Source: Carboxylicivirga caseinilyticus (GTDB taxonomy: Bacteria; Bacteroidota; Bacteroidia; Bacteroidales; Marinilabiliaceae). From it: a stretch of DNA of 64,000 nt. The notes below the pieces were generated by a model. It did not search any database. It was given only the letters and a program-made list of their open reading frames with translations, and had not been told where the DNA came from. Both the position numbers and the translations under genes were made by a program. The stretch spans positions 1 to 64,000 of the forward strand of contig JAFMVE010000011.1 in assembly GCA_025499705.1 (NCBI GenBank), written 5' to 3'. Below are positions 1 through 64,000 of the stretch, one piece after another (the first letter of the stretch is position 1; each line of letters starts with the position of its first letter).

Positions 1-37
1 AAGTCCCCTTCAGGGGATTTAGGGGTGACATAAAATG
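1..37. repeat. Short GGGG-rich intergenic palindrome at the window edge
   Basis: TCCCC and GGGGA flank a TTCA loop, followed by TTTAGGGGT. This C/G-block element stands out from the AT-rich surroundings and resembles short palindromic intergenic repeats common in Bacteroidetes. It lies downstream of metK. It may continue left of the window, so its full extent is unknown. No clear U-tract follows it, so it is a weak terminator candidate. Confidence 0.3.
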
Positions 38-118
38 ATATTTTATTACAAATTGAAACTAACGTTGTTCTGATGTTTAGTTTTTGGACACCCTCCTTAA
101 TCTTTATGTAGTATTGAA

Positions 119-1366
119 TTAAAGACTAAAAATAGTTTTTACCTTATCAACGTAATCAAGTTTTTCCCATGTAAAGAACTCAACTTCTTTCATTACTTTT
201 TGGCCGTTCTCGATAAACTCAACCTTTTCTTTATAAGGACTACGTCCAACGTGACCATAGGCAGCTGTTGGTTCAAATATTGGATTCTTTAACCCAAAAC
301 GTTTCACAATTGCACTAGGGCGCATATCAAAAATACCTTCAACCTTTTCAGCAATTTCGCCATCGGTAAGGTCTATTTTTGATGTTCCATAGGTATTAAT
401 ATATAATCCCACAGGTTTTGCAACTCCAATGGCATATGCAACCTGAACCAAAATCTCATCAGCTACACCAGCAGCAACCAGATTCTTTGCAATATGACGT
501 GTAGCATAAGCAGCAGAACGATCAACTTTTGAACTGTCTTTACCGCTGAAGGCACCTCCGCCATGAGCACCCTTGCCGCCATAGGTATCAACAATGATTT
601 TACGACCTGTTAAACCGGTGTCGCCATGTGGTCCACCGATAACAAATTTACCTGTAGGGTTAACATGTAATATATAATCATTAAAAAGGTGTTGCTGATT
701 ATCCGGTAAAATAGCTTTTACACGAGGAATCAATATATTCTGTACATCGTCTTTTATCTTAGCTAGCATTGCTTCATCTTCATCAAACTCATCATGCTGA
801 GTAGAGACTACGATTGTGTGTACTTTTAATGGCTTATTGTTTGAATCATATTCAATGGTAACCTGGCTTTTTGAGTCCGGGCGAAGGTAAGTCATCACTT
901 TTTCTTCTCGACGGATATCAGCAAGTTCTTTTAGTAAAATATGAGACAAATATAAAGGTAGAGGAAGGTAATCTTCTGTGTCTTTGCAGGCATAGCCAAA
1001 CATCATACCCTGGTCACCGGCTCCCTGTTCTTCTTCATTTGCCCGTTCAACTCCTCTGTTAATGTCAGCTGACTGCTCATGAATAGCCGAGATCACTCCA
1101 CATGAACCGGAATCAAACATATAGGCTGCATCAGTATAACCAATTCGTTCGATTACTCTGCGGGCCACATTTTGTGTTGGAACAAAGCCTGTTGTTTTTA
1201 CCTCACCGCTTAATACTACTAAACCGGTAGTTACCAATGTTTCACAAGCTACCTTGGATTCAGGGTCCTGACGAAGTAATTCATCAAGAATGGCATCAGA
1301 AATCTGATCAGCTACTTTGTCAGGATGTCCTTCCGACACTGACTCGGATGTAAATAAATAACCCAT
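119..1366 (-). CDS. metK: S-adenosylmethionine synthetase (methionine adenosyltransferase)
   Basis: Makes S-adenosylmethionine from methionine and ATP in the cytoplasm. The 415-residue protein begins [21 protein letters not shown], the family N-terminus with the ATP-binding His (GHPDK). It also carries the glycine-rich [13 protein letters not shown] segment and GIGVAKPVG-like C-terminal motifs. The open frame extends 60 codons upstream to 1546, but that extension is not family-like and contains the putative leader RNA, so I take the ATG at 1366. It is a single gene, divergent from tRNA-Glu/rpsT. A promoter and a SAM-II-like aptamer occupy its 5' leader, suggesting feedback by its own product. 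Length and motifs are normal, and the assignment is very secure. Confidence 0.97.
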
Positions 1367-1440
1367 ATCAAAACTCTTTAAACAACTACACTTGAGTTGC
1401 ATCACTATTATTACTATATTGATATGTGAAAAAAGGAAGT

Positions 1441-1505
1441 TAAAACGAAGTACGCGTTTTAGCACTTTTTTAGAGTGGTTGCAATCAGCCAAATCCTTCC
1501 ACTTT
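1441..1505 (-). promoter_or_regulatory. Probable SAM-II riboswitch in the metK leader, with an overlapping hairpin
   Basis: Read on the minus strand, AGTGG (1503-1499) pairs with CCACT (1478-1474). The loop contains GATTT and ATTGCAA, and the 3' segment (1465-1455) reads GTGCTAAAACG after an A-rich linker. The same order (short P1, GAUUU, AUUGCAA, P1', A-rich linker, GCUAAAA) characterises the SAM-II pseudoknot aptamer. SAM-II is known mainly from Alphaproteobacteria and, to my knowledge, Bacteroidetes. Minus-strand TAAAACG (1461-1455) can instead pair with CGTTTTA (1447-1441), which would consume the GCUAAAA strand, so the two folds are exclusive. A U-rich run follows. The regulatory logic is inferred. 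Confidence 0.65.
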
Positions 1506-1515
1506 TCACTAGTTG

Positions 1516-1551
1516 CAAAGTAATGAAATAATAAAATGATGCGCAAGCAAA
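1516..1551 (-). promoter_or_regulatory. Probable metK promoter
   Basis: On the minus strand TACTTTG (1522-1516) is a -7 element of the Bacteroidetes type. CTTG or TTTG lies about 21-25 nt upstream (1544-1551). The predicted start, about 1509, would place the SAM-II-like aptamer at the very 5' end of the mRNA. Confidence 0.5.
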
Positions 1552-1657
1552 AGAAGAGTATTTTGTCTTGATTGTATCTTTTCTAAGTGTATTCTAGTGA
1601 GTTACTTTGTTAATCAATGTTTTTGACATTTTTTTTGAATTTTTTTTCGAAAAAATA

Positions 1658-1688
1658 TTTGGAGGGAATTGAATTTGATATATCTTTG
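1658..1688 (+). promoter_or_regulatory. Promoter of the tRNA-Glu/rpsT unit
   Basis: TTTG (1658-1661), a 19-nt spacer and TATCTTTG (1681-1688) match the Bacteroidetes -33/-7 consensus exactly. It lies about 40 nt before the first tRNA-Glu. Confidence 0.7.
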
Positions 1689-1729
1689 CATCCGCATTTG
1701 AGACAGAGAAAGTGATCCAAAGGCAATAA

Positions 1730-1801
1730 GGTCCCTTCGTCTAGTGGTTAGGACGCAAGGTTTTCATCCTTGAAACAGGAGTTCGATTCTCCTAGGGACT
1801 G
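1730..1801 (+). tRNA. tRNA-Glu (TTC), copy 1
   Basis: A 72-nt cloverleaf. The acceptor arms are GGTCCCT and AGGGACT with discriminator G. The anticodon stem is CAAGG/CCTTG with loop TTTTCAT, giving anticodon TTC. The T-arm contains GTTCGATTC. The CCA end is not fully encoded. It is identical to two further copies downstream and is followed after 38 nt by rpsT. Confidence 0.96.
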
Positions 1802-1839
1802 CAAAAGTAAAAGAATTAACAATATTATTTTGTATTAAG

Positions 1840-2091
1840 ATGGCAAATCATCAATCAGCGAAAAAAAGAATTCGTCAGATAGAAAAGAGAAGACTTCACA
1901 ATAGATATTACGCTAAAACAGCTCGTAATGCTGTGAAGGAGTTGAGAGGTACATCTGAGAAAGAAGCTGCTCAGGAGTTGCTTCCTAAAGTTGCCTCAAT
2001 GCTGGATAAGTTGGCTAAAAGAAACATTATTCACAAAAATAAAGCTGCTAACTTGAAATCTAAGTTGGCAAGCCACGTGAACAAGCTTTAA
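1840..2091 (+). CDS. rpsT: 30S ribosomal protein S20
   Basis: An 83-residue basic, Lys/Arg-rich helical protein beginning [19 protein letters not shown], the classic S20 N-terminus. It binds 16S rRNA early in small-subunit assembly. No separate promoter or terminator is visible on either side: tRNA-Glu copy 1 ends 38 nt upstream and copy 2 begins 14 nt downstream. The mRNA is therefore probably released by tRNA processing from one transcript. Length and motifs are typical of the family. Confidence 0.97.
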
Positions 2092-2105
2092 TCAAAGCTT
2101 CTTAA

Positions 2106-2177
2106 GGTCCCTTCGTCTAGTGGTTAGGACGCAAGGTTTTCATCCTTGAAACAGGAGTTCGATTCTCCTAGGGACTG
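2106..2177 (+). tRNA. tRNA-Glu (TTC), copy 2
   Basis: Identical over 72 nt to copy 1 at 1730-1801, with anticodon TTC in loop TTTTCAT. It begins 14 nt after the rpsT stop codon and is followed at once by a strong terminator. Confidence 0.96.
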
Positions 2178-2182
2178 CTAAT

Positions 2183-2210
2183 GCCTTTCGGGAAACTGAA
2201 AGGCTTTTTT
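2183..2210 (+). terminator. Rho-independent terminator after tRNA-Glu copy 2
   Basis: GCCTTTC (2183-2189) pairs with GAAAGGC (2198-2204), followed by six T. It closes the tRNA-Glu/rpsT/tRNA-Glu unit. Confidence 0.8.
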
Positions 2211-2274
2211 AATGCAATAAATATTTTGCCAATAACCAGTTAGTTCTAGTATAAAACTACTGAGTAAATGTATT

Positions 2275-2346
2275 GGTCCCTTCGTCTAGTGGTTAGGACG
2301 CAAGGTTTTCATCCTTGAAACAGGAGTTCGATTCTCCTAGGGACTG
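2275..2346 (+). tRNA. tRNA-Glu (TTC), copy 3
   Basis: Third identical 72-nt tRNA-Glu copy, anticodon TTC. It lies 65 nt beyond the previous terminator, so it is either transcribed separately or served by read-through. It has its own terminator. Confidence 0.96.
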
Positions 2347-2350
2347 CGAA

Positions 2351-2379
2351 AGTCTTCCAAATGCTGGAGGACTTTTTTT
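2351..2379 (+). terminator. Rho-independent terminator after tRNA-Glu copy 3
   Basis: AGTCTTCC (2351-2358) pairs with GGAGGACT (2366-2373, one G-U pair), followed by a T-run. Confidence 0.75.
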
Positions 2380-2432
2380 ATGTCAAATATTTACTTTGTC
2401 AATTTGCATCATTATCTTGAATACAAAAGAAA

Positions 2433-3134
2433 ATGATGAATCCATACCAACATCTAAGCATTAAGGAATGGGCATTGGAAGATCGTCCTCGTGAAAAATT
2501 ACTTGAAAAGGGAATATCTTCGTTATCTGATGCCGAACTGCTAGCTATTATCTTAGGTTCTGGTAGCTCTAAGGAAAGTGCTGTGGATCTTGCAAAAAAG
2601 ATTCTGAAAGACTGTAATAATAATTTAAATGAGCTTGGGAAGAAGTCGGTAAAAGATTTAAAAAGTAAGTACCATGGAGTAGGTGATGCTAAGGCAATAA
2701 CAGTTGTTGCTTGTTTGGAATTAGGAAGAAGAAGAAAGTTGCAGGAAGCTGCAAAGCGAATTAAAATAACTCAAAGTAAAGATGTGGTTGATATTTTTCA
2801 ACCTATTCTTGGTGATCTTCCACATGAAGAGTTTTGGATTTTATTATTGAATCGGTCCAATAGAGTGATTACCCGTTATAAGATTAGTCAGGGCGGTGTT
2901 GCTGGAACTGTGATTGATATTAAAATTATTTTAAAGTCTGCTATTGATCATTTAGCTTCTTCAATTATTTTATGTCATAATCATCCGAGCGGGAATATAC
3001 AACCAAGTGATATGGACAGACAAATTACAAAAAAAATGAAGGAAGCTGGAAAAATTATGGATATTCCGGTATTGGATCATCTTATTATTACCGAATCGGC
3101 TTACTATAGTTTTGCTGATGAGGGGGAATTATAA
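2433..3134 (+). CDS. radC: RadC-family JAB/MPN-domain protein
   Basis: A 233-residue protein of normal family length. The N-terminal helix-hairpin-helix-like part (about 20-110) has RPREKLLEKG and LSDAELLAIIL. The C-terminal JAB/MPN domain (about 110-233) carries HNHPSGN, with H182, H184 and D195 forming the JAMM zinc site. RadC was once assigned to DNA repair, but its true role is unsettled and its fold is that of a metal-dependent peptidase. Two adjacent ATGs (2433 and 2436) could both start it. It ends 4 nt before the convergent glycosyltransferase, with no terminator visible between them. Confidence 0.94.
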   Translation: MMNPYQHLSIKEWALEDRPREKLLEKGISSLSDAELLAIILGSGSSKESAVDLAKKILKDCNNNLNELGKKSVKDLKSKYHGVGDAKAITVVACLELGRRRKLQEAAKRIKITQSKDVVDIFQPILGDLPHEEFWILLLNRSNRVITRYKISQGGVAGTVIDIKIILKSAIDHLASSIILCHNHPSGNIQPSDMDRQITKKMKEAGKIMDIPVLDHLIITESAYYSFADEGEL

Positions 3135-3138
3135 GAAA

Positions 3139-4251
3139 TTAGTCAGTAGAAAGAATCTCTTTTAATTCAATAGTTTCGTTTTCCCAATTAACGAGTCTTC
3201 TCGCTTTTATTGCATTTTCTTTCCATGTTTTAATGAGTGATGGTGTTTCTCGTATTTCATTAATATTTTTTGCAATGTTTTGCGGACTAATATCTGAAAT
3301 TACAGTCCCAAATTCATATTTATTTATAAAACGTTCAATTTCAGGAAAATTAACGCCCAGAATTGGAAGTTGTGCTTGCAATGCGTCAAAAAGTCTGTTG
3401 GGTAAAGCATAATAGTTGTTTAGGCCAATGTTTTCAAGCAATGCTATTCCTAAATCGGCTTGTGCAGTATATTTAGGTAATTCCTGAAAAGGTACTTTAC
3501 CAACAAAGGTAATTTTATCTCCTAAATCATTACTACGTTCTTTTAATTCATTCAAAAGGTCCCCATCGCCAACTATTAAAAGTTTTATGTCTTCTAATAT
3601 TCTCATAGCATCTATCAGTTCCTTTAAGGCTCTACCATGGTTTACAGCTCCTTGATAAATTAGGGTGAAAGGATTGCCTGATTTTGTTTGTAAATCATTT
3701 ACATCAATAATACGCGAGGACAAGGGTGCATTGCGGATAACTAAAAAGTCTTTATTGTATTTATCTTTATAGATATTGGCGATTGATTGGCATACTGTTA
3801 CACCATAATCAATCCCGGGAACAAATAATCTCTCAGCTGTCAACCAAATATTCTTTATCCATAATTTATGTTGAATTTCAGGAACTTCCGGAAAATACTC
3901 ATGGCTATCAAAGAGCAAGGTATTTTTTTTTAATATTCTTCCCAGACTACATCCGGTTAAAGTATCCAGATCAACTGATACAATTAAATCATATTTACGA
4001 AAAAGCAAATAAAAAAATATCCTTAGGTTGAAGATGAGATAAAATTGTGGGCCTTTTTGCCAAATTGTATTTAGATAGATTGTTTTGGATTCAATTCTAT
4101 GATTGGAAATTAAATTTTTCTTCTTTCTACACAAAAAAGTTGTGTTGTATCCACATTCACTTAATGTTAGTGCTAATTTGTGCAGACGATAGTCAGTGGC
4201 CAATTCGCTAACAGTACAAATGATAGCTTTTTTCTCTAATTTAGAACTCAA
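3139..4251 (-). CDS. GT4-like glycosyltransferase
   Basis: A 370-residue cytoplasmic GT-B fold glycosyltransferase, probably family 4. The N-terminal half begins with a Rossmann-like strand (KKAIICTVSELATDYRLHKLA). The C-terminal nucleotide-sugar domain (about 195-350) contains LIYQGAVNHGRALKELIDAM, LLIVGDGD, ITFVGKVP and LPNRLFDALQAQLPILG. It should transfer a sugar from a nucleotide donor to a glycan; donor and acceptor cannot be read from the sequence. It is divergent from the deacetylase that starts the surface-glycan operon, sharing a 112-bp intergenic region, so it may serve the same product. Confidence 0.85.
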   Translation of the reverse strand: MSSKLEKKAIICTVSELATDYRLHKLALTLSECGYNTTFLCRKKKNLISNHRIESKTIYLNTIWQKGPQFYLIFNLRIFFYLLFRKYDLIVSVDLDTLTGCSLGRILKKNTLLFDSHEYFPEVPEIQHKLWIKNIWLTAERLFVPGIDYGVTVCQSIANIYKDKYNKDFLVIRNAPLSSRIIDVNDLQTKSGNPFTLIYQGAVNHGRALKELIDAMRILEDIKLLIVGDGDLLNELKERSNDLGDKITFVGKVPFQELPKYTAQADLGIALLENIGLNNYYALPNRLFDALQAQLPILGVNFPEIERFINKYEFGTVISDISPQNIAKNINEIRETPSLIKTWKENAIKARRLVNWENETIELKEILSTD

Positions 4252-4363
4252 TTTATAAGGTATAGATATTTTGAATCATACAAATATAAGTAAAGAGAAT
4301 CTTATTCTATATTTGATTAAAATATTATAGTATAAAGTTCGTTAGCAAATTGGGGGTATTATT

Positions 4364-5266
4364 TTGAAGAAATTACCATACATATTACCATATTATCATG
4401 TTGTAAGTGATCAGCACTTGCCACATATAAAGCATTTGTTTTATGTGAAGTCTGTTCGGGAGTTTATTGATGATCTGGAATATATCGGTAAGAATTACTC
4501 TATTGTTGGCTTAACTGATTTTTATCAAGCAGCAAAAGAAAGATTTATTAATATTAAGAAACCTATTGCACATCTGACATTTGATGATGGATTAAGTGAA
4601 TGCTATAATGTTATTGCTCCAATCTTAAAAAGTAAAGGCATTCAGGCTACATTCTTTATTAATTCAGGTTTTATTGATAACAAGGACCTGTTTTTTCGTT
4701 TCAAAGTATCTCTACTTATTGATGATTTATTATCCAAAGGTAAATTAACCAGAGAATTAGAAGTGCAATTAAAGGATTACCTATATTCAGATAATGAAGT
4801 GATTGATAGACTTGCTCAAGACAATGGGGTTGATTATAATGAATTTTTGAAAAGTAATAAGCCTTATTTAACCAGCGATCAAATTCAGTCATTAATAGAG
4901 GATGGATTTACTATTGGTGCACATAGTCATGATCATCCCGAATTCAGGTTTGTTTCAGAAGATTTTGCTCTCAATCAGGTGGTAAAAAGTGTTGATGAAG
5001 TGTCCTCACGTTTTAATCAAAATATAAAGGCATTCTCGTTTCCTTTTACAGATTTTGCATTAAAAAAAGAGTTTTTCAATAGACTTTATAAAAGTGAGAT
5101 AATCGATATCAGCTTTGGTACTGCAGGCATAAAAAAGGATGAAATAGCAATGAATTTTCAGAGGGTGCCAATGGAATTCAAGTATAAAGCGAAAAGTATT
5201 ATTGGTTATTATAATTTAAAATCCAAAATGAGACAGCTTCTTGGCAAGGATCTGATTTTAAGATAA
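4364..5266 (+). CDS. Polysaccharide deacetylase family protein (NodB homology)
   Basis: A 300-residue protein of carbohydrate esterase 4 type. The NodB motifs are TFDDG (residues 72-76, catalytic base and metal Asp) and HSxxH (H187, H191, metal ligands). The family removes N-acetyl groups from amino sugars or peptidoglycan. No signal peptide is visible, so cytoplasmic action on a lipid-linked sugar is possible. The start is TTG at 4364, with a G-rich stretch 5-10 nt upstream. A 40-residue insertion between the motifs is longer than in minimal NodB enzymes. It is the first gene of the tight cassette and ends 2 nt before the next gene. A free amino sugar from this enzyme could be the acceptor for the acyltransferases downstream. 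Confidence 0.85.
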   Translation: MKKLPYILPYYHVVSDQHLPHIKHLFYVKSVREFIDDLEYIGKNYSIVGLTDFYQAAKERFINIKKPIAHLTFDDGLSECYNVIAPILKSKGIQATFFINSGFIDNKDLFFRFKVSLLIDDLLSKGKLTRELEVQLKDYLYSDNEVIDRLAQDNGVDYNEFLKSNKPYLTSDQIQSLIEDGFTIGAHSHDHPEFRFVSEDFALNQVVKSVDEVSSRFNQNIKAFSFPFTDFALKKEFFNRLYKSEIIDISFGTAGIKKDEIAMNFQRVPMEFKYKAKSIIGYYNLKSKMRQLLGKDLILR

Positions 5267-5268
5267 GA

Positions 5269-6216
5269 ATGAGAGAAATAAAATTAGAGGAAAATAAGAT
5301 ATTGCACTTAAAAAGAAGTGAAATTGAGGATCAAAAGTGGGATGATTGCGTTACGAACTCTTCTTTTGATAATCCTTTGGCTTATTGTTGGGTTTTGGAT
5401 ATTATGTATCCAAAATGGGAAGCCATTGTAGACAGTGAATATAAATGGGTATTGCCAATAACAGCAATAAAATTTTTAAAATGGAAATTTATATCTCTTC
5501 CTAATTATGTACAATATTTGGGTTTTATTGGAAGTTCATCGGGTGAGGAATTTAAAAGTATTTTATCATGCCTGAAGAGGGAGTTAGGTTTGGTGTTTGT
5601 TACTTTTGGTCAGACACCTGGTATAAATGATAATTTAATAGCAGAATCTTATTTGAGGACAACATATCATCTTAATCTGAATCAATCTTACGAAGACATT
5701 AAATCTAATTATTCAAGCAGCTGTAAGAAAAATATTAGAAGAGGGTGTAGGGAAAATGTTCAGATTAGCATAAGTGATTCGTCTGATGAACTTATACAGT
5801 TAAAGTCTGAAATGGTGAAATTTAAAGGACTGGATAGAATTTCAGATATTAGTAATTCGAGATTAAAAGAATTGATAAGTGTTGCTATAAAATTTAAAAA
5901 AGGAGTTTTATATAAAGCTGAGGTGAGTGATAAATTGTGTGCGAGTGCTTTTTTTATATTTGGTGCGAGAGGGGTTAATATTTTTTCTGCAACAAACAGT
6001 TTGGGACGATCATCAAAAGCTTCATTTTTATTAGTAGATAATTTTTTACACGAATATTGTAAGAAAGATTTATATCTTGATTTTTGTGGATCAGATATTA
6101 AAAGTATTGCAGATTTTAATTCAGGATTCGGGGCTGTTCCATTATCTTATACAGCTTATAAAATATCCAAGAACACAATGTCATATTATATATGGAGGAT
6201 ACTGGTCAATATATAA
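5269..6216 (+). CDS. FemAB/GNAT-like acyltransferase
   Basis: A 315-residue soluble protein. The central segment YEDIKSNYSSSCKKNIRRG, followed by alternating strands and helices and the C-terminal LYLDFCGSDIKSIADFNSGFG, matches the GNAT-fold pattern of FemAB-like and BcsL/CelD-type acyltransferases. FemAB proteins transfer aminoacyl groups to peptidoglycan precursors, and related proteins acylate polysaccharides. Here it precedes an adenylation enzyme and a carrier protein, so it could take its acyl group from the carrier; this is inference. It starts 2 nt after the deacetylase stop and overlaps the next gene by 25 nt. Confidence 0.65.
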   Translation: MREIKLEENKILHLKRSEIEDQKWDDCVTNSSFDNPLAYCWVLDIMYPKWEAIVDSEYKWVLPITAIKFLKWKFISLPNYVQYLGFIGSSSGEEFKSILSCLKRELGLVFVTFGQTPGINDNLIAESYLRTTYHLNLNQSYEDIKSNYSSSCKKNIRRGCRENVQISISDSSDELIQLKSEMVKFKGLDRISDISNSRLKELISVAIKFKKGVLYKAEVSDKLCASAFFIFGARGVNIFSATNSLGRSSKASFLLVDNFLHEYCKKDLYLDFCGSDIKSIADFNSGFGAVPLSYTAYKISKNTMSYYIWRILVNI

Positions 6217-7691
6217 ATTTTCTCAATAAGATAAGGGATTCATTTAGGCTTTATCCTGATAGAAATGCGCTATATATTGGAGGTCGTTTCTATTCTTTTA
6301 AAGAATTGGAAAGGCAGGTTGGCACTATCTGTGACTATTTGTTGACTAATTGTGTTGATAGCAAGGCAATTGGAGTTGTTGGGAATCATGATTTAAAGAG
6401 TTATGCCTCAATTCTGGCAATTATGTTCTTAGGTAAAACATTTATTCCAATTTTAAATGATGCCCCTGAAATAAGAAATGAATACATCCTGAATCTTTGT
6501 AATGTAAATGTTGTGTTAAACTCCCGGGATACAGACTTAACACAATATGATATTCTTACACCAGATTCAATGGTGGACAGGGTTGTTATTCCGGAATTAA
6601 TCATCAATCAGGAGGATATATTGTCTGTGTTATTTACTTCCGGAACCACAGGAGTCCCTAAAGGAGTGCCTTACACATTTAAGAATATTAATTGTACTCT
6701 GGATGCCTATTTTAAGCTGGGTATGGGTATTGGAATTGAAGACAAATTCTTGCAGATGTTTGACTTTAATTTTGATATGTCCATGTTGTCGTATTTGCCG
6801 GCTTTTTGCATTGGAGCTTGCATTTATCCTTGTAAAAATAGTAGTATTAAGTATTTAAATGCTTTAGAATTGTTATTAAGGCATGAGATCTCAATTGCCA
6901 CTATGGTCCCCACAACATTACATCTATTGAGGCCATATTTTGAAAGGCTTCAATTGCCTAATCTAAAATATAGTTTATTGGGTGGAGAACCTTTTTCACA
7001 GGAGCTTGCTAATCAATGGATGAAATGTATACCCAATGGAAAGGTATTTAATATATCCGGACCGACAGAAACAACCATGGCATGCATGGGATACTGGGTT
7101 CCTAGAGAATTGGAGAGGCAGCAGCAGCATAATGGGATTCTGGCATTTGGTTTACCTTGGCCAAATACACGAGGTATAATTGTGGACTCTCAGAATAAAG
7201 AATTGCCAAAGTTTAAAAAAGGGAATTTGTCATTTTCCGGTGATAATGTTATGCAGGGATATTTAAATCAGGAAGAGCTAAATAAAGAGGTGTTTTTTTA
7301 TAAAGAAGGAAAGAGATTTTATAAAACAGGAGATATTGCTTTTATTGGTGAGGATGATACCTTTTATACTTGCGGGAGGTCTGATAATCAGGTTAAAATT
7401 AATGGATACAAGGTGGAGTTAAGCGAGGTTGAACATGCCTGCAGAACCTATCTTAAACTATCTAATGTCTATGTCGCTGTAATGAATTCAGGATCTATTG
7501 TAAATCGTATTGTAGTTTTTTATGAATCATCGGTTTTATTGAATTCAGATAAGCTAATCTCAGTATTGAGAGAAAAATTACCGCCATATATGGTGCCACA
7601 AAAGTTTGTATGCGTCAAAGAGTTTCCAAGGAATAATAATGGAAAAATTGATAAACAAGGTTTAAAAGAAAGTCTGCTTAATGAATCATAA
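6192..7691 (+). CDS. Stand-alone amino-acid adenylation enzyme (NRPS A-domain/DltA-like)
   Basis: A 499-residue ANL-superfamily AMP-forming ligase. Core motifs are in order: FTSGTTGVPKG (A3, 148-158), FDMS (A4, D195), GPTETT (A5, 290-295), YKTGD (A7, 377-381), GRSDNQVKINGYKVEL (A8, 395-410) and NGKID (A10, K485). D195 and K485 correspond to the residues that hold the amino and carboxyl groups of an alpha-amino acid in NRPS A-domains, so an amino acid substrate is likely. It has no condensation or carrier domain; the carrier is encoded two genes downstream, as with DltA and DltC. It overlaps both neighbours (25 nt upstream, 11 nt downstream), suggesting translational coupling. Confidence 0.9.
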   Translation: MEDTGQYINFLNKIRDSFRLYPDRNALYIGGRFYSFKELERQVGTICDYLLTNCVDSKAIGVVGNHDLKSYASILAIMFLGKTFIPILNDAPEIRNEYILNLCNVNVVLNSRDTDLTQYDILTPDSMVDRVVIPELIINQEDILSVLFTSGTTGVPKGVPYTFKNINCTLDAYFKLGMGIGIEDKFLQMFDFNFDMSMLSYLPAFCIGACIYPCKNSSIKYLNALELLLRHEISIATMVPTTLHLLRPYFERLQLPNLKYSLLGGEPFSQELANQWMKCIPNGKVFNISGPTETTMACMGYWVPRELERQQQHNGILAFGLPWPNTRGIIVDSQNKELPKFKKGNLSFSGDNVMQGYLNQEELNKEVFFYKEGKRFYKTGDIAFIGEDDTFYTCGRSDNQVKINGYKVELSEVEHACRTYLKLSNVYVAVMNSGSIVNRIVVFYESSVLLNSDKLISVLREKLPPYMVPQKFVCVKEFPRNNNGKIDKQGLKESLLNES

Positions 7692-8400
7692 TGTGTTAAA
7701 TAGAGACAATCTTCAATCATTTTATAATAGAGCTCTTTCATTAAAAGAACGGTTTGTAAACTATCAGGAAATCTGTTTTCCGGGTGATAACTTGCATGCA
7801 TGGCCGCAATTTATATATGGTTTTTCAGAAGATACTTTTCGTGTGGAGGAAAGACTCATGCAGGTACTGGAAAAAGTAGAATTCCCGGCATATGTTATAA
7901 TTGATTCTGAACATAAAGAGGTACTGGATTCTTTAAGATCCTTGGGTTTTATGCCTGTTGAAATATGGCCGATGATGTATCTTAACATTAGTGATTTTAA
8001 CAAGGATCTACAGGAAAATATGCTTACAGATTACGACTCTCAGATTTTAGCATTAATAAATGAAACTCATTTTGCAAAACAACCACTTGAAGAAGAATAT
8101 TTCAAGTATTTGCTTGGTTTAGAAGGATGTATGGTTTTTGGTATGTACGATGCAGATAAAGTGGTTGCAGCTTGTTTGACATTCAAGCAAGATTCTAATC
8201 TTGGTATTTACATGATGTCAACCAATAATAATTATAGAGGAAAAGGATGGGGGCGCAAGTTACTTCATAATATTATCTCGGATTGTAAAACAAAGCAAAT
8301 TCAATCATTAACTTTACAAGCAAATCAGTTGTCAGTTGGATTCTACAAAAAAATAGGATTCTCCATAACTGGTAATTATTTAATCTTTGTAAAGAAATAA
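7681..8400 (+). CDS. GNAT family acetyltransferase with an N-terminal extension
   Basis: A 239-residue protein. The C-terminal half (about 110-239) is a GNAT domain: LTFKQDSNLGIYMMST forms the central strand, YRGKGWGRKLL (about 185-194) is motif A, which binds acyl-CoA pyrophosphate, and LQANQLSVGFYKKIGF is motif B. The N-terminal 110 residues are not recognised. The donor may be acyl-CoA or, given the ACP gene 6 nt downstream, a carrier-bound acyl group; the latter is inference. It begins inside the end of the adenylation gene. Confidence 0.82.
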   Translation: MNHNVLNRDNLQSFYNRALSLKERFVNYQEICFPGDNLHAWPQFIYGFSEDTFRVEERLMQVLEKVEFPAYVIIDSEHKEVLDSLRSLGFMPVEIWPMMYLNISDFNKDLQENMLTDYDSQILALINETHFAKQPLEEEYFKYLLGLEGCMVFGMYDADKVVAACLTFKQDSNLGIYMMSTNNNYRGKGWGRKLLHNIISDCKTKQIQSLTLQANQLSVGFYKKIGFSITGNYLIFVKK

Positions 8401-8406
8401 CTACAT

Positions 8407-8640
8407 ATGGACAAAATAGAAGGTGAAATTATAGCTATTGTAGCCGGTATTTTGAAAGTAAATCAATCAGATCTTCAACTAGAATCGTCAGGGGATTCTA
8501 TTCATCAATGGGATTCATTGGCTCACGCTTCGATTATTTCAGCAGTTGAGGAATATTTTGATATAAAATTTGACGTGATGGATATCATTCAGATGAGAAC
8601 CATTGATGATATTATCAATACCGTCAAAAAAGTATCGTAA
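8407..8640 (+). CDS. Acyl carrier protein / peptidyl carrier protein
   Basis: A 77-residue acidic four-helix carrier protein. S37 in the QWDSLAH motif is the expected 4'-phosphopantetheine attachment site. The WDSL form is typical of carriers in surface-glycan and Dlt-like clusters rather than of fatty-acid ACP (which has DSLD). It is likely loaded by the adenylation enzyme at 6192. No phosphopantetheinyl transferase lies in the window, so a housekeeping one must act. The next gene starts directly after its stop codon, with no spacing. Confidence 0.92.
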   Translation: MDKIEGEIIAIVAGILKVNQSDLQLESSGDSIHQWDSLAHASIISAVEEYFDIKFDVMDIIQMRTIDDIINTVKKVS

Positions 8641-9681
8641 ATGAAATTTATTAACGTAAAGAATGGTGAAATACTATCTTTTTTAGAACAGTATAAAAAG
8701 GAGGATAGGTCTGTTTTGCCAATTTCGACTTTACGAGCAAATTCATTTTATAATAATCCAAAAGCATCTAATGAAGATGTTGTTCTGGTTTTGGCATACA
8801 AGAATGATCAATTAGTTGGGTTTATTGGTTTTTTACCAGATTATTTGCAAGGTGATCCAACGAAAAAATTTGCATGGAACAGTGGTTGGTGGATTGATGA
8901 AAATAAAGGTAGAGATATAGCCATCCCATTACTTCTTTATGGAATGAAACAATGGAATAATATGGTTGGCTTTATCGATCTACCTTACCATTCGTTTAAT
9001 ATACTTAATACTTTACGGTTAATTGATGTATTGGGGGTGGATAGTGGCGTTAAATATGTGCTAAGACCCTATCTCCCAAATAGTAATGTACTGCAGTGCT
9101 TTTTTAGTTTATTACCGGGTATTATTCCGTCATGGTTGCTAAATAGTAAAGTAGATACAAGCTTTTCTTTAGTAAGAGAATTGACAAATGATATGGAGTA
9201 TTTTATCGCAGAAAACCAGAAGAATACATTTGCGAAAGATAGAAATGATTTTGAGTGGATTAAAAATTTTCCATGGTTATCAACACAGGATAATTACATA
9301 AATGAGCAAAAGAAGTATCCATTCAGTTTAGTTACTTCGTCATTTTGTTTAAATTATTTTAAAATAGAAATAAACAAAGAGGTAGTATCAGTTGGTCTTA
9401 TCAAGGAAAGAGATGGACATTATTATTTACCTTTCCTTTATTTGAATGAAAAGTATATAAAATCTGTTCTAATTGATATTGTTAGTCATATCATAAAAAG
9501 TGGAGGGTTGAGTTTATATATTTATAATTCGGTTTTTAATGAAGTTCTTGGTGAAACTGTTATAAAATATTTACCGCAAAAAGAAGTGTTTCAGAAAACG
9601 GCATTTACAAAGGATTTCATAAAGTTATGGGGTGCGCAGATTAATTGCCAGGATGGAGATGGGGATGCTGTTTTTGCTTAG
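8641..9681 (+). CDS. Uncharacterised GNAT-like protein
   Basis: A 346-residue soluble protein not recognised as a named family. The N-terminal part (about 45-130) looks like a GNAT core: VVLVLAYKNDQLVGFIGFLPD, then an SGWWIDENKGRDIAIPLLLYG segment where motif A would fall, though the usual RGxG is replaced by NKGRDIA. The C-terminal half has a similar strand-helix pattern (INKEVVSVGLIKE), so it may be a tandem GNAT. It directly abuts the ACP gene and precedes the flippase, so a role in the same acylation pathway is likely. Function is not assigned. Confidence 0.6.
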   Translation: MKFINVKNGEILSFLEQYKKEDRSVLPISTLRANSFYNNPKASNEDVVLVLAYKNDQLVGFIGFLPDYLQGDPTKKFAWNSGWWIDENKGRDIAIPLLLYGMKQWNNMVGFIDLPYHSFNILNTLRLIDVLGVDSGVKYVLRPYLPNSNVLQCFFSLLPGIIPSWLLNSKVDTSFSLVRELTNDMEYFIAENQKNTFAKDRNDFEWIKNFPWLSTQDNYINEQKKYPFSLVTSSFCLNYFKIEINKEVVSVGLIKERDGHYYLPFLYLNEKYIKSVLIDIVSHIIKSGGLSLYIYNSVFNEVLGETVIKYLPQKEVFQKTAFTKDFIKLWGAQINCQDGDGDAVFA

Positions 9682-9701
9682 GAGGTGTTAAATATCTTGT
9701 T

Positions 9702-10961
9702 ATGCTTGGAAACAGAATAAAAAAAATATTTATATTATATAGAGGTAATATAGTTGCACAAGCATTAAACTTAGTTGTTTTTTTTGGAGCAACATACTAT
9801 TTTCCTATTGATATAATTGGAACGTATTTTATTTTCGTTGCTATTGCTGAAATTTGTGGATCCTTCTTTTCATTACAGTCCCATTTAACTATAGCGCTAG
9901 CTAATACTTTCAAAGATAAATATCAGAACTGGAAAGCAGGTTTTAACATTATTTTATTATTTCATGTTTTATTTATTGTTGGTATAATTATAATTTATTT
10001 TCTGCAAAGAAGCTTTTTCAGTGGAGTATTCGCATTTAAATTATGGTATTTTTTATTGCCTATCTCTTCTCTTTTTTTTGGAATGAATCAGTTAGGTGAA
10101 CATTATTTAATTGCTATTTATAGATATTCATTCGTTAGTAGATTAAAGTTTATAAGGGTTGTTTCTTTTAGTTCTGTTGTTTTAGTATTTATTTTAGAAC
10201 CCAATAGTATAAATGCACTTATATTAGGGTATTTGGTGGGGCAAATTACACAAGTTGTCGGGTATTATTTTTTGGCATATAGAAGATTATCAATAAAATT
10301 TTCAATTCTCGAAGTGAAAATTTTACTGATACAATTCTTTAATAAATACAAACACATTCTTATTCTTAATACAATAGTTTCACCTATAAATATTATTAGT
10401 AATCAATTGCCAGTAATATTGTTACCAATCTTGTATAGTAAAAGTGTAACTGCTAATTATGGAATTGTATTTAAAACCCTTCTTTTTCCGGTAATGTTAT
10501 TTTCTCAGGTCTATGGACAAGATATTTATGTGAAGGCGTCAAATATTTTTAATAAAAAGGAGCCATTATCCAATTTCTGGAAGTTAGAACTTCGAAAACT
10601 TTTTATCATTGCGATTATTCCATTTATCATAATATATCTAATAAGTCCATGGTTTTATGAAAAAGTAATGGGACAAGAATGGTTGTTAGCAGGTGATATT
10701 ACCAGAATCATATTAATTTGGATGTTTATCAATTTTATAAAAACACCATTAGCATCATTAATATCCATTTTACAATTACAGAAGAAATGGCTAGTATTTG
10801 AGGTTTTTCAATTAATTGGCAGATTATTAATCTTTTTTATTTCATATGTATTTACATTTAGTGTTCAGTATACATTAACTTTGTATGCTTTAATAAGCTC
10901 ATTTGCAGGAATAATTCTATTAATATATATATATTATTCAATTGGAAGGAAAGGATTTTAA
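9702..10961 (+). CDS. Polysaccharide flippase-like membrane protein (MOP/Wzx type)
   Basis: A 419-residue, very hydrophobic protein with about 12 predicted membrane segments, an N-terminal RIKKIFILYRGNIVAQALNLVVF helix and basic loops. This matches the MOP exporter superfamily, in which Wzx proteins flip undecaprenyl-linked oligosaccharides to the periplasm. I take the ATG at 9702; the open frame extends to 9645 but that part overlaps the previous gene and has no hydrophobic pattern. An AGGAGGT sequence lies at 9680-9686. The gene is especially AT-rich. It probably exports the modified glycan built by the upstream enzymes. No polymerase (Wzy) gene is seen nearby. Confidence 0.75.
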   Translation: MLGNRIKKIFILYRGNIVAQALNLVVFFGATYYFPIDIIGTYFIFVAIAEICGSFFSLQSHLTIALANTFKDKYQNWKAGFNIILLFHVLFIVGIIIIYFLQRSFFSGVFAFKLWYFLLPISSLFFGMNQLGEHYLIAIYRYSFVSRLKFIRVVSFSSVVLVFILEPNSINALILGYLVGQITQVVGYYFLAYRRLSIKFSILEVKILLIQFFNKYKHILILNTIVSPINIISNQLPVILLPILYSKSVTANYGIVFKTLLFPVMLFSQVYGQDIYVKASNIFNKKEPLSNFWKLELRKLFIIAIIPFIIIYLISPWFYEKVMGQEWLLAGDITRIILIWMFINFIKTPLASLISILQLQKKWLVFEVFQLIGRLLIFFISYVFTFSVQYTLTLYALISSFAGIILLIYIYYSIGRKGF

Positions 10962-11060
10962 ATTCCATAAATATTAAATGTAGAATTTTTCTAAAATATT
11001 TTTAAGTGAGAAAATGATCAGAAAAAGAGTTTTAAAAGTAGAAGGATTAGATTATTTACT

Positions 11061-11651
11061 ATGGGGTTTTTAAAGAAGTTACTCTTAAAAATTGATAATA
11101 CTTTTTTTCGTTGGTGTGTTCGAAAAATATACCCACAATACAAAAGACCTATCAACGGCTATCTGGAGCATTATAAGGTACTTTGGACCTATGTTTTTAT
11201 GCAAAAAGTATTGGGATTTAACAGAAAAGTGCCATGGCCGGTTGATTTTAGAAGTAGAATTATTGGCTGGGAGTTTATTGAAAAAGGTATAATCTGTGAT
11301 CCAGGAGATAATTTAGGAACATACATTAATGCATGTGGAGGTTTAAAATTTGGCGATAATGTTGAATTAGGTCCGAATATAACAATTGTTACGACCAATC
11401 ATTATAAGTATGATGTTAGAAAAACATCAAATAAAAAAGGAGTAATAATAGGTAATAATGTATGGATAGGTTCACATTGTGTGATCCTTCCAGGGGCGGT
11501 AATTGGTGATGAAGTAACAATTGGTGCAGGATGTGTAATAGATAAAGAGATACCCTCTAAATCAACTGTTGTGCGAGGAGATGATAGTATTAAGATTATA
11601 CCTAAGACCAAAGATTATGAGTGGGATATATATAAGGAAGAATTGACCTAA
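11061..11651 (+). CDS. Hexapeptide-repeat (LbH) O-acyltransferase
   Basis: A 196-residue protein. Residues about 85-185 form left-handed beta-helix hexapeptide repeats (FGDNVELGPNITIVT, then IIGNNVWIGSHCVILPGAVIGDEVTIGAG). The His in the TTNH segment is the likely catalytic base of the maltose/galactoside acetyltransferase class. It acetylates a sugar hydroxyl using acetyl-CoA. It follows the flippase after 99 bp and precedes upp by 10 bp. It is probably the last gene of the surface-glycan set. Acceptor unknown. Confidence 0.85.
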   Translation: MGFLKKLLLKIDNTFFRWCVRKIYPQYKRPINGYLEHYKVLWTYVFMQKVLGFNRKVPWPVDFRSRIIGWEFIEKGIICDPGDNLGTYINACGGLKFGDNVELGPNITIVTTNHYKYDVRKTSNKKGVIIGNNVWIGSHCVILPGAVIGDEVTIGAGCVIDKEIPSKSTVVRGDDSIKIIPKTKDYEWDIYKEELT

Positions 11652-11661
11652 ATAAATACTT

Positions 11662-12315
11662 ATGCAAACAAAAATATTTAATCAGGAACAAAGTATTTTT
11701 AATCGGTTTATCGCCGAGATTCGTGACACTTCAATTCAAAATGATCCGATGCGTTTTCGCCGGAACATTGAAAGAATGGGAGAAATAATGGCTTACGAAG
11801 TAAGTAAGGACTTGATATATACTGATAAATCAGTTACAACTCCTTTGGGCATAGCCATTGAAAAAGTACCATCGGAAGAGGTGGTGATAGCGTCCATTTT
11901 AAGAGCCGGATTGCCTTTACATCAGGGAGTATTGAATTATTTCGATCGGTCTGAGAATGCGTTTGTTTCGGCTTACAGAAAATACAACGAGAAAGGTGAT
12001 TTTGATATTCATATTGAATATATTTCTTCACCTTCGCTGGATGGAAAAACAGTATTATTGTGTGATCCTATGCTGGCAACCGGTACTTCCATTGAACTGG
12101 CTTATAAGGCACTTCTTCACAGAGGTAAACCAAAGCATGTTCATATCGTTTCGTTAATTGCAAGTCAGGCAGGAGTGCAATATGTTGAGAATATGTTTAA
12201 GGATGAGCCTGCAACACTTTGGCTGGGAGCAGTAGATGAAGAATTGAATGCTAAATCATATATTGTCCCCGGACTGGGAGATGCCGGTGATTTGGCTTAT
12301 GGAAGCAAAATCTAA
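11662..12315 (+). CDS. upp: Uracil phosphoribosyltransferase
   Basis: Pyrimidine salvage: uracil plus PRPP gives UMP. The 217-residue protein has the PRPP-binding loop CDPMLATGTS and the C-terminal uracil-binding segment GLGDAGDLAYGS, both diagnostic. Length is normal. It lies 10 nt after the acyltransferase but is functionally unrelated. It converges with folK, and the two coding regions overlap by 4 bp with no terminator visible. Confidence 0.96.
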   Translation: MQTKIFNQEQSIFNRFIAEIRDTSIQNDPMRFRRNIERMGEIMAYEVSKDLIYTDKSVTTPLGIAIEKVPSEEVVIASILRAGLPLHQGVLNYFDRSENAFVSAYRKYNEKGDFDIHIEYISSPSLDGKTVLLCDPMLATGTSIELAYKALLHRGKPKHVHIVSLIASQAGVQYVENMFKDEPATLWLGAVDEELNAKSYIVPGLGDAGDLAYGSKI

Positions 12316-12809
12316 ACAATTTTTTTTACTATACTTTTATCATTACATTCTAATAAAAGTTGATCAATAGTTTTATTGAATACTGGGTGAATCAGGTTGT
12401 TCCAATGATCAGAAAGTGGTAAAAGTGTAAATCTCCTTTCGTGAAGTAATTTATGTGGAATGATTAATCTTTCTGATTGAAAAATCACATTATCGATAAA
12501 TAAGATATCAATATCAATAGGCCGGGATTCATACTGAGTTCCGGTTTTTTCTTTTCTTCCTAAGGCTTTTTCAATTTTTTGGGTTGTATCTAAAAGTGTA
12601 ATTGGATCTTTACTGGTATCAAATTCAACTACCTGGTTGATGAAATTTTGTGAGGATTCAAAACCCCATGGTTCACTTTCATATAGGTTTGATACTTTAC
12701 AAGGATTACATAGTTCGCTTGTTAATAATTTAATTGCCTTAGCTAAGTATTCTTTTGTATTGCCAATGTTTCCACCTAACAGTAAAATAGCTTTGTTATA
12801 TTTTATCAT
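12312..12809 (-). CDS. folK: 2-amino-4-hydroxy-6-hydroxymethyldihydropteridine pyrophosphokinase
   Basis: Folate synthesis: transfers pyrophosphate from ATP to hydroxymethyl-dihydropterin. The 165-residue protein has LLLGGNIGNT near the N-terminus, YESEPWGF, and RPIDIDILF with IPHKLLHERRFTLLPL, which are the HPPK signature segments with the metal-binding DxD. Length is typical. It is a single gene, convergent with upp and divergent from sppA. Confidence 0.95.
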   Translation of the reverse strand: MIKYNKAILLLGGNIGNTKEYLAKAIKLLTSELCNPCKVSNLYESEPWGFESSQNFINQVVEFDTSKDPITLLDTTQKIEKALGRKEKTGTQYESRPIDIDILFIDNVIFQSERLIIPHKLLHERRFTLLPLSDHWNNLIHPVFNKTIDQLLLECNDKSIVKKIV

Positions 12810-12890
12810 TTTGTTGTTTGATAATGAATTGCAGAAAAATATTTTATCTTAAACCGACCATATAGTATAGTTGATTATCCTTAAATTTAA

Positions 12891-12922
12891 TTGTACTTTG
12901 ATGGTTATTTTTAATACTTTTG
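12891..12922 (+). promoter_or_regulatory. Possible sppA promoter
   Basis: TTG (12891-12893), a 21-nt spacer and TACTTTTG (12915-12922) fit the Bacteroidetes -33/-7 pattern. It lies about 47 nt before the chosen sppA start. Confidence 0.45.
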
Positions 12923-12968
12923 CTTGCAATCTTTAATTATTAACCCATACCAACTCAAATTACAGATT

Positions 12969-14732
12969 ATGGTAAAATTTTTCAAATACTTATTGGCCAC
13001 ATTTGCAGGAGGCTTGGTGGCTGCAATTTTTCTTGTACTTATTTTCATTGGTATACTTTCAGCTATTGCCTCTTCAGCTGATAAAGAAGCAAAAATAGAA
13101 GAAAATACCTTATTAATTCTGAATCTCGAAGGACCAATTTCAGATAGAGTTGTTGAGAATCCTTTTGAAGATGCATTGGCTGAAATATCTGGTAATCCGG
13201 CAGCAGAAGGTTTGAACAGAATTTTGGCGAATATCGAAAAAGCCAAAAGAGATGAAAATATTTCAGGGATTGTACTTGAAACAGGTCTTTTATCAGCGGG
13301 TTATGAAACCATAGAAGAGATAAGAGAGGCATTGGTTGATTTTAAATCGACAGGAAAGTTTGTATATAGTTTTGCTCCAATATATACTCAGAAAGGATAT
13401 TATCTTGCGTCTGTTTGTGACAAGTTGTATCTCAATCCCGGTGGGATGGTTGAGTTAAATGGATTGTATGCTGAAAGAACTTTTTTCAAAGGGACACTTG
13501 ATAAAATAGGTGTTGAAATGCAAATTGTTAAGCATGGTAAGTTTAAATCGGCTGTTGAACCATTTATGTTGGAAGAGATGAGTGAGCCAGCTCGCTTACA
13601 AACAGAAGTTTATTTGAACTCCATGTGGAATCATCTAAAAGATAAGATTGCTACCGCTCGTGGCGTAGATGTTGCCTTGGTGGATGATATTGCCAATCAA
13701 ATGCCAATGCTGCGCGATCCTCAATTATTATTGGATAATAAGCTGATTGACGGTTTAAAATATAAAGATGAATTCCTTGATGAATTGAAACAATTAACCG
13801 AAACGGAAGCTAAAGATGACCTGAAAGCAGTTAATAGCAGCAAGTATGCTAAGGTTTATGTAGCAAAAGAAACAAAAGGATTTATACGGGATAAAATAGC
13901 TGTGATTTATGCTCAGGGAGGAATTGATGATGGATCCGGTTCAGGAATAATTTCTGAGGAATTATCAAAAACGATTCGTAAAGCTCGTCGAGATAGCTCT
14001 GTGAAAGCCATTGTACTTAGAGTAAATTCTCCGGGAGGTTCAGCTTTAGGGTCAGAAATTATCTGGCGCGAGGTTGAGTTGGCTGGTGAAGTGAAACCAT
14101 TAATTGTTTCAATGGGTGATGTTGCAGCCTCAGGAGGATATTATATTTCTTGTGCTGCGGATAAAATAGTTGCTGGTCCAACAACGTTGACGGGTTCGAT
14201 TGGAATCTTTGGTATGATTCCTAATGTTGAAGGATTAACCGAAAAGATTGGACTGAGTTTTGATGGCGTTAAAACCAATGAATTTTCAGATATGCCAAGC
14301 CTAACCAGACCTTTCCGTAAAGAGGAAAAGGAAATTATGCAGGCATATATCGAACATGGTTATGATATTTTTATTGGTCGTTGTGCCGATGGTCGTTCAA
14401 CAACAAAAGAGGCAATTGATGAAATCGGGCAAGGAAGAGTATGGAGTGGTGCCAATGCCAAAGAGATTAATTTGATTGATGAATTCGGAGGATTGAATAA
14501 GGCCATTGAGCTTGCCAAAGAAGCAGCGGGTCTTGAGAATTACCGTATTCAGGAGCTTCCTGAAATTGAAGATCCTGTTCAGGCTTTTCTAAAAGGAATT
14601 AGTGGAGAGGCAAAAATGTTTATTGGTAAGTCTATTATGGGAGACGAATTTAAGCATCTTCAGACTTTAGAGAGCTTAAAGAATGGAGCTCAGATACAGG
14701 CTCGTTTACCTTATGATATTAGTATTCGATAA
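12969..14732 (+). CDS. sppA: Signal peptide peptidase SppA, 67K type
   Basis: A membrane-anchored serine protease that degrades cleaved signal peptides. From the ATG at 12969 it has 587 residues: an N-terminal membrane helix (about 8-34), then two ClpP/crotonase-like repeats, as in the long SppA form. K193 (in FKSAVEPF) and S388 (in VAASGGYY) match the catalytic Lys/Ser dyad contributed by the two halves. The open frame extends 15 codons upstream to 12924, but the hydrophobic anchor follows the 12969 start directly. It heads a likely operon with lpxK and punA. Confidence 0.95.
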   Translation: MVKFFKYLLATFAGGLVAAIFLVLIFIGILSAIASSADKEAKIEENTLLILNLEGPISDRVVENPFEDALAEISGNPAAEGLNRILANIEKAKRDENISGIVLETGLLSAGYETIEEIREALVDFKSTGKFVYSFAPIYTQKGYYLASVCDKLYLNPGGMVELNGLYAERTFFKGTLDKIGVEMQIVKHGKFKSAVEPFMLEEMSEPARLQTEVYLNSMWNHLKDKIATARGVDVALVDDIANQMPMLRDPQLLLDNKLIDGLKYKDEFLDELKQLTETEAKDDLKAVNSSKYAKVYVAKETKGFIRDKIAVIYAQGGIDDGSGSGIISEELSKTIRKARRDSSVKAIVLRVNSPGGSALGSEIIWREVELAGEVKPLIVSMGDVAASGGYYISCAADKIVAGPTTLTGSIGIFGMIPNVEGLTEKIGLSFDGVKTNEFSDMPSLTRPFRKEEKEIMQAYIEHGYDIFIGRCADGRSTTKEAIDEIGQGRVWSGANAKEINLIDEFGGLNKAIELAKEAAGLENYRIQELPEIEDPVQAFLKGISGEAKMFIGKSIMGDEFKHLQTLESLKNGAQIQARLPYDISIR

Positions 14733-14791
14733 ATATATGGAGCTGGTTGGTATTCCAACCTGTTCTGTTATTTCAATTTTCAAAATCGATA

Positions 14792-15829
14792 ATGCAGATA
14801 AGAAAAGTACTTTACCCGTTCAGTTTGCTTTACGGGGCAGTTACAACTGTGCGGAATAAACTTTTCGATTGGAATATTTTACCTTCCAAAGGCTATAATC
14901 TTCCTATCATATCTGTTGGTAATATAACCGTTGGAGGAACAGGTAAAACTCCATTTACAGAGTATCTTATTCGCTTGTTGAAAAATGATTATAAGCTGGC
15001 GTTATTAAGTCGTGGATACAAACGTAAGACCCAAGGGCCATTTTTGTCAGATGATCAGAGTACTGCATCTGATATTGGAGATGAACCATTTCAGATAAAA
15101 AAGAAATTTGCAGGAATAGAAGTGGTAGTGGCAGAGAAACGTGTGGAAGGTATGCAGATCATCAGAACTAAAACCAGCGCCGATGTGGTTCTTATGGATG
15201 ATGCATTTCAACATAGATATGTAACTCCGGGATTCTCAATATTGGTAATCGACTATAGCCGACCTTTGTGGAACGATTTGCCTTTTCCTGCTGGCGATCT
15301 GAGAGAGACAAGAGCAGGTCAGAAAAGAGCTGATATAATTCTGGTTAATAAATGTCCGCTTTCGATGAGTGAAGAAGAAAAAAGTTATTGGCTGAATAAG
15401 TTAAAGCCTTGCTCAAAGCAAAAGGTTTTCTTTTCGGCCATTACTTACGGACAAATGGTGGGTTATTCAGGGCAGGTTGTTAATGTTATTGACAGGCAAA
15501 TTATTGCTCTTGCAGGGATTGCACGGCCTGAATTGTTCTTTTCTTATCTCAAGTCAAAGGTGAAGATTGAAAAGGAATTGATTTATCCTGATCATCATTC
15601 TTTTAACGAGAAAGATTTACAGGAGATTAAAGAAGAGATTTCGAAAATGGGTAATGATTGGCTCATTATTTCAACAGAAAAGGATTTTACCCGATTATAT
15701 GGGTTGGATGAGGAGATTGATAAAAGATTGGTGTATGTGCCAATTGAATTGAAAATATTATTTGAAGAAGAAAAATTATTAGAATTAATTATACGCAACT
15801 ATGTTAGAGACTATCAGAAAGACAGCTGA
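14792..15829 (+). CDS. lpxK: Tetraacyldisaccharide 4'-kinase
   Basis: Lipid A synthesis: phosphorylates the 4' position of the tetraacyl-disaccharide at the inner membrane. The 345-residue protein from the ATG at 14792 has the family N-terminus (QIRKVLYPFSLLYG), P-loop GNITVGGTGKTP (43-54) and LMDDAFQH. The open frame reaches back to 14747, but the family start matches 14792. Its end overlaps punA by 29 nt. It shows that the organism makes lipid A. Confidence 0.95.
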   Translation: MQIRKVLYPFSLLYGAVTTVRNKLFDWNILPSKGYNLPIISVGNITVGGTGKTPFTEYLIRLLKNDYKLALLSRGYKRKTQGPFLSDDQSTASDIGDEPFQIKKKFAGIEVVVAEKRVEGMQIIRTKTSADVVLMDDAFQHRYVTPGFSILVIDYSRPLWNDLPFPAGDLRETRAGQKRADIILVNKCPLSMSEEEKSYWLNKLKPCSKQKVFFSAITYGQMVGYSGQVVNVIDRQIIALAGIARPELFFSYLKSKVKIEKELIYPDHHSFNEKDLQEIKEEISKMGNDWLIISTEKDFTRLYGLDEEIDKRLVYVPIELKILFEEEKLLELIIRNYVRDYQKDS

Positions 15830-16613
15830 TTTTTTGTCGCATCAGAGCGGTTTAAATCCTAAGATTGGTATTATTTTAGGAACTGGTTTGGGTGGCTTGG
15901 TTGAGGAGATTGAAATAGAAAAGTCTATTCCTTATGAAGAGATTCCTGAATTCCCTGTTTCAACTGTTGAAGGCCATAGTGGAAGATTGATATTTGGTAC
16001 CATCAATGGAGTGCCGGTTTTAGCGATGCAAGGTCGTTTTCACTATTATGAAGGTTATACAATGCAGGAAGTTACTTTTCCTGTAAGAGTAATGAAAGCT
16101 TTAGGTATTGAAACCTTGATTGTATCTAATGCAAGTGGTGGTTTAAATCCTGATTTTAAAGTTGGGGATATAATGGTTATAACAGACCAGATCAATATGT
16201 TTGGTAACAATCCGTTGATCGGAAAGAATCATAATGAGTTGGGCCCTCGTTTCCCGGATATGAGTGAACCATATAGTAAACACTTAATTGCTAAAGCTCT
16301 TGAAATCGGAAGAGAAAATAACATTGATTTGAAGCAAGGTGTTTATGCGGGTACAACCGGACCGACTTTCGAAACTCCTGCAGAATATAAGATGTTTCGT
16401 GTGTTAGGTGGAGATGCTGTAGGTATGTCTACAGTACCTGAAATTATTGTTGCCCGTCATATGAATATGACTACTTTTGGAATATCCATTATTACAGATT
16501 CCGGAGTACCAGGTCAGATTGTGGAAGTGTCGCACGAAGAAGTTCAGGAAGTGGCAGCGGCAGCAGAGCCGTTAATGACAAAAGTGATTAAAGAATTAGT
16601 TTCGGAAATATAA
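15801..16613 (+). CDS. punA: Purine nucleoside phosphorylase
   Basis: Phosphorolysis of purine nucleosides to base and ribose-1-phosphate (trimeric PNP class). The 270-residue protein has GIILGTGLGG, VEGHSGRL, GRFHYYEGY, VSNASGGLNP and AGTTGPTFETPAEYKMFR, the phosphate and purine site motifs. Length is typical. It overlaps lpxK by 29 nt, so translation is probably coupled, and it is followed by a bidirectional terminator. Confidence 0.96.
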   Translation: MLETIRKTADFLSHQSGLNPKIGIILGTGLGGLVEEIEIEKSIPYEEIPEFPVSTVEGHSGRLIFGTINGVPVLAMQGRFHYYEGYTMQEVTFPVRVMKALGIETLIVSNASGGLNPDFKVGDIMVITDQINMFGNNPLIGKNHNELGPRFPDMSEPYSKHLIAKALEIGRENNIDLKQGVYAGTTGPTFETPAEYKMFRVLGGDAVGMSTVPEIIVARHMNMTTFGISIITDSGVPGQIVEVSHEEVQEVAAAAEPLMTKVIKELVSEI

Positions 16614-16622
16614 TATATAGAA

Positions 16623-16648
16623 AAAGGATCCTTTCAGATCCTTTTTTT
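16623..16648. terminator. Bidirectional terminator between punA and the epimerase/reductase gene
   Basis: AAAGGATC and GATCCTTT pair around a CTTTCA loop, with an A-run on the left and a T-run on the right, so it can serve both convergent genes. Confidence 0.8.
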
Positions 16649-17648
16649 ATGCTTTGATATATCGGGCTGCATTTTTAATGGATTCTTCAATCGGGATATA
16701 ATTTATTGGATACAACTTTTGTAATTTCTCGTTTGAGTAAATTGATTTATGCTGTGAGGTACGAGCTGTTTCCTTTGTGAAGCGTGGTTCAACCCGAAGT
16801 ATGTAATACTTTAGTCTTTCGAGTCTCCAGGCTATGCCTGTTAATATTCTTCCTGCTCTGAATCTAGGTGGTTTGGCATTAAATTCCTTCGCACCCATAG
16901 TAAAGAAATCTTTATAAGCAATATTCTCTCCGTTTACAATAAAGCGTTCGTTTACAACATCACTGTTACAGACTTTAATCATTGCCTCCACAACGTCTCT
17001 CACATCCACAAAACCAGTTGATCCAATAGTATAGAAAGGTGTGCCTTTCATGATGGTTTCAAATAGCTGGCCAGTACTTCGGTTAAGTTCTACCGGACCG
17101 ATAATTACTGACGGATTGATGATAACAGCATTTAAGCCTTCTTTGGTTCCTCGCCATACTTCCATTTCAGAGCTGAATTTACTTTGCGAATAAACCGAAT
17201 GATTATCATCGTTTTGCCAAAAAGTTGATTCATCAATTGGTGATCCATTGGGTGAGTCGCCTAAAGTGGCAATTGAACTGACAAAGCAAAAACGGGCAGT
17301 TCCCATTTCAATACAAGCATTTACCAGGTTGGCTGTGCCATCAACGTTGTTGCTGAACATCTCCTTGGAATCACTTGGTTTAAAAGATACCATCGCAGCA
17401 CAGTGATACACTTGCTCAACATCATTCAATGCATCCAGAAGCGAAAAATAATCATGTAAATCGCCTTCAAACCATTCAATATTTTGATAGTATGATTCTG
17501 CATTATCAGAATAAAATTGAAAAATTTTTCTTACAGATTCCTTCGAACTGGTATCTCTGCAAAGAACTCTTACTTTATTGCCTTCTTTGGTTAGTCTGTA
17601 TAACAGATGTGAACCAACTAAACCTGTTCCTCCTGTAACAAAAATCAT
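16647..17648 (-). CDS. NAD(P)-dependent epimerase/reductase (extended SDR)
   Basis: A 333-residue extended short-chain dehydrogenase. GGTGLVG (6-12) binds NAD(P), and the catalytic Tyr/Lys are in VYSQSKF. The layout resembles dihydroflavonol-4-reductase-like or 3-beta-HSD-like SDRs, though the substrate cannot be inferred. It lies 10 nt downstream of the OsmC-like gene and is probably co-transcribed with it. Its end is marked by the bidirectional hairpin shared with punA. Confidence 0.85.
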   Translation of the reverse strand: MIFVTGGTGLVGSHLLYRLTKEGNKVRVLCRDTSSKESVRKIFQFYSDNAESYYQNIEWFEGDLHDYFSLLDALNDVEQVYHCAAMVSFKPSDSKEMFSNNVDGTANLVNACIEMGTARFCFVSSIATLGDSPNGSPIDESTFWQNDDNHSVYSQSKFSSEMEVWRGTKEGLNAVIINPSVIIGPVELNRSTGQLFETIMKGTPFYTIGSTGFVDVRDVVEAMIKVCNSDVVNERFIVNGENIAYKDFFTMGAKEFNAKPPRFRAGRILTGIAWRLERLKYYILRVEPRFTKETARTSQHKSIYSNEKLQKLYPINYIPIEESIKNAARYIKA

Positions 17649-17658
17649 GTAATATTCT

Positions 17659-18063
17659 CTACCAGTTAAAGATTATGGTTTGTTTAAGATCAGGATGAAC
17701 ACTTAATGGAACCGGACTAATACCAGCTACGCTTTCGATTAACTTCTTTTCATCCTCAGAGTAACCTTTCTTTGGGAAATTGAATTGAATAACAACTTCG
17801 GAAACCCTGCGCGGATTTTCAGCCATTATCTTGGTAATATCTAATTCCGTTCCAACCAGGTCAATGCCATTATCCATGGCTTTAATACCCATTATAGTCA
17901 TAATACAATTGCCCAAAGCTGTAGCCAGCATATCAGTTGGCGAAAATGCTTCACCTTTTCCTCGATTATCAGTTGGAGCATCAGTAATTATCTTAGAACC
18001 TGATTGAATATGAATATTCTCAGTTCTTAAATCACCTAAATAAGTTGTTTTAATAGTTGTCAT
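17659..18063 (-). CDS. OsmC-like protein
   Basis: A 134-residue OsmC/Ohr-fold protein. The first redox Cys is present in ATALGNCIMTIMG, preceded by SPTDML as in the family. The second Cys, normally in a CPV...SLHPD-like motif, appears as Ser in ISPVPLSVHPD. OsmC/Ohr proteins reduce organic hydroperoxides with two cysteines, so this one may not work as a classical peroxidase. It is the first gene of a pair with the SDR gene and divergent from ribE. Confidence 0.85.
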   Translation of the reverse strand: MTTIKTTYLGDLRTENIHIQSGSKIITDAPTDNRGKGEAFSPTDMLATALGNCIMTIMGIKAMDNGIDLVGTELDITKIMAENPRRVSEVVIQFNFPKKGYSEDEKKLIESVAGISPVPLSVHPDLKQTIIFNW

Positions 18064-18203
18064 AACAGCTTCGTTTGAATGGCTTCGAAAAATACGAAAA
18101 TTAAATCAAGTGCTAAAAAAGCTTTTTGTCATTTATAAAATGCATTTTTTAATCTATTTTAGCCAATTAGGATATTTGAGATAGTAACATAAACAATTTA
18201 AAT

Positions 18204-18809
18204 ATGTTTTCAGGTATAGTAGAAGAAGCAGCAACAGTAGTTGGATTGGAACAAGATCAGGGTAACCTGCATCTTACATTAGAATGCTCATTTACTGATG
18301 AATTAAAGATTGACCAGAGTGTGGCTCACAATGGGGTTTGTTTAACTGTGGTTAAAAAAGAAGGTCAAAATTATACTGTAACAGCCATTAAGGAAACTTT
18401 GGAGAAGTCAAATCTGGGATTGCTGCAGATTGGAGATAAGGTAAATCTTGAGCGTAGTATGATGATGAATGGGCGTTTGGATGGTCATATTGTTCAGGGC
18501 CATGTTGATCAAACTGCTAAATGTATTGAAGTTAAGGAAGCAGATGGAAGTTGGTATTTCACGTTTCAATATGTTATTGATAAAGAGAAAGCATCTCAGG
18601 GTTATATGACGGTTGAAAAAGGATCGGTGACTGTAAATGGAGTTAGCTTAACGGTGGTTAATAGCAAAGAAGATCGTTTTTCAGTGGCTATTATCCCATA
18701 TACCTATGAATTCACAAACTTTCATCAGATTAAGCAGGGAAGTACTGTAAATCTTGAATTTGATATACTGGGTAAGTATATTAGTCGCATTATGTCGTTG
18801 CAGAGTTAA
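18204..18809 (+). CDS. ribE: Riboflavin synthase, alpha subunit
   Basis: Dismutates two 6,7-dimethyl-8-ribityllumazines to riboflavin. The 201-residue protein starts MFSGIVEE, the invariant family start, and has two lumazine-binding repeats (about 1-97 and 98-201), with NGVCLTVV in the first and VNGVSLTVV in the second. No FMN riboswitch was recognised in the 140-bp upstream gap. It is a single gene closed by its own terminator; other rib genes are not in the window. Confidence 0.96.
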   Translation: MFSGIVEEAATVVGLEQDQGNLHLTLECSFTDELKIDQSVAHNGVCLTVVKKEGQNYTVTAIKETLEKSNLGLLQIGDKVNLERSMMMNGRLDGHIVQGHVDQTAKCIEVKEADGSWYFTFQYVIDKEKASQGYMTVEKGSVTVNGVSLTVVNSKEDRFSVAIIPYTYEFTNFHQIKQGSTVNLEFDILGKYISRIMSLQS

Positions 18810-18830
18810 TAGACTGAAAAATTATTAATT

Positions 18831-18861
18831 AGCCTTGAAAGAAGTTAATCAAGGCTTTTTT
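18831..18861 (+). terminator. Terminator after ribE
   Basis: AGCCTTGA (18831-18838) pairs with TCAAGGCT (18849-18856), followed by a T-run. Confidence 0.8.
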
Positions 18862-18959
18862 ATTCTTCAAGTTAATATAACCGTATTAAATCAAATATTG
18901 CAGCAATGTTTATTATTGTGTTTTATATTTGATTGAATTCAATTGTAAATCAGTTTCAA

Positions 18960-20012
18960 ATGAAAAAAATACTCATCACCGGTGGTGCCGGTTTTATCGG
19001 ATCACATGTTGTAAGGTTGTTTGTTAATACCTATCCCGAATATCATATTTATAACCTGGATGCTTTAACTTATGCAGGTAATCTTGAAAATTTAAAAGAT
19101 ATTGAAACGAAGAGTAATTATACTTTTTTGAAAGGTGATATTACGGATGCTGATTTAATGAATCAGTTTTTTGCTGAATATCAGTTTGACGGAGTTATTC
19201 ATCTGGCTGCAGAATCTCATGTTGATCGTTCTATTTCTGATCCATTGGCTTTTATTAAAACAAATATAATGGGGACTGTTAACCTTTTGAATGCAGCTAA
19301 AGATGCATGGAAAGGTCAGATGGAAGGAAAGCGTTTCTATCACATTTCAACAGATGAAGTATATGGTTCTTTAGGTAAGGAGGGATTATTCACTGAAACA
19401 ACGGCTTACGATCCCCGCAGTCCTTATTCTTCATCCAAGGCAAGTTCTGATCATTTGGTGCGTGCTTATTACCATACATATGGTTTACCTGTAGTTATCT
19501 CTAACTGTTCGAATAATTACGGTCCAAATCAGTTTCCGGAAAAGTTGATTCCTCTTTCAATTAATAATATTAAGAATAAGAAACCGATTCCTATTTATGG
19601 AAAAGGTGAGAATATTCGCGATTGGTTATTTGTGATAGATCACGCCAGAGCCATTGATGTAATTTATCATCAGGGTGGATTAGGTGAAACATATAACATT
19701 GGCGGTATTAACGAATGGACAAATATTGACCTGATTCATAAGCTTTGCGAAGTTATGGATGATAAGTTGGGTCGTGAAAAAGGTGAATCAGCAAAGTTGA
19801 TCACGTTTGTAAAGGATCGGGCTGGTCATGATATGCGTTATGCCATTGATTCATCTAAATTAATGAAAGAATTAGGTTGGGAACCATCATTGCAATTTGA
19901 AGAAGGTATAGTAAAAACTGTAGAATGGTATCTCGACAACGAAGAATGGTTAAATAACATTCTTTCGGGAGATTACGAGAAATACTATCAGGATCAATAC
20001 GAAAAGAGATAA
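18960..20012 (+). CDS. rfbB: dTDP-glucose 4,6-dehydratase
   Basis: Converts dTDP-glucose to dTDP-4-keto-6-deoxyglucose, the first branch step to rhamnose and other deoxysugars. The 350-residue protein has GGAGFIG near the N-terminus, AAESHVDRSI, STDEVYG (catalytic Thr-Asp-Glu) and SPYSSSKASSDH with the YxxxK pair. The start at 18960 gives the standard MKKILITGG N-terminus; the upstream TTG at 18933 is unlikely. rfbA, rfbC and rfbD are absent nearby, so the gene stands alone. Confidence 0.95.
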   Translation: MKKILITGGAGFIGSHVVRLFVNTYPEYHIYNLDALTYAGNLENLKDIETKSNYTFLKGDITDADLMNQFFAEYQFDGVIHLAAESHVDRSISDPLAFIKTNIMGTVNLLNAAKDAWKGQMEGKRFYHISTDEVYGSLGKEGLFTETTAYDPRSPYSSSKASSDHLVRAYYHTYGLPVVISNCSNNYGPNQFPEKLIPLSINNIKNKKPIPIYGKGENIRDWLFVIDHARAIDVIYHQGGLGETYNIGGINEWTNIDLIHKLCEVMDDKLGREKGESAKLITFVKDRAGHDMRYAIDSSKLMKELGWEPSLQFEEGIVKTVEWYLDNEEWLNNILSGDYEKYYQDQYEKR

Positions 20013-20036
20013 GGTTATAAAACCAATAAAAATAGT

Positions 20037-20067
20037 AAAGCCCGGTTGACGTTTCAATCGGGCTTTT
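20037..20067. terminator. Bidirectional terminator between rfbB and glmS
   Basis: A 13-bp stem, AAAGCCCGGTTGA (20037-20049) with TCAATCGGGCTTT, containing one G-U pair. It is A-rich on the left and T-ended on the right, suiting both convergent genes. Confidence 0.8.
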
Positions 20068-20123
20068 ACTGAGAGATAAACCTTAAAAGTATTACATACA
20101 CTAATTCCAGAAGGAATCAATGC

Positions 20124-21959
20124 TTATTCAACCGTTACTGACTTTGCCAGATTTCGCGGTTGATCAACATTACAGCCACGCATGACTGCAATGTGATAAG
20201 ATATGAATTGCAGTGGTACAACAGTTAATAATGGAGCAACAGCTTCGTGACAATCGGGTACTTCTATCACGTAATCAGCCATTTTCTTAATAATCTCGTC
20301 GCCTTCGGTAACAATGGCAATGACTTTGCCGTTTCGAGCTTTTACTTCCTGTATATTGCTTACAATTTTTTCGTATGATTTGTCTTTGGTAGCCAAAACA
20401 AAAACCGGCATGTTTTCATCAATCAAGGCAATTGGTCCATGTTTCATTTCGGCTGCCGGATACCCTTCTGCATGGATATATGAAATTTCTTTTAATTTCA
20501 AGGCACCTTCAAGAGCAACAGGGAATAAATAACCTCTACCCAAATACAATGCATTAGTTGCATTCTTATAAGTTTCAGATATTTTCCTAATTTCCTCACC
20601 TTTTTGAAGGATTGTCTTGATCTTATCTGGCACCTGTGTCAATTCATCGATAAGATTAGAATATTCCTCTTTTAATAGATTTCCTTTTGTTTTACCCAAT
20701 AACATTGCCATCATGGTAAGTACGGTTACCTGGGATGTAAATGCTTTGGTTGATGCTACTCCTATTTCAGGTCCGGCATGAGTGTATACACCTGCATGAG
20801 TTTCGCGAGGAATAGAAGAGCCTGCAACATTACAAATACCCAGGATAATTGCACCTTGTTCTTTTGCCATTTTAATTGCGGCTAAGGTATCGGCTGTTTC
20901 ACCACTTTGCGAGATAGCAATAATAACATCATCTTTATTGATGACCGGATTGCGATATCGGAATTCACTGGCATATTCAACTTCAACCGGGATACGGGCA
21001 AATTCTTCAAAAAGATATTCACCTACCAAACCGGCATGCCATGACGTACCACAAGCCAAAATTATGATTCTTTTTGCCTCAGTAAGTTTCGGTAACACAT
21101 CAATAATACCACCAAGGAATATTTTTGAATGATCCATTGAAATACGACCACGAAAAGTATCTTCGATTGAAAGAGGTTGTTCGTAGATTTCTTTCAACAT
21201 AAAATGCTCATAAGAACCTTTATCTATTTCGTCAATACTAAGGTTTACTTTCTGGATTTTTGGTTTTTTAGAGTCGTTTTGAATGCTTTTTAAAGTCAGA
21301 TTGTCTTTTTTGATGACAGCCACTTCTTCATCATTCATATATATAACCTGGTCGGTATATTCAACAATGGGTGTTGCATCTGAAGCCAGAAAATATTCTT
21401 TTTCACCAACTCCAATAACCAATGGACTACCTTTACGGGCTGCAATCAACTGGTCATTTTCGTCAGTGCAGGTTATTACTAAGCCATAAGCACCGATCAC
21501 TTTAGTAAGTGCATAACGAACTGCAATTTCAGCATCAACCTTTTCTTCTAAATAAATATTTTCAATAAGGTTGGCTAAAACTTCGGTATCTGTTTCACTC
21601 TGAAATGAATAACCACGAGTGATTAATTCTTTTTTTAAGTGGGCATAGTTTTCAATGATTCCATTATGAACCACAATAAACTTACCATTTTGAGAAACGT
21701 GTGGATGTGCATTATTGTCGCTTGGTTCTCCATGTGTTGCCCAACGGGTATGACCGATACCAATCGATCCGGAAATAGATTTTCCTTTCGCATGTGCTTC
21801 AAGGTCTTTTACCTTTCCTTTGCATTTGTAAACGTGTACACCATCGTTTACCAATGCCAGGCCTGCTGAATCGTACCCTCTGTATTCTAGGCGCTGTAGG
21901 CCTTTAATGATAATTGGGTAAGCAGTTCTGTCTCCAACGTAAGCTACTATTCCGCACAT
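20124..21959 (-). CDS. glmS: Glutamine--fructose-6-phosphate aminotransferase (isomerizing)
   Basis: Makes glucosamine-6-phosphate from fructose-6-phosphate and glutamine, the entry to UDP-GlcNAc. The 611-residue protein has an N-terminal class II glutaminase domain (MCGIVAYVG, nucleophile Cys2; GHTRWATHG; HNGIIEN) and two SIS domains (about 285-425 and 455-600; CGTSWHAG, SQSGETADT, and the C-terminal PRNLAKSVTVE). It lies downstream of nagB, separated by a hairpin. No glmS ribozyme was recognised in the 128-bp leader. Confidence 0.97.
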   Translation of the reverse strand: MCGIVAYVGDRTAYPIIIKGLQRLEYRGYDSAGLALVNDGVHVYKCKGKVKDLEAHAKGKSISGSIGIGHTRWATHGEPSDNNAHPHVSQNGKFIVVHNGIIENYAHLKKELITRGYSFQSETDTEVLANLIENIYLEEKVDAEIAVRYALTKVIGAYGLVITCTDENDQLIAARKGSPLVIGVGEKEYFLASDATPIVEYTDQVIYMNDEEVAVIKKDNLTLKSIQNDSKKPKIQKVNLSIDEIDKGSYEHFMLKEIYEQPLSIEDTFRGRISMDHSKIFLGGIIDVLPKLTEAKRIIILACGTSWHAGLVGEYLFEEFARIPVEVEYASEFRYRNPVINKDDVIIAISQSGETADTLAAIKMAKEQGAIILGICNVAGSSIPRETHAGVYTHAGPEIGVASTKAFTSQVTVLTMMAMLLGKTKGNLLKEEYSNLIDELTQVPDKIKTILQKGEEIRKISETYKNATNALYLGRGYLFPVALEGALKLKEISYIHAEGYPAAEMKHGPIALIDENMPVFVLATKDKSYEKIVSNIQEVKARNGKVIAIVTEGDEIIKKMADYVIEVPDCHEAVAPLLTVVPLQFISYHIAVMRGCNVDQPRNLAKSVTVE

Positions 21960-22000
21960 ATAATTAAACTTTTAATTGTTCTCAATAATATTTCCATAAT

Positions 22001-22038
22001 AAAACGAAAGAGGAACCCTTTCGAAAGAATTCCTCTTT
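22001..22038 (-). terminator. Terminator after nagB
   Basis: AAAGAGGAA (22007-22015) and TTCCTCTTT (22030-22038) form a hairpin. The A-rich left flank gives a U-tract on the minus strand. It separates nagB from glmS transcription. Confidence 0.55.
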
Positions 22039-22087
22039 TCACTATGAAATATAACGTTTTAAAGGTTAAAAGTTTAACCTTTTTTGA

Positions 22088-22891
22088 TTACCACTGGCTA
22101 TCAGGTGATAAATTGTCCTTTTCGATATCTTTAAAATATCGATACGTTCCCACCTTCAATTCATAGGTTGCAGCTTCATCACAAACAATAATTCCTTTCG
22201 GATGCATTTGTAATGCGCTGATAGTCCACATGTGATTGATTCCTTCTTCTACAGCATGTTGCAAAGCTCTTGCTTTGTTAAAACCATTAACAATAATCAA
22301 AACTTCTTTGGCATCCAATACAGTACCAACACCAACTGTTAAGGCAGTTTTGGGTACCTGATCAGGATCGTGATTAAAGAATCTTGAATTTGCTAAAATG
22401 GTATCATAAGTTAACGTTTTAACTCTGGTACGGGATTGTAATGACGATCCCGGCTCATTGAAGGCTAAGTGACCATCAGGGCCAATTCCTCCCATAAAAA
22501 GATCAATGCCTCCAGCTTCTTTTATTTTATTCTCATATCGCTCACATTCCGCTTCCGGATCTTCAGCCTGTCCATCTAATAAATTAGTGTTTTCAGGTTT
22601 TATGTCGATATGACCAAAAAAGTTTTCCCACATAAAAGAGTGATAACTCTGAGGGTGCTCTCTTGTAATTTCCCGGTACTCATCCATATTGAAAGTGACT
22701 ACATTTTGAAAGGAAACTTTTCCTTCTTTATGCAGTCGAATTAACTCTTTGTATGTACCAAGCGGGGATGAACCAGTTGGTAAGCCTAGCACAAAAGGTC
22801 GTTCTCCTTTATGCTTGTTAATTCTTTGGGCTATATAGGCCGCTGCCCATGATGACAGTTCCTGATAGTCCGGTTCAATAATTAGTCTCAT
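22088..22891 (-). CDS. nagB: Glucosamine-6-phosphate deaminase
   Basis: Converts glucosamine-6-phosphate to fructose-6-phosphate and ammonia, the reverse direction to GlmS. The 267-residue protein has [19 protein letters not shown] (catalytic Asp) and [18 protein letters not shown] (catalytic His and the substrate loop), all typical. It starts 12 nt after the stop of the DUF4954 gene, so the two probably form an operon. No nagA is seen. Confidence 0.96.
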
Positions 22892-22903
22892 TTGTAATCT
22901 ATT

Positions 22904-24907
22904 TTAAGGTTTATCTCTTTCCTTACAAAGGATAAGCCTTTCTTTTAGCTCCTCAGCCAGCCTGCTTTTTTCCCGAATATGATTACGAATATCCTGAACT
23001 GACGGATGACTTTCGAATTCGCCCCTCACTTGCTCAAAATCAAGTGTTCGGGTTTCTTCGCTGCCATCAATACCAAATCCCGTTTGGGTGTTTAAAGTAA
23101 ACTCCTTACGGGCATCGGCGTAGAGCATATTATCTAAATCGATTACACTTTTTTTCCATTGATCAATAAACGCTAAAAGCTGATCTATCTCTACTTTTTG
23201 CAGATCCAGATCAAACTCACGCTTAAATACGTTAACGCACCAATTCCAGGCATAATCAAAATAGTTCATATGCAACGACTCGTACCTGCGATTTAGTTCA
23301 TCTAAATCAGGTATTTTATCGTTTTCAAGATCATCTAGTAGGGTCATTACCCTTTCATTCGGTACCAGCAGTCCGGCCATGTCAATCCATTCGCCTGTTC
23401 CATATGGCGATTTTGGAGCAAGGCTCGTCCTTAAATCTTCCGAATTAGCAAAGGTAATGTCTTCTAGCTTTTTTATCAGTGCATTGCCTAAAAATTTGAT
23501 GATGCCAATCGTATATAATTGGATTCCTCTTTCCAGTGAGGTATTTGTAATTTTCACACTATTAAACATGTAATAGTCTGATGTAGGGCCACTTGAGCTT
23601 TTTAATTTTTTCAAAATGTCCCTTCCTTTTAGCATTTTTTGGATGGTAAAAGGGCTAAGTAAATTAAAGTTAATAAAGTCTAAAAGTTTTGAATCTGTTC
23701 TTTTATCCCTCTTTGGCCATTTTCTTGCATCTCTAATTGTTCCTACACTTCTTAAATTCACTCCTGGAGCCAGTAAACTTTCGTCTTGGTTTTCAATAAT
23801 ATATGAAAAAGGAAGATTGGAAGTGTCTGGATTTCGATAATGACGTCCCATAACAAGGGAAAATGCACCAATACGTGCCGGCCAAAGTATGTATGAATCA
23901 CTGGTTGTTTTTGAACCTCTTTCCAATACACCCTGATGTATTGGTCCCAGCTTATACATGTGGTTACTTTGATTTGATCCGCTACCGGCATTCATAAAAG
24001 AAAAATAACCAGCTATAAGCAAGGTAGATTTATGGTGGGTAACGGTATATGGTCCGGCAAAAATTGAACAAGCTTCACCATGATATCCCTGACAATTAGC
24101 GAAAAAAACTGAGTTTTCGGCAGAGTATTGTTTGCTTAATTCACATCCCTGACCAATAAAGCAGTTGCTAACCAGCGCGCCATCACTGATTTTAGATCCG
24201 GACGCGGATACGAAATTTTCAGCAATAATGCCCGGACCAAAATAGCTGGGAGCCTCTTTTGAACTATTGATACTTCCGTTTTCTAATCGGTATATCCCTT
24301 CAATAACGGCAAATTCCCCAATGTTGGTGTCGATGATAGTACGGCAGTTGATTAACTGTGCACCTTTTTCAATTGTACCCCGATTGCTGCAGATTTTATT
24401 ACAATACTGATTAATCAGACTTTGAAGTTTATCAATCAGTTTTGGTCTGTGGCGATATAAAGCCATTATATAACCTGTATGGGCAGATAATTCATTGTAA
24501 ATTGAAATCTCTCTACCTCCGGCTTCATTTAATGCTGAAACCTTAACACCATTTCCAAAACAGGTTTCTTTCTCGGTTATTACAGAATCAACATTTTCAA
24601 TTATCACTCCAGATTTGATATGATAATTGGCAATGTGGTTTTTTACCTGGTTGATGTAGGTATCTGATTCAATAATGCAATTATGTATGGTTGCATTTGA
24701 AATACCGGCTTTTTTCTGAACACCACCAGAGAATGTAAATATCTTATTGAAGGTACCTAGTTGAATGTCGCCTGAAAAAGTTACATTACGTACACTCTGA
24801 ACAGAAAAGTCTTTTTCAACTTTGACCTGACTCCAATTAGTACAATAACAATTTCTGGTTTCTAATTCGTTGATTTCTTGTATACTTAACGAACGGTAAT
24901 CCTTCAT
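22904..24907 (-). CDS. DUF4954-type protein with left-handed beta-helix
   Basis: A 667-residue protein which I recognise as the Bacteroidetes DUF4954 family. Residues about 45-340 show irregular hexapeptide-like repeats (SGVIIENVDSVIT, GEFAVIEGIYRL, SDGALVSNCFIGQGCELS), as in sugar nucleotidyltransferase or acyltransferase LbH domains. The C-terminal 270 residues are helical and charged. No catalytic motif is certain. Immediately upstream of nagB and near glmS, it probably acts on amino-sugar or nucleotide-sugar metabolism; this is inference from context. No signal peptide is seen, so it is cytoplasmic. Confidence 0.75.
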   Translation of the reverse strand: MKDYRSLSIQEINELETRNCYCTNWSQVKVEKDFSVQSVRNVTFSGDIQLGTFNKIFTFSGGVQKKAGISNATIHNCIIESDTYINQVKNHIANYHIKSGVIIENVDSVITEKETCFGNGVKVSALNEAGGREISIYNELSAHTGYIMALYRHRPKLIDKLQSLINQYCNKICSNRGTIEKGAQLINCRTIIDTNIGEFAVIEGIYRLENGSINSSKEAPSYFGPGIIAENFVSASGSKISDGALVSNCFIGQGCELSKQYSAENSVFFANCQGYHGEACSIFAGPYTVTHHKSTLLIAGYFSFMNAGSGSNQSNHMYKLGPIHQGVLERGSKTTSDSYILWPARIGAFSLVMGRHYRNPDTSNLPFSYIIENQDESLLAPGVNLRSVGTIRDARKWPKRDKRTDSKLLDFINFNLLSPFTIQKMLKGRDILKKLKSSSGPTSDYYMFNSVKITNTSLERGIQLYTIGIIKFLGNALIKKLEDITFANSEDLRTSLAPKSPYGTGEWIDMAGLLVPNERVMTLLDDLENDKIPDLDELNRRYESLHMNYFDYAWNWCVNVFKREFDLDLQKVEIDQLLAFIDQWKKSVIDLDNMLYADARKEFTLNTQTGFGIDGSEETRTLDFEQVRGEFESHPSVQDIRNHIREKSRLAEELKERLILCKERDKP

Positions 24908-25058
24908 GTAACTTTTATTCCGTTTTCAATCGAAAGCGAATGTATAAAAGTTAGGCGCGATTAAGTAATTGTACAATAAAAAGAAAGATGAGTAAAAGGA
25001 TATCGCAGGTTTGAAAGTTTAAATGAAAGGTTGGAAAAGGTGCAAATAAAAAGGTAAC

Positions 25059-25083
25059 AAAAAAGGATGCCATAAGCATCCTT
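25059..25083 (-). terminator. Terminator after the DUF4270 lipoprotein gene
   Basis: AAGGATGC (25063-25070) pairs with GCATCCTT (25076-25083). The A-run at 25059-25064 supplies a U-tract on the minus strand. Confidence 0.7.
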
Positions 25084-25111
25084 CTTGAAAATATATAATC
25101 AGTTTGGTAAA

Positions 25112-26935
25112 TTATCTTGGGATGAAATGATAATATTTGATGTTCATTTTTAATGGTCTTTCAGGGTGTGAAGCGCTGAATAGCTTTACTCTTCTAAAAT
25201 TGTAGGTGGTTGAATTAGGACCAATATAGAATTCAGTCTTAAACAACTTATGAAATTCATCTAAATACTCCTGATCTGATAAATCCCAACCGTTGTCATA
25301 TCTTCTGTTATCTAATTCACGCATTAAATAATTAAAGTAATTGGCATTCATTATAAAACGATAGTAATACTCATAACTAATAGAGCCGTCTTCATTGTCA
25401 ATTCTTTTAATAACTCTCTCTCCGTTTCCGGTGCGTGTTCCGGTTGATGTAGTGTTTCCAAAAATGAATCCAGAGTATGATTTACCATCTGAATCAAAAT
25501 CGTAAGTTGGAGTTACAAATTCACCATCTTCATCTTTCCACTTAATTTCAAGGCTCTCAGGTAACTGATATCTTTGTATGCCACCCAGATCATATGAGAC
25601 ATTACTAGATGTATCTACTTCAAGAAAGAATTCAATGCTGGCTGTTGTAAGATAAGGATCGCCTTCCAACTTGTGACTAGCATCCAATGTTAAAGAATCA
25701 GCCCATTCACTTATTTCTTCAGGTATCGTGAATTTTGAATATAATCCGGCCATACCTTGAACATATAAATTCGATGAATTCTCATCATCTAAATTTATTC
25801 TCGGATCAGGTTCGTGTTCATACCTGTTAAATCGAACGTTTTCAGCATTTATTGGGAATGTATACGTGAAACTTTGAAGAACTGAGTCTGTTGGGACTTC
25901 GTTTTCAACATACTCTCTAAGACGCGAGAAATAGATAGTAAGATTAGAAGCTAAGGTTGAGCCGGAACCTAATAATTTAATACGCGTTAAATTACCTTCC
26001 TTGGTTTCATCCAAATCGTCACATGTAACGTATATTCCAGGAAATGCTGAAGTAAAAGCACTTGTATTCGTAAGTGTTGCACTATCTAAATTAAAAATGC
26101 GTTCTGCAATTTCATCACTCAATTTAATATTCCAATACTTTGTTTGTGTTAAATAGTCTGTAAAGTCAGAATCTAGCCAGCTACTATCTTTGTCTGACTG
26201 AACTTTCAACATATCCCATAAGTATTGGGGATTGTTAAGCAAACTATCTGCATCTTGCCATAATGTTCTGGAGTTACTCCATCTGTCGTCTAAAGAATAT
26301 TTTAGAGAATCCGGAATATCATCATTGGGATGAACTTCCTTTTGTCCAATTGGAATAGGAAGATAATCTACTACTTCATTATTAAATCTGTCAGCATAAT
26401 TGGATCCTAATGAACCACTTAATTCATAGATGTTTATGTTTTGTTTCTGAAGCATATCACCGTACCAATCGTTAAATTGGTATTGCAGATTGAGAACCAG
26501 ACTGTCTACCTTCCAGATTTCATTAGGTATAGTATCAATAGTATTATTGAACTTATACATGTAAACAGATGAGTAAGTGGTGTCAAAAGGAACGTTTGCA
26601 GTAGGAGGCATAATTACATCCTTTGCGGCAAAAACTGTTCTTGTTCCTATGGAGAAGTCGGTAACAAAATCTGCTTTAGTTTTACCAAATACAGTATCGT
26701 TAAAAATACCTAAAAGGCCGTAATCCGCATCATCTGTTTTAACAGATTCGCGCATAATGTTTTTACTACTTAACTGAACGTATTCATTTAGGCCCTTAAT
26801 AACCTCGCCATCAGGTAAAACACCTCCGGATAAACGTGCTGGTTTATCTTGGCAGGCCGTTAAAGAAAGAAGGCCAATAAATATTAATTGGCCTATGTTC
26901 TTCGAAAAGATATTTTTCAGAAATCTTTTATTCAT
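25112..26935 (-). CDS. DUF4270 family lipoprotein
   Basis: A 607-residue surface or periplasmic lipoprotein. The signal peptide ends in LLSLTAC, with lipid-modified C28. The body is beta-rich with many Asp/Ser/Thr segments (PTANVPFDTTYSSVYMYKF near residue 100), consistent with DUF4270, a Bacteroidetes-specific family of unknown function. It lies 13 nt downstream of the glycogen-synthase-like gene, an association I recall from other Bacteroidales. No catalytic motif is visible. Confidence 0.8.
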   Translation of the reverse strand: MNKRFLKNIFSKNIGQLIFIGLLSLTACQDKPARLSGGVLPDGEVIKGLNEYVQLSSKNIMRESVKTDDADYGLLGIFNDTVFGKTKADFVTDFSIGTRTVFAAKDVIMPPTANVPFDTTYSSVYMYKFNNTIDTIPNEIWKVDSLVLNLQYQFNDWYGDMLQKQNINIYELSGSLGSNYADRFNNEVVDYLPIPIGQKEVHPNDDIPDSLKYSLDDRWSNSRTLWQDADSLLNNPQYLWDMLKVQSDKDSSWLDSDFTDYLTQTKYWNIKLSDEIAERIFNLDSATLTNTSAFTSAFPGIYVTCDDLDETKEGNLTRIKLLGSGSTLASNLTIYFSRLREYVENEVPTDSVLQSFTYTFPINAENVRFNRYEHEPDPRINLDDENSSNLYVQGMAGLYSKFTIPEEISEWADSLTLDASHKLEGDPYLTTASIEFFLEVDTSSNVSYDLGGIQRYQLPESLEIKWKDEDGEFVTPTYDFDSDGKSYSGFIFGNTTSTGTRTGNGERVIKRIDNEDGSISYEYYYRFIMNANYFNYLMRELDNRRYDNGWDLSDQEYLDEFHKLFKTEFYIGPNSTTYNFRRVKLFSASHPERPLKMNIKYYHFIPR

Positions 26936-26948
26936 ATAAAATGCGTTG

Positions 26949-27755
26949 TTAATCTAACAAAGAGTCGTAAAATCCATTGTATGCTTCTACGTAGGTGTCT
27001 TCATCGTGAAAACCTAAAAAAGGTTTTCCAGTTTGTTTTATGAAGTCAACTAACTCAGGATTAATGCTTTCACTGCCCTGAATTACGCCGTCTGACATAG
27101 CAATGGCTAATTTTGAGAGGTGAATGTAATCACTTTTTTCGAGTACTTCCAAATCTGAGTCCTCAACACCATCAATTTTTAGCTTCTCTTTGAAATTATC
27201 GGACCAGTTACTTGTAAATTCATCGTCGTAAATTGTATAGACAACTTTGGAATTTGCGAAGTGAGGATCTTCGTTCATTGCTTTTTTTATGTATAATGGT
27301 GCAAGTGCAGTGAACCAGCCATTACAATGAACCACATCCGGTGCCCATCTTAATTTTTTTGTTGTTTCCAATGCTCCGCGAGCAAAGAAAATTGTTCTTT
27401 CATCATTATCTTCATATTCTTCACCATTATCATCCGTTAATGTTGATTTTCTTTGAAAATAATCTTCGTTATCGATAAAATAAACCTGCATACGAGCAGC
27501 CTGTATAGATGCTACTTTAATAATTAAAGGATGATCAGTATCGTCGATAATAAGGTTCATGCCTGATAGGCGAATGACTTCATGTAATTGATTACGACGC
27601 TCGTTAATGCACCCGAAACGGGGCATGAAAGTTCTGATTTCTTTTCCTAATTCCTGAATGCCTTGTGGTAAGTATCTACCTATCTTCGACATTTCGCTTT
27701 CGGGCAGATACGGTGTTATTTCCTGTGAGATGAATAAGACTTTAGCTTTTTCCAT
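26949..27755 (-). CDS. Glycogen/starch synthase catalytic-domain protein (GT5 N-terminal half only)
   Basis: A 268-residue protein equivalent to the N-terminal Rossmann domain of GT5 glycogen synthase: VLFISQEITPYLPESEMSKIGRYLP matches the KVGGL-bearing region, and DVVHCNGWFTALAPLYIKKA matches the DIVHxHDW segment. The second GT-B domain that binds ADP-glucose is absent, and the KxGG motif reads KIGR. Short proteins of this type are annotated as glycogen/starch synthase in many Bacteroidetes, so this is a family form rather than a local truncation. Synthase activity is doubtful. It is divergent from panC and followed by the DUF4270 gene. Confidence 0.8.
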   Translation of the reverse strand: MEKAKVLFISQEITPYLPESEMSKIGRYLPQGIQELGKEIRTFMPRFGCINERRNQLHEVIRLSGMNLIIDDTDHPLIIKVASIQAARMQVYFIDNEDYFQRKSTLTDDNGEEYEDNDERTIFFARGALETTKKLRWAPDVVHCNGWFTALAPLYIKKAMNEDPHFANSKVVYTIYDDEFTSNWSDNFKEKLKIDGVEDSDLEVLEKSDYIHLSKLAIAMSDGVIQGSESINPELVDFIKQTGKPFLGFHDEDTYVEAYNGFYDSLLD

Positions 27756-27900
27756 TTCTTAAATTGGTAGAAGTATAATTTGCAAATGCAAAAGTACTAA
27801 AAATATGCTAGTCGACAAATTAAAGCTGATTTGGAATCATCGTTTCATTAGTTTAAAACAAAGGCTTTAGATATTATTAACAACTATTTTTAGTTTTAGA

Positions 27901-27934
27901 TTTGTTATTTAGTGGTTCTTATTTTGTTACTTTG
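27901..27934 (+). promoter_or_regulatory. Possible panC promoter
   Basis: TTTG (27901-27904), then about 23 nt, then TACTTTG (27928-27934), a variant of the Bacteroidetes -33/-7 pattern. It lies about 45 nt before the panC start. Confidence 0.4.
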
Positions 27935-27978
27935 CGCTCGAAATTTAAACCTTCGTTTTGAGGAAGTAGAACATAACA

Positions 27979-28839
27979 ATGAAGATAGTTAAAACTGTTG
28001 CTGATCTACGTAAAGGTATTGAAGCAGCGAAGCAGGAAGGAAAGAGAGTTGGTTTTGTACCAACGATGGGGGCCTTACATAATGGTCATCTCTCTTTGGT
28101 AAAACAGGCTGTTGAAGCAACCGACTTTGTGGTTGTAAGTGTCTTTGTTAATCCCAATCAATTTAATAATGCAACTGATTTAGATCGTTATCCTAGAGAT
28201 TTAAATCGTGATGCTCAGATGTTACAAACCGTGAATTGTGAACTTCTTTTTGCGCCAGATGTTAAAGAAGTATACCCTGAAGAGGATACGAGACAATTTG
28301 AGTTTGGGAATTTAGATAAAGTAATGGAAGGGCAGTTTCGCCCGGGTCATTTCAATGGGGTGGCCCAGGTAGTAAGCCGCCTGTTTGATATGGTTAATCC
28401 TGACAAAGCATTTTTTGGCATGAAGGATTTTCAGCAATTGGCCATTATTCGAGCAATGGTAAAACAACTGAATCTGAATGTGCAAATAGTTCCCTGCGAA
28501 ATAGTTAGAGAAGAGGACGGGTTGGCCATGAGTTCGCGAAATACTTTGCTGAACAGTGGGCAACGAAAAAATGCACCTATAATAGCTCGTACTTTATTTG
28601 AATCTTGTAAATTTGCATCGGATTTAAATTTTAATGAACTAAAATCAAAGGTGATAAGCTCTATAAATGAGGATGAAGAATTAGAGGTTGAATACTTTGA
28701 AATAGTTGACGGAAATACCCTGCAGTCGATTGACAACTGGAACGAGAGTGATTACATTGTAGGATGTATAGCAGTTTTTGCAGGTGAAGTACGATTAATT
28801 GATAACGTGACATACAAAAATACTGATCATGAACATTGA
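27979..28839 (+). CDS. panC: Pantothenate synthetase
   Basis: Condenses pantoate and beta-alanine with ATP to pantothenate. The 286-residue protein has [15 protein letters not shown] (HIGH-like nucleotide motif), [18 protein letters not shown] and MSSRN (KMSKS-like), all standard. It overlaps panD by 11 nt, so the pathway's beta-alanine supply and use are coupled. panB is not in the window. Confidence 0.97.
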
Positions 28840-29179
28840 GTTAGTAAAATCTAAGTTACACAACGTTTCAGTTACCGAAGCTAATTTGAACTATGTTGGT
28901 AGTATTACTATTGATGAAGATCTGATGGATGCTGCTAATATTATCGAAAATGAAAAGGTTCAGGTCGTTAATAATAATAACGGTGAGCGAATTGAAACGT
29001 ATGTAATTAAAGGTGAACGTGGCTCTGGAGTAATTTGCCTTAACGGTGCAGCTGCCCGAAAAGTGGCAGTAGGCGATGTGGTAATCATTATTACTTATTG
29101 CAGTATGCCTGTTGAAGAGGCTAAAGAGTTTAAACCAACGTTCGTATTTCCTGATACTGCAACGAATATGCTGGTATAG
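28829..29179 (+). CDS. panD: Aspartate 1-decarboxylase (pyruvoyl enzyme)
   Basis: Makes beta-alanine from aspartate for pantothenate. The 116-residue proenzyme has the self-cleavage site G24-S25 (NYVGSITID), where Ser25 becomes the pyruvoyl group, and LNGAAARK, which shapes the active site. Length is standard. Translation is probably coupled to panC through the 11-nt overlap. Confidence 0.97.
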
Positions 29180-29203
29180 AATATACATCTAAAAAATATT
29201 TGT

Positions 29204-29237
29204 AATACCTCGGTCAGTGCCGGGGTATTACTATTTT
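29204..29237 (+). terminator. Terminator after panD
   Basis: AATACCTCGG (29204-29213) pairs with CCGGGGTATT (29220-29229, one G-U pair), followed by ACTATTTTT. A -7-like TACCTTTG at 29240-29247 follows and may belong to the next operon. Confidence 0.6.
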
Positions 29238-29292
29238 TATACCTTTGGTTAGATCAAAACTTTTGAATCGATCAACTTAAATTTTGATTATA

Positions 29293-29787
29293 ATGAACGA
29301 ACTTCAGAGAATTGAAGCTAAAATAATGAGCCGGGATCAAGCAAAGGTTTTGGTGGAACAATGGATGCTATCGGGTGAGAAAATAGCTTTTACTAATGGT
29401 TGTTTTGATATTGTGCATCGCGGTCATGTTGAATATCTTTCCAAAGCAAAAGATTTGGGTACCAAACTGGTATTGGGGTTAAATACAGATGCATCTGTGC
29501 GTCGATTAAAAGGGGATAACCGACCAATTGTAGATGAACAGTCAAGAGCAATTTTATTGGCGGCTCTACAATTCATCGATATGGTGGTATTTTTCGATGA
29601 GGATACGCCATACGAATTAATAAAAGCTCTTCAGCCTGATATATTAGTAAAAGGTAGCGATTATAAAGCAGAGGATATTGTTGGATATGATGTTGTGACA
29701 GCAAAGGGAGGTAAGGTGGAAACAATTGATTTTGTAGAAGGGTTCTCAACAACAACCATTGTTGAAAAAATTAAAACAGCTATGTAA
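29293..29787 (+). CDS. rfaE2: D-glycero-beta-D-manno-heptose 1-phosphate adenylyltransferase
   Basis: Activates heptose-1-phosphate to ADP-heptose for the LPS core. The 164-residue protein has the cytidylyltransferase-fold motif [14 protein letters not shown] (HxGH at residues 42-45) and [10 protein letters not shown]. It corresponds to the C-terminal half of HldE; the kinase half is a separate gene elsewhere. I prefer the ATG at 29293 to the TTG at 29284. Its stop codon overlaps the radA start (TAATG). Confidence 0.93.
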
Positions 29788-31154
29788 TGGCCAAAACGAA
29801 ATCGGTATTTGTCTGTCAGAATTGTGGCGCTGAATCAGCTAAATGGGTTGGTAAATGTTACTCTTGTAATGAGTGGAATACATTTGTTGAGGAAACCAAA
29901 ATAACGGGTGTCTCAAAAAATACACGGGCGGGATCAGTTCTGTCGGAACGAACAAAACCAATCCCGGTTTCAGAAGTTTCAGTAGTGCAACTTCCACGGT
30001 TACATACAGGCAATGAGGAATTAAACCGAGTGTTGGGTGGTGGTTTGGTTCCCGGAGCAATGGTTTTAATCGGAGGGGAGCCAGGCATTGGAAAGTCAAC
30101 GTTGGTTTTACAGACAGCCTTGAACCTACCAAATATAAAGGTGCTGTATGTTTCAGGTGAAGAAAGTCCTCAGCAAATTAAGTTGCGAGCCGATCGTATT
30201 TCATCATCTTCTGCAGAAAATTGCCATGTGGTTAGTGAAGTTTTGGTGGAACATATTCTTAATCATGTCGAAAATACCAAACCGGACGTATTGGTGATTG
30301 ACAGTGTTCAGACTCTGGAAACTGAGCGCATTGAATCAGCTCCTGGCAGCGTTTCTCAAATCAGAGAATGTACGGCAATGATTTTGCGTGCTTGCAAAGA
30401 AAAAAATCTGCCGGTTTTTTTAATAGGACATATTAATAAAGAAGGTAGTCTTGCTGGCCCAAAAGTTTTGGAGCATATGGTTGATGTTGTTCTGCAGTTT
30501 GAAGGAGATCGTCATCATATGTATCGCATTTTACGATCTATAAAAAACAGGTTCGGATCGACTAACGAAATAGGTATCTTTGAGATGTTGGGCAGTGGAT
30601 TAAGAGAGGTAAGCAATCCATCAGAATTATTACTGGCAGCCCAGCATAAGCAAATGAGCGGGGTAGCCATCTCTGCGGCATTGGAGGGAGTTCGACCATT
30701 CTTAATTGAAGTTCAGGCTTTGGCAAGTACGGCAGCCTATGGTAATCCGCAGCGGTCTGTAACGGGATTCGATCTTCGAAGATTAAATATGCTTCTGGCG
30801 GTTCTGGAAAAAAGAGCCGGTTTTAAATTGGCGGCTAAAGATGTATTCTTAAATATAGCCGGAGGATTAAAAGTGAATGATCCGGCAATTGATCTGGCTG
30901 TCATTACAGCTGTATTATCATCTAATATGGATATGGTTATATCACCGGATATTTGTATGACTGGTGAAGTTGGATTGTCTGGCGAAATCAGACCTGTTAC
31001 CCGTTTGGAGCAACGAATTGGAGAAGCAGCTAAATTAGGGTTTAAATCAATTATAATTCCGGCTTATACCAAAGGTGTTGATTTCTCTAAATTTGATATT
31101 AATATAATCAAGGCAAATAAAATTGAAGAAGCCTTCAAAAATTTATTTGCCTGA
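29787..31154 (+). CDS. radA: DNA repair protein RadA
   Basis: A branch-migration helicase in recombination. The 455-residue protein has a four-Cys zinc motif (C10, C13, C24, C27), a RecA-like core with Walker A GEPGIGKST, the RadA-specific KNRFGS, and a C-terminal Lon-protease-like domain (about 280-455). It overlaps the rfaE2 stop codon by one base, so translation may be coupled. It converges with the PBP gene 9 bp further on. Confidence 0.97.
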   Translation: MAKTKSVFVCQNCGAESAKWVGKCYSCNEWNTFVEETKITGVSKNTRAGSVLSERTKPIPVSEVSVVQLPRLHTGNEELNRVLGGGLVPGAMVLIGGEPGIGKSTLVLQTALNLPNIKVLYVSGEESPQQIKLRADRISSSSAENCHVVSEVLVEHILNHVENTKPDVLVIDSVQTLETERIESAPGSVSQIRECTAMILRACKEKNLPVFLIGHINKEGSLAGPKVLEHMVDVVLQFEGDRHHMYRILRSIKNRFGSTNEIGIFEMLGSGLREVSNPSELLLAAQHKQMSGVAISAALEGVRPFLIEVQALASTAAYGNPQRSVTGFDLRRLNMLLAVLEKRAGFKLAAKDVFLNIAGGLKVNDPAIDLAVITAVLSSNMDMVISPDICMTGEVGLSGEIRPVTRLEQRIGEAAKLGFKSIIIPAYTKGVDFSKFDINIIKANKIEEAFKNLFA

Positions 31155-31163
31155 TAAGATTTC

Positions 31164-33530
31164 CTAAAAGAATTCATTTGAAATACCAACTGATTCGTCA
31201 GAATCCTCAGATCCATCAACATTTCTGTCAGCAGATATGTGTTCGTCGATACAGTTAAGATCCAGGTTGAAGTTAAGAGGTTTTTCAAAAAGATCTTCAG
31301 TGGTAATACCAAGCTCATTATTCTTATATATCTCTTGCATATAAAGTGCAAAGATTGGCAGTGCCATGTTGGCTCCCTGACCTAATGTAATGTTGTCGAA
31401 ATGAATATCTCGATCTTCTCCACCAACCCATACTCCGGTAACCAGGTTAGGTGTAACTCCCATAAACCATCCATCAGAGTGATTTTGAGAGGTACCTGTT
31501 TTACCTCCAATCTGGTTGTATAATTGGTATTTAGATCTTAATCGAACAGCTGTTCCTTGGTTTACAACGCCTTGCAGTAAATTAAGCATCAGATACGCTG
31601 TCTCTTCACTGATGGATTCTCTTTTTGTCGGATGAAAATCACTAATTACATTACCGTATCGGTCTTCGATGCGTGTAACAATGATCGGTTCGGTATGTAC
31701 TCCTTTGTTGGCAAAGGTTGAATAGGACCCTGCCATCTCCATTAATCCAAAATCGGGTGTACCCAAACAAAGGGCAGGAACAGGATCCATTGGACTGTTT
31801 ATGCCTAATTCATGAATGGTTGATGCGACAGCTTCAGGGTTGTATTGTTTCATAACCCAAGCTGTAATGTTGTTATTTGAATTGGCCAGCCCCCATTTTA
31901 AGGATACCATTTCACCTGCTCGTTTATTGCCACTGTTACGAGGAGTCCAGGTTTTTCCAGTAGGTAAATAAAACGTTTGGGCAATGTTGGGAACTAAGTC
32001 ACAAGGAGTATGTCCTTCCTGCATGGCAAGGGTATAAACAAAAGGTTTGATGGTTGATCCCACCTGACGTTTACCAACTCCAGCCATATCGTACATAAAG
32101 TGTTTGTAGTTCGGACCACCAACATATGCTTTTACATGACCTGTATGAGGATCAATTGATAACATTCCGGCTCTTAAAAAGTGCTTATAATAAAGAATGG
32201 AATCTATTGGGGTCATCAAAGTATCTTTTTCTCCTTCCCAGGAAAAAACAGTCATTGGATATTTAGTTTTGAAAACCAGATCTATGCTGTCCTGACTTTT
32301 GCCTTGAGCCCTTAAATCGCGATATCTTTCTGTGTTTCTTATAGCACGATTGATAATGCTCTCGTATTGGTCCTTGCTTATTTTATTTGTAAATGGTGCT
32401 CTTGATCTGCCCTTCTTTTCTCTGAAGAACTTTGGTTGAAGATCCTCACTTAAATGTGTTTTAACAGCATTTTCAGCAAAAGTCTGCATTCTAGAGTCAA
32501 TGGTCGTATAAATTTTCAAACCATCTCGATAAATATCATATTTGGTTCCATCAGGTCTAAGATTTTTATTAATCCATCCATACAATGGATCATTGCGCCA
32601 GGCAATACTGTCTTCAATAAATTTTTGTTGCTGCCACGAGGCATAATTCTTTCTAAGTGGTTCAGAGGCTGAAAGTGTCATTCTCAGATATTCTCTGAAA
32701 TATGGAGCAGGTCCTTCTTTATGATCAGCTCGTTTGAAGTGCAGCTCCAATGGCAAAGAAGAGAGCGAATCGTATTGTTCCTGACTGATGAATTTTGCTT
32801 TGCGCATTTGATTTAATACAACATTTCTTCTTCCTTGAACCAATTCGGGTCTGCGAACCGGATTGTAATACGATGGATTCTGAAGCATTCCGATAATAAC
32901 AGCTGCTTCTTCAACTTTAATTGAATCAGTTGTTGCATTAAAAAATGTTTTTGCTGCCGATTTTATACCGTAGGCATCATAAATAAATTCTGCTTTATTA
33001 AGGTACATTGTCAGAATCTCTTTTTTGGTATAGCTACGTTCCAGTTTAACAGCAATCACCCATTCCTTGAATTTTTGCATTACACGCTGGAAAATATTAG
33101 GAGAAGGATCATGAAATAGTAGTTTGGCAAGCTGTTGTGTAATGGTACTACCTCCACCAGAACTCTGATCTCGCATTAATACGGTTCGGAAAGCAACACG
33201 AGCCAAACCTCTTGGATCTATACCTGAGTGGTCGCGAAAACGCACATCTTCCGTAGCAACAAGAGCATTAACAATGTTAGGAGATAGTTCTTCGTAATCA
33301 ACAAAGCTTCTGTTTTCTTTATAATATGTACCCAAAAGCTCATGATCGCTTGATAGAACTTCAGTTGCTAAATTTGTCTTTGGATTTTCCAACTCTTCAA
33401 AAGATGGCATAAAACCCATCAGTCCGCTTGATATTAAAAAGAAGAATATGAAAGCGAATGCAATGCCAGCAAAGAAAATTCCCCAAAACCAACGAAGTGA
33501 TTTTTTATATGTTGAAGTGTCTGAATTCAT
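31164..33530 (-). CDS. Class A penicillin-binding protein (PBP1A type)
   Basis: A bifunctional peptidoglycan glycosyltransferase/transpeptidase. The 788-residue protein has an N-terminal membrane anchor (about 12-34), a GT51 domain (EDVRFRDHSGIDPRGLAR, then GGSTITQQLAK) and a transpeptidase domain with SxxK (GSTIKPF), SxN (NSNNN) and KTG (GKTGTSQNHSDGW). I take the ATG at 33530; the 16 codons upstream to 33578 would put an unlikely extension before the anchor. It is divergent from topA. The C-terminus is acidic and variable. Confidence 0.94.
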   Translation of the reverse strand: MNSDTSTYKKSLRWFWGIFFAGIAFAFIFFFLISSGLMGFMPSFEELENPKTNLATEVLSSDHELLGTYYKENRSFVDYEELSPNIVNALVATEDVRFRDHSGIDPRGLARVAFRTVLMRDQSSGGGSTITQQLAKLLFHDPSPNIFQRVMQKFKEWVIAVKLERSYTKKEILTMYLNKAEFIYDAYGIKSAAKTFFNATTDSIKVEEAAVIIGMLQNPSYYNPVRRPELVQGRRNVVLNQMRKAKFISQEQYDSLSSLPLELHFKRADHKEGPAPYFREYLRMTLSASEPLRKNYASWQQQKFIEDSIAWRNDPLYGWINKNLRPDGTKYDIYRDGLKIYTTIDSRMQTFAENAVKTHLSEDLQPKFFREKKGRSRAPFTNKISKDQYESIINRAIRNTERYRDLRAQGKSQDSIDLVFKTKYPMTVFSWEGEKDTLMTPIDSILYYKHFLRAGMLSIDPHTGHVKAYVGGPNYKHFMYDMAGVGKRQVGSTIKPFVYTLAMQEGHTPCDLVPNIAQTFYLPTGKTWTPRNSGNKRAGEMVSLKWGLANSNNNITAWVMKQYNPEAVASTIHELGINSPMDPVPALCLGTPDFGLMEMAGSYSTFANKGVHTEPIIVTRIEDRYGNVISDFHPTKRESISEETAYLMLNLLQGVVNQGTAVRLRSKYQLYNQIGGKTGTSQNHSDGWFMGVTPNLVTGVWVGGEDRDIHFDNITLGQGANMALPIFALYMQEIYKNNELGITTEDLFEKPLNFNLDLNCIDEHISADRNVDGSEDSDESVGISNEFF

Positions 33531-33637
33531 ACGGTTGTTTGAATATTTGTGACAAAAATAGTAAATTTTAATGGACAAGAGGGGTGATTTCGTTTGCGTA
33601 AAGCATTTTCATTTTTTAACATTGCAGCAGGATTTTC

Positions 33638-33645
33638 TATTTTTG
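33638..33645 (+). promoter_or_regulatory. Possible -7 element of topA
   Basis: TATTTTTG fits TAnnTTTG, about 45 nt before the topA start. No convincing -33 element was seen. Confidence 0.3.
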
Positions 33646-33688
33646 CGGCCATTCGAACAAACGAGAGGTTATTGATAAGAACAAGGAG

Positions 33689-36112
33689 ATGGGTAAAAAA
33701 ACGACGGTTAAAGAAGGTAATTTAGTAATTGTGGAGTCACCAGCAAAAGCAAAAACTATCGAAAAATTTTTAGGTAGTGAATTTGTGGTGAAGTCCAGTT
33801 ATGGTCATATTCGCGATTTAGCAAAAAGTGATTTTGGAGTTGATCTGAAAAATAATTATCAACCCGATTATATAATATCGAATGATAAAAAAGATGTTGT
33901 AAAAGAGTTAAAAGATCTGGCTTCAAAATCAAAGACAGTATGGCTAGCTTCCGATGAAGACCGTGAGGGAGAAGCTATTGCCTGGCACTTGTTCGAAGTA
34001 TTAGGGCTTAAAGAAGAAAATACAAAACGAATTGTTTTTCATGAAATAACCAAAGAAGCTATTCAGCATGCTGTTAAAAACCCAAGGAGTATTGATTATA
34101 ACCTTGTTAATGCACAGCAGGCACGAAGAGTGTTGGATCGCTTAGTAGGATTTGAATTGTCGCCAGTTTTGTGGCGTAAAGTTAAACCATCTTTATCTGC
34201 GGGTAGAGTACAGTCGGTTGCTGTGCGTTTGTTGGTTGATAGAGAAAGAGAAATTTTTAGTTTTAATCCCGTTTCATCTTACCGTGTTACAGCTTTGTTC
34301 GAAGTAAAAGATAATAAAGGTAAGGTTACTCAGTTAAAGGCAGAACTCAATAAACGATTTGATACTTTAGAAGAAACAAAAGAGTTTTTACAGAAATGTG
34401 CAGATGCTCAGTTTAAAGTTTCAAAAGTTGAAAAGAAGCCACTTAAGAAGTCACCTGCTGCACCTTTTACTACCTCTACTTTGCAACAGGAGGCGGCTAG
34501 AAAATTAGGTTATTCTGTTTCGCAAACCATGTCAATTGCTCAAAAGTTATACGAATCGGGTAAGATTACTTACATGAGAACCGATTCGGTTAATCTATCG
34601 GAGCTTGCATTAAACATGGCTTCAAGTATGATTGGTGAAACCATGGGTGCCAAATATATTCAGATTAGAAATTATAAAACCAAAGCCAAAGGAGCTCAAG
34701 AGGCTCACGAAGCAATTCGACCAACATATCTTGACAAGGAAACTGTAAGTGGTTCAAATCAGGAAAAAAAGTTATATGAGTTAATCTGGAAAAGAACTAT
34801 TGCTTCACAAATGGCAGATGCTCAATTGGAAAAAACAATTATATCAATTGATGCGGGCTCTACAGGTGAAAAGTTTCTGGCAACAGGTGAGGTCATCAAG
34901 TTTGATGGATTTCTAAAAGTATATATTGAATCAACTGATACAGAAGGTGACCAGGAGGATGATAAAGATGTTTTATTACCTCCTATGAATGAGGGAGATG
35001 TGTTGGGTATGTTCAATATAGAAGCACGTCAGAGATGGAGTCAGAAACCTCCTCGATACACTGAAGCCAGCCTCGTTCGCAAGTTGGAAGAATTAGGTAT
35101 CGGACGACCATCAACATATGCTCCAACTATATCAACTATTCAGAATAGAGGATATGTTGAAAAAGAAGATAGAGAAGGGAAAGAGAGAGTATATAAGTAT
35201 TTGAAAGTGGTTCCGGGTAGTGAAGTAGAGGTAAGTGATAAATCTGAAATTACAGGAGCAGAGCGTTCTAAATTATTCCCGACTGATATAGGTATGGTTG
35301 TGAATGATTTTCTGGTAAAGTATTTTGAGGATATTGTATCGTTCGATTTTACAGCTCAGGTTGAAAAAGAGTTTGATGAAATAGCTCTTGGTAATTTAAG
35401 TTGGAATAAATCCATTGATGAATTTTATAAACCTTTTCATCAAAAGGTAGAGGAAACAATTGAGACATCAGAGAAAAGTACCGGAGAAAGAATTTTGGGT
35501 GTTGATCCTGTTACCGGAAAACAAGTGTCCGTTCGTATTGGCCGTTTCGGTCCAATGGCTCAGGTAGGCGAGTCAACAGACGATGAAGAAGAAAAACCAA
35601 AATTTGCATCTTTACGCAAAGGGCAGCATATTGAAACAATAACGCTTGAAGAAGCACTGGAACTATTTAAACTGCCCAGAACTATTGGAGAATTCGAAAA
35701 TAAAGTTGTTGTTATTGGGATTGGCCGTTTTGGTCCATATATCAGGCATGATGGTAAATTTGTATCCTTAAAAAAAGGTGAAGATGATCCAATGGATATA
35801 GATCTGGAAACAGCTATTTTACGTATTCAAACAAAGCGAGAAGAAGACGCGAAGAAAATGATTAAAGAATACGAAGAAGATGCAGAATTACAGGTTTTAA
35901 ATGGACGTTGGGGGCCGTATATTAAATATCAAAAGAAGAATTACAAAATACCAAAAGATAAAGTAGCCGAGGAATTGTCATTCGAAGATTGTAAAAAATT
36001 GATAGAGGAGCAGGATAAGGGAGGAAGTAAAAGTGGCTCAGCAAAAAAATCAACAAAGAAGACCACGGCTAAAAAAACAACTGCAACAAAGAAAAAGTCA
36101 ACTAAAAAGTAA
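33689..36112 (+). CDS. topA: DNA topoisomerase I
   Basis: A type IA topoisomerase that relaxes negative supercoils. The 807-residue protein has the Toprim domain (NLVIVESPAKAKTIEKFLG; DEDREGEAIAWH) and the active-site Tyr295 in ITYMRTDSVNLS. After about residue 600 there are several C-terminal topoisomerase repeats (RIGRFGPMAQVG, GIGRFGPYIRHDG, NGRWGPYIKY) in place of zinc fingers, then a Lys/Thr-rich tail (about 780-807). It is 18 nt from the arginase-like gene and heads the block leading into the type IX secretion genes. Confidence 0.97.
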   Translation: MGKKTTVKEGNLVIVESPAKAKTIEKFLGSEFVVKSSYGHIRDLAKSDFGVDLKNNYQPDYIISNDKKDVVKELKDLASKSKTVWLASDEDREGEAIAWHLFEVLGLKEENTKRIVFHEITKEAIQHAVKNPRSIDYNLVNAQQARRVLDRLVGFELSPVLWRKVKPSLSAGRVQSVAVRLLVDREREIFSFNPVSSYRVTALFEVKDNKGKVTQLKAELNKRFDTLEETKEFLQKCADAQFKVSKVEKKPLKKSPAAPFTTSTLQQEAARKLGYSVSQTMSIAQKLYESGKITYMRTDSVNLSELALNMASSMIGETMGAKYIQIRNYKTKAKGAQEAHEAIRPTYLDKETVSGSNQEKKLYELIWKRTIASQMADAQLEKTIISIDAGSTGEKFLATGEVIKFDGFLKVYIESTDTEGDQEDDKDVLLPPMNEGDVLGMFNIEARQRWSQKPPRYTEASLVRKLEELGIGRPSTYAPTISTIQNRGYVEKEDREGKERVYKYLKVVPGSEVEVSDKSEITGAERSKLFPTDIGMVVNDFLVKYFEDIVSFDFTAQVEKEFDEIALGNLSWNKSIDEFYKPFHQKVEETIETSEKSTGERILGVDPVTGKQVSVRIGRFGPMAQVGESTDDEEEKPKFASLRKGQHIETITLEEALELFKLPRTIGEFENKVVVIGIGRFGPYIRHDGKFVSLKKGEDDPMDIDLETAILRIQTKREEDAKKMIKEYEEDAELQVLNGRWGPYIKYQKKNYKIPKDKVAEELSFEDCKKLIEEQDKGGSKSGSAKKSTKKTTAKKTTATKKKSTKK

Positions 36113-36130
36113 ACTTAACCTCTCAAATAA

Positions 36131-37288
36131 GTGATAGAAGACTGGAAGCATTATTTTGAACCTGGTTCATATAAAACTCATTTATCGTTTGAAGGTGAGA
36201 AAAATGATTTTTTATTTTCTCAGATAACATGTCTTCATGATTTAGTTTATGAGAAGATTGAAGAATTCGATATAGCGCTAATTGGGGTAGCTGATGGTCG
36301 TTATTCAGTTAATAAAGGAGTTGCTGGGTTTCCTGATGATTGCAGGTCATTCCTTATGGGTTTGAGGACTTTATCAAAGCCAATTAAGATTCTTGACATG
36401 GGTAATCTTCTTGGGCTAACAATCAATGATCGCTATAGTGCTTTACAGGATGTGTTGGCAATTTTGATTGAGAAAAAGGTTTTTCCTATTGTAATTGGAG
36501 GTAGTCAGGATTACACAATTCCACTTGCAGGGGCAATAAAACATATTGATAATACGTTTCGTTTATCAGTCGTTGATGCTAAAATTGATTGGGTGTTTCC
36601 CGAGAAAGATTTTTCATCAGATGGTTTTTTGGGACTGATGTGTTCCGATAAAGAACGACAACCTTTTGATTTATCAATTGTTGGAGTTCAAAAATATTTA
36701 TTCAGTGCTTACCAGGAAGAGCAAATGAAGAAAGCTTCGTTTGATTTTCTGCGTTTGGGAGAAATCAGGAATAAAGGCATAAAAGTGGCTGAGCCATGGT
36801 TGCGCGATGCTGATGGTGTAAGTTTTGATCTTAGATGTATAAAACAGTCAGATCAGCCTGCTCATACTATGCCTATGCCAAATGGTTTTAGTGGAGAAGA
36901 GTTTTGTCAGTTGTGCTGGTATGCAGGAATAAGTGACAATCTAAAGGTTGTTGGTTTTTTTGAGCTTGATGTGGAGAATGATCAGCAGCAGCAGGGTACA
37001 GCTCTAGGAGCTCAGTCAGTTTGGCATTTTTTAGAAGGTTACTGCAATCGTTATAAAGATTATCCTGTTAAAGAACTTGATCTCTATTCGCAGTATATTG
37101 TTCATCTGAGTGATTATGAAATGGATATAAAGTTTTACAATAATCCAGTAAACGACAGATGGTGGGTTGAGGTGCCTTTAGATGAGAATAATAGGGTTGT
37201 GGCTTGTAGTCGGGCAGATTTTGATGAAGCATCAAAAAATGAAATTCCTGAACGATGGTTCAGGTTTGTTAATAAAAAACGAATGTAA
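36131..37288 (+). CDS. Arginase-fold (ureohydrolase-like) protein with degenerate metal site
   Basis: A 385-residue protein with the arginase/formimidoylglutamase layout but altered ligands. The usual GGDHS is GGSQD (123-127), DAHxD is DAKID (149-153), and SxDxD is SFDLR (231-235), so key His and Asp manganese ligands are replaced by Gln, Lys and Arg. Hydrolase activity is therefore unlikely. Similar proteins are often annotated as formimidoylglutamase in Bacteroidetes. The C-terminal 90 residues (WWVEVPLDENN and so on) are an extra domain. The start codon is GTG. The gene sits between topA and porP, pointing to a link with type IX secretion; this is inference from position. Confidence 0.75.
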   Translation: MIEDWKHYFEPGSYKTHLSFEGEKNDFLFSQITCLHDLVYEKIEEFDIALIGVADGRYSVNKGVAGFPDDCRSFLMGLRTLSKPIKILDMGNLLGLTINDRYSALQDVLAILIEKKVFPIVIGGSQDYTIPLAGAIKHIDNTFRLSVVDAKIDWVFPEKDFSSDGFLGLMCSDKERQPFDLSIVGVQKYLFSAYQEEQMKKASFDFLRLGEIRNKGIKVAEPWLRDADGVSFDLRCIKQSDQPAHTMPMPNGFSGEEFCQLCWYAGISDNLKVVGFFELDVENDQQQQGTALGAQSVWHFLEGYCNRYKDYPVKELDLYSQYIVHLSDYEMDIKFYNNPVNDRWWVEVPLDENNRVVACSRADFDEASKNEIPERWFRFVNKKRM

Positions 37289-37373
37289 TCATAAGTGAAA
37301 TTGGGGTGTTTTTGAATTTACAAATCAAAAATGAAACCTTTCATTAAAATTAAGAGTATATATCCCCAGCATT

Positions 37374-38438
37374 TTGTCTGCTGGTTTTAATAAATTTGAG
37401 TTGCTCTATATCAAAGAGAAAATAAATCAAACCGATATAAATCGGATTATTAAGTATCAGCTTTTTCAATGCATAACTAGGAGAATAGTATTTTTTCTGT
37501 TATTTTGCGTTGCGACAAATGCTATTGGACAGCAATTTCCACAATTTAGTCAGAATATGTTTAATCAGCTGGCTACTAATCCCGGATTTGCTGGTAATAG
37601 CGAAATGATAAATGTTGCTATGGGTAACCGGCAACAATGGATGGGAGGATTTGATGGGATGGCTCCAAAAACAACGGTATTCGGAGCAGATGCAAAACTA
37701 AACATTTTGGGAGGAGATAGCGGATTGGGTCTGTTGATCTTAAATGATGAGATTGGCGAATGGACAAATTTGTACATGTCGGCAGTTTACTCGAAAAGAT
37801 GGAAAACAGATTACGGTAAGTTGGGAGTGGGTTTATCATTCGGAATGGTTAACCAATCAATCAAAGGAAGCAATCTTAGTACTTTACCTCAGGGAGATGC
37901 AAGTGATGATTTTGGTAATGGTGATTATCATACCGAAGAATCATTAACCGACGACCAGGGGACGGCTTTGGACATAGGTTTTGGAACATATCTGGAAAAC
38001 CGACTTTATTACATCGGAATTTCAGTTGCTCATTTAAATAAACCTGCCCCTAAGTTTAAAGATACTTATGAGTCATATTTATTACCAATAGTTTTTATCA
38101 CTGGAGGTTATAAATATCAGCTTAAAAACAGACCGATTGTACTTGTTCCGTCATTATTTATAAAAACGAATATGTCCAGTTATCAGGTTGATTTAAATGT
38201 TAACGGCATATTAAAAGATAAATATTGGGGAGGTTTAACGTATCGTTTTCAAGATGCTATCGTATTACTAGGTGGAGTTGAACTCAATAATGGTCTACGA
38301 ATTGGCTATAGTTACGATATAAATGTAACCCAAATGAGTTCCGCACGTAATGGTTCACACGAGATTATGTTAGGATATAGTTTTGATATGAGCCTGGAAA
38401 AAAGAAAGAAACAATATAAGAGTGTTAGATATTTATAG
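37374..38438 (+). CDS. porP: PorP/SprF family type IX secretion outer-membrane protein
   Basis: A beta-barrel outer-membrane partner of the T9SS and gliding machinery. The mature part starts QQFPQFSQNMFNQLATNPGF, the family hallmark, and continues with GNRQQWMGGFDG and alternating beta-strands to the end. A hydrophobic signal sequence (VFFLLFCVATNAIG) precedes it. No ATG lies in frame before the signal; possible starts are TTG at 37374 or TTG at 37401, so the N-terminus is uncertain. It is the first of five collinear T9SS genes, 34 nt before gldK. Confidence 0.88.
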   Translation: MSAGFNKFELLYIKEKINQTDINRIIKYQLFQCITRRIVFFLLFCVATNAIGQQFPQFSQNMFNQLATNPGFAGNSEMINVAMGNRQQWMGGFDGMAPKTTVFGADAKLNILGGDSGLGLLILNDEIGEWTNLYMSAVYSKRWKTDYGKLGVGLSFGMVNQSIKGSNLSTLPQGDASDDFGNGDYHTEESLTDDQGTALDIGFGTYLENRLYYIGISVAHLNKPAPKFKDTYESYLLPIVFITGGYKYQLKNRPIVLVPSLFIKTNMSSYQVDLNVNGILKDKYWGGLTYRFQDAIVLLGGVELNNGLRIGYSYDINVTQMSSARNGSHEIMLGYSFDMSLEKRKKQYKSVRYL

Positions 38439-38472
38439 AATATAAGTAAAGTAATTCAGATATAAGGCTATT

Positions 38473-39801
38473 ATGAAGAAAGTACTTGCCCTAAGTGTCA
38501 TTGTCATCACCATCCTTAGTGGATGCGGACAATCCGGAAATGGAGAATTGGTCGGAGTATCCCGAGGTGGCTCATTTTATGAACCAGATCCATTTGGTAT
38601 GTTGTTTATTCCTCAAGGGAGTTTTACAATGGGACCAAATGATATGGACGTTGCGAATACAATGAGTTCACAATCCAAAGTAGTTTCAATCCGTTCATTT
38701 TGGATGGATGAAACCGAAATAACCAATACTGAGTATCGTCAGTTTGTTTATTGGGTCAGAGATTCAATTGCCCGTAGATTATTGGGAGAACAATTTGAAG
38801 AATTTTTGATTGCTGAGGATTATTTGGGTAATGAAATTGATCCGCCATTTTTAAATTGGGATGAAGATGTTGAATGGGATAATGAAGAGTATGCTGAAAT
38901 TCTGGATGAAATGTATTTGCCTGAAAATGAACGATTTTATCGTAGAAAGGAAATTGATAGTCGTAAATTAATTTACGAGTATGAATGGGTAGATCTTTTG
39001 CAGGCAGCTAATAAGAGTAACCGCTATAACTTCGAGACAAAATCATATGAGGGTGTAGTGTATGATCAATTTGGAAAAGAGCGCGAAATTAAAGATCGTT
39101 CAGCCTTCATTATGAAAGATGCAGTTAATGTTTATCCTGATACTCTTTGTTGGATTGCAGACTTTACCTATTCTTTTAATGAGCCATGGACTGAAAAATA
39201 TTTCTGGCATCCTGGATTTGATGAATATCCTGTTGTTGGAGTAAACTGGAAGCAAGCGACAGCTTTTTGTATCTGGAGAACACAATTGCTGAATAATTAC
39301 TTAATGCATAAAGGAGAACCTCCTGTAATGAACTACAGACTTCCAACTGAAGCCGAGTGGGAGTATGCTGCAAGAGGTGGTCTGGAACATGCAATTTATC
39401 CTTGGGGCGGAATGTATACCAGAAATGACAAAGGATGTTTCCTTGCTAACTTCAAACCTCTTCGTGGACGTTATGGTGATGATGGTGGAATGCAGGCGAT
39501 TTCTGTAGGTTCATATTCTCCTAATGACTATGGTTTGTTCGATATGTCTGGAAATGTTGCTGAATGGACTTCAAGTGCATTTGATGAATCTTCATATACC
39601 TTTACACACGATTTTAACCCAACCTATAAGTATAACGCTTTACCAGATGATCCACATGTAATGAAACGTAAAGTAATACGCGGTGGTTCATGGAAGGATA
39701 TCGGTTTCTTCTTACAGAATGGGACACGTACTTATGAATATCAGGACTCAACAAAGTCTTACATTGGATTCAGATGTGTTCGTGATTATATTGGTGAGTA
39801 A
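38473..39801 (+). CDS. gldK: T9SS ring lipoprotein GldK/PorK
   Basis: A 442-residue outer-membrane lipoprotein; lipobox ILSGC gives acylated C18. The body is a formylglycine-generating-enzyme-like (SUMF1) fold: MLFIPQGSFTMG, MDETEITNTEYRQFV, YRLPTEAEWEYAARGG, YGLFDMSGNVAEWT and IRGGSW. In the T9SS, PorK/GldK forms the periplasmic ring with PorN/GldN. Gene order porP-gldK-gldL-gldM-gldN is the classic arrangement, which makes the assignment secure. Confidence 0.96.
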   Translation: MKKVLALSVIVITILSGCGQSGNGELVGVSRGGSFYEPDPFGMLFIPQGSFTMGPNDMDVANTMSSQSKVVSIRSFWMDETEITNTEYRQFVYWVRDSIARRLLGEQFEEFLIAEDYLGNEIDPPFLNWDEDVEWDNEEYAEILDEMYLPENERFYRRKEIDSRKLIYEYEWVDLLQAANKSNRYNFETKSYEGVVYDQFGKEREIKDRSAFIMKDAVNVYPDTLCWIADFTYSFNEPWTEKYFWHPGFDEYPVVGVNWKQATAFCIWRTQLLNNYLMHKGEPPVMNYRLPTEAEWEYAARGGLEHAIYPWGGMYTRNDKGCFLANFKPLRGRYGDDGGMQAISVGSYSPNDYGLFDMSGNVAEWTSSAFDESSYTFTHDFNPTYKYNALPDDPHVMKRKVIRGGSWKDIGFFLQNGTRTYEYQDSTKSYIGFRCVRDYIGE

Positions 39802-39845
39802 TCTCACATTATTTCTTTGGACGGAAAATTGAAAAAAAGGTCATT

Positions 39846-40724
39846 ATGAGTTTTACGGAATTTCTTGAAAGCCCTGGTTATAAAAAAATCATGGCTAAGG
39901 TATACGGAATTGGTGCTGCTGTTGTACTTGCCGGTGCTTTATTTAAAATCATGCATTACCCTGGAGCTGAGCTTATGCTGTTATTAGGAATGGGAACAGA
40001 AATTATTATTTTCACCTTATCAGCGTTTGAGCCACCACATGAAATGCCTGATTGGAGTCTTGTATATCCTGAGTTGGTTGGATTAGAACCAAATGACACA
40101 AAAGCAGGACATTCTGTAAGTGGCGGAGGAAGTGATCTGGCTGCTTTAGTACAGAGTGGCCATCTTGAACCGGCTGTTGTGGAGAAACTTTCAGAAGGTA
40201 TCAAAAAACTTTCAATGACATCTTCTCAGCTTTCAGACCTTAGTTCTGCTAGTTTGGCAACTGAGTCATACCTTCAAAATATGAAACAGGCTGGAGAGGC
40301 TGTTGGTCACTTAGCAAGTGTACAAACAAAAACAGCCACTACATTAGAAGATTCTGTAGGACAGCTTTCTGAGTCATATAAAAGTAGCGCTAAAGCAATT
40401 TCTGCATCCGGAATGAATATTCAACAACATTTCGATCAGTTAAACAGCAACAATAAAGAATACAGTGAGAAACTGGGTGATGTAACTAAAAACTTGTCTG
40501 CAATTAATTCTGCCTATGAGTTACAGTTACAGGGTCTTAATTCACAGGCTGAAGCATCGCAGGCTCTTACTAAGGGAATGACTTCTATCAAAGCTCAGTT
40601 TGAGCAATCAGCAGCTGATGCTCAGGTTTATAAAGAGCAGGTTGCTCAATTGAGTAAAACGGTATCTGAACTAAATACTATTTATGGCAACATGTTAAGT
40701 GCCATGAATGTAGGGAATAAGTAA
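39846..40724 (+). CDS. gldL: T9SS inner-membrane motor protein GldL/PorL
   Basis: A 292-residue protein with two N-terminal membrane helices (about 15-35 and 38-60), joined by the FKIMHYPGAE loop characteristic of GldL, and a long cytoplasmic coiled-coil region rich in Gln, Ser and Ala. GldL and GldM form the proton-driven rotary motor powering secretion and gliding. It starts 44 nt after gldK. Confidence 0.96.
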   Translation: MSFTEFLESPGYKKIMAKVYGIGAAVVLAGALFKIMHYPGAELMLLLGMGTEIIIFTLSAFEPPHEMPDWSLVYPELVGLEPNDTKAGHSVSGGGSDLAALVQSGHLEPAVVEKLSEGIKKLSMTSSQLSDLSSASLATESYLQNMKQAGEAVGHLASVQTKTATTLEDSVGQLSESYKSSAKAISASGMNIQQHFDQLNSNNKEYSEKLGDVTKNLSAINSAYELQLQGLNSQAEASQALTKGMTSIKAQFEQSAADAQVYKEQVAQLSKTVSELNTIYGNMLSAMNVGNK

Positions 40725-40758
40725 GGAACAGTATTAACGCTAATAAAATAGTTAGATT

Positions 40759-42330
40759 ATGAGTGGCGGAAACTGTCCCGAAACCCCCAGACAAAAGATG
40801 ATTGGAATGATGTACTTATTCCTTACGGCAATGCTTGCATTGAACGTATCGGGTGAGTTACTACAGGCATTCCAGTTGGTAGATAATAGTATTCAGCAAT
40901 CAACAAAAGCAGTTGATAATAAGAATAATCAGTTGTATGCTGCATTTGAGGCTGCAGAGTTTGCAAATCCGGCCAAGGTTAAAGATAACCATGAAAAGGC
41001 TCAACAAATCAGAGCTGCAGCTGATACTTTAAATAATAGCATTCAAGAATTAAAACTGTTAATGATGCGGACTGCTGATCCTAGTCCTGAAGCAACGCTT
41101 GAAAATTACAAAGGGATCGAAAATCAGGATATTGCAGCACAGATAATGATTACCGAAAAAGGTGGTCAACGCAGTGAAGAATTAAAGGAGAAAATTGTTG
41201 CTTATAAGGATTTATTGGTATCTCTTGTAGCTACTGAAGACACTGCCTTAATTCAAACAATTACCAATTCATTATCAACCGAAGATGTTGAAGAGAAGAA
41301 AAAAGGTGAAGTAACAAAGAAACCCTGGGAAAGTCAGCTATTTGAACATTTGCCATTATCAGCATCTTTTGCATTGTTAAGTAGTATACAAAGTAATGTT
41401 CGTTCTACCCAGGCGGATGTGGTTGCTTACTTACTTAGTAAGGTGGACGAAGGTTCATACAAATTTAACAAGGTAGAACAAATTGTTATTCCGCGATCTG
41501 ATGTAGTGATCAAAGGAGGGGAGTATTATGCTGAGATGTTAATTGCAGCTACCGATACATTGCAGCCTCCAACATATAGAATTGAAGGCCATAGTGCTGA
41601 AATTTTGGAAAATGGAAGAGGTGTTTTAAGAATTCCTGCTAATTCTATTGGAAAGAAAACATGGAGAGGTAATATTATCTTCAAGGATCCCAATGGTGTT
41701 GATAAGAGTTATCCAATATCACATGAATATGAAGTTGTTCAGCCTAATGTTGTGATTTCTCCAACAAAGATGAACGTATTTTATGAAGCGTTAGATAATC
41801 CTGTTGAGATCTCTGTTCCTGGTATAGCCAGTAGTCAAATAAGGATTTCAATGACGAATGCCAGTTATAATAAAAGAGGTAATGAATACATTGTTAAACC
41901 TCAGGCTGGTAAAGCAGGAGGGAAATCGATCATAACTGTTTCTGCAGATATAAATGGTCAGACCAGGAGGCTAGGGAGTCAGGAATTTCGTATAAAGCGT
42001 GTGCCTAATCCAATAGCAATGGTTGCAGGACTTGGTGATGGAGATAAAATAAGGAAAAACCTTTTGATAGCTGCCGGATATGTTACAGCAGAGATGGGTG
42101 AAGATTTTGATTTTGACTTAAAATTTAAAGTTACTCAGTTTTCTATAGGTACTTATCGTAAGGGATTCTATACAAACGAAGTTTCAAATAGTAACAAGTT
42201 TACAGAAGCGCAGGAAAATCTTTTAAAAGGTCTTGCTCCTGGAAATAAAGTATATATTGAAGACATTAGGGCTGTAGGACCTGATGGAAGAACACGTAAA
42301 TTAGGTTCGATTACATTTACGGTTGATTAA
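40759..42330 (+). CDS. gldM: T9SS motor/periplasmic shaft protein GldM/PorM
   Basis: A 523-residue protein with one N-terminal membrane helix (about 13-33; GMMYLFLTAMLALNVSGELL, with Tyr/Thr in the membrane) and a long periplasmic part made of a helical domain followed by Ig-like beta domains (about 220-523). It forms a dimeric shaft that spans from the GldL motor to the GldK/GldN ring. It starts 34 nt after gldL. Confidence 0.96.
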   Translation: MSGGNCPETPRQKMIGMMYLFLTAMLALNVSGELLQAFQLVDNSIQQSTKAVDNKNNQLYAAFEAAEFANPAKVKDNHEKAQQIRAAADTLNNSIQELKLLMMRTADPSPEATLENYKGIENQDIAAQIMITEKGGQRSEELKEKIVAYKDLLVSLVATEDTALIQTITNSLSTEDVEEKKKGEVTKKPWESQLFEHLPLSASFALLSSIQSNVRSTQADVVAYLLSKVDEGSYKFNKVEQIVIPRSDVVIKGGEYYAEMLIAATDTLQPPTYRIEGHSAEILENGRGVLRIPANSIGKKTWRGNIIFKDPNGVDKSYPISHEYEVVQPNVVISPTKMNVFYEALDNPVEISVPGIASSQIRISMTNASYNKRGNEYIVKPQAGKAGGKSIITVSADINGQTRRLGSQEFRIKRVPNPIAMVAGLGDGDKIRKNLLIAAGYVTAEMGEDFDFDLKFKVTQFSIGTYRKGFYTNEVSNSNKFTEAQENLLKGLAPGNKVYIEDIRAVGPDGRTRKLGSITFTVD

Positions 42331-42355
42331 TTTTAAAAATGAAAATTTATAGCAT

Positions 42356-43207
42356 ATGAAACGAATCATCTTAATCCTCGTTATTCTTGTTAGCTTTGGC
42401 AGCATTGATTTTATAAGTGCTCAACAAGTAAACAAAGAGTTGTATACCAAAGATCATGTGCCGAATCGGAAACCAATTCCGTATGCACATATCAGAGAAG
42501 CTGATGTACTTTGGGCAAAAAAGATATGGAGAGTAATTGATTTAAGAGAAAAAATCAACTTACCAATGTTTTATCCAACAACAAAAATGGATGATCGAAT
42601 GAGTCTTATTGATCTTTTGGTATATGGAATTACATATGAAGGTCTTACGGCTTACTCAACTAAATCTGATGATGAGTTTCAGGTGCCTTTAACTTTGGAT
42701 CAGGTATTGCGTGAGATGGGAGCTGTATCGGATACGATGGAAATCCAGAATCCTGAAACAGGCCTTTATGAAACTAAAGTGATAGAGGGTGAAGTTCGAT
42801 CAACAGAGTTTAAGCAAATCATGTTAAAAGAGATTTGGTTCTTTGACCGTAATTACTCAAGAATGGATGTTCGTATAGTTGGTATCTGTCCTATTCGTGA
42901 ATATGTAAAGGATAGTGATGATGGCGAAGGTCAGGTTGTTCAGTCTCAGGCTTTTTGGGTTTATTTCCCTGAAGCACGTGGTTTACTTGCTCGTCATGAG
43001 GTGTTTAACCCAAATAACGATGCACAAAGAAGAACATTTGATGATATTTTTATAAAGCGTTATTTCGGAAGTTATATTTACAGAGAATCAAACGTATATA
43101 ATAACCGACGTATTGAAGACTATACCGCAGGTATGGAGGCAATGATGGAATCAGAACGAATTAAAAGTGCAATGTTCGACTTAGAACATGATATGTGGGA
43201 ATTCTAA
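42356..43207 (+). CDS. gldN: T9SS ring protein GldN/PorN
   Basis: A 283-residue periplasmic protein with an N-terminal signal peptide (about 1-22). RPIPYAHIREADVLWAKKIWR-like segments (here with KPIPYAHIR) and the KEIWFFDRNYSRMDVRIVGICPI stretch are hallmarks of the family. It pairs with GldK in the ring complex under the outer membrane. It is the last gene of the operon, followed at 24 nt by a strong terminator. Confidence 0.96.
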   Translation: MKRIILILVILVSFGSIDFISAQQVNKELYTKDHVPNRKPIPYAHIREADVLWAKKIWRVIDLREKINLPMFYPTTKMDDRMSLIDLLVYGITYEGLTAYSTKSDDEFQVPLTLDQVLREMGAVSDTMEIQNPETGLYETKVIEGEVRSTEFKQIMLKEIWFFDRNYSRMDVRIVGICPIREYVKDSDDGEGQVVQSQAFWVYFPEARGLLARHEVFNPNNDAQRRTFDDIFIKRYFGSYIYRESNVYNNRRIEDYTAGMEAMMESERIKSAMFDLEHDMWEF

Positions 43208-43230
43208 AAAGGATTAAGATACAATATATA

Positions 43231-43253
43231 AAAAGGGGCTTTAAGCCCCTTTT
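43231..43253. terminator. Strong bidirectional terminator between gldN and manC
   Basis: AAAAGGGGCTT and AAGCCCCTTTT form a nearly perfect palindrome, serving both convergent genes. Confidence 0.85.
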
Positions 43254-43254
43254 G

Positions 43255-44334
43255 TTATTTATCACCAAACTCTGTTTTTAAGTCGGTAGTGAATTGCCTT
43301 ATTTGTTTTTCATTGGATCGTGGACAGATTAATATGGCCTTATCAGATTGCACAACGATGTACCCATCTAGACCTTGTATAACCCCTTTCTTTCCTTCCG
43401 GAAGATGAACAATGGTGTTTTGTGTATTGTACAAAAGAACATCTCCTTTAATAACAGCATTGTTATTGTCATTGGTTCTCATATGTTCATGCAAAGAAGA
43501 CCAGGTTCCAAGATCTGACCATCCAAAATTAACTTTCTTAACAAATACATTGTTTGCCTTTTCCATAACTCCATAGTCAATGGAAATATTTTTACATTCA
43601 AGATAAGCTTCATGTAATGCTTTTTCTTCTTCCTTTGAACCTATATGTTTAGAAAACTCAATAAATGGTGTTGCTACTTCTGAAAGGTTTGTATTATAGG
43701 CTTTTTCTATTGTTTTTAACGACCACATAAAAATCCCTGAATTCCAGTAAAATTCTCCACTTTCGAACAATACAGTAGCCATCTCAATATCAGGCTTTTC
43801 AGTAAAGGTTTTCACCTTATTAAAAGTTTTCTCTTCAGCTGCTGTTTCACCTATCTGAATATAGCCATAACCTGTTTCAGGATGAGTGGGTTTAATTCCT
43901 AAGGTAAGAAGAGCATCTTTCGATTCAACAAATTCAAGTCCCTTATTAATACTTGATTCAAATGAATTTTGATTAAGAATAAGATGGTCAGCCGGAGTTA
44001 CCACAATATTGGCATCAGCATTTTTGCTTTTGATGATAGTGTTGGCAAATGCAATGCAAGGTGCTGTATTTCTTCTAAGAGGTTCTTCCAAAACCTGTTC
44101 TGAACTTAATTTGGGTAATTGTTGCATCACAAGGTGTTTATAAGACGAGCTGGTGACAACAATAAAGTTTTCAAGAGGGCAAATGGATTCAAACCTTTCA
44201 AATGTTTGTTGCAGCAGAGATTTACCTGTGCCAAAGATATCAAGAAATTGTTTTGGGGTTTGTGAAGTGCTTAAGGGCCAGAATCGACTTCCGACACCAC
44301 CTGCCATGATTACACAATACGTATTTTGCTTCAT
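43255..44334 (-). CDS. manC: Mannose-1-phosphate guanylyltransferase
   Basis: Makes GDP-mannose from mannose-1-phosphate and GTP for mannose- and fucose-containing glycans. The 359-residue protein has MAGGVGSRFWPLS (nucleotidyltransferase signature), QTPKQFL, VVTPADHLI, EKPD, FYWNSGIF and FGWSDLGTW, all family motifs. It lacks the phosphomannose-isomerase domain found in longer bifunctional forms. It is a single gene. Confidence 0.96.
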   Translation of the reverse strand: MKQNTYCVIMAGGVGSRFWPLSTSQTPKQFLDIFGTGKSLLQQTFERFESICPLENFIVVTSSSYKHLVMQQLPKLSSEQVLEEPLRRNTAPCIAFANTIIKSKNADANIVVTPADHLILNQNSFESSINKGLEFVESKDALLTLGIKPTHPETGYGYIQIGETAAEEKTFNKVKTFTEKPDIEMATVLFESGEFYWNSGIFMWSLKTIEKAYNTNLSEVATPFIEFSKHIGSKEEEKALHEAYLECKNISIDYGVMEKANNVFVKKVNFGWSDLGTWSSLHEHMRTNDNNNAVIKGDVLLYNTQNTIVHLPEGKKGVIQGLDGYIVVQSDKAILICPRSNEKQIRQFTTDLKTEFGDK

Positions 44335-44496
44335 TTTTCTTAGTATGAATGGCTTGAATGAAATACCATATTAACTTGGATAAAGAGTATTTTTTAAGCC
44401 AGCGTATCTAATTTCGTAAAATATTTAAATTCTTATTAATGTTGAGTAATATTGTTACTTTTATCTGTAAAATTAGGACTATTTTTTTAAACGAAC

Positions 44497-45237
44497 ATGA
44501 GAATTTTTTACCATATAGGACGTTATACGTTGTTTGTGAAAAAGGTTTTTGGCAAACCATCCAAGCATTCTATCTTATTTAAACAGATTATTAAGGAGAT
44601 TGATAAATTGGGGATTGATTCTCTCGGAATTATCTTTATTATTTCAATTTTTATGGGTGCTGTTATTACCCTTCAGACAGCCTACAATATTGATTCACCT
44701 ATTATTCCTAGATATACAATTGGTTTGGCAGCAAGAGATTCAATGCTGCTTGAATTCTCATCAACTATTGTTGCTCTGATACTTGCTGGTAAGGTTGGAT
44801 CAAATATTGCTTCTGAGATTGGAACTATGAGAGTAACTGAACAAATTGATGCTTTGGAAATAATGGGAATTAATCCTGCCGGATATCTTGTTTTGCCTAA
44901 GGTAATTGCTTTTGTTTTGATTATTCCATTTTTGGTAGTGATTAGTATGGGAGTGGGTATTACAGGTGGATTTCTTGCTGGTTCTTTAAGTGGTGAAGTT
45001 CCTGCTTCGGATTTTATTTATGGAATACAATATGCATTTGTCCCATTTTATGTTGTTTATTCACTAATTAAGGCAATAGTTTTTGCTTTTATTATTGCAA
45101 CAGTTTCTGCCTATTGGGGATACTATGCCGAAGGCGGAGCTTTAGAGGTGGGAAAAGCCAGTACAACAGCTGTGGTGACCAGTAGTATTCAAATCTTATT
45201 GTTTAACTTGTTGTTAACTCAATTACTTTTGGTATGA
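44497..45237 (+). CDS. mlaE: MlaE/YrbE family lipid-transport permease
   Basis: A 246-residue integral membrane protein with about five membrane segments. GAVITLQTAY, LGxNI-like GSNIASEIGTMRVTEQIDALEIMGINPAGYLVLPK and the Y-rich C-terminus are hallmarks of the MlaE family. These permeases move phospholipids between inner and outer membranes with an ATPase and an MCE-domain protein. The ATPase gene follows with a 4-nt ATGA overlap. No MCE (MlaD) gene is adjacent. Confidence 0.93.
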   Translation: MRIFYHIGRYTLFVKKVFGKPSKHSILFKQIIKEIDKLGIDSLGIIFIISIFMGAVITLQTAYNIDSPIIPRYTIGLAARDSMLLEFSSTIVALILAGKVGSNIASEIGTMRVTEQIDALEIMGINPAGYLVLPKVIAFVLIIPFLVVISMGVGITGGFLAGSLSGEVPASDFIYGIQYAFVPFYVVYSLIKAIVFAFIIATVSAYWGYYAEGGALEVGKASTTAVVTSSIQILLFNLLLTQLLLV

Positions 45238-45989
45238 TTGAAGCAATTAATGTAATGAAAGCTTTTGATGATAAAGTTGTTTTGAAAGATATATCAGCTG
45301 TTTTTGAGAAAGGACAAACGAATCTGATAATTGGTCAGAGCGGGTCAGGAAAAACAGTACTTCTGAAATCATTGGTAGGCCTACATAATGTAACGAGTGG
45401 TGATATTTTATATGATGGGCGTAGTTTGTTAGGCCTGAATACAAAACAAAAAAAATTATTACGTCAGGAAATTGGTATGTTATTTCAGGGGTCGGCTTTA
45501 TTTGATTCAATGACTGTTGAAGAAAACGTTCGGTTTCCTTTGGATATGTTTACGAATATGTCAGATGAAGAGAAGCGGGATCGGACCAATTTTTGTTTAG
45601 ATCGGGTGAAACTTGAAAATGCCAATTCAAAACTACCTTCAGAAATTAGTGGAGGTATGCAGAAGCGTGTGGCTATAGCAAGAGCCATTGCTCTGAATCC
45701 AAAGTATCTATTTTGTGATGAACCTAATTCAGGATTAGATCCACGTACATCAATTGTGATTGATGAACTAATTCATGAAATAACCGTGGAATATGATATC
45801 ACCACTATTGTAAATACTCATGATATGAATTCAGTAATGGGCATTGGCGATAAGATCATTTTTATTTTTGAAGGAGAGAAGTATTGGGAAGGAAATAAAG
45901 ATGACATCTTTCATGTGCAAAATAAGCAGTTAGAAGACTTTATTTTTGCATCTAAGATGTTTAGAAAGATAAAGGAGGCAAATAAATAA
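45234..45989 (+). CDS. mlaF: MlaF-like ABC transporter ATPase
   Basis: A 251-residue ATPase partner of the permease. Walker A is GQSGSGKT (34-41), the signature is SGGMQKR, and Walker B is YLFCDEPNSGLD, with a long C-terminal tail. The SGGMQKR variant is characteristic of MlaF. Translation is coupled to mlaE by the ATGA overlap, and the operon ends at a perfect palindromic terminator. Confidence 0.94.
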   Translation: MIEAINVMKAFDDKVVLKDISAVFEKGQTNLIIGQSGSGKTVLLKSLVGLHNVTSGDILYDGRSLLGLNTKQKKLLRQEIGMLFQGSALFDSMTVEENVRFPLDMFTNMSDEEKRDRTNFCLDRVKLENANSKLPSEISGGMQKRVAIARAIALNPKYLFCDEPNSGLDPRTSIVIDELIHEITVEYDITTIVNTHDMNSVMGIGDKIIFIFEGEKYWEGNKDDIFHVQNKQLEDFIFASKMFRKIKEANK

Positions 45990-46013
45990 AGAGGCTGAAT
46001 TCAGCCTCTTTTT
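45988..46013 (+). terminator. Terminator after the MlaE/MlaF pair
   Basis: GAGGCTGAA and TTCAGCCTC form a perfect palindrome followed by a T-run. It may also serve the convergent protease gene, which ends at 46021. Confidence 0.85.
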
Positions 46014-46020
46014 GCAATAT

Positions 46021-47412
46021 TTATCTTTGAGTTATTCTCATATCATATTCTAAAGGATGACTGATTTTATATTCTTTGTTAATGGGGGTAAAGGATCTCT
46101 CTGTCGATTTTAATGTAGCTCCTGTTGGTTTAACTCCCGTTAAATACTCCAATGCCAAAGCAAGAAAATCTTCTCTTGGATCACCCAAAGGATAGAAGTC
46201 TGAAGCATCAAGAAAGTCATATCTGTCAATATCAGGTATTAGCCCTTCTCTATAATCAATTGAATTATTTTTGTTTTCGGCACGCATTACAATTGGTTGC
46301 ATAGCCCATTCGTCAGAAACATCTTCATCATTTATTGTTATAGAACCATAATATTTACCATGAGTTTGTTCTCCAATTTGGTATACGGTCATATGAGGAC
46401 TTAATCCATACATTACCATTTCACTGGCAGAAGCAGTTTTGTAGGTTGTGAGTACAACAAGTCGATTAAGATCAAGATTGTTTGCATTACTTTCAAGGCG
46501 ATAAGTAAATAAATCTTCTTCATCCGGATATCTGGTTTGGTAATAATTATCTAAATTTTCGTTGTAAGCCGTATTAATAAAAACATCACCAATTGCACTG
46601 CTTGGGGCTATCATACTACTTAGAAGGATAGCTGTAGAAACAGCACCTCCTCCATTATAACGTAAGTCTAATACTAAATCGCTTACTCCCTGATTTTTGA
46701 AATCAGCGAAAACAGATTCCAATTGATCATTATAATCATCAATGAAGGATTTATACATCAGGTATCCAATTTTTTTACCCTCGTATTCAATAACTTTACT
46801 GATATGAATGGGATTTGTTTGTAAAGTTGTGGCAGATAACTCAACAGATGGACTTATAGGAGTGATACTGTAATCTAAATTTAAAACTCCAAATGTCATA
46901 GTATAGTTATCCTGATTTAATAAAGTGGAATAATTAGATAACGTCAGCTGTTGACCATCAATCATGTAGAACATCATACCTCTTTCGAGTTCAGCCTCAG
47001 AGGCTGGGGAATCCGGCTCCACGTATTCGATAAAGCCAATTACATTAACATCATCGAGCCTGTATAATCTGATTGAATGTCCCATCGATAATCTAACACC
47101 TGCAAAATAGTCAAGTAAAGCTTGATAATCATCAGTTAGAAAAGACCACTGATCTATATTTCTTGCTAGCTCATTGTCATAGCTTGCTTTCAATATTTTA
47201 TCAAACAGATCGTAAGTGTCTTTTTCAGTTCGATAATCAAAGTTGTCCATGGTTGCATTCCAATAATAGACAAATTCCATGTTGTCAATTACGAACTTGT
47301 TTATCTTTTGGGTTTCTTTATCGGCGTAATCACCTCCGCCATCATCCTTACAGGATGTTAATATGAAAGGAATCAAGATAGCTAAATAAAACAACCAGAA
47401 TATATTTTTCAT
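46021..47412 (-). CDS. S41 family (C-terminal processing) peptidase lipoprotein
   Basis: A 463-residue lipoprotein from the ATG at 47412; lipobox ILTSC gives C21. The open frame extends to 47475 but the signal sequence sets the start. A helical N-terminal region is followed by a PDZ-like part (GFIEYVEPDSPASEAELERGMMF) and the S41 catalytic domain (LVLDLRYNGGGAVSTA, with the nucleophile Ser in TASASEM and a Lys in GKYYGS). It is probably periplasmic or surface-exposed. Substrates are unknown. It is divergent from the gene at 47487, sharing a 74-bp gap. Confidence 0.88.
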   Translation of the reverse strand: MKNIFWLFYLAILIPFILTSCKDDGGGDYADKETQKINKFVIDNMEFVYYWNATMDNFDYRTEKDTYDLFDKILKASYDNELARNIDQWSFLTDDYQALLDYFAGVRLSMGHSIRLYRLDDVNVIGFIEYVEPDSPASEAELERGMMFYMIDGQQLTLSNYSTLLNQDNYTMTFGVLNLDYSITPISPSVELSATTLQTNPIHISKVIEYEGKKIGYLMYKSFIDDYNDQLESVFADFKNQGVSDLVLDLRYNGGGAVSTAILLSSMIAPSSAIGDVFINTAYNENLDNYYQTRYPDEEDLFTYRLESNANNLDLNRLVVLTTYKTASASEMVMYGLSPHMTVYQIGEQTHGKYYGSITINDEDVSDEWAMQPIVMRAENKNNSIDYREGLIPDIDRYDFLDASDFYPLGDPREDFLALALEYLTGVKPTGATLKSTERSFTPINKEYKISHPLEYDMRITQR

Positions 47413-47486
47413 ACACTTAAAATTGAAATGAGTCTGAAAAATAGTTATAATTTTAATAGATTGGTGGAGGAACACAATATTAATGT

Positions 47487-48230
47487 ATGACTAAGAATAA
47501 TGAATTGCGACTGGGTGATTGTAAGGTATATTGTATTTTAAGAGGAACTGACAAACAATTACCTTCTAAAAAGAAAGATGCTGAAAGAAAAGTTCAGTTA
47601 GTTGCATTAAGACGGATTTTTCCATTTGTAATTAGGCAAGAAATTCAAAATAGTGACAGTTTTAAGTTAAGTTTTTTGAATCAGTTTTTTAATGGAGATA
47701 ATTATTCATTTAAAAGAAGGCAGGATCGGAAGGTAGGAATCCAATGGAAAGATTATAGTGTGCAATTGTTACCTATGTTATTGGCGTTAAAAAGAATTGA
47801 TTTGGAGAAATCAATATCAGACCTTGTCCATGCCCTTATTCTTGAAGTTGAGCACTCAAATAACAATAGATGCAGTATTGAATTAAATTGGAAATGGTTA
47901 ATTGAATTTGTTGAGAATTATCGTATTCAAAGTTTTACTGAAAGAATTGGTCAGTCAGATATAAATCTGATGGATTTGATTGATAAATTTTACGACGAAG
48001 TGAAAATGACTCATTTGCATCCTGCTTCATATTACCTACTATTTGAGTGGTTTGGAGAAGCTACTGTTGATATTGGCTACAACGCTTTTGATTTATATAA
48101 TCAATCCAGGGATAGTAAAATGGCCTGGGAAAAAGCAATAAAAAATCATATGGTAATTTATAATCTTGATGACAGTTTGTTTAATTATATATTCAATGAA
48201 AGAATTTGTAAGTTATTGGAATTCTATTAG
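47487..48230 (+). CDS. Hypothetical protein, not recognised
   Basis: A 247-residue protein with no signal peptide, membrane segment or known motif. It is rich in Leu, Ile and Lys and predicted largely helical (about 85-240). It shares a 74-bp divergent region with the S41 protease and overlaps the convergent GT39-like gene by 4 bp at its end. It looks like a real gene: no longer frame opposes it, codon use is like its neighbours and it has a plausible ATG start. Function is unassigned. Confidence 0.6.
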   Translation: MTKNNELRLGDCKVYCILRGTDKQLPSKKKDAERKVQLVALRRIFPFVIRQEIQNSDSFKLSFLNQFFNGDNYSFKRRQDRKVGIQWKDYSVQLLPMLLALKRIDLEKSISDLVHALILEVEHSNNNRCSIELNWKWLIEFVENYRIQSFTERIGQSDINLMDLIDKFYDEVKMTHLHPASYYLLFEWFGEATVDIGYNAFDLYNQSRDSKMAWEKAIKNHMVIYNLDDSLFNYIFNERICKLLEFY

Positions 48231-49672
48231 TTATTGCTAATGGAGTTTAATTGCTTGATACTAGCTATTTTTCTTTTGTAAAGAACAAATTTAACAGCCC
48301 AACTTTTAAATTCTTTTTCAGCATGCCAATTGTTAGTTAATTCAATTAGATCATCATCTGGAATATTATAGATGTTAGAGAAAATAATATATTGGTCCGT
48401 TGAATAATCTGCTAGGTGGTAACTAAAGTTTTCATCATTTAGTTTAGTGTAGTATTCCTGGGTTATATTTGGAACAAAACTTCCAATTTCAGAAAGATTA
48501 ATGCCTTCATCTCTAACATACTTATTCATTTTATCATTAAGGCTGTAATAAGGTAGGTGTGCCAGGGTTGCACTCCAACAGGTTGAAATATTATCGGGAT
48601 AAACCCAGAAATTTCCACTTAGCTGAACGAAAAGTAATACACCAATTAAAGCTTTAAGAACATTCTGTTTTGAGTAATAGTTTTGTAGCAAAACTCCAGT
48701 AGTTAATGATAATAAGATGAATAACGGGATAAAATAACGATTGTTTATTAAGTGGTTGGATAATAGGCTACTTGGAAGATAAATTACCAATAAAATAATT
48801 AATATGACTGACAGTTGTTTTATTTTTTTATCAATAGGCTTGTGATTCTTTATAAATAGAAAAGAAATTGATAATAATGTAATCCATATTGTAATTCTTC
48901 CAGCATCAGCCATTCTCCAACTAAAAATTACAATATTTCTTATAAAACCTGTTAGATCAACTTTTTCATAGCAAGCAGCCCAGGGACTTGATTCGTTATA
49001 AACCATCCATCCTTTAGCTATGAAATGATATGTGAGGAATGAGATACTTGGAATTGAGGCAAGAGAAAATATTCTAAGCGTTCTGAAGAACTGATGCAGT
49101 TTATTCTTTTCGAATGCTATAATGTTATAAAGATTAAAACCAAATAATCCAAAGGCTATGGTCATACCTCTAAGGTTAGTTAAGGAAAGGAATACAAGAC
49201 CGATAAACAATGCAAATTGTCTTTTTTTGAGAATGCTATTCAGAGATAGAAGAAAGAAGAAAACCTGTACCAAATCACTGGAATAGACAACCATCTGTGT
49301 CAAAAGAGCGGTTTCTAGTGTAATTAATAGTAAGATTAGATTTTTAATGCTATTGTGAATATAAATTTCACAAAGGCGATTAATCTGCCATACTGTTCCA
49401 ATGGCAAAAGGTAACATTAATAGATGTCCGATAAATAAATACTTACCAAAAATTGACCAGGAAATTGCAAGCAATAAACCCATTAAAGGAGGATGACCAG
49501 GATCAATATTGTCAGGAAGCAAAAGATTAAAATTACTTTCTAAAAACCAATGAGCTTGTTTTGAGTCCAGAATGTCTTTATCCCAAAAAAAAGGTTGATT
49601 AATATTAAATAAAATCAACACAGTTATACCGAAGAAAACAATAATTGGGAAAAAATATTTCTTAAGACTCAT
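48227..49672 (-). CDS. Multi-pass membrane glycosyltransferase, GT39/ArnT-like
   Basis: A 481-residue protein with about 11 membrane helices. A loop near residue 50 carries DIDPGHPPLMG, like the catalytic Asp and DxHPP motif of the protein-O-mannosyltransferase/ArnT (GT-C) class. Such enzymes use polyprenyl-phosphate sugars and act at the periplasmic face. A C-terminal soluble part (about 370-481) is present. I take the ATG at 49672; the open frame extends to 49699 but overlaps the upstream terminator hairpin. Substrate unknown. Confidence 0.75.
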   Translation of the reverse strand: MSLKKYFFPIIVFFGITVLILFNINQPFFWDKDILDSKQAHWFLESNFNLLLPDNIDPGHPPLMGLLLAISWSIFGKYLFIGHLLMLPFAIGTVWQINRLCEIYIHNSIKNLILLLITLETALLTQMVVYSSDLVQVFFFLLSLNSILKKRQFALFIGLVFLSLTNLRGMTIAFGLFGFNLYNIIAFEKNKLHQFFRTLRIFSLASIPSISFLTYHFIAKGWMVYNESSPWAACYEKVDLTGFIRNIVIFSWRMADAGRITIWITLLSISFLFIKNHKPIDKKIKQLSVILIILLVIYLPSSLLSNHLINNRYFIPLFILLSLTTGVLLQNYYSKQNVLKALIGVLLFVQLSGNFWVYPDNISTCWSATLAHLPYYSLNDKMNKYVRDEGINLSEIGSFVPNITQEYYTKLNDENFSYHLADYSTDQYIIFSNIYNIPDDDLIELTNNWHAEKEFKSWAVKFVLYKRKIASIKQLNSISNN

Positions 49673-49685
49673 ATTCTTTAAAGCT

Positions 49686-49713
49686 AAAAAAGGCTGCAAA
49701 TGTTGCAGCCTTT
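49686..49713 (-). terminator. Terminator upstream of the GT39-like gene, after the small membrane protein gene
   Basis: AAAGGCTGCAA (49689-49699) and TTGCAGCCTTT (49703-49713) form an 11-bp stem with an ATG loop. The A-run on the left is a U-tract on the minus strand. It covers the extended N-terminal codons of the next open frame, which supports the shorter start. Confidence 0.8.
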
Positions 49714-49731
49714 CTGGTTATGAATTATTTT

Positions 49732-50115
49732 TTAATTGTAGTATTCATCTTTTACACAGGTAAAAGCAAGATAAAACATAAATCCATTTATAATTAAGCC
49801 AACGATATTAAATGAAAAGATATTCATTATTAAACTTATACCAGTCAAAATTAATGATAGTATTATAGTCCACTTTTGACCTTTAAAAATGCCAATGGTA
49901 ATAAAAATACCAAGAATTACAAAGGCTAAAACGATACCCCCAATAAGAGCAGTTCCTGCACCTGCTAATATAGCCAATCCAGATTGCTCAAGGTAAGGAG
50001 CGATTGCTGCACCTGCTATTAATAAACTCAATGAGGCTATTAGACCGAAAAAAACACCAATAGCATTTAAAATGCCTAATACTGTTCCTTGCCAAGGACG
50101 AGTAGTTGAACTCAT
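49732..50115 (-). CDS. Small integral membrane protein, not recognised
   Basis: A 127-residue, very hydrophobic protein with about four membrane helices and a short charged C-terminus (CVKDEYYN). No named family was recognised; the Gly/Ala-rich helices resemble small tetraspan proteins of unknown function. It is flanked by terminators and therefore probably transcribed alone. Function unassigned. Confidence 0.65.
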   Translation of the reverse strand: MSSTTRPWQGTVLGILNAIGVFFGLIASLSLLIAGAAIAPYLEQSGLAILAGAGTALIGGIVLAFVILGIFITIGIFKGQKWTIILSLILTGISLIMNIFSFNIVGLIINGFMFYLAFTCVKDEYYN

Positions 50116-50173
50116 AGAAAAAGAATTAAATGGTTATTAAAATATTACTGTGAATAATAAATAAAAATAGTAA

Positions 50174-50202
50174 AAAAATAAAAGCCGACTTACGTCGGCT
50201 TT
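50174..50202 (-). terminator. Terminator after galE
   Basis: AAAGCCGAC (50181-50189) and GTCGGCTTT (50194-50202) form the stem. The A-rich left flank gives a U-tract on the minus strand. Confidence 0.75.
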
Positions 50203-50222
50203 AAAATAGATATATAACTTTT

Positions 50223-51242
50223 TTATAATCCTCTAACATTCTTTTCCCATTTCCAGGCCGATTCAAGCGTTTCTTCCAGCGACTTTTCAGCTTTCCAGCC
50301 TAATTCCTGGTTGCCATATGTTGTATCAGCCCATATCTTTTCAATATCGCCGGCACGTCGTCCTACAACCTTATATTTCAAATCTACCTTGTTCACTTCA
50401 ATAAAGGCCTTCACTAATTGCATTACCGAATAGCCTTCACCTGTTCCAACATTGAAGAATTCGTAATTATCTTTTTGCTTTCCTTTCAACATTCGATCAA
50501 TGGCAACAACGTGTGCCTTTGCCAAATCAACAACATTGATATAATCACGAATTGCAGTTCCGTCCGGAGTATCGTAATCTTCTCCAAAAATGCTTAATTC
50601 TTCGCGTAGTCCGGCAGCAGTTTGAGTTATAAAAGGAACCAGGTTATTAGGTACTCCAACAGGAAGTTCACCAATTAATCCACTTTCGTGAGCACCAATA
50701 GGATTGAAATATCTTAAAGCAATACAATTAATTGCTTCATTGGTCTTACAATAATCACGCATAATATCTTCGCAAATAGCCTTGGTGTTTCCATAAGGTG
50801 ATTCAGCTTCTTTACGAGGTGTTTCTTCTGTTACAGGTAATACATCCGGTTGGCCATAAACCGTACAAGATGAAGAAAATACCATATGAGGTACTTTATA
50901 TTTATTCATGCACTCTAACAAATTCATTAGAGAACCCAGGTTATTACGGTAATATTCAAGCGGTTTCTGAACAGATTCACCAACTGCTTTGAATGCCGCA
51001 AAATGAATAATGGCTGAAATGTTAGTGTATTTCTGAAAAAATGCATCTGTTTTATCTCTCTCTGATAAATCAAATTTTTCAAACGCCGGGCGTATACCTG
51101 TGATTTTTTCAATATTGTCGAGTACTTCGATATTAGAGTTTGACAGGTTATCAACAATAACAACATCGTAACCTTGATTTTGAAGCTCCACTACAGTGTG
51201 AGAACCAATATAACCAGTTCCACCGGTAACCAGAATTTGCAT
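50223..51242 (-). CDS. galE: UDP-glucose 4-epimerase
   Basis: Interconverts UDP-glucose and UDP-galactose. The 339-residue extended SDR has TGGTGYIGSHTVVEL at its start (NAD-binding), SSSCTVYG, SPYGNTKAICED (YxxxK) and RYFNPIGAH, all GalE hallmarks. It supplies UDP-galactose for glycans. It is a single gene closed by its own terminator. Confidence 0.96.
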   Translation of the reverse strand: MQILVTGGTGYIGSHTVVELQNQGYDVVIVDNLSNSNIEVLDNIEKITGIRPAFEKFDLSERDKTDAFFQKYTNISAIIHFAAFKAVGESVQKPLEYYRNNLGSLMNLLECMNKYKVPHMVFSSSCTVYGQPDVLPVTEETPRKEAESPYGNTKAICEDIMRDYCKTNEAINCIALRYFNPIGAHESGLIGELPVGVPNNLVPFITQTAAGLREELSIFGEDYDTPDGTAIRDYINVVDLAKAHVVAIDRMLKGKQKDNYEFFNVGTGEGYSVMQLVKAFIEVNKVDLKYKVVGRRAGDIEKIWADTTYGNQELGWKAEKSLEETLESAWKWEKNVRGL

Positions 51243-51456
51243 AGCTAAAGATTTTATCTGCGTTTAAATGATATTCTTGCTTTATGAGAGGATAAAAGTA
51301 ATAAATACTTTTAATAATTATTGACTTTTAATGTTAATTTGGTAACTTAGATTGTAAATTATAGGTAATAAGTGTTTTAGGGTTGTTTAATTTAGTTTAT
51401 TAACATGTTATAAACAGGTGTTGATAGAAAGATGAAGGATTCCGTACTTTATTTAC

Positions 51457-51464
51457 TAATTTTG
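51457..51464 (+). promoter_or_regulatory. Possible -7 element close to the HU-SPOR gene start
   Basis: TAATTTTG fits TAnnTTTG and ends only 5 nt before the ATG at 51470, so if used the transcript would be nearly leaderless. No clear -33 element was seen, and the match may be chance. Confidence 0.3.
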
Positions 51465-51469
51465 TAGAT

Positions 51470-52399
51470 ATGACAACGATTGAACAACATATTTCGAATC
51501 TGCTTTACACGCATGACTGTGTGATAATACCTGATTTTGGTGCTTTTGTTGCCAGCTTAGCAAGTGCCAGAATTGATAAGGATAAAAATATATTATTGCC
51601 ACCTTCAAAAGAAATAGGTTTTAATAGAAGCTTATCTCATAATGATAGCTTGTTGATAAGTACATTTGCTCAAAGAAATGGTTTAACCTATAGTCATGCT
51701 AAAATTGAGGTGGAGCGTTTTCGTTCAAAGGTTATTGATCAGTTAGAATCAGGTAATGAAGTTAATTTGGATAAGATTGGTTCTTTAAAACTTGATGCGA
51801 TTGGAAATGTTCAATTTACTTCAGGAACTACAGAGAATTATTTACCAGAAGCTTTTGGATTAACATCATTTCACTTTACACCTGAGATAAATATTAATCC
51901 GGTTAAGGAAAATATTCAGGTGAAGCGTCTGCTGAAACCTTTATCACAACGTAATATTGCTGCAACGGTAACATTGTTGATTGCTTTATTTGCTATTTCA
52001 CCCAGCATAACTGATTCGGGTGTTGACAAAAATTATAGTACAGCCGGAACGCTTGATTATTTATTCCCAGTAAAGGCAGATAATCATGAGTTGGTTGTAA
52101 ATGCTAAAGATTTTACAAATTCAGCATCTGAAGATGTACTTATTGTAAAGGAATCTTTACCTGTCGAAGAGAATCATTTCTTTTTGATTGCAGGGAGTTT
52201 TAAAAAGGAGAGTCAGGCAAAACAGTTTTTGAAACAAATTCAGTTAAAGGGCGAGGAGCAGGCATTTGTATTGGAAAGTCCGAATAAAAGATATAGAGTT
52301 GCATTGGATGGTTATACCAATAAGCCGGAAGCTGTTAATTCAATGAAAAATTATCGATTGCAGGAAAATTTTAAAACTGTTTGGGTTTTAAAGCAATAG
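51470..52399 (+). CDS. HU-like/CCDC81-type domain protein with SPOR domain
   Basis: A 309-residue, single-pass membrane protein. N-terminal residues about 1-130 form the bacterial HU-CCDC81-like domain (IEQHISNLLYTHDCVIIPDFGAFVA; later VNLDKIGSLKLDAIGNVQF). A membrane helix follows (about 162-180), then a linker and a C-terminal SPOR domain (about 232-309; FFLIAGSFKKESQAKQFLKQI and YRVALDGYTNKPEAVNSM). SPOR domains bind denuded peptidoglycan at division sites. The cytoplasmic HU-like part and periplasmic SPOR part could link the cell interior and the septal wall. Converges with metG. Confidence 0.85.
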   Translation: MTTIEQHISNLLYTHDCVIIPDFGAFVASLASARIDKDKNILLPPSKEIGFNRSLSHNDSLLISTFAQRNGLTYSHAKIEVERFRSKVIDQLESGNEVNLDKIGSLKLDAIGNVQFTSGTTENYLPEAFGLTSFHFTPEININPVKENIQVKRLLKPLSQRNIAATVTLLIALFAISPSITDSGVDKNYSTAGTLDYLFPVKADNHELVVNAKDFTNSASEDVLIVKESLPVEENHFFLIAGSFKKESQAKQFLKQIQLKGEEQAFVLESPNKRYRVALDGYTNKPEAVNSMKNYRLQENFKTVWVLKQ

Positions 52400-52445
52400 T
52401 TTATTTGTCAAGTCTAACTTGAAATATTGAAGCACATTGAAGCAA

Positions 52446-52473
52446 AAAAGGTCCGCACCAGCGGACCTTTTTG
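52446..52473. terminator. Bidirectional terminator between the HU-SPOR gene and metG
   Basis: AAAAGGTCCGC (52446-52456) and GCGGACCTTTT (52461-52471) form an 11-bp stem with an ACCA loop, A-rich on the left and T-rich on the right. Confidence 0.85.
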
Positions 52474-52491
52474 TTTATGTATTTATCGAGA

Positions 52492-54531
52492 TTATCTGAT
52501 TTCAGATCCTGGTTTAACCAAATTGGCAGGTGAAATAAATTCAAGCTTACCAGTTGCATCTTCAGCCATCAAAATCATACCTTGAGATTCGATCCCCCGT
52601 ATTTTACGTGGAGCCAGATTAACCAAAATACTTACTTGTTTACCAATGATTGCTTCAGGTTCGAAATATTCAGCAATTCCTGAAACAACGGTGCGTTGAT
52701 CGATTCCGGTATCAACTTTTAATTGAAGCAATTTTTTGGTTTTTGCCACTTTTTCAGCCTCTATAATGGTTCCAACTCGGATGTCCATTTTTGTAAAATC
52801 GTCAAACTCAATATTTGCCTTTGCAGGAGCAGCAGTTTTATTAGCCGCTTCATTGTTTAATTTTGTTTGTTGCAACTTATCAAGTTGAGCTTGAATAGTA
52901 TCATCTTCTATTTTTTCGAATAACAATTCAGGTTTGTTGATTTCCTTACCAGTTTCAAGTAAGGTTAAATTACCACATGCTGTCCAGTCTAAATCAGCCA
53001 GGTTAAGCATGTCTTGCATTTTCTTTGCAGTAAACGGTAAAAATGGTTCAATCAGAATGGAAATATTGGCTGTAATCTGCAATGCAATATTCATGATTGT
53101 TTTTACACGCTCAGGATCCGTTTTAATCAATTTCCATGGCTCAGTATCGGCAAGGTATTTATTACCCAGACGCGATAAATTAATTGCTTCGCGCACAGCT
53201 TCACGGAAACGGAAATTATCCAAAGCTTCTTCAACGCGCTTAACGATTGCCGGAATCTCATTTAATGTTTCAGTATCGAAATCATTCAATTCACCAGCGG
53301 CAGGAACTTTCCCATCGTAGTATTTATGAGTTAACACTACGGCGCGGTTTACAAAGTTTCCAAGTATGGCAACCAGTTCGTTGTTATTACGAGCCTGAAA
53401 ATCTTTCCAGGTAAAATCATTGTCTTTTGTTTCAGGAGCATTCGCTGTAAGAGTATATCTTAATACATCCTGCTTATTTTCAAAATCAACCAAATATTCA
53501 TGCAACCAAACAGCCCAGTTTCGTGATGTTGAGATCTTATCACCTTCAAGATTCAGGAATTCGTTAGCCGGAACATTCTCAGGTAATATATAACTTCCTT
53601 CAGCTTTCAACATAGATGGGAAAACAATACAATGGAAAACAATATTGTCTTTACCAATGAAATGCAACATGCGTGATTCGGGATCTTTCCAGTATTTTTC
53701 CCACTCCGGAGTTAAATCTTTTGTTGCAGATATATATCCGATTGGAGCATCAAACCAAACGTATAAAACTTTACCATCAGCACCTTCAACAGGTACAGGA
53801 ACTCCCCAATCTAAATCGCGGCTTACGGCGCGTGGCTGTAGTCCAAGATCGATCCATGATTTACATTGCCCGTAAACATTAGATTTCCATTCCTTATGTC
53901 CTTCCAGGATCCATTCTTTTAAAAATGGCTCGTGTTTATCCAAAGGCAGATACCAGTGGTTGGTAGTACGAATAACAGGAGTGCTGCCCGAAATAACCGA
54001 ACGAGGATTGATCAGATCCGTTGCATTTAACGATGTACCACAACTCTCACACTGATCACCATAGGCTCCTTCACTCTTACAATGAGGACAGGTGCCGGTA
54101 ATATATCTGTCGGCCAAAAATTGTTTGGCTTCTTCATCGTAGTATTGCTCAGACTCCTTCTCAATAAACTCACCCTTTTCATATAATGTTTTGAAAAACT
54201 CAGAAGCCGTTTCGTAATGAGTTTTTGAGGTTGTGCGGGAATAGATATCGAATGAAATTCCAAACTTCTCAAATGAGTCTTTGATAATTCCATGGTACTT
54301 GTCAACAATATCCTGCGGAGTTACACCTTCATTTTTAGCTTTCAGAGTGATAGGAACACCATGTTCATCCGATCCTCCAATTAAAATTACATCTTCCTTC
54401 TTCAAACGCAGGTAACGCACATAAATATCAGCAGGCACATAAACTCCGGCAAGGTGTCCGATATGAACAGGTCCGTTGGCGTATGGTAATGCTGTAGTTA
54501 CCAGTGTTCTTTTAAAATTTCCCGTCTTCAT
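52492..54531 (-). CDS. metG: Methionyl-tRNA synthetase
   Basis: Charges tRNA-Met. The 679-residue class I synthetase has [14 protein letters not shown] (HIGH), a zinc knuckle ([18 protein letters not shown]), the KMSKS-equivalent DKISTSRNW, an anticodon-binding helical domain, and a C-terminal EMAP/Trbp111-like tRNA-binding domain ([18 protein letters not shown], about 575-679). This is the long form. Its leader contains a terminator-like hairpin right after the predicted transcription start. It is divergent from ldcA. Confidence 0.97.
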
Positions 54532-54566
54532 TCCGTCTGAATTGTTTTATGGTTGGGTAATATAAA

Positions 54567-54618
54567 TCAAAACAAAACCCCGCATCATTCGGGGCATTTT
54601 ATTAACTTCACAAAGATA
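54567..54618 (-). promoter_or_regulatory. metG promoter -7 element and terminator-like leader hairpin
   Basis: On the minus strand TATCTTTG (54618-54611) matches the -7 consensus exactly. About 15 nt downstream, CCCCG (54594-54590) pairs with CGGGG (54582-54578), followed by TTTTGTTTT. So an intrinsic-terminator-like structure lies within the metG leader, about 40 nt before its ATG, with no other minus-strand gene upstream that would need it. Confidence 0.5.
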
Positions 54619-54707
54619 TGCAAACTATTTAAAATTAGTAATAAGATTAGAGCATCATCACCAAATGCAACATGTAAAAAAGGGTTTTGATGTTTTGTTC
54701 GTGATAA

Positions 54708-55625
54708 TTGATGATGAGAAGTATGATATTTCCAAAATCGTTAACAAAAGGTTCAACCATTGGTATTGTATCGCCTGCAGGTAAGATCGATTCAGAAACC
54801 ATACACTTTGCTGAAAAATTTCTGCTAAGTCTTGGATACAAAGTAGTGGTTGGAGAAAATGCCGGGAATGCCTATCACCAGTTTGCCGGTAATGACGAAC
54901 ATCGTGCATCTGATTTGCAGAAGATGCTAAACCGTACGGACATTGATGCCATTTTTTGTTCAAGGGGAGGTTATGGTACCGGGCGAATAATTGATAAGCT
55001 GGATTTTTCTCATTTTCTTGATAATCCAAAATGGATAGTTGGATACAGTGATATTACCGTTTTGCATGCCCGTCTGCAGAATGAATTAAAGATAGCATCA
55101 ATCCACGGGCCCATGCCAAAGAATTTTCCGGATAAATCGAAAGATGATGAGGATATGCTGCAATTATTTAAGATTTTGCACGGAGAACTACCAACATATA
55201 AATTCAAACCTCACCTACTTAACCGAAATGGAGACGCTGAAGGTTTATTGATTGGAGGTAATTTATCACTGATTCAGGCATTGAGATCAACACCTTATGA
55301 TGCAGAACCACATGGAAAGATTTTGTTTATTGAAGATGTGTCGGAATATTTGTACAATCTCGATCGAATGATGTATAATTTAAAGTTAAGTGGTTACCTA
55401 AAGCAATTGAGTGGTTTAATTGTTGGTCAGTTTACCGAAATGAAAGATAATGATAAGAAGTTTGGTTTAACTGCTTATGAGATAATAAAAGAAGCCGTAA
55501 GTGAATATGATTATCCTGTAATTTTTGGATTTCCTGCCGGACACGGAAATATTAACATGCCTTTGGTGTTGGGTAAACGTATTACTATGTCGGCATGTAA
55601 TTGCGATGTCAAAATAAAATTTTGA
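54708..55625 (+). CDS. ldcA: LD-carboxypeptidase (S66 family)
   Basis: Cleaves the terminal D-alanine of L,D-tetrapeptides in peptidoglycan recycling. The 305-residue protein has IGIVSPAG, CSRGGYGTGRI, the nucleophile Ser114 in GYSDIT, FIEDVSEYLYNLDRM (Glu) and GFPAGHG (His), which make up the S66 triad. No signal peptide is visible, so it is probably cytoplasmic. Several ATGs (54708, 54711, 54714, 54723) could start it. Downstream yraN begins 1 nt after its stop. Confidence 0.92.
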   Translation: MMMRSMIFPKSLTKGSTIGIVSPAGKIDSETIHFAEKFLLSLGYKVVVGENAGNAYHQFAGNDEHRASDLQKMLNRTDIDAIFCSRGGYGTGRIIDKLDFSHFLDNPKWIVGYSDITVLHARLQNELKIASIHGPMPKNFPDKSKDDEDMLQLFKILHGELPTYKFKPHLLNRNGDAEGLLIGGNLSLIQALRSTPYDAEPHGKILFIEDVSEYLYNLDRMMYNLKLSGYLKQLSGLIVGQFTEMKDNDKKFGLTAYEIIKEAVSEYDYPVIFGFPAGHGNINMPLVLGKRITMSACNCDVKIKF

Positions 55626-55626
55626 A

Positions 55627-55989
55627 ATGGCAGATCACAATGAACTGGGAAAGGTAGGGGAGGAAGTTGCAGCCAGGTATCTTGCAGAGAAGGGGTTTGT
55701 GATTGTAGAACGTAACTGGCGATATAATAAGAAGGAATTGGATTTGATTGCCTATGATGATAATCAACTTGTGATTATAGAAGTAAAAACTCGGACAAGT
55801 GATGGTTGGGAGCATCCAAAAGAAGCGATAACTACATCTAAAATCCGTTTTATAGTAGAAGCTACCGAAGCTTATATTATTGAGAATGATATTGATAATG
55901 AGGTGCGTTTCGATGTGGTTACAGTCATTCCTGATAATGGGGATTGGGAAATTGAATATTTAAAGGAGGCGTTTCATCCAGGCTTATAA
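55627..55989 (+). CDS. yraN: YraN/UPF0102 family endonuclease-like protein
   Basis: A 120-residue protein of the UPF0102 family, a restriction-endonuclease-like fold. LGKVGEEVAARYLAEKGF, the acidic ELDLIAYD and VIIEVKTRTS supply the D...ExK active-site pattern. The physiological role is not well established. It is one base from ldcA and 9 nt from the MmcQ-like gene, so an operon is likely. Confidence 0.93.
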   Translation: MADHNELGKVGEEVAARYLAEKGFVIVERNWRYNKKELDLIAYDDNQLVIIEVKTRTSDGWEHPKEAITTSKIRFIVEATEAYIIENDIDNEVRFDVVTVIPDNGDWEIEYLKEAFHPGL

Positions 55990-55998
55990 AAAGATTTT

Positions 55999-56355
55999 AT
56001 GAACATCGAAGAATTCAGGGAGTATTGTTTAAAGAAGGAAATGGTAACGGAAGAATTTCCATTTGACGAATCAACATTGGTTTTTAAAGTAGCTGGTAAA
56101 ATGTTTGCGTTAACTGATCTTGAAGAGGATTTCAGAATAAACCTTAAATGTATCCCTGAAAAAGCTGTTGAGTTGCGCGAACAATATAGTTGTGTTTTGC
56201 CGGGATATCACATGAGTAAAAAACATTGGAATACCGTAATCCTAGATGGAACGCTTAAAGATGAGATTTTATTTCAATGGATTGATGATTCGTATAACCT
56301 GATAGTTGCAGGATTGCCTAAAAAAATACGTCAGCAGATGGCGGGTGGCAACTAA
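55999..56355 (+). CDS. MmcQ/YjbR family protein
   Basis: A 118-residue protein of the MmcQ/YjbR family, a small alpha/beta fold with some resemblance to DNA-binding CyaY-like domains. Characteristic segments are VTEEFPFDESTLVFKVAGKMFAL, NLKCIPEKAVELRE and GYHMSKKHWNTV. The role is unknown. It is third in the ldcA operon. Confidence 0.9.
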   Translation: MNIEEFREYCLKKEMVTEEFPFDESTLVFKVAGKMFALTDLEEDFRINLKCIPEKAVELREQYSCVLPGYHMSKKHWNTVILDGTLKDEILFQWIDDSYNLIVAGLPKKIRQQMAGGN

Positions 56356-56412
56356 TTTTATAATATTGCGTATTAATTTCTATTGTTTTCAAACACCCGA
56401 ATCATAAATAGA

Positions 56413-56994
56413 ATGAAGAAACTGATAAGTTATTTTTTACAAGGTATTCTTTATATTGCTCCCATTGCTGTAACACTTTATGTTTTTGTAATTGCATTTG
56501 TATGGTTAGATGGGCTTCTTCGTAATCTGGAGATTTTTGAACATGGAACATTTTCGAAATTTAGTTTTCCTGGAATTGGCTTATTAATTATTCTTTCAAC
56601 TGTAACGTTAATTGGTTTTATTGGACAAAAACTGATAACATCACCTATTTCCAGTGCATTTGATCTCTTGTTAAAAAAAGCTCCTTTAATTAAGATGATC
56701 TACAGTTCTGTTAAGGACTTGCTTTCAGCCTTTGTTGGTAAGGAGCGTAAATTTGAAAAACCGGTAATGGTGACATTGGATAAGGAGGGAATTTTACACC
56801 GATTAGGTTTTATAACAGCATTGGACCTTGAAGATATTGGTATAAAGGATAAGATTGCTGTATATCTTCCAAGTTCCTATGGAGTACTTGGTGAATTATA
56901 TATTGTTCCTTCGGATAAGGTTCAGCCATTAGATGCGAACTCAGCTGATGTAATGAAATTTATTGTTTCGGGTGGAGTTACTAAAGTAAATTAG
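56413..56994 (+). CDS. DUF502 family membrane protein
   Basis: A 193-residue protein with two membrane helices (about 5-30 and 50-75) and a C-terminal domain with LGFITALD, YLPSSYGVLGELYIVP and VMKFIVSGGV, hallmarks of DUF502. Function unknown. The ATG at 56413 is preferred; a TTG at 56383 would add ten residues ahead of the first helix. It is probably the last gene of the ldcA-yraN-yjbR group, after a 57-nt gap. Confidence 0.88.
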   Translation: MKKLISYFLQGILYIAPIAVTLYVFVIAFVWLDGLLRNLEIFEHGTFSKFSFPGIGLLIILSTVTLIGFIGQKLITSPISSAFDLLLKKAPLIKMIYSSVKDLLSAFVGKERKFEKPVMVTLDKEGILHRLGFITALDLEDIGIKDKIAVYLPSSYGVLGELYIVPSDKVQPLDANSADVMKFIVSGGVTKVN

Positions 56995-57046
56995 TTTGCT
57001 CATTAATAGGTTCGAATAATCAATTCTGTTTTCTTAGACTGAAAAA

Positions 57047-57757
57047 CTATTCGGCCTGTTGTTCTTTTTCGTGTTTCCTTAAAAAATAAACGATTCCGTA
57101 TTGAGTAGCTTTTTTCCTCTTCTCTTCAGGTGATAGACTTTCGAATTTAGCTTCAATGGCATTCCAGGCCGATAGAATAATATTATCTGCATTCTGACGT
57201 AGCATCACTACCTTTTCATGCATCTTTTGGGTTGTAACCAGTAAGTTTTTGTGATTATTATAATACTCCTTAAATTTTTCGAACTGAACTTTTACAACTG
57301 CAATTGATGGATTGTAGATACGGGTTCCTCCTTGCGACATGCGACGCTCTTCGCCTTCTATCAGGTCTTTCCCAATTTGTAATAGTTGTTGTTCTGTTCC
57401 CATCTCAGGAACTGACTTGTCATCTTCTGTCAGTCCAAACAATTTTCTGGTTTCAGGTTTGATTTCTTTACGGGCTACACAAAAGTTAAATACCTGTATA
57501 AAATGAGAAATGTATAACCTGGCCGATTTAAACTGATCTGATAAAAGTTTACCATATTTAGCCTGTCTGTCTTTACTAAAGTTGTATTGATTGATGGCTT
57601 GTTCAAACTGTGGTAAGAAAGATTGAAGCTCTAAAAATAATTTTTGCGAGAAAGCTAATTCGAAAGGATTCTCCTGCATCCCTTTTAACTGTAAGGCCTT
57701 CATGGCTCTTAATCGGGCTTGATCAGTATTAGGTAGACGACGATATGGCATAGTCAA
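57047..57757 (-). CDS. Conserved-looking hypothetical helical protein
   Basis: A 236-residue protein, not recognised. It is rich in Gln, Lys, Glu and Leu, with long helical stretches (about 10-130 and 155-236) suggesting coiled coils. No signal peptide or membrane segment is seen, so it is likely cytoplasmic. The middle (GTRIYNPSIAVVKVQFEKFK) is less charged. It converges with the DUF502 gene and lies downstream of the sdhB terminator, so it is probably expressed alone. Confidence 0.65.
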   Translation of the reverse strand: MTMPYRRLPNTDQARLRAMKALQLKGMQENPFELAFSQKLFLELQSFLPQFEQAINQYNFSKDRQAKYGKLLSDQFKSARLYISHFIQVFNFCVARKEIKPETRKLFGLTEDDKSVPEMGTEQQLLQIGKDLIEGEERRMSQGGTRIYNPSIAVVKVQFEKFKEYYNNHKNLLVTTQKMHEKVVMLRQNADNIILSAWNAIEAKFESLSPEEKRKKATQYGIVYFLRKHEKEQQAE

Positions 57758-57857
57758 TCAGTTTAAATGGAACCTATTCGCACCTAAAATAGAAAAAATA
57801 CATATTATTAACAAGTTAAATTCTAATGAAATAACGTTTGGTCGGAAATGAAGTGCA

Positions 57858-57889
57858 AAAAAAAACCACCTTTCCAATGAAAGGTGGTT
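57858..57889 (-). terminator. Terminator after sdhB
   Basis: AACCACCTTTC (57865-57875) and GAAAGGTGGTT (57880-57890) form the stem. The A-run at 57858-57865 is a U-tract on the minus strand. It closes the sdhCAB operon. Confidence 0.8.
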
Positions 57890-57914
57890 GGAGGAGTATA
57901 AAAAGCTTCAAGCC

Positions 57915-58670
57915 TTAGTCTTGAAATTTAGCTTTTAAAAATTCACGGTTCAAACGTGCGATATTTGAAATTGAAACACTCTTAGGACATTCAACTTCGC
58001 AAGCACCGGTATTGGTACAGTTACCAAAACCTAATTCATCCATTTTTGCAACCATGTTTTTAGCACGACGGGCAGCTTCAACTTTACCTTGAGGTAATAA
58101 AGCCAGGTGACTAACTTTTGCTGAAACGAACAACATTGCTGATCCGTTTTTACAAGTTGCTACACAAGCACCACATCCAATACATGAAGCTGCATCCATA
58201 GCCTCATCAGCATCATCCTTAGGAATAGGAATAGCATTGGCATCAGGTACACCACCAGTACTTACAGATGTGTAACCACCAGCTGCAATAATCTGATCGA
58301 AAGCACTACGGTTAACAATCAAATCTTTAATTACAGGGAAACCAGCAGAACGCCATGGCTCAATGGTGATGGTTTCACCGTCTTTGAACTTACGCATGTG
58401 CAACTGACAAGTAGTAACATCATCATCTGGTCCATGCGGACGTCCGTTGATGTATAATGAACACATACCGCAAATACCTTCACGACAATCGTGATCAAAA
58501 GCAACTGGTTCACTGCCTTCGTTTACCAACTGCTCATTCAAGATGTCCATCATTTCAAGGAATGAACTGTCGGTAGATACTTTCTCTAATTTGTATGTTT
58601 CAAAACGACCTTTATCCTTAGGCCCGTTCTGACGCCAAACCTTTAGAGTCAAATTTATATTATTTTCCAT
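57915..58670 (-). CDS. sdhB: Succinate dehydrogenase/fumarate reductase iron-sulfur subunit
   Basis: Electron-transfer subunit linking the flavoprotein to the quinone site. The 251-residue protein has a [2Fe-2S] ferredoxin domain (C62, C67, C70, C88) and two C-terminal cluster motifs ([15 protein letters not shown] and [14 protein letters not shown]). The non-classical Cys spacing is typical of the b558/Bacteroidetes-type complex. It is the third gene of the operon, 39 nt from sdhA. Confidence 0.97.
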
Positions 58671-58709
58671 TTTTCTCTGTTTAACTATTGAAACTAATGA
58701 CCTGTGAGA

Positions 58710-60647
58710 TTATTTATAATTACGTTGAGCAACTTTTACCACTTCAAAAGTAAGGTCTTCCTTAATTAACTCAGGAGCTTTTTCCTCACCCTGGTATTGC
58801 CAACAAGCAGCGTATGCAAATTTGTCATCCTGACGTTTTGCTTCACCTTCTTCTGTTTGGAACTCTTCGCGGAAGTGACCACCACAAGATTCCTCACGAT
58901 TCAGTGCATCGCGTGCCATCAAATCACCAATCTCAATAAAGTCAGCCAAACGAGAGGCTTTTTCTAATTCTACGTTCATTCCTTCTGATGATCCTGGGAT
59001 ACGAACATTTGAATAGAATTCTTTCTTGATTGCTGCAATTTTCTCGATAGCAGTTTCTAATCCTTCTTTGGTACGTGCCATTCCAACAAAATCCCACATC
59101 ACTAGGCCTAGTTCTTTGTGGATGCTGTCAACAGAACGATTTCCTTTAATTGCCAATAATTTTGCGAATTTATCTTTTGCAGTTTTTTCTGCTTCGACGA
59201 ACTCTTTTTCTTCACCGGTCATACGTGGTGTTGAAATATCATCAGCCAGATAGTTCTGAATAGTGTATGGAAGAACGAAATAACCATCGGCTAAACCTTG
59301 CATTAAAGCTGAAGCACCTAAACGGTTTGCTCCGTGATCAGAGAAGTTAGCTTCTCCGGCTGCAAATAAACCAGGGATAGTTGTTTGTAATTCATAATCA
59401 ACCCAAATACCACCCATTGTATAGTGGATAGCAGGATAGATCATCATTGGTGTTTCGTATGGATTGTCATCAACAATCTTTTCGTACATCTGGAATAAGT
59501 TTCCGTAACGGGCACGAATTGCATCTTCACCTAAACGCTCAATAGCTGATTTGAAATCAAGATAAACAGCTAATCCTGTTGCACCTACACCAAAACCTGC
59601 ATCACAACGTTCTTTAGCTGCACGAGATGCAACGTCACGAGGCACAAGGTTACCAAATGCAGGGTAGCGACGCTCTAAATAGTAGTCGCGATCTTCTTCT
59701 TTAATATCTTTTGGTTTCAGCTTTCCTGCACGGATAGCATCAACATCTTCTTTCTTTTTAGGAACCCAGATACGACCATCGTTACGCAATGATTCCGACA
59801 TCAAAGTAAGTTTCGACTGGAACTCACCGTGCACAGGAATACAGGTTGGGTGAATCTGAGCAAAACATGGGTTTGCAAACAATGCACCTTTTTGATAAGC
59901 CTTAATCGCTGCTGAACCATTTGATCCCATTGCATTGGTAGAAAGGAAGAATGTGTTTCCGTATCCACCTGTAGCCAATACAACAGCATGACCAAAATGA
60001 CGCTGGAATTCGCCGGTTACAAGGTCGCGGGCAATAACACCACGAGCTTTACCGTCAACCATCACAATGTCAACAATCTCTGTGCGAGTATAAAGATTAA
60101 CTGTTCCTGCATTTACCTGGCGCATTAAAGCCTGGTAAGCACCAATTAACAACTGCTGGCCAGTTTGTCCTTTTGCATAGAAAGTACGACTAACCTGAGC
60201 ACCACCAAAGGAACGGTTGTCAAGCAAACCTCCGTACTCACGTGCGAAAGGTACACCCTGAGCTACACATTGGTCAATGATGTCGTTACTTACTTCAGCT
60301 AAACGGTGTACGTTAGCTTCACGAGCACGGTAGTCACCACCTTTAACGGTATCATAAAATAAACGGTGTACTGAGTCACCATCGTTTGGATAATTTTTGG
60401 CCGCATTGATACCTCCCTGTGCTGCAATAGAGTGAGCACGTCGAGGTGAATCCTGAATAGTGAAGTTCTTTACATTGAACCCCATTTCTCCAAAAGAGGC
60501 AGCAGCTGAAGCTCCCGCTAAACCTGTTCCTACAACAATAATATCCAGTTTACGCTTATTAGCGGGGTTAACCAGTTTCTGGTTGGCTTTATATTTAGAC
60601 CACTTTTCGGCCAATGGCCCTTCGGGTATCTTAGAATCTAATTTCAT
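58710..60647 (-). CDS. sdhA: Succinate dehydrogenase/fumarate reductase flavoprotein subunit
   Basis: Interconverts succinate and fumarate with FAD. The 645-residue protein has the FAD-binding Rossmann motif ([12 protein letters not shown]), H72 in [12 protein letters not shown] (covalent FAD site) and the HPTCIPVHG and [21 protein letters not shown] segments. Length fits the B. subtilis/Wolinella-type group. It is the second gene of the operon, 19 nt after sdhC. Confidence 0.97.
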
Positions 60648-60666
60648 ATCTTAATAATTAATTAAA

Positions 60667-61335
60667 TTATGACAATAACATTGCAACAACAATAACACAG
60701 AAACCGAGACTTACAGCCCATGCAAAGATTGTTCCGATGATGGTCCAACGCTTACGCCAGATTCCGTTGTTTAAACCAACAGTTTGGAATGCTGACCAAA
60801 AACCATGTGTCAGGTGTAAGGCTAATCCTAAGCAGCCAATTATATATAAAATGGCCTTAACAGGATTTTGCAGATTGTTTTTTACAAGTGTGTACGTGTC
60901 ATGCATGTGAGTGCCATGAACTTCTGGAGCTGTACCTGTAATTTGAAGAGGCACAAAATAATCGTAAACGTGAACAGTTAAGAAGGCAAGAACAACAATA
61001 CCTAAAATGCCCATGTTTTTTGATGCCCACATTACTTCTTTAGTGTTGTTGCCTGAGGAATATTTAGCATTTCCTCGTGCTTTATTGTTTTGTGCAGTTA
61101 AAATAGCTGCATAAACAATGTGCACAATAAAACCTAAAGCCAACACCGGTTGTAATCCAAACTTAATAAGTGGTAAAGCCATGAAATTAGCAGCAATGTT
61201 AAATGTTTCGCCGCCATCTGGAACCAACAAACATAAGTTAATGGATAAATGGACTATCAGAAAGATAATCAAGAAAAGTCCTGATGCACCCATCATGAAT
61301 TTTCTTCCAATCGAGGAACCGAAAAAAGTACCCAT
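60667..61335 (-). CDS. sdhC: Succinate dehydrogenase cytochrome b558 subunit
   Basis: A 222-residue, five-helix membrane anchor with two haems. GRKFMMGASGLFLIIFLIVHLSINL (His in helix I) and AILYIIGCLGLALHLTHGFWSAFQ (HLTHG) provide haem-ligand histidines. The single anchor subunit places the complex in the cytochrome b558 class (type B). It is the first gene of the sdhCAB operon and reads away from the long gap upstream. Confidence 0.95.
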   Translation of the reverse strand: MGTFFGSSIGRKFMMGASGLFLIIFLIVHLSINLCLLVPDGGETFNIAANFMALPLIKFGLQPVLALGFIVHIVYAAILTAQNNKARGNAKYSSGNNTKEVMWASKNMGILGIVVLAFLTVHVYDYFVPLQITGTAPEVHGTHMHDTYTLVKNNLQNPVKAILYIIGCLGLALHLTHGFWSAFQTVGLNNGIWRKRWTIIGTIFAWAVSLGFCVIVVAMLLS

Positions 61336-61949
61336 AAGAATCCTTTTAAAATTTATTGAATTGTGTAATTAATTTTTGATTTTTAAGTGTGCAAATGTAA
61401 ATGTGAAAGTGCCTTTTGGCAAGCAATAATAAAGAAAAAATTCTCTATTTATATCAATTCTAATTAATTCTTGATTTTCCACTTTCTGATCGACTAAATT
61501 TTAACAAATATTATTACAATTTACCATTTATTTAAGGTGTTCATTTACATATAAATCATACGTAACTAGTATTGTTTTCGGCGGGTTAAAACAGTTTGAG
61601 TAAAGTTAATAAAATGTTTTGAGTGGAACTTTACATTATCTTTAAATAATCACTGAATTGGCTCTAGCAAATTATAAAATCGAAACTTTACAAGATAAAT
61701 GGACTATAAAATCACTGATATGATTAAGAAGTGAGCTCAGTGTAATTACTTTCAAGGCAAAAAAGAACGAGGAGGGAAAATTTTGTTAGAAAATGTCAAT
61801 ATGATATATGGTGAATAAGGTTGTGAAAATCTTTAAACTGTATTTCTGGCAAGTAAAAATAAATGTGCTTTTAATGAAGGCTTTTTATATTCGTCTAAAG
61901 TTTTATACTTTTGTTGATGATAGAGTAAAACAATCATACATTTACGACC
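61336..61949. other. Gene-free stretch between sdhC and frr
   Basis: 614 bp with no credible coding frame, tRNA or named RNA. The left end holds a likely sdhCAB promoter (minus-strand TACATTTG at 61399-61392), and TACTTTTG at 61906-61913 could be the -7 element of frr. The middle (61450-61850) is AT-rich, with no repeat or hairpin that I can support. Confidence 0.6.
61392..61423 (-). promoter_or_regulatory. Possible sdhCAB promoter
   Basis: On the minus strand TACATTTG (61399-61392) is a full -7 match, with CTTG (61423-61420) 20 nt upstream as an imperfect -33 element. It lies 57 nt before sdhC. Confidence 0.45.
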
Positions 61950-62513
61950 ATGCAAGAAGAAATTGAATTAGTACTGGAAGATACCAAAGAAAGAATGGAA
62001 AAGGCTCTGGAGCATCTTGACAACGAACTGGCCAAGATTCGTGCCGGTAAAGCCAATCCAAAAATGCTTGAAGGGGTATTAGTTGAATACTATGGTAGTA
62101 TGAGTCCACTTTCGCAGGTTGCAAACTTAAGTACTCCTGATCCAAGAACAATTGCGATTCAACCCTGGGAAAAGCAATTAATCGGAGCTATTGAAAAGGG
62201 AATTTTAGTTGCTAATTTAGGATTAAATCCAGATAATAATGGTGAGATAATTCGTATTAATATTCCGCCGTTAACAGAGGAGCGCAGACGTGATTTAGTA
62301 AAACAGGCGAAAAAAGAATGTGAAGATGCTAAAGTAAGTGTTCGCAGCGCTCGTCGGGATAGCAACGAAGAATTAAAGAGAATGAAGAAAGATGGTCTGT
62401 CGGAAGATTTAGAGAAAGATGCAGAAGCAGATGTTCAAAAGATGACCGATGCCTTTATTAAGAAGATTGATGAAATGTTTGAGGTGAAAGAAAAGGATAT
62501 TCTTACTGTATAA
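61950..62513 (+). CDS. frr: Ribosome recycling factor
   Basis: Releases ribosomes from mRNA after termination. The 187-residue protein has RAGKANPKMLEGVLVEYYG, TIAIQPWEKQ, GxxIRINIPPLTEERRR-type residues and the C-terminal helix expected of the family. It is not preceded by pyrH or tsf here, unlike in many bacteria. Its start is an ATG, about 37 nt after the TACTTTTG element. Confidence 0.97.
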   Translation: MQEEIELVLEDTKERMEKALEHLDNELAKIRAGKANPKMLEGVLVEYYGSMSPLSQVANLSTPDPRTIAIQPWEKQLIGAIEKGILVANLGLNPDNNGEIIRINIPPLTEERRRDLVKQAKKECEDAKVSVRSARRDSNEELKRMKKDGLSEDLEKDAEADVQKMTDAFIKKIDEMFEVKEKDILTV

Positions 62514-62533
62514 CCTCAATAATAATATATGGT

Positions 62534-62559
62534 AACCCCGATTTTTATCGGGGTTTTTT
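62534..62559. terminator. Bidirectional terminator between frr and the BtpA-family gene
   Basis: AACCCCGAT (62534-62542) and ATCGGGGTT (62547-62555) form the stem, followed by a T-run. Confidence 0.8.
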
Positions 62560-63355
62560 ATTGCCTTAAGTTTTTAACTTTACTCATGAATGTTTTGATG
62601 CGTTCAATGTCAACATCGTTTGTCCATTTCCCATCGTATTTGAAATGGGAGCCAATAATAAAAACATCTGCCTGATGCCAATAGGTTTCAATGTTGTCAG
62701 CTGTAATTCCTGATCCTATTAGAATAGGTGATTTAAGTGCAGATTTTAAACCGGCCAGATCAGCCGGTTCAACAGCTTCACCGGTGCGATTGCCTGTAAT
62801 AATAATTCCATCACTCAAAAAGAATTCTGCTGCTTTTGCCGTTTCAAGAAGTGAAACATCAGACGTAATAGCATGGGAAGAATGTTTCTTTTTGATATCG
62901 GTAAAGATCTTTATTTTTTCAGCACCGATTAATTTACGATACCTTAATAATTCACCGGCACAGCTATTCATCAGTCCTTCATCGGCAATATGAGAAAAAA
63001 CAAATCCTTCAGCCCTAATAAAGTCCAGATCATTTGCATGAGCAACCGCCAAAGCCTGTTTGTTGGCCCCTGCTAAAATCTGAATACCTAAAGGAATACT
63101 GATATTTCTTCTGATCTCGTTGGCAATAACTGCCATCGCTGCCGTAATTTCATGATCAACCTCTTTGTTCAAATAAGGAATATCATGCATATTCTCTATC
63201 ATAATCGCATCAATACCTGCATTTTGATAGAGGTTTGCCTCGGATACAGCTTTCTTTACAATTTCCTTTACCGATGATTGATTATGAGGTGTACCAGGAA
63301 GTGCACCCACATGTATCATGCCGACAATAATTTTGTACGGCGATTTAAGGTTCAT
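62558..63355 (-). CDS. BtpA/SgcQ family TIM-barrel protein
   Basis: A 265-residue TIM-barrel-like protein of the BtpA family. GMIHVGALPGTP, IENMHDIPY, RAEGFVFSHIADEG and IIITGNRTGEAVE are family motifs. BtpA takes part in photosystem I biogenesis in cyanobacteria, and SgcQ belongs to a sugar operon in E. coli. Neither role is expected here, so a metabolic (phospho)sugar- or nucleoside-related enzyme role is more likely, but unproven. It lies 6 nt downstream of the kinase gene. Confidence 0.85.
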   Translation of the reverse strand: MNLKSPYKIIVGMIHVGALPGTPHNQSSVKEIVKKAVSEANLYQNAGIDAIMIENMHDIPYLNKEVDHEITAAMAVIANEIRRNISIPLGIQILAGANKQALAVAHANDLDFIRAEGFVFSHIADEGLMNSCAGELLRYRKLIGAEKIKIFTDIKKKHSSHAITSDVSLLETAKAAEFFLSDGIIITGNRTGEAVEPADLAGLKSALKSPILIGSGITADNIETYWHQADVFIIGSHFKYDGKWTNDVDIERIKTFMSKVKNLRQ

Positions 63356-63361
63356 ATTTGC

Positions 63362-64000
63362 TTAAGCTTGATTTCTGTTCCCGGGTACGTACTTGTTGAT
63401 AGTCAGCAATAAGTCTTCGTAACCAATTGGTTTGGCAATGTAGTCGTCACAACCAGCCTCTTTCGATTTTTCTTTTTCTTCAGAGAGAGCATAAGCTGTT
63501 TGAGCAATTACCGGAACATTTTTACTGATGCTCTTAATCTCGCGGGTTGCTGTATATCCATCCATTAACGGCATCTTAATATCCATCAATACAAGGTCTA
63601 TATTATTGACCTTTCGGAATACATTTACAGCTTCCTGTCCGTCTTTTGCCCAGATCAGACTAGCATTGGATAATGCCAGTGCGACTTCTATGTATCTGAA
63701 GTTGTCTTCTTCGTCCTCGGCCACAAGGAATGTTTTGCCTTCCCAATTGAAGTCCCGAATAGCCTCTCTTTTTTTATCTTCTTCAAGCTTTTGGTTCATT
63801 AGTCGGTGGTAAGGTAGCGTGAAATAGAATGTTGTTCCAATCATTGCTTCCGATTCGACCCATATTTCTCCGCCTAATAAGTCTACCAGATGTTTGGCAA
63901 TTGAAAGTCCAATACCGGTTCCTCCATAGAGGCGTTGCTTGTCATTGTTAAATTTAGAGAAACGTTCAAAAATTTCGTTTTCTTTGCCTCGAGGAAGCCC
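63362..64000 (-). CDS. Hybrid sensor histidine kinase, C-terminal part (partial)
   Basis: The frame stays open to the window edge: 212 residues with the N-terminus outside. It begins in a HATPase_c domain (EIFERFSKFNND, then GGTGIGLSIAKHLVDLLGG, the G box), followed by a linker and a receiver domain (about 90-212 of this part). That domain has the acidic pair in VAEDEEDN, the phospho-acceptor Asp in LVLMDIKMPLMDG and the Lys in YIAKP. The Met at 63844 is internal, so this is not a stand-alone response regulator. Input signal unknown. Confidence 0.9.
   Translation of the reverse strand, partial: GLPRGKENEIFERFSKFNNDKQRLYGGTGIGLSIAKHLVDLLGGEIWVESEAMIGTTFYFTLPYHRLMNQKLEEDKKREAIRDFNWEGKTFLVAEDEEDNFRYIEVALALSNASLIWAKDGQEAVNVFRKVNNIDLVLMDIKMPLMDGYTATREIKSISKNVPVIAQTAYALSEEKEKSKEAGCDDYIAKPIGYEDLLLTINKYVPGNRNQA

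Follow-up and report, generated by a model that had tools for sequence, protein, structure and literature searches.

A six-gene cassette of Bacteroidota as a candidate for surface-glycan N-acylation with an exchangeable donor module

Introduction

What does an operon produce that joins a polysaccharide deacetylase to an amino-acid-type adenylation enzyme, a carrier protein and two GNAT-fold proteins? Such an operon lies at the start of contig JAFMVE010000011.1 of Carboxylicivirga caseinilyticus, in the 64,000-nt stretch that we analysed as a whole and call the window. The original prediction, a Dlt-like cassette, was that an amino acid is loaded on the carrier and moved by a GNAT-fold enzyme to an amino group exposed by the deacetylase, after which the glycan is flipped out. 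Here we compare the operon with related loci.

Results

Operon structure

The gene list of the original prediction proved real: all eight ORFs (A–H, all on the forward strand) are open at the coordinates given below, and A to F are tightly packed, with successive gaps of 2, -25, -11, 6 and 0 bases. F and G overlap as annotated, G probably starting at ATG 9702 rather than at TTG 9645, and the spacing between G and H is 99 bases. Scans for promoters and terminators gave no signal above shuffled expectation. The sole glycan-type gene adjoining the cassette in the window is one glycosyltransferase, on the opposite strand.

A recurrent gene set with a plug-in

For the comparison, 139 F ORFs were merged at 90% identity into 124 clusters, treated as distinct loci; L106 and L111 were dropped, as the ORF caller returned no F ORF there. 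C is present in 29 of the 124 loci and absent from the remaining 95. Co-occurrence across Bacteroidota, which the original prediction had proposed as a check, was borne out: C-D-E-F stand side by side on one strand in 23/29 C-bearing loci (20 in one count and three from another), and the exact order B-A-C-D-E-F occurs in 13. E accompanies C in 28/29 loci and D in 25/29, one C-D fusion included. D is nearly restricted to C-bearing loci (24/25 D matches), and two such loci, L133 and L136, lack D, with C, E and F as immediate neighbours. The six-gene cassette thus recurs in the same order across many Bacteroidota.

The deacetylase A lies within seven ORFs of F in 102/124 loci, and B does so in 52/124. 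A, the FemX-like B and F form the constant part, and C-D-E is a plug-in that sits at a single chromosomal position, with A on one side and F on the other. At this site (RadC ... Upp), C-D-E is present in some genomes and absent in others, and this holds even within the genus Mariniphaga, where L128 (Mariniphaga anaerophila) has it and L159 (Mariniphaga sediminis) does not. In further loci, A-F is accompanied by a carrier together with an enzyme of the FkbH-like or KAS III-like type.

The original prediction also counted a flippase and an LbH acyltransferase among the parts of the system, and these did not hold: G is near F in only 4/124 loci and H in 1/124, so that both are local additions outside the conserved set. 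G (9702..10961, +) has no Pfam or PDB match of its own. Its designation as a polysaccharide exporter or flippase is plausible because a related ORF beside another cassette (L044:7767-9062; phmmer 9e-16) is a Polysacc_synt_3 protein (PF13440, 78.6 bits). H (11061..11651, +) resembles LbH (hexapeptide) sugar O-acetyltransferases (PF00132, 45.4 bits).

The product of C-D-E-F might instead be a small N-acyl amino compound or lipid, made in the manner of FeeM or OlsB and with no glycan role. OlsB belongs to the carrier-dependent GNATs. Others are known too, FeeM among them (excerpts of PMC6331615), but the location of the plug-in inside the constant B-A...F set and the presence of a deacetylase within seven ORFs in 24/29 C-bearing loci, as in most F loci, make this quite unlikely.

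Deacetylase and FemX-like protein

A (4364..5266, +) is a CE4/NodB-type polysaccharide deacetylase that looks intact, in support of the deacetylase first proposed. It matches PF01522 with 66.6 bits (cut-off 23.1) and carries the motifs TFDDG (residue 72) and HSHDH (residue 187); among family matches of at least 280 aa, [ST][FY]DDG is found in 105/108 and H[ST]xxH in 93/108. Inspection by eye revealed no obvious signal peptide.

B (5269..6216, +) by itself gave no match in Pfam and NCBIfam searches; a profile of its family detects FemX (E 4.9e-5), hence our description as FemAB/FemX-like. The B family occurs in 161/198 genomes of the order. TIGR03019 does not match the B of the window and matches 4/29 B members. 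B is one of the constant genes and does not follow C-D-E. The excerpts of a Flavobacterium colony-spreading paper (PMC9950754) contain no tie to B.

Adenylation enzyme and carrier

C (6192..7691, +) is a stand-alone enzyme with an AMP-binding domain (167 bits) and a C-terminal domain. Its best NCBIfam match, TIGR01733, scores 248.2 bits, below the cut-off of 317.4. Among solved structures, its nearest relatives are NRPS A domains; DltA and 4oxi, which we take to be AlmE, also rank high. C retains the Asp and Lys that bind alpha-amino and carboxyl groups in NRPS-type A domains: D195 and K485 are invariant in 27/27 aligned enzymes, in agreement with the amino-acid-type enzyme first proposed. The pocket, DMLTLGIMAK, shares at most five of ten positions with any of 19 reference codes, and pocket residues vary widely among family members; in L131, L132 and L147, seven of ten positions are like the serine code. 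This variation, together with a match to the exosortase-associated acyl-CoA ligase model TIGR03098 (131 bits, far under its cut-off of 592), could be taken to mean that C activates a carboxylate other than an amino acid. We consider this improbable in view of the invariant D195 and K485, the amino-acid A domains and DltA among the best solved relatives, and the top rank of TIGR01733.

The resemblance to DltA might also suggest a Dlt pathway, in which a surface polymer is esterified with D-alanine. The DltA equivalog model TIGR01734 gives C 234 bits, but its cut-off is 559.85, and neither an MBOAT protein nor DltD was recognised among operon ORFs A–H, which upholds the reported lack of DltB/DltD partners. 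The Dlt pathway is therefore a most remote explanation.

E (8407..8640, +) is a carrier protein (PF00550, 32.7 bits, cut-off 20.8) with its phosphopantetheine attachment serine, S37, in a WDSL motif. The carrier first described thus looks intact: S37 is invariant in 26/26 aligned carriers, including those of L035 and L038, loci with loading enzymes of other kinds than C.

Two different GNAT-fold proteins

D (7681..8400, +) is a two-lobed GNAT recognised by Pfam, and its predicted model (pLDDT 90.4) resembles MshD, WecD, VipF, GLYAT and Sba18/Sbb17. The CoA motif [RQ]xxGx[GAS] is kept in 24/25 family members, reading RGKGWG in the window.

F (8641..9681, +) is weakly GNAT by Pfam (16.7 bits, under the cut-off); its predicted model is a confident two-lobed GNAT fold (pLDDT 90.8), with Foldseek matches to a C. 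acetobutylicum glucosamine N-acetyltransferase, VipF and NMT. The extreme C terminus, QDGDGDAVFA, is conserved, although the invariance of QDGDGD in the collected set is partly by construction because one search used that motif; other F loci were collected with the whole F protein or its profile. The loop of the window F, NKGRDIA, has a one-residue deletion and departs from the Q/R-x-x-G-x-G/A CoA P-loop. A deletion of one or two residues in this loop is found in 26/29 C-bearing loci versus 3/93 loci lacking C (two of the 124 F proteins, with no letters in the loop, were left out). On the other hand, F keeps the strict motif in L091 and L113 even though C and the carrier are present, the strict motif is also absent from 40/93 F proteins of loci lacking C, and an atypical P-loop need not prevent a GNAT from binding CoA, according to excerpts of PMC4964394. 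For these reasons, the loop of F is no proof of carrier use.

We counted changes of the label 'C present' on protein trees, leaving out four of the 124 F proteins that were shorter than 300 aa and shuffling labels 20 to 50 times per tree. In 49 loci, the label changed twice on the F tree versus 14 times on the B tree (shuffled means 16.7 and 16.3, respectively). In 96 loci, it changed four times on the F tree versus 15 times on the A tree (shuffled means 20.3 and 20.5), the label being somewhat clustered on the A tree too (shuffled minimum 18). An F tree built without the loop columns still gave five changes in 120 loci (shuffled mean 26.3, minimum 23). F follows the plug-in much more closely than A and B do, a pattern with few evolutionary events behind it.

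Given its co-segregation with C-D-E and its altered CoA loop, F rather than D is likely the carrier-dependent transferase. D retains its CoA motif, and a few loci have no D; its probable role is modification of the amino acid once loaded. The expectation that a GNAT-fold enzyme stands in place of DltB/DltD was thus retained, with the refinement that D and F differ and that F is the likelier transferase. The opposite assignment, in which D carries the amino acid from E over to the sugar while F works as an ordinary N-acetyltransferase that depends on CoA, would fit the near restriction of D to C-bearing loci, the many loci with F and no C (95/124) and the similarity of the D fold to MshD and to Sba18/Sbb17, which are aminoacyl-tRNA-dependent peptide synthases. 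We regard it as unlikely, since L133 and L136 retain C-E-F in the absence of D, C is tracked by F far more than by A or B, and the CoA loop is altered in F and intact in D.

Discussion

The balance of evidence tips modestly toward A–F being a cassette for N-acylation of a surface glycan whose donor module can be exchanged, in which C loads E and F transfers the group to a sugar amine. A, judged by its family, would strip the N-acetyl group from a sugar. C, judged by its family and invariant residues, would adenylate an amino acid and load it onto the phosphopantetheine of E at S37. D may then use an acyl-CoA on the loaded amino acid, most likely N-acylating its amine, as an optional step. Finally, F would accept the aminoacyl group, modified or not, from E and form an amide with the amine exposed by A. 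Against this reading stand the indecisive pocket of C, its scores below the TIGR01733 and DltA cut-offs, and the near absence of glycan genes beside the cassette of the window. We infer each of the chemical steps, as well as the amino acid, the sugar acceptor and export, by comparative genomics, from the observed gene set and order, the plug-in behaviour, the segregation of F, the deletion in its loop and the retained motif of D.

Several known systems share parts of this logic. Activation and carrier resemble DltA and DltC of DltABCD, but DltB/DltD were not recognised here and the transferase is GNAT-fold. An exosortase/XrtA-associated set contains similar kinds of genes (FemAB, deacetylase, ligase and carrier); it differs in that C scores under the TIGR03098 cut-off and TIGR03019 does not match the window's B. 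To our knowledge, AlmG is not a GNAT and the AlmEFG system has no deacetylase. AlmEFG likewise uses an adenylation enzyme and a carrier to place glycine on a Gram-negative surface glycolipid, but the target of AlmG is an acyl chain of lipid A (excerpts of PMC12930378). The Wbp/Vim pathway, from Bacteroidota with a T9SS sortase, is like the present cassette in that a sugar N-deacetylase acts first and an amino acid is then placed on the freed amine, this order of VimE and VimA being proposed with genetic support; an adenylation enzyme and a carrier are absent from the pathway as described in the excerpted text (PMC7468200). In SB-203208 biosynthesis, aminoacyl transfer by an adenylation enzyme, carrier and GNAT has been demonstrated: the GNATs SbzC/SbzI take the acyl group from a carrier (SbzG/SbzK) served by the adenylation enzyme SbzB (excerpts of PMC6331615). 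The product there is a secondary metabolite, whereas the present set, in Bacteroidota, has a deacetylase of glycan type and another GNAT, one that carries a CoA motif. The remark in the original prediction that its author knew of no described system with exactly this set is therefore not supported in the wide sense, given the excerpted accounts of SB-203208 (PMC6331615) and VimE/VimA (PMC7468200). With SB-203208 as a known case of aminoacyl transfer by a carrier-dependent GNAT, we view the cassette as a variant of known chemistry.

A tie between the cassette and type IX secretion linking sugars is a weakly supported possibility. Surface-glycan amino acids are part of the anchor of secreted proteins in P. 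gingivalis and T. forsythia (excerpts of PMC7468200), and the authors of a study on the N-alanyl linking sugar of Prevotella intermedia call its transfer pathway unknown (excerpts of PMC11969387). The organism has the T9SS sortase PorU (NF033707, 1217 bits, at G000:C123). B-A-F could be a Vim-like pathway for the amino-acid-bearing sugar onto which the T9SS sortase couples cargo proteins, with C-D-E as a carrier-based means of selecting the amino acid and F as a GNAT branch that switched from CoA to an aminoacyl carrier, with C-terminal carboxylate catalysis like that of N-myristoyltransferase, a proposal that we consider improbable. PorU is present in 51/53 genomes with F versus 295/340 without (Fisher p 0.065), and a T9SS link through F is therefore unsupported on its own. 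In 198 genomes, B and PorU were both present in 151, B alone in 10, PorU alone in 22 and neither in 15 (odds ratio 10), and a stricter B threshold gave 142, 6, 31 and 19, respectively (odds ratio 14.5); both ratios ignore kinship and rest on hand-typed genome lists, from which the make-up of the 198-genome set and the unlisted PorU-negatives (G385 included) were deduced. Since B mostly occurs without C or F, this co-occurrence gives no link between T9SS and the cassette. An identity of B or F as VimA orthologue was also considered and gained no support. The nearest stand-ins for VimA were TIGR03019 proteins encoded beside a WbpB-like gene and, for L299, a WbpD-like gene, these neighbours having been identified by eye. 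Their B-profile scores are 13 and 21 bits, and the F profile matches neither of the two at E 10.

Amino acids on surface glycans can alter charge and recognition, and the route by which they are activated is known in few cases. An exchangeable donor module would be a compact, testable route of this kind, and strains with and without the module at one chromosomal site would offer a natural comparison.

Gene families and gene order of the cassette

The eight genes named in the original prediction were all found at the positions it gave: a polysaccharide deacetylase (A), a FemAB/FemX-like protein (B), a stand-alone adenylation enzyme (C), a GNAT with a CoA motif (D), a carrier protein (E), a second, two-lobed GNAT-fold protein (F), a probable flippase (G), and a hexapeptide (LbH) protein (H). 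Intergenic gaps within A to F are -25 to 6 bases. Pfam and NCBIfam assigned families to A, C, D, E, and H, whereas B, F, and G, searched singly, had little or no direct match. A profile of 29 B proteins matched FemX (E 4.9e-5) and, more weakly, lipid II:glycine glycyltransferase (E 0.0067). AlphaFold predicts a two-lobed GNAT for both D (pLDDT 90.4) and F (pLDDT 90.8). Structural matches of D include MAB_4324, VipF, MshD, WecD, glycine N-acyltransferase, and the aminoacyl-tRNA-dependent Sba18/Sbb17; those of F are VipF, C. acetobutylicum glucosamine N-acetyltransferase, and N-myristoyltransferase (NMT). Elsewhere in the window (1730-2347), three tRNA-Glu (ttc) genes are closely spaced around rpsT.

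Within the order, a search with the window's F as query detected relatives in 21 of 149 genomes and a profile search in 53 of 393; in a phylum sample, 5 of 395 genomes had one, counting the window's own. A further sample, the genome collection filtered by the pattern QDGDGDx[VA]F, kept 80 named loci. From the comparison set of 139 loci, including the window, 139 F ORFs were called, and clustering at 90% identity reduced them to 124. Counting neighbours up to seven ORFs away from F, A is present in 102 of the 124, B in 52, C in 29, E in 28, and D in 25. G and H, which had been counted as members of the set, lay near F in only 4 and 1 of the 124, respectively, and this part of the prediction was dropped. 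Once the E genes recovered by reading the DNA that precedes F are added for four loci (L091, L124, L127, L128), 28 of the 29 loci with C have E. D is present in 24 of the 29, and in L091 C and D are fused into a single 759-aa ORF (L091:3847-6126) with E present. C-D-E-F is contiguous in 20 of the 29 loci by the ORF caller, plus three with recovered E, which bears out the conserved co-occurrence that had been proposed as a check. The order B-A-C-D-E-F occurs in 11 loci by the ORF caller and two with recovered E; the window has A-B-C-D-E-F. Record titles of C-bearing loci name Prolixibacteraceae, Saprospiraceae, Chitinophagales, Vicingaceae, Flavobacteriaceae, Paludibacter, and others.

F co-varies with the C-D-E genes

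We mapped the character 'C present' on trees of F, B, and A. Across the 49 loci with B, the B tree required 14 changes (20 shuffles: mean 16.3, minimum 13), whereas for these loci the F tree required 2 (shuffled mean 16.7). Across the 96 loci with A, the A tree required 15 changes (shuffled mean 20.5, minimum 18) and the F tree 4 (shuffled mean 20.3). The F tree of all 120 proteins of at least 300 aa also required 4 changes, and 5 without the CoA-loop columns (50 shuffles: mean 26.3, minimum 23). Therefore, F co-varies with C-D-E, whereas B does not beyond chance and A does only slightly. F occurs both with and without C within Prolixibacteraceae, Saprospiraceae, and Vicingaceae, so the split of F is not simply taxonomic.

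Of 14 hand-picked loci, 13 have RadC upstream and 10 have Upp downstream, and the window shares both flanks. This site holds B-A-F in some loci and B-A-C-D-E-F in others. Within Mariniphaga, C-D-E is absent in M. sediminis (L159) and present in M. anaerophila (L128).

CoA loop and C terminus of F

GNATs bind the CoA pyrophosphate by Q/R-x-x-G-x-G/A, as described in PMC4964394. D keeps this motif in 24 of 25 proteins. The CoA loop of F has lost one or two residues in 26 of 29 loci with C vs 3 of 93 without, a deletion that represents few evolutionary changes, so that Fisher values overstate the evidence. The strict motif (S allowed at the last position) is present in 2 of 29 vs 53 of 93. One of the three loci without C but with the deletion is L027, where a carrier gene adjoins F and no partner enzyme was seen. 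Reading the altered loop as a sign of carrier use is countered by the 40 of 93 F proteins from loci without C that also lack the strict motif, and by L091 and L113, whose F retains it although C and a carrier are present.

The conserved QDGDGDxVFT of F relatives and of the window (9649-9681) is almost exactly terminal, mostly without extension. F ends exactly one residue past the motif Phe/Tyr in 108 of 117 full-length proteins, and in 37 of 44 from loci not selected by the motif. A catalytic C-terminal carboxylate is described as unique to NMT within the GNAT superfamily (PMC4964394). By analogy with NMT, one of the matches of the predicted model, F may use its own C-terminal carboxylate in catalysis, which we offer as a lead only.

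Comparison with type IX secretion and Vim proteins

In the pathway proposed in PMC7468200, VimE deacetylates the linking sugar, to which VimA adds serine or glycine. The window's genome encodes PorU (1217 bits), and genes at 37374-43207 resemble, by eye, a PorP/GldK-L-M-N block of type IX secretion. The B family is present in 161 of 198 genomes, across which it co-occurs with PorU. Judged by sequence, B would be no more than a distant relative of VimA within the FemAB family, and the co-occurrence of F with PorU was not significant; therefore, a place for the cassette in the linking-sugar pathway is kept as a weakly supported, speculative reading.

An ORF of ~440 aa, DUF7033 by Pfam in L126, often precedes B. 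Relatives of the L126 protein lie upstream in 30 of 50 B genes having a same-strand upstream ORF. In a set of 24 B loci, 11 contain such a relative (L247, L249, L250, L253, L256-L260, L262, L264). The window has no such ORF before B, and a DUF7033 gene lies elsewhere in the genome. FemX-like B with the DUF7033-type ORF is a widespread pair and a candidate for a linking-sugar role. In L298 and L299, FemAB (TIGR03019) genes adjoin WbpB-like genes and, in L299, also a WbpD-like gene (by eye); these are possible Vim-like loci in the order.

Known systems and proposed exchangeable donors

Carrier-dependent GNAT aminoacyl transfer has been demonstrated for SB-203208 biosynthesis, and AlmEFG glycylates lipid A via an adenylation enzyme and a carrier. 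The statement that no such system is described thus holds for the exact A-F gene set, of which no description was found in the open-access literature searched, but not for carrier-dependent GNAT transfer. In a separate cluster of the window's genome (G000:C92:8000-27900), two more enzymes resembling C (about 34-35% identical) lie together with glycan-type genes, two MBOAT proteins, and a carrier, an arrangement more Dlt-like than the window's cassette. Two ~217-aa proteins beside these enzymes look GNAT-like by eye and have no Pfam match.

C, E, and F stand in a row without D in L133 and L136, so D is not needed for transfer as such. Given the CoA motif that it carries and its similarity to MshD and glycine N-acyltransferase, D would most likely N-acylate the loaded amino acid. 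The pocket residues of C vary among family members; those of L131, L132, and L147 we take to be serine-like. The window's pocket, DMLTLGIMAK, shares at most five of ten positions with any of 19 reference codes.

The pair of A and F also occurs without C, accompanied by an FkbH-like enzyme (PF21211 score below cut-off) and a carrier in L035, and by a KAS III-like enzyme, a carrier, and a B12-radical SAM protein in L038. L037 has an F gene with a carrier and no C. The occurrence of A and F with other carrier systems agrees with their being an acceptor pair that can draw on more than one kind of donor. Because L091 and L113 retain the CoA motif despite a carrier, our confidence was lowered slightly, and we lean only somewhat towards the reading that A-F is a surface-glycan N-acylation cassette with an exchangeable C-D-E donor module, in which C would load an amino acid on E and F would transfer it to a sugar amine freed by A.
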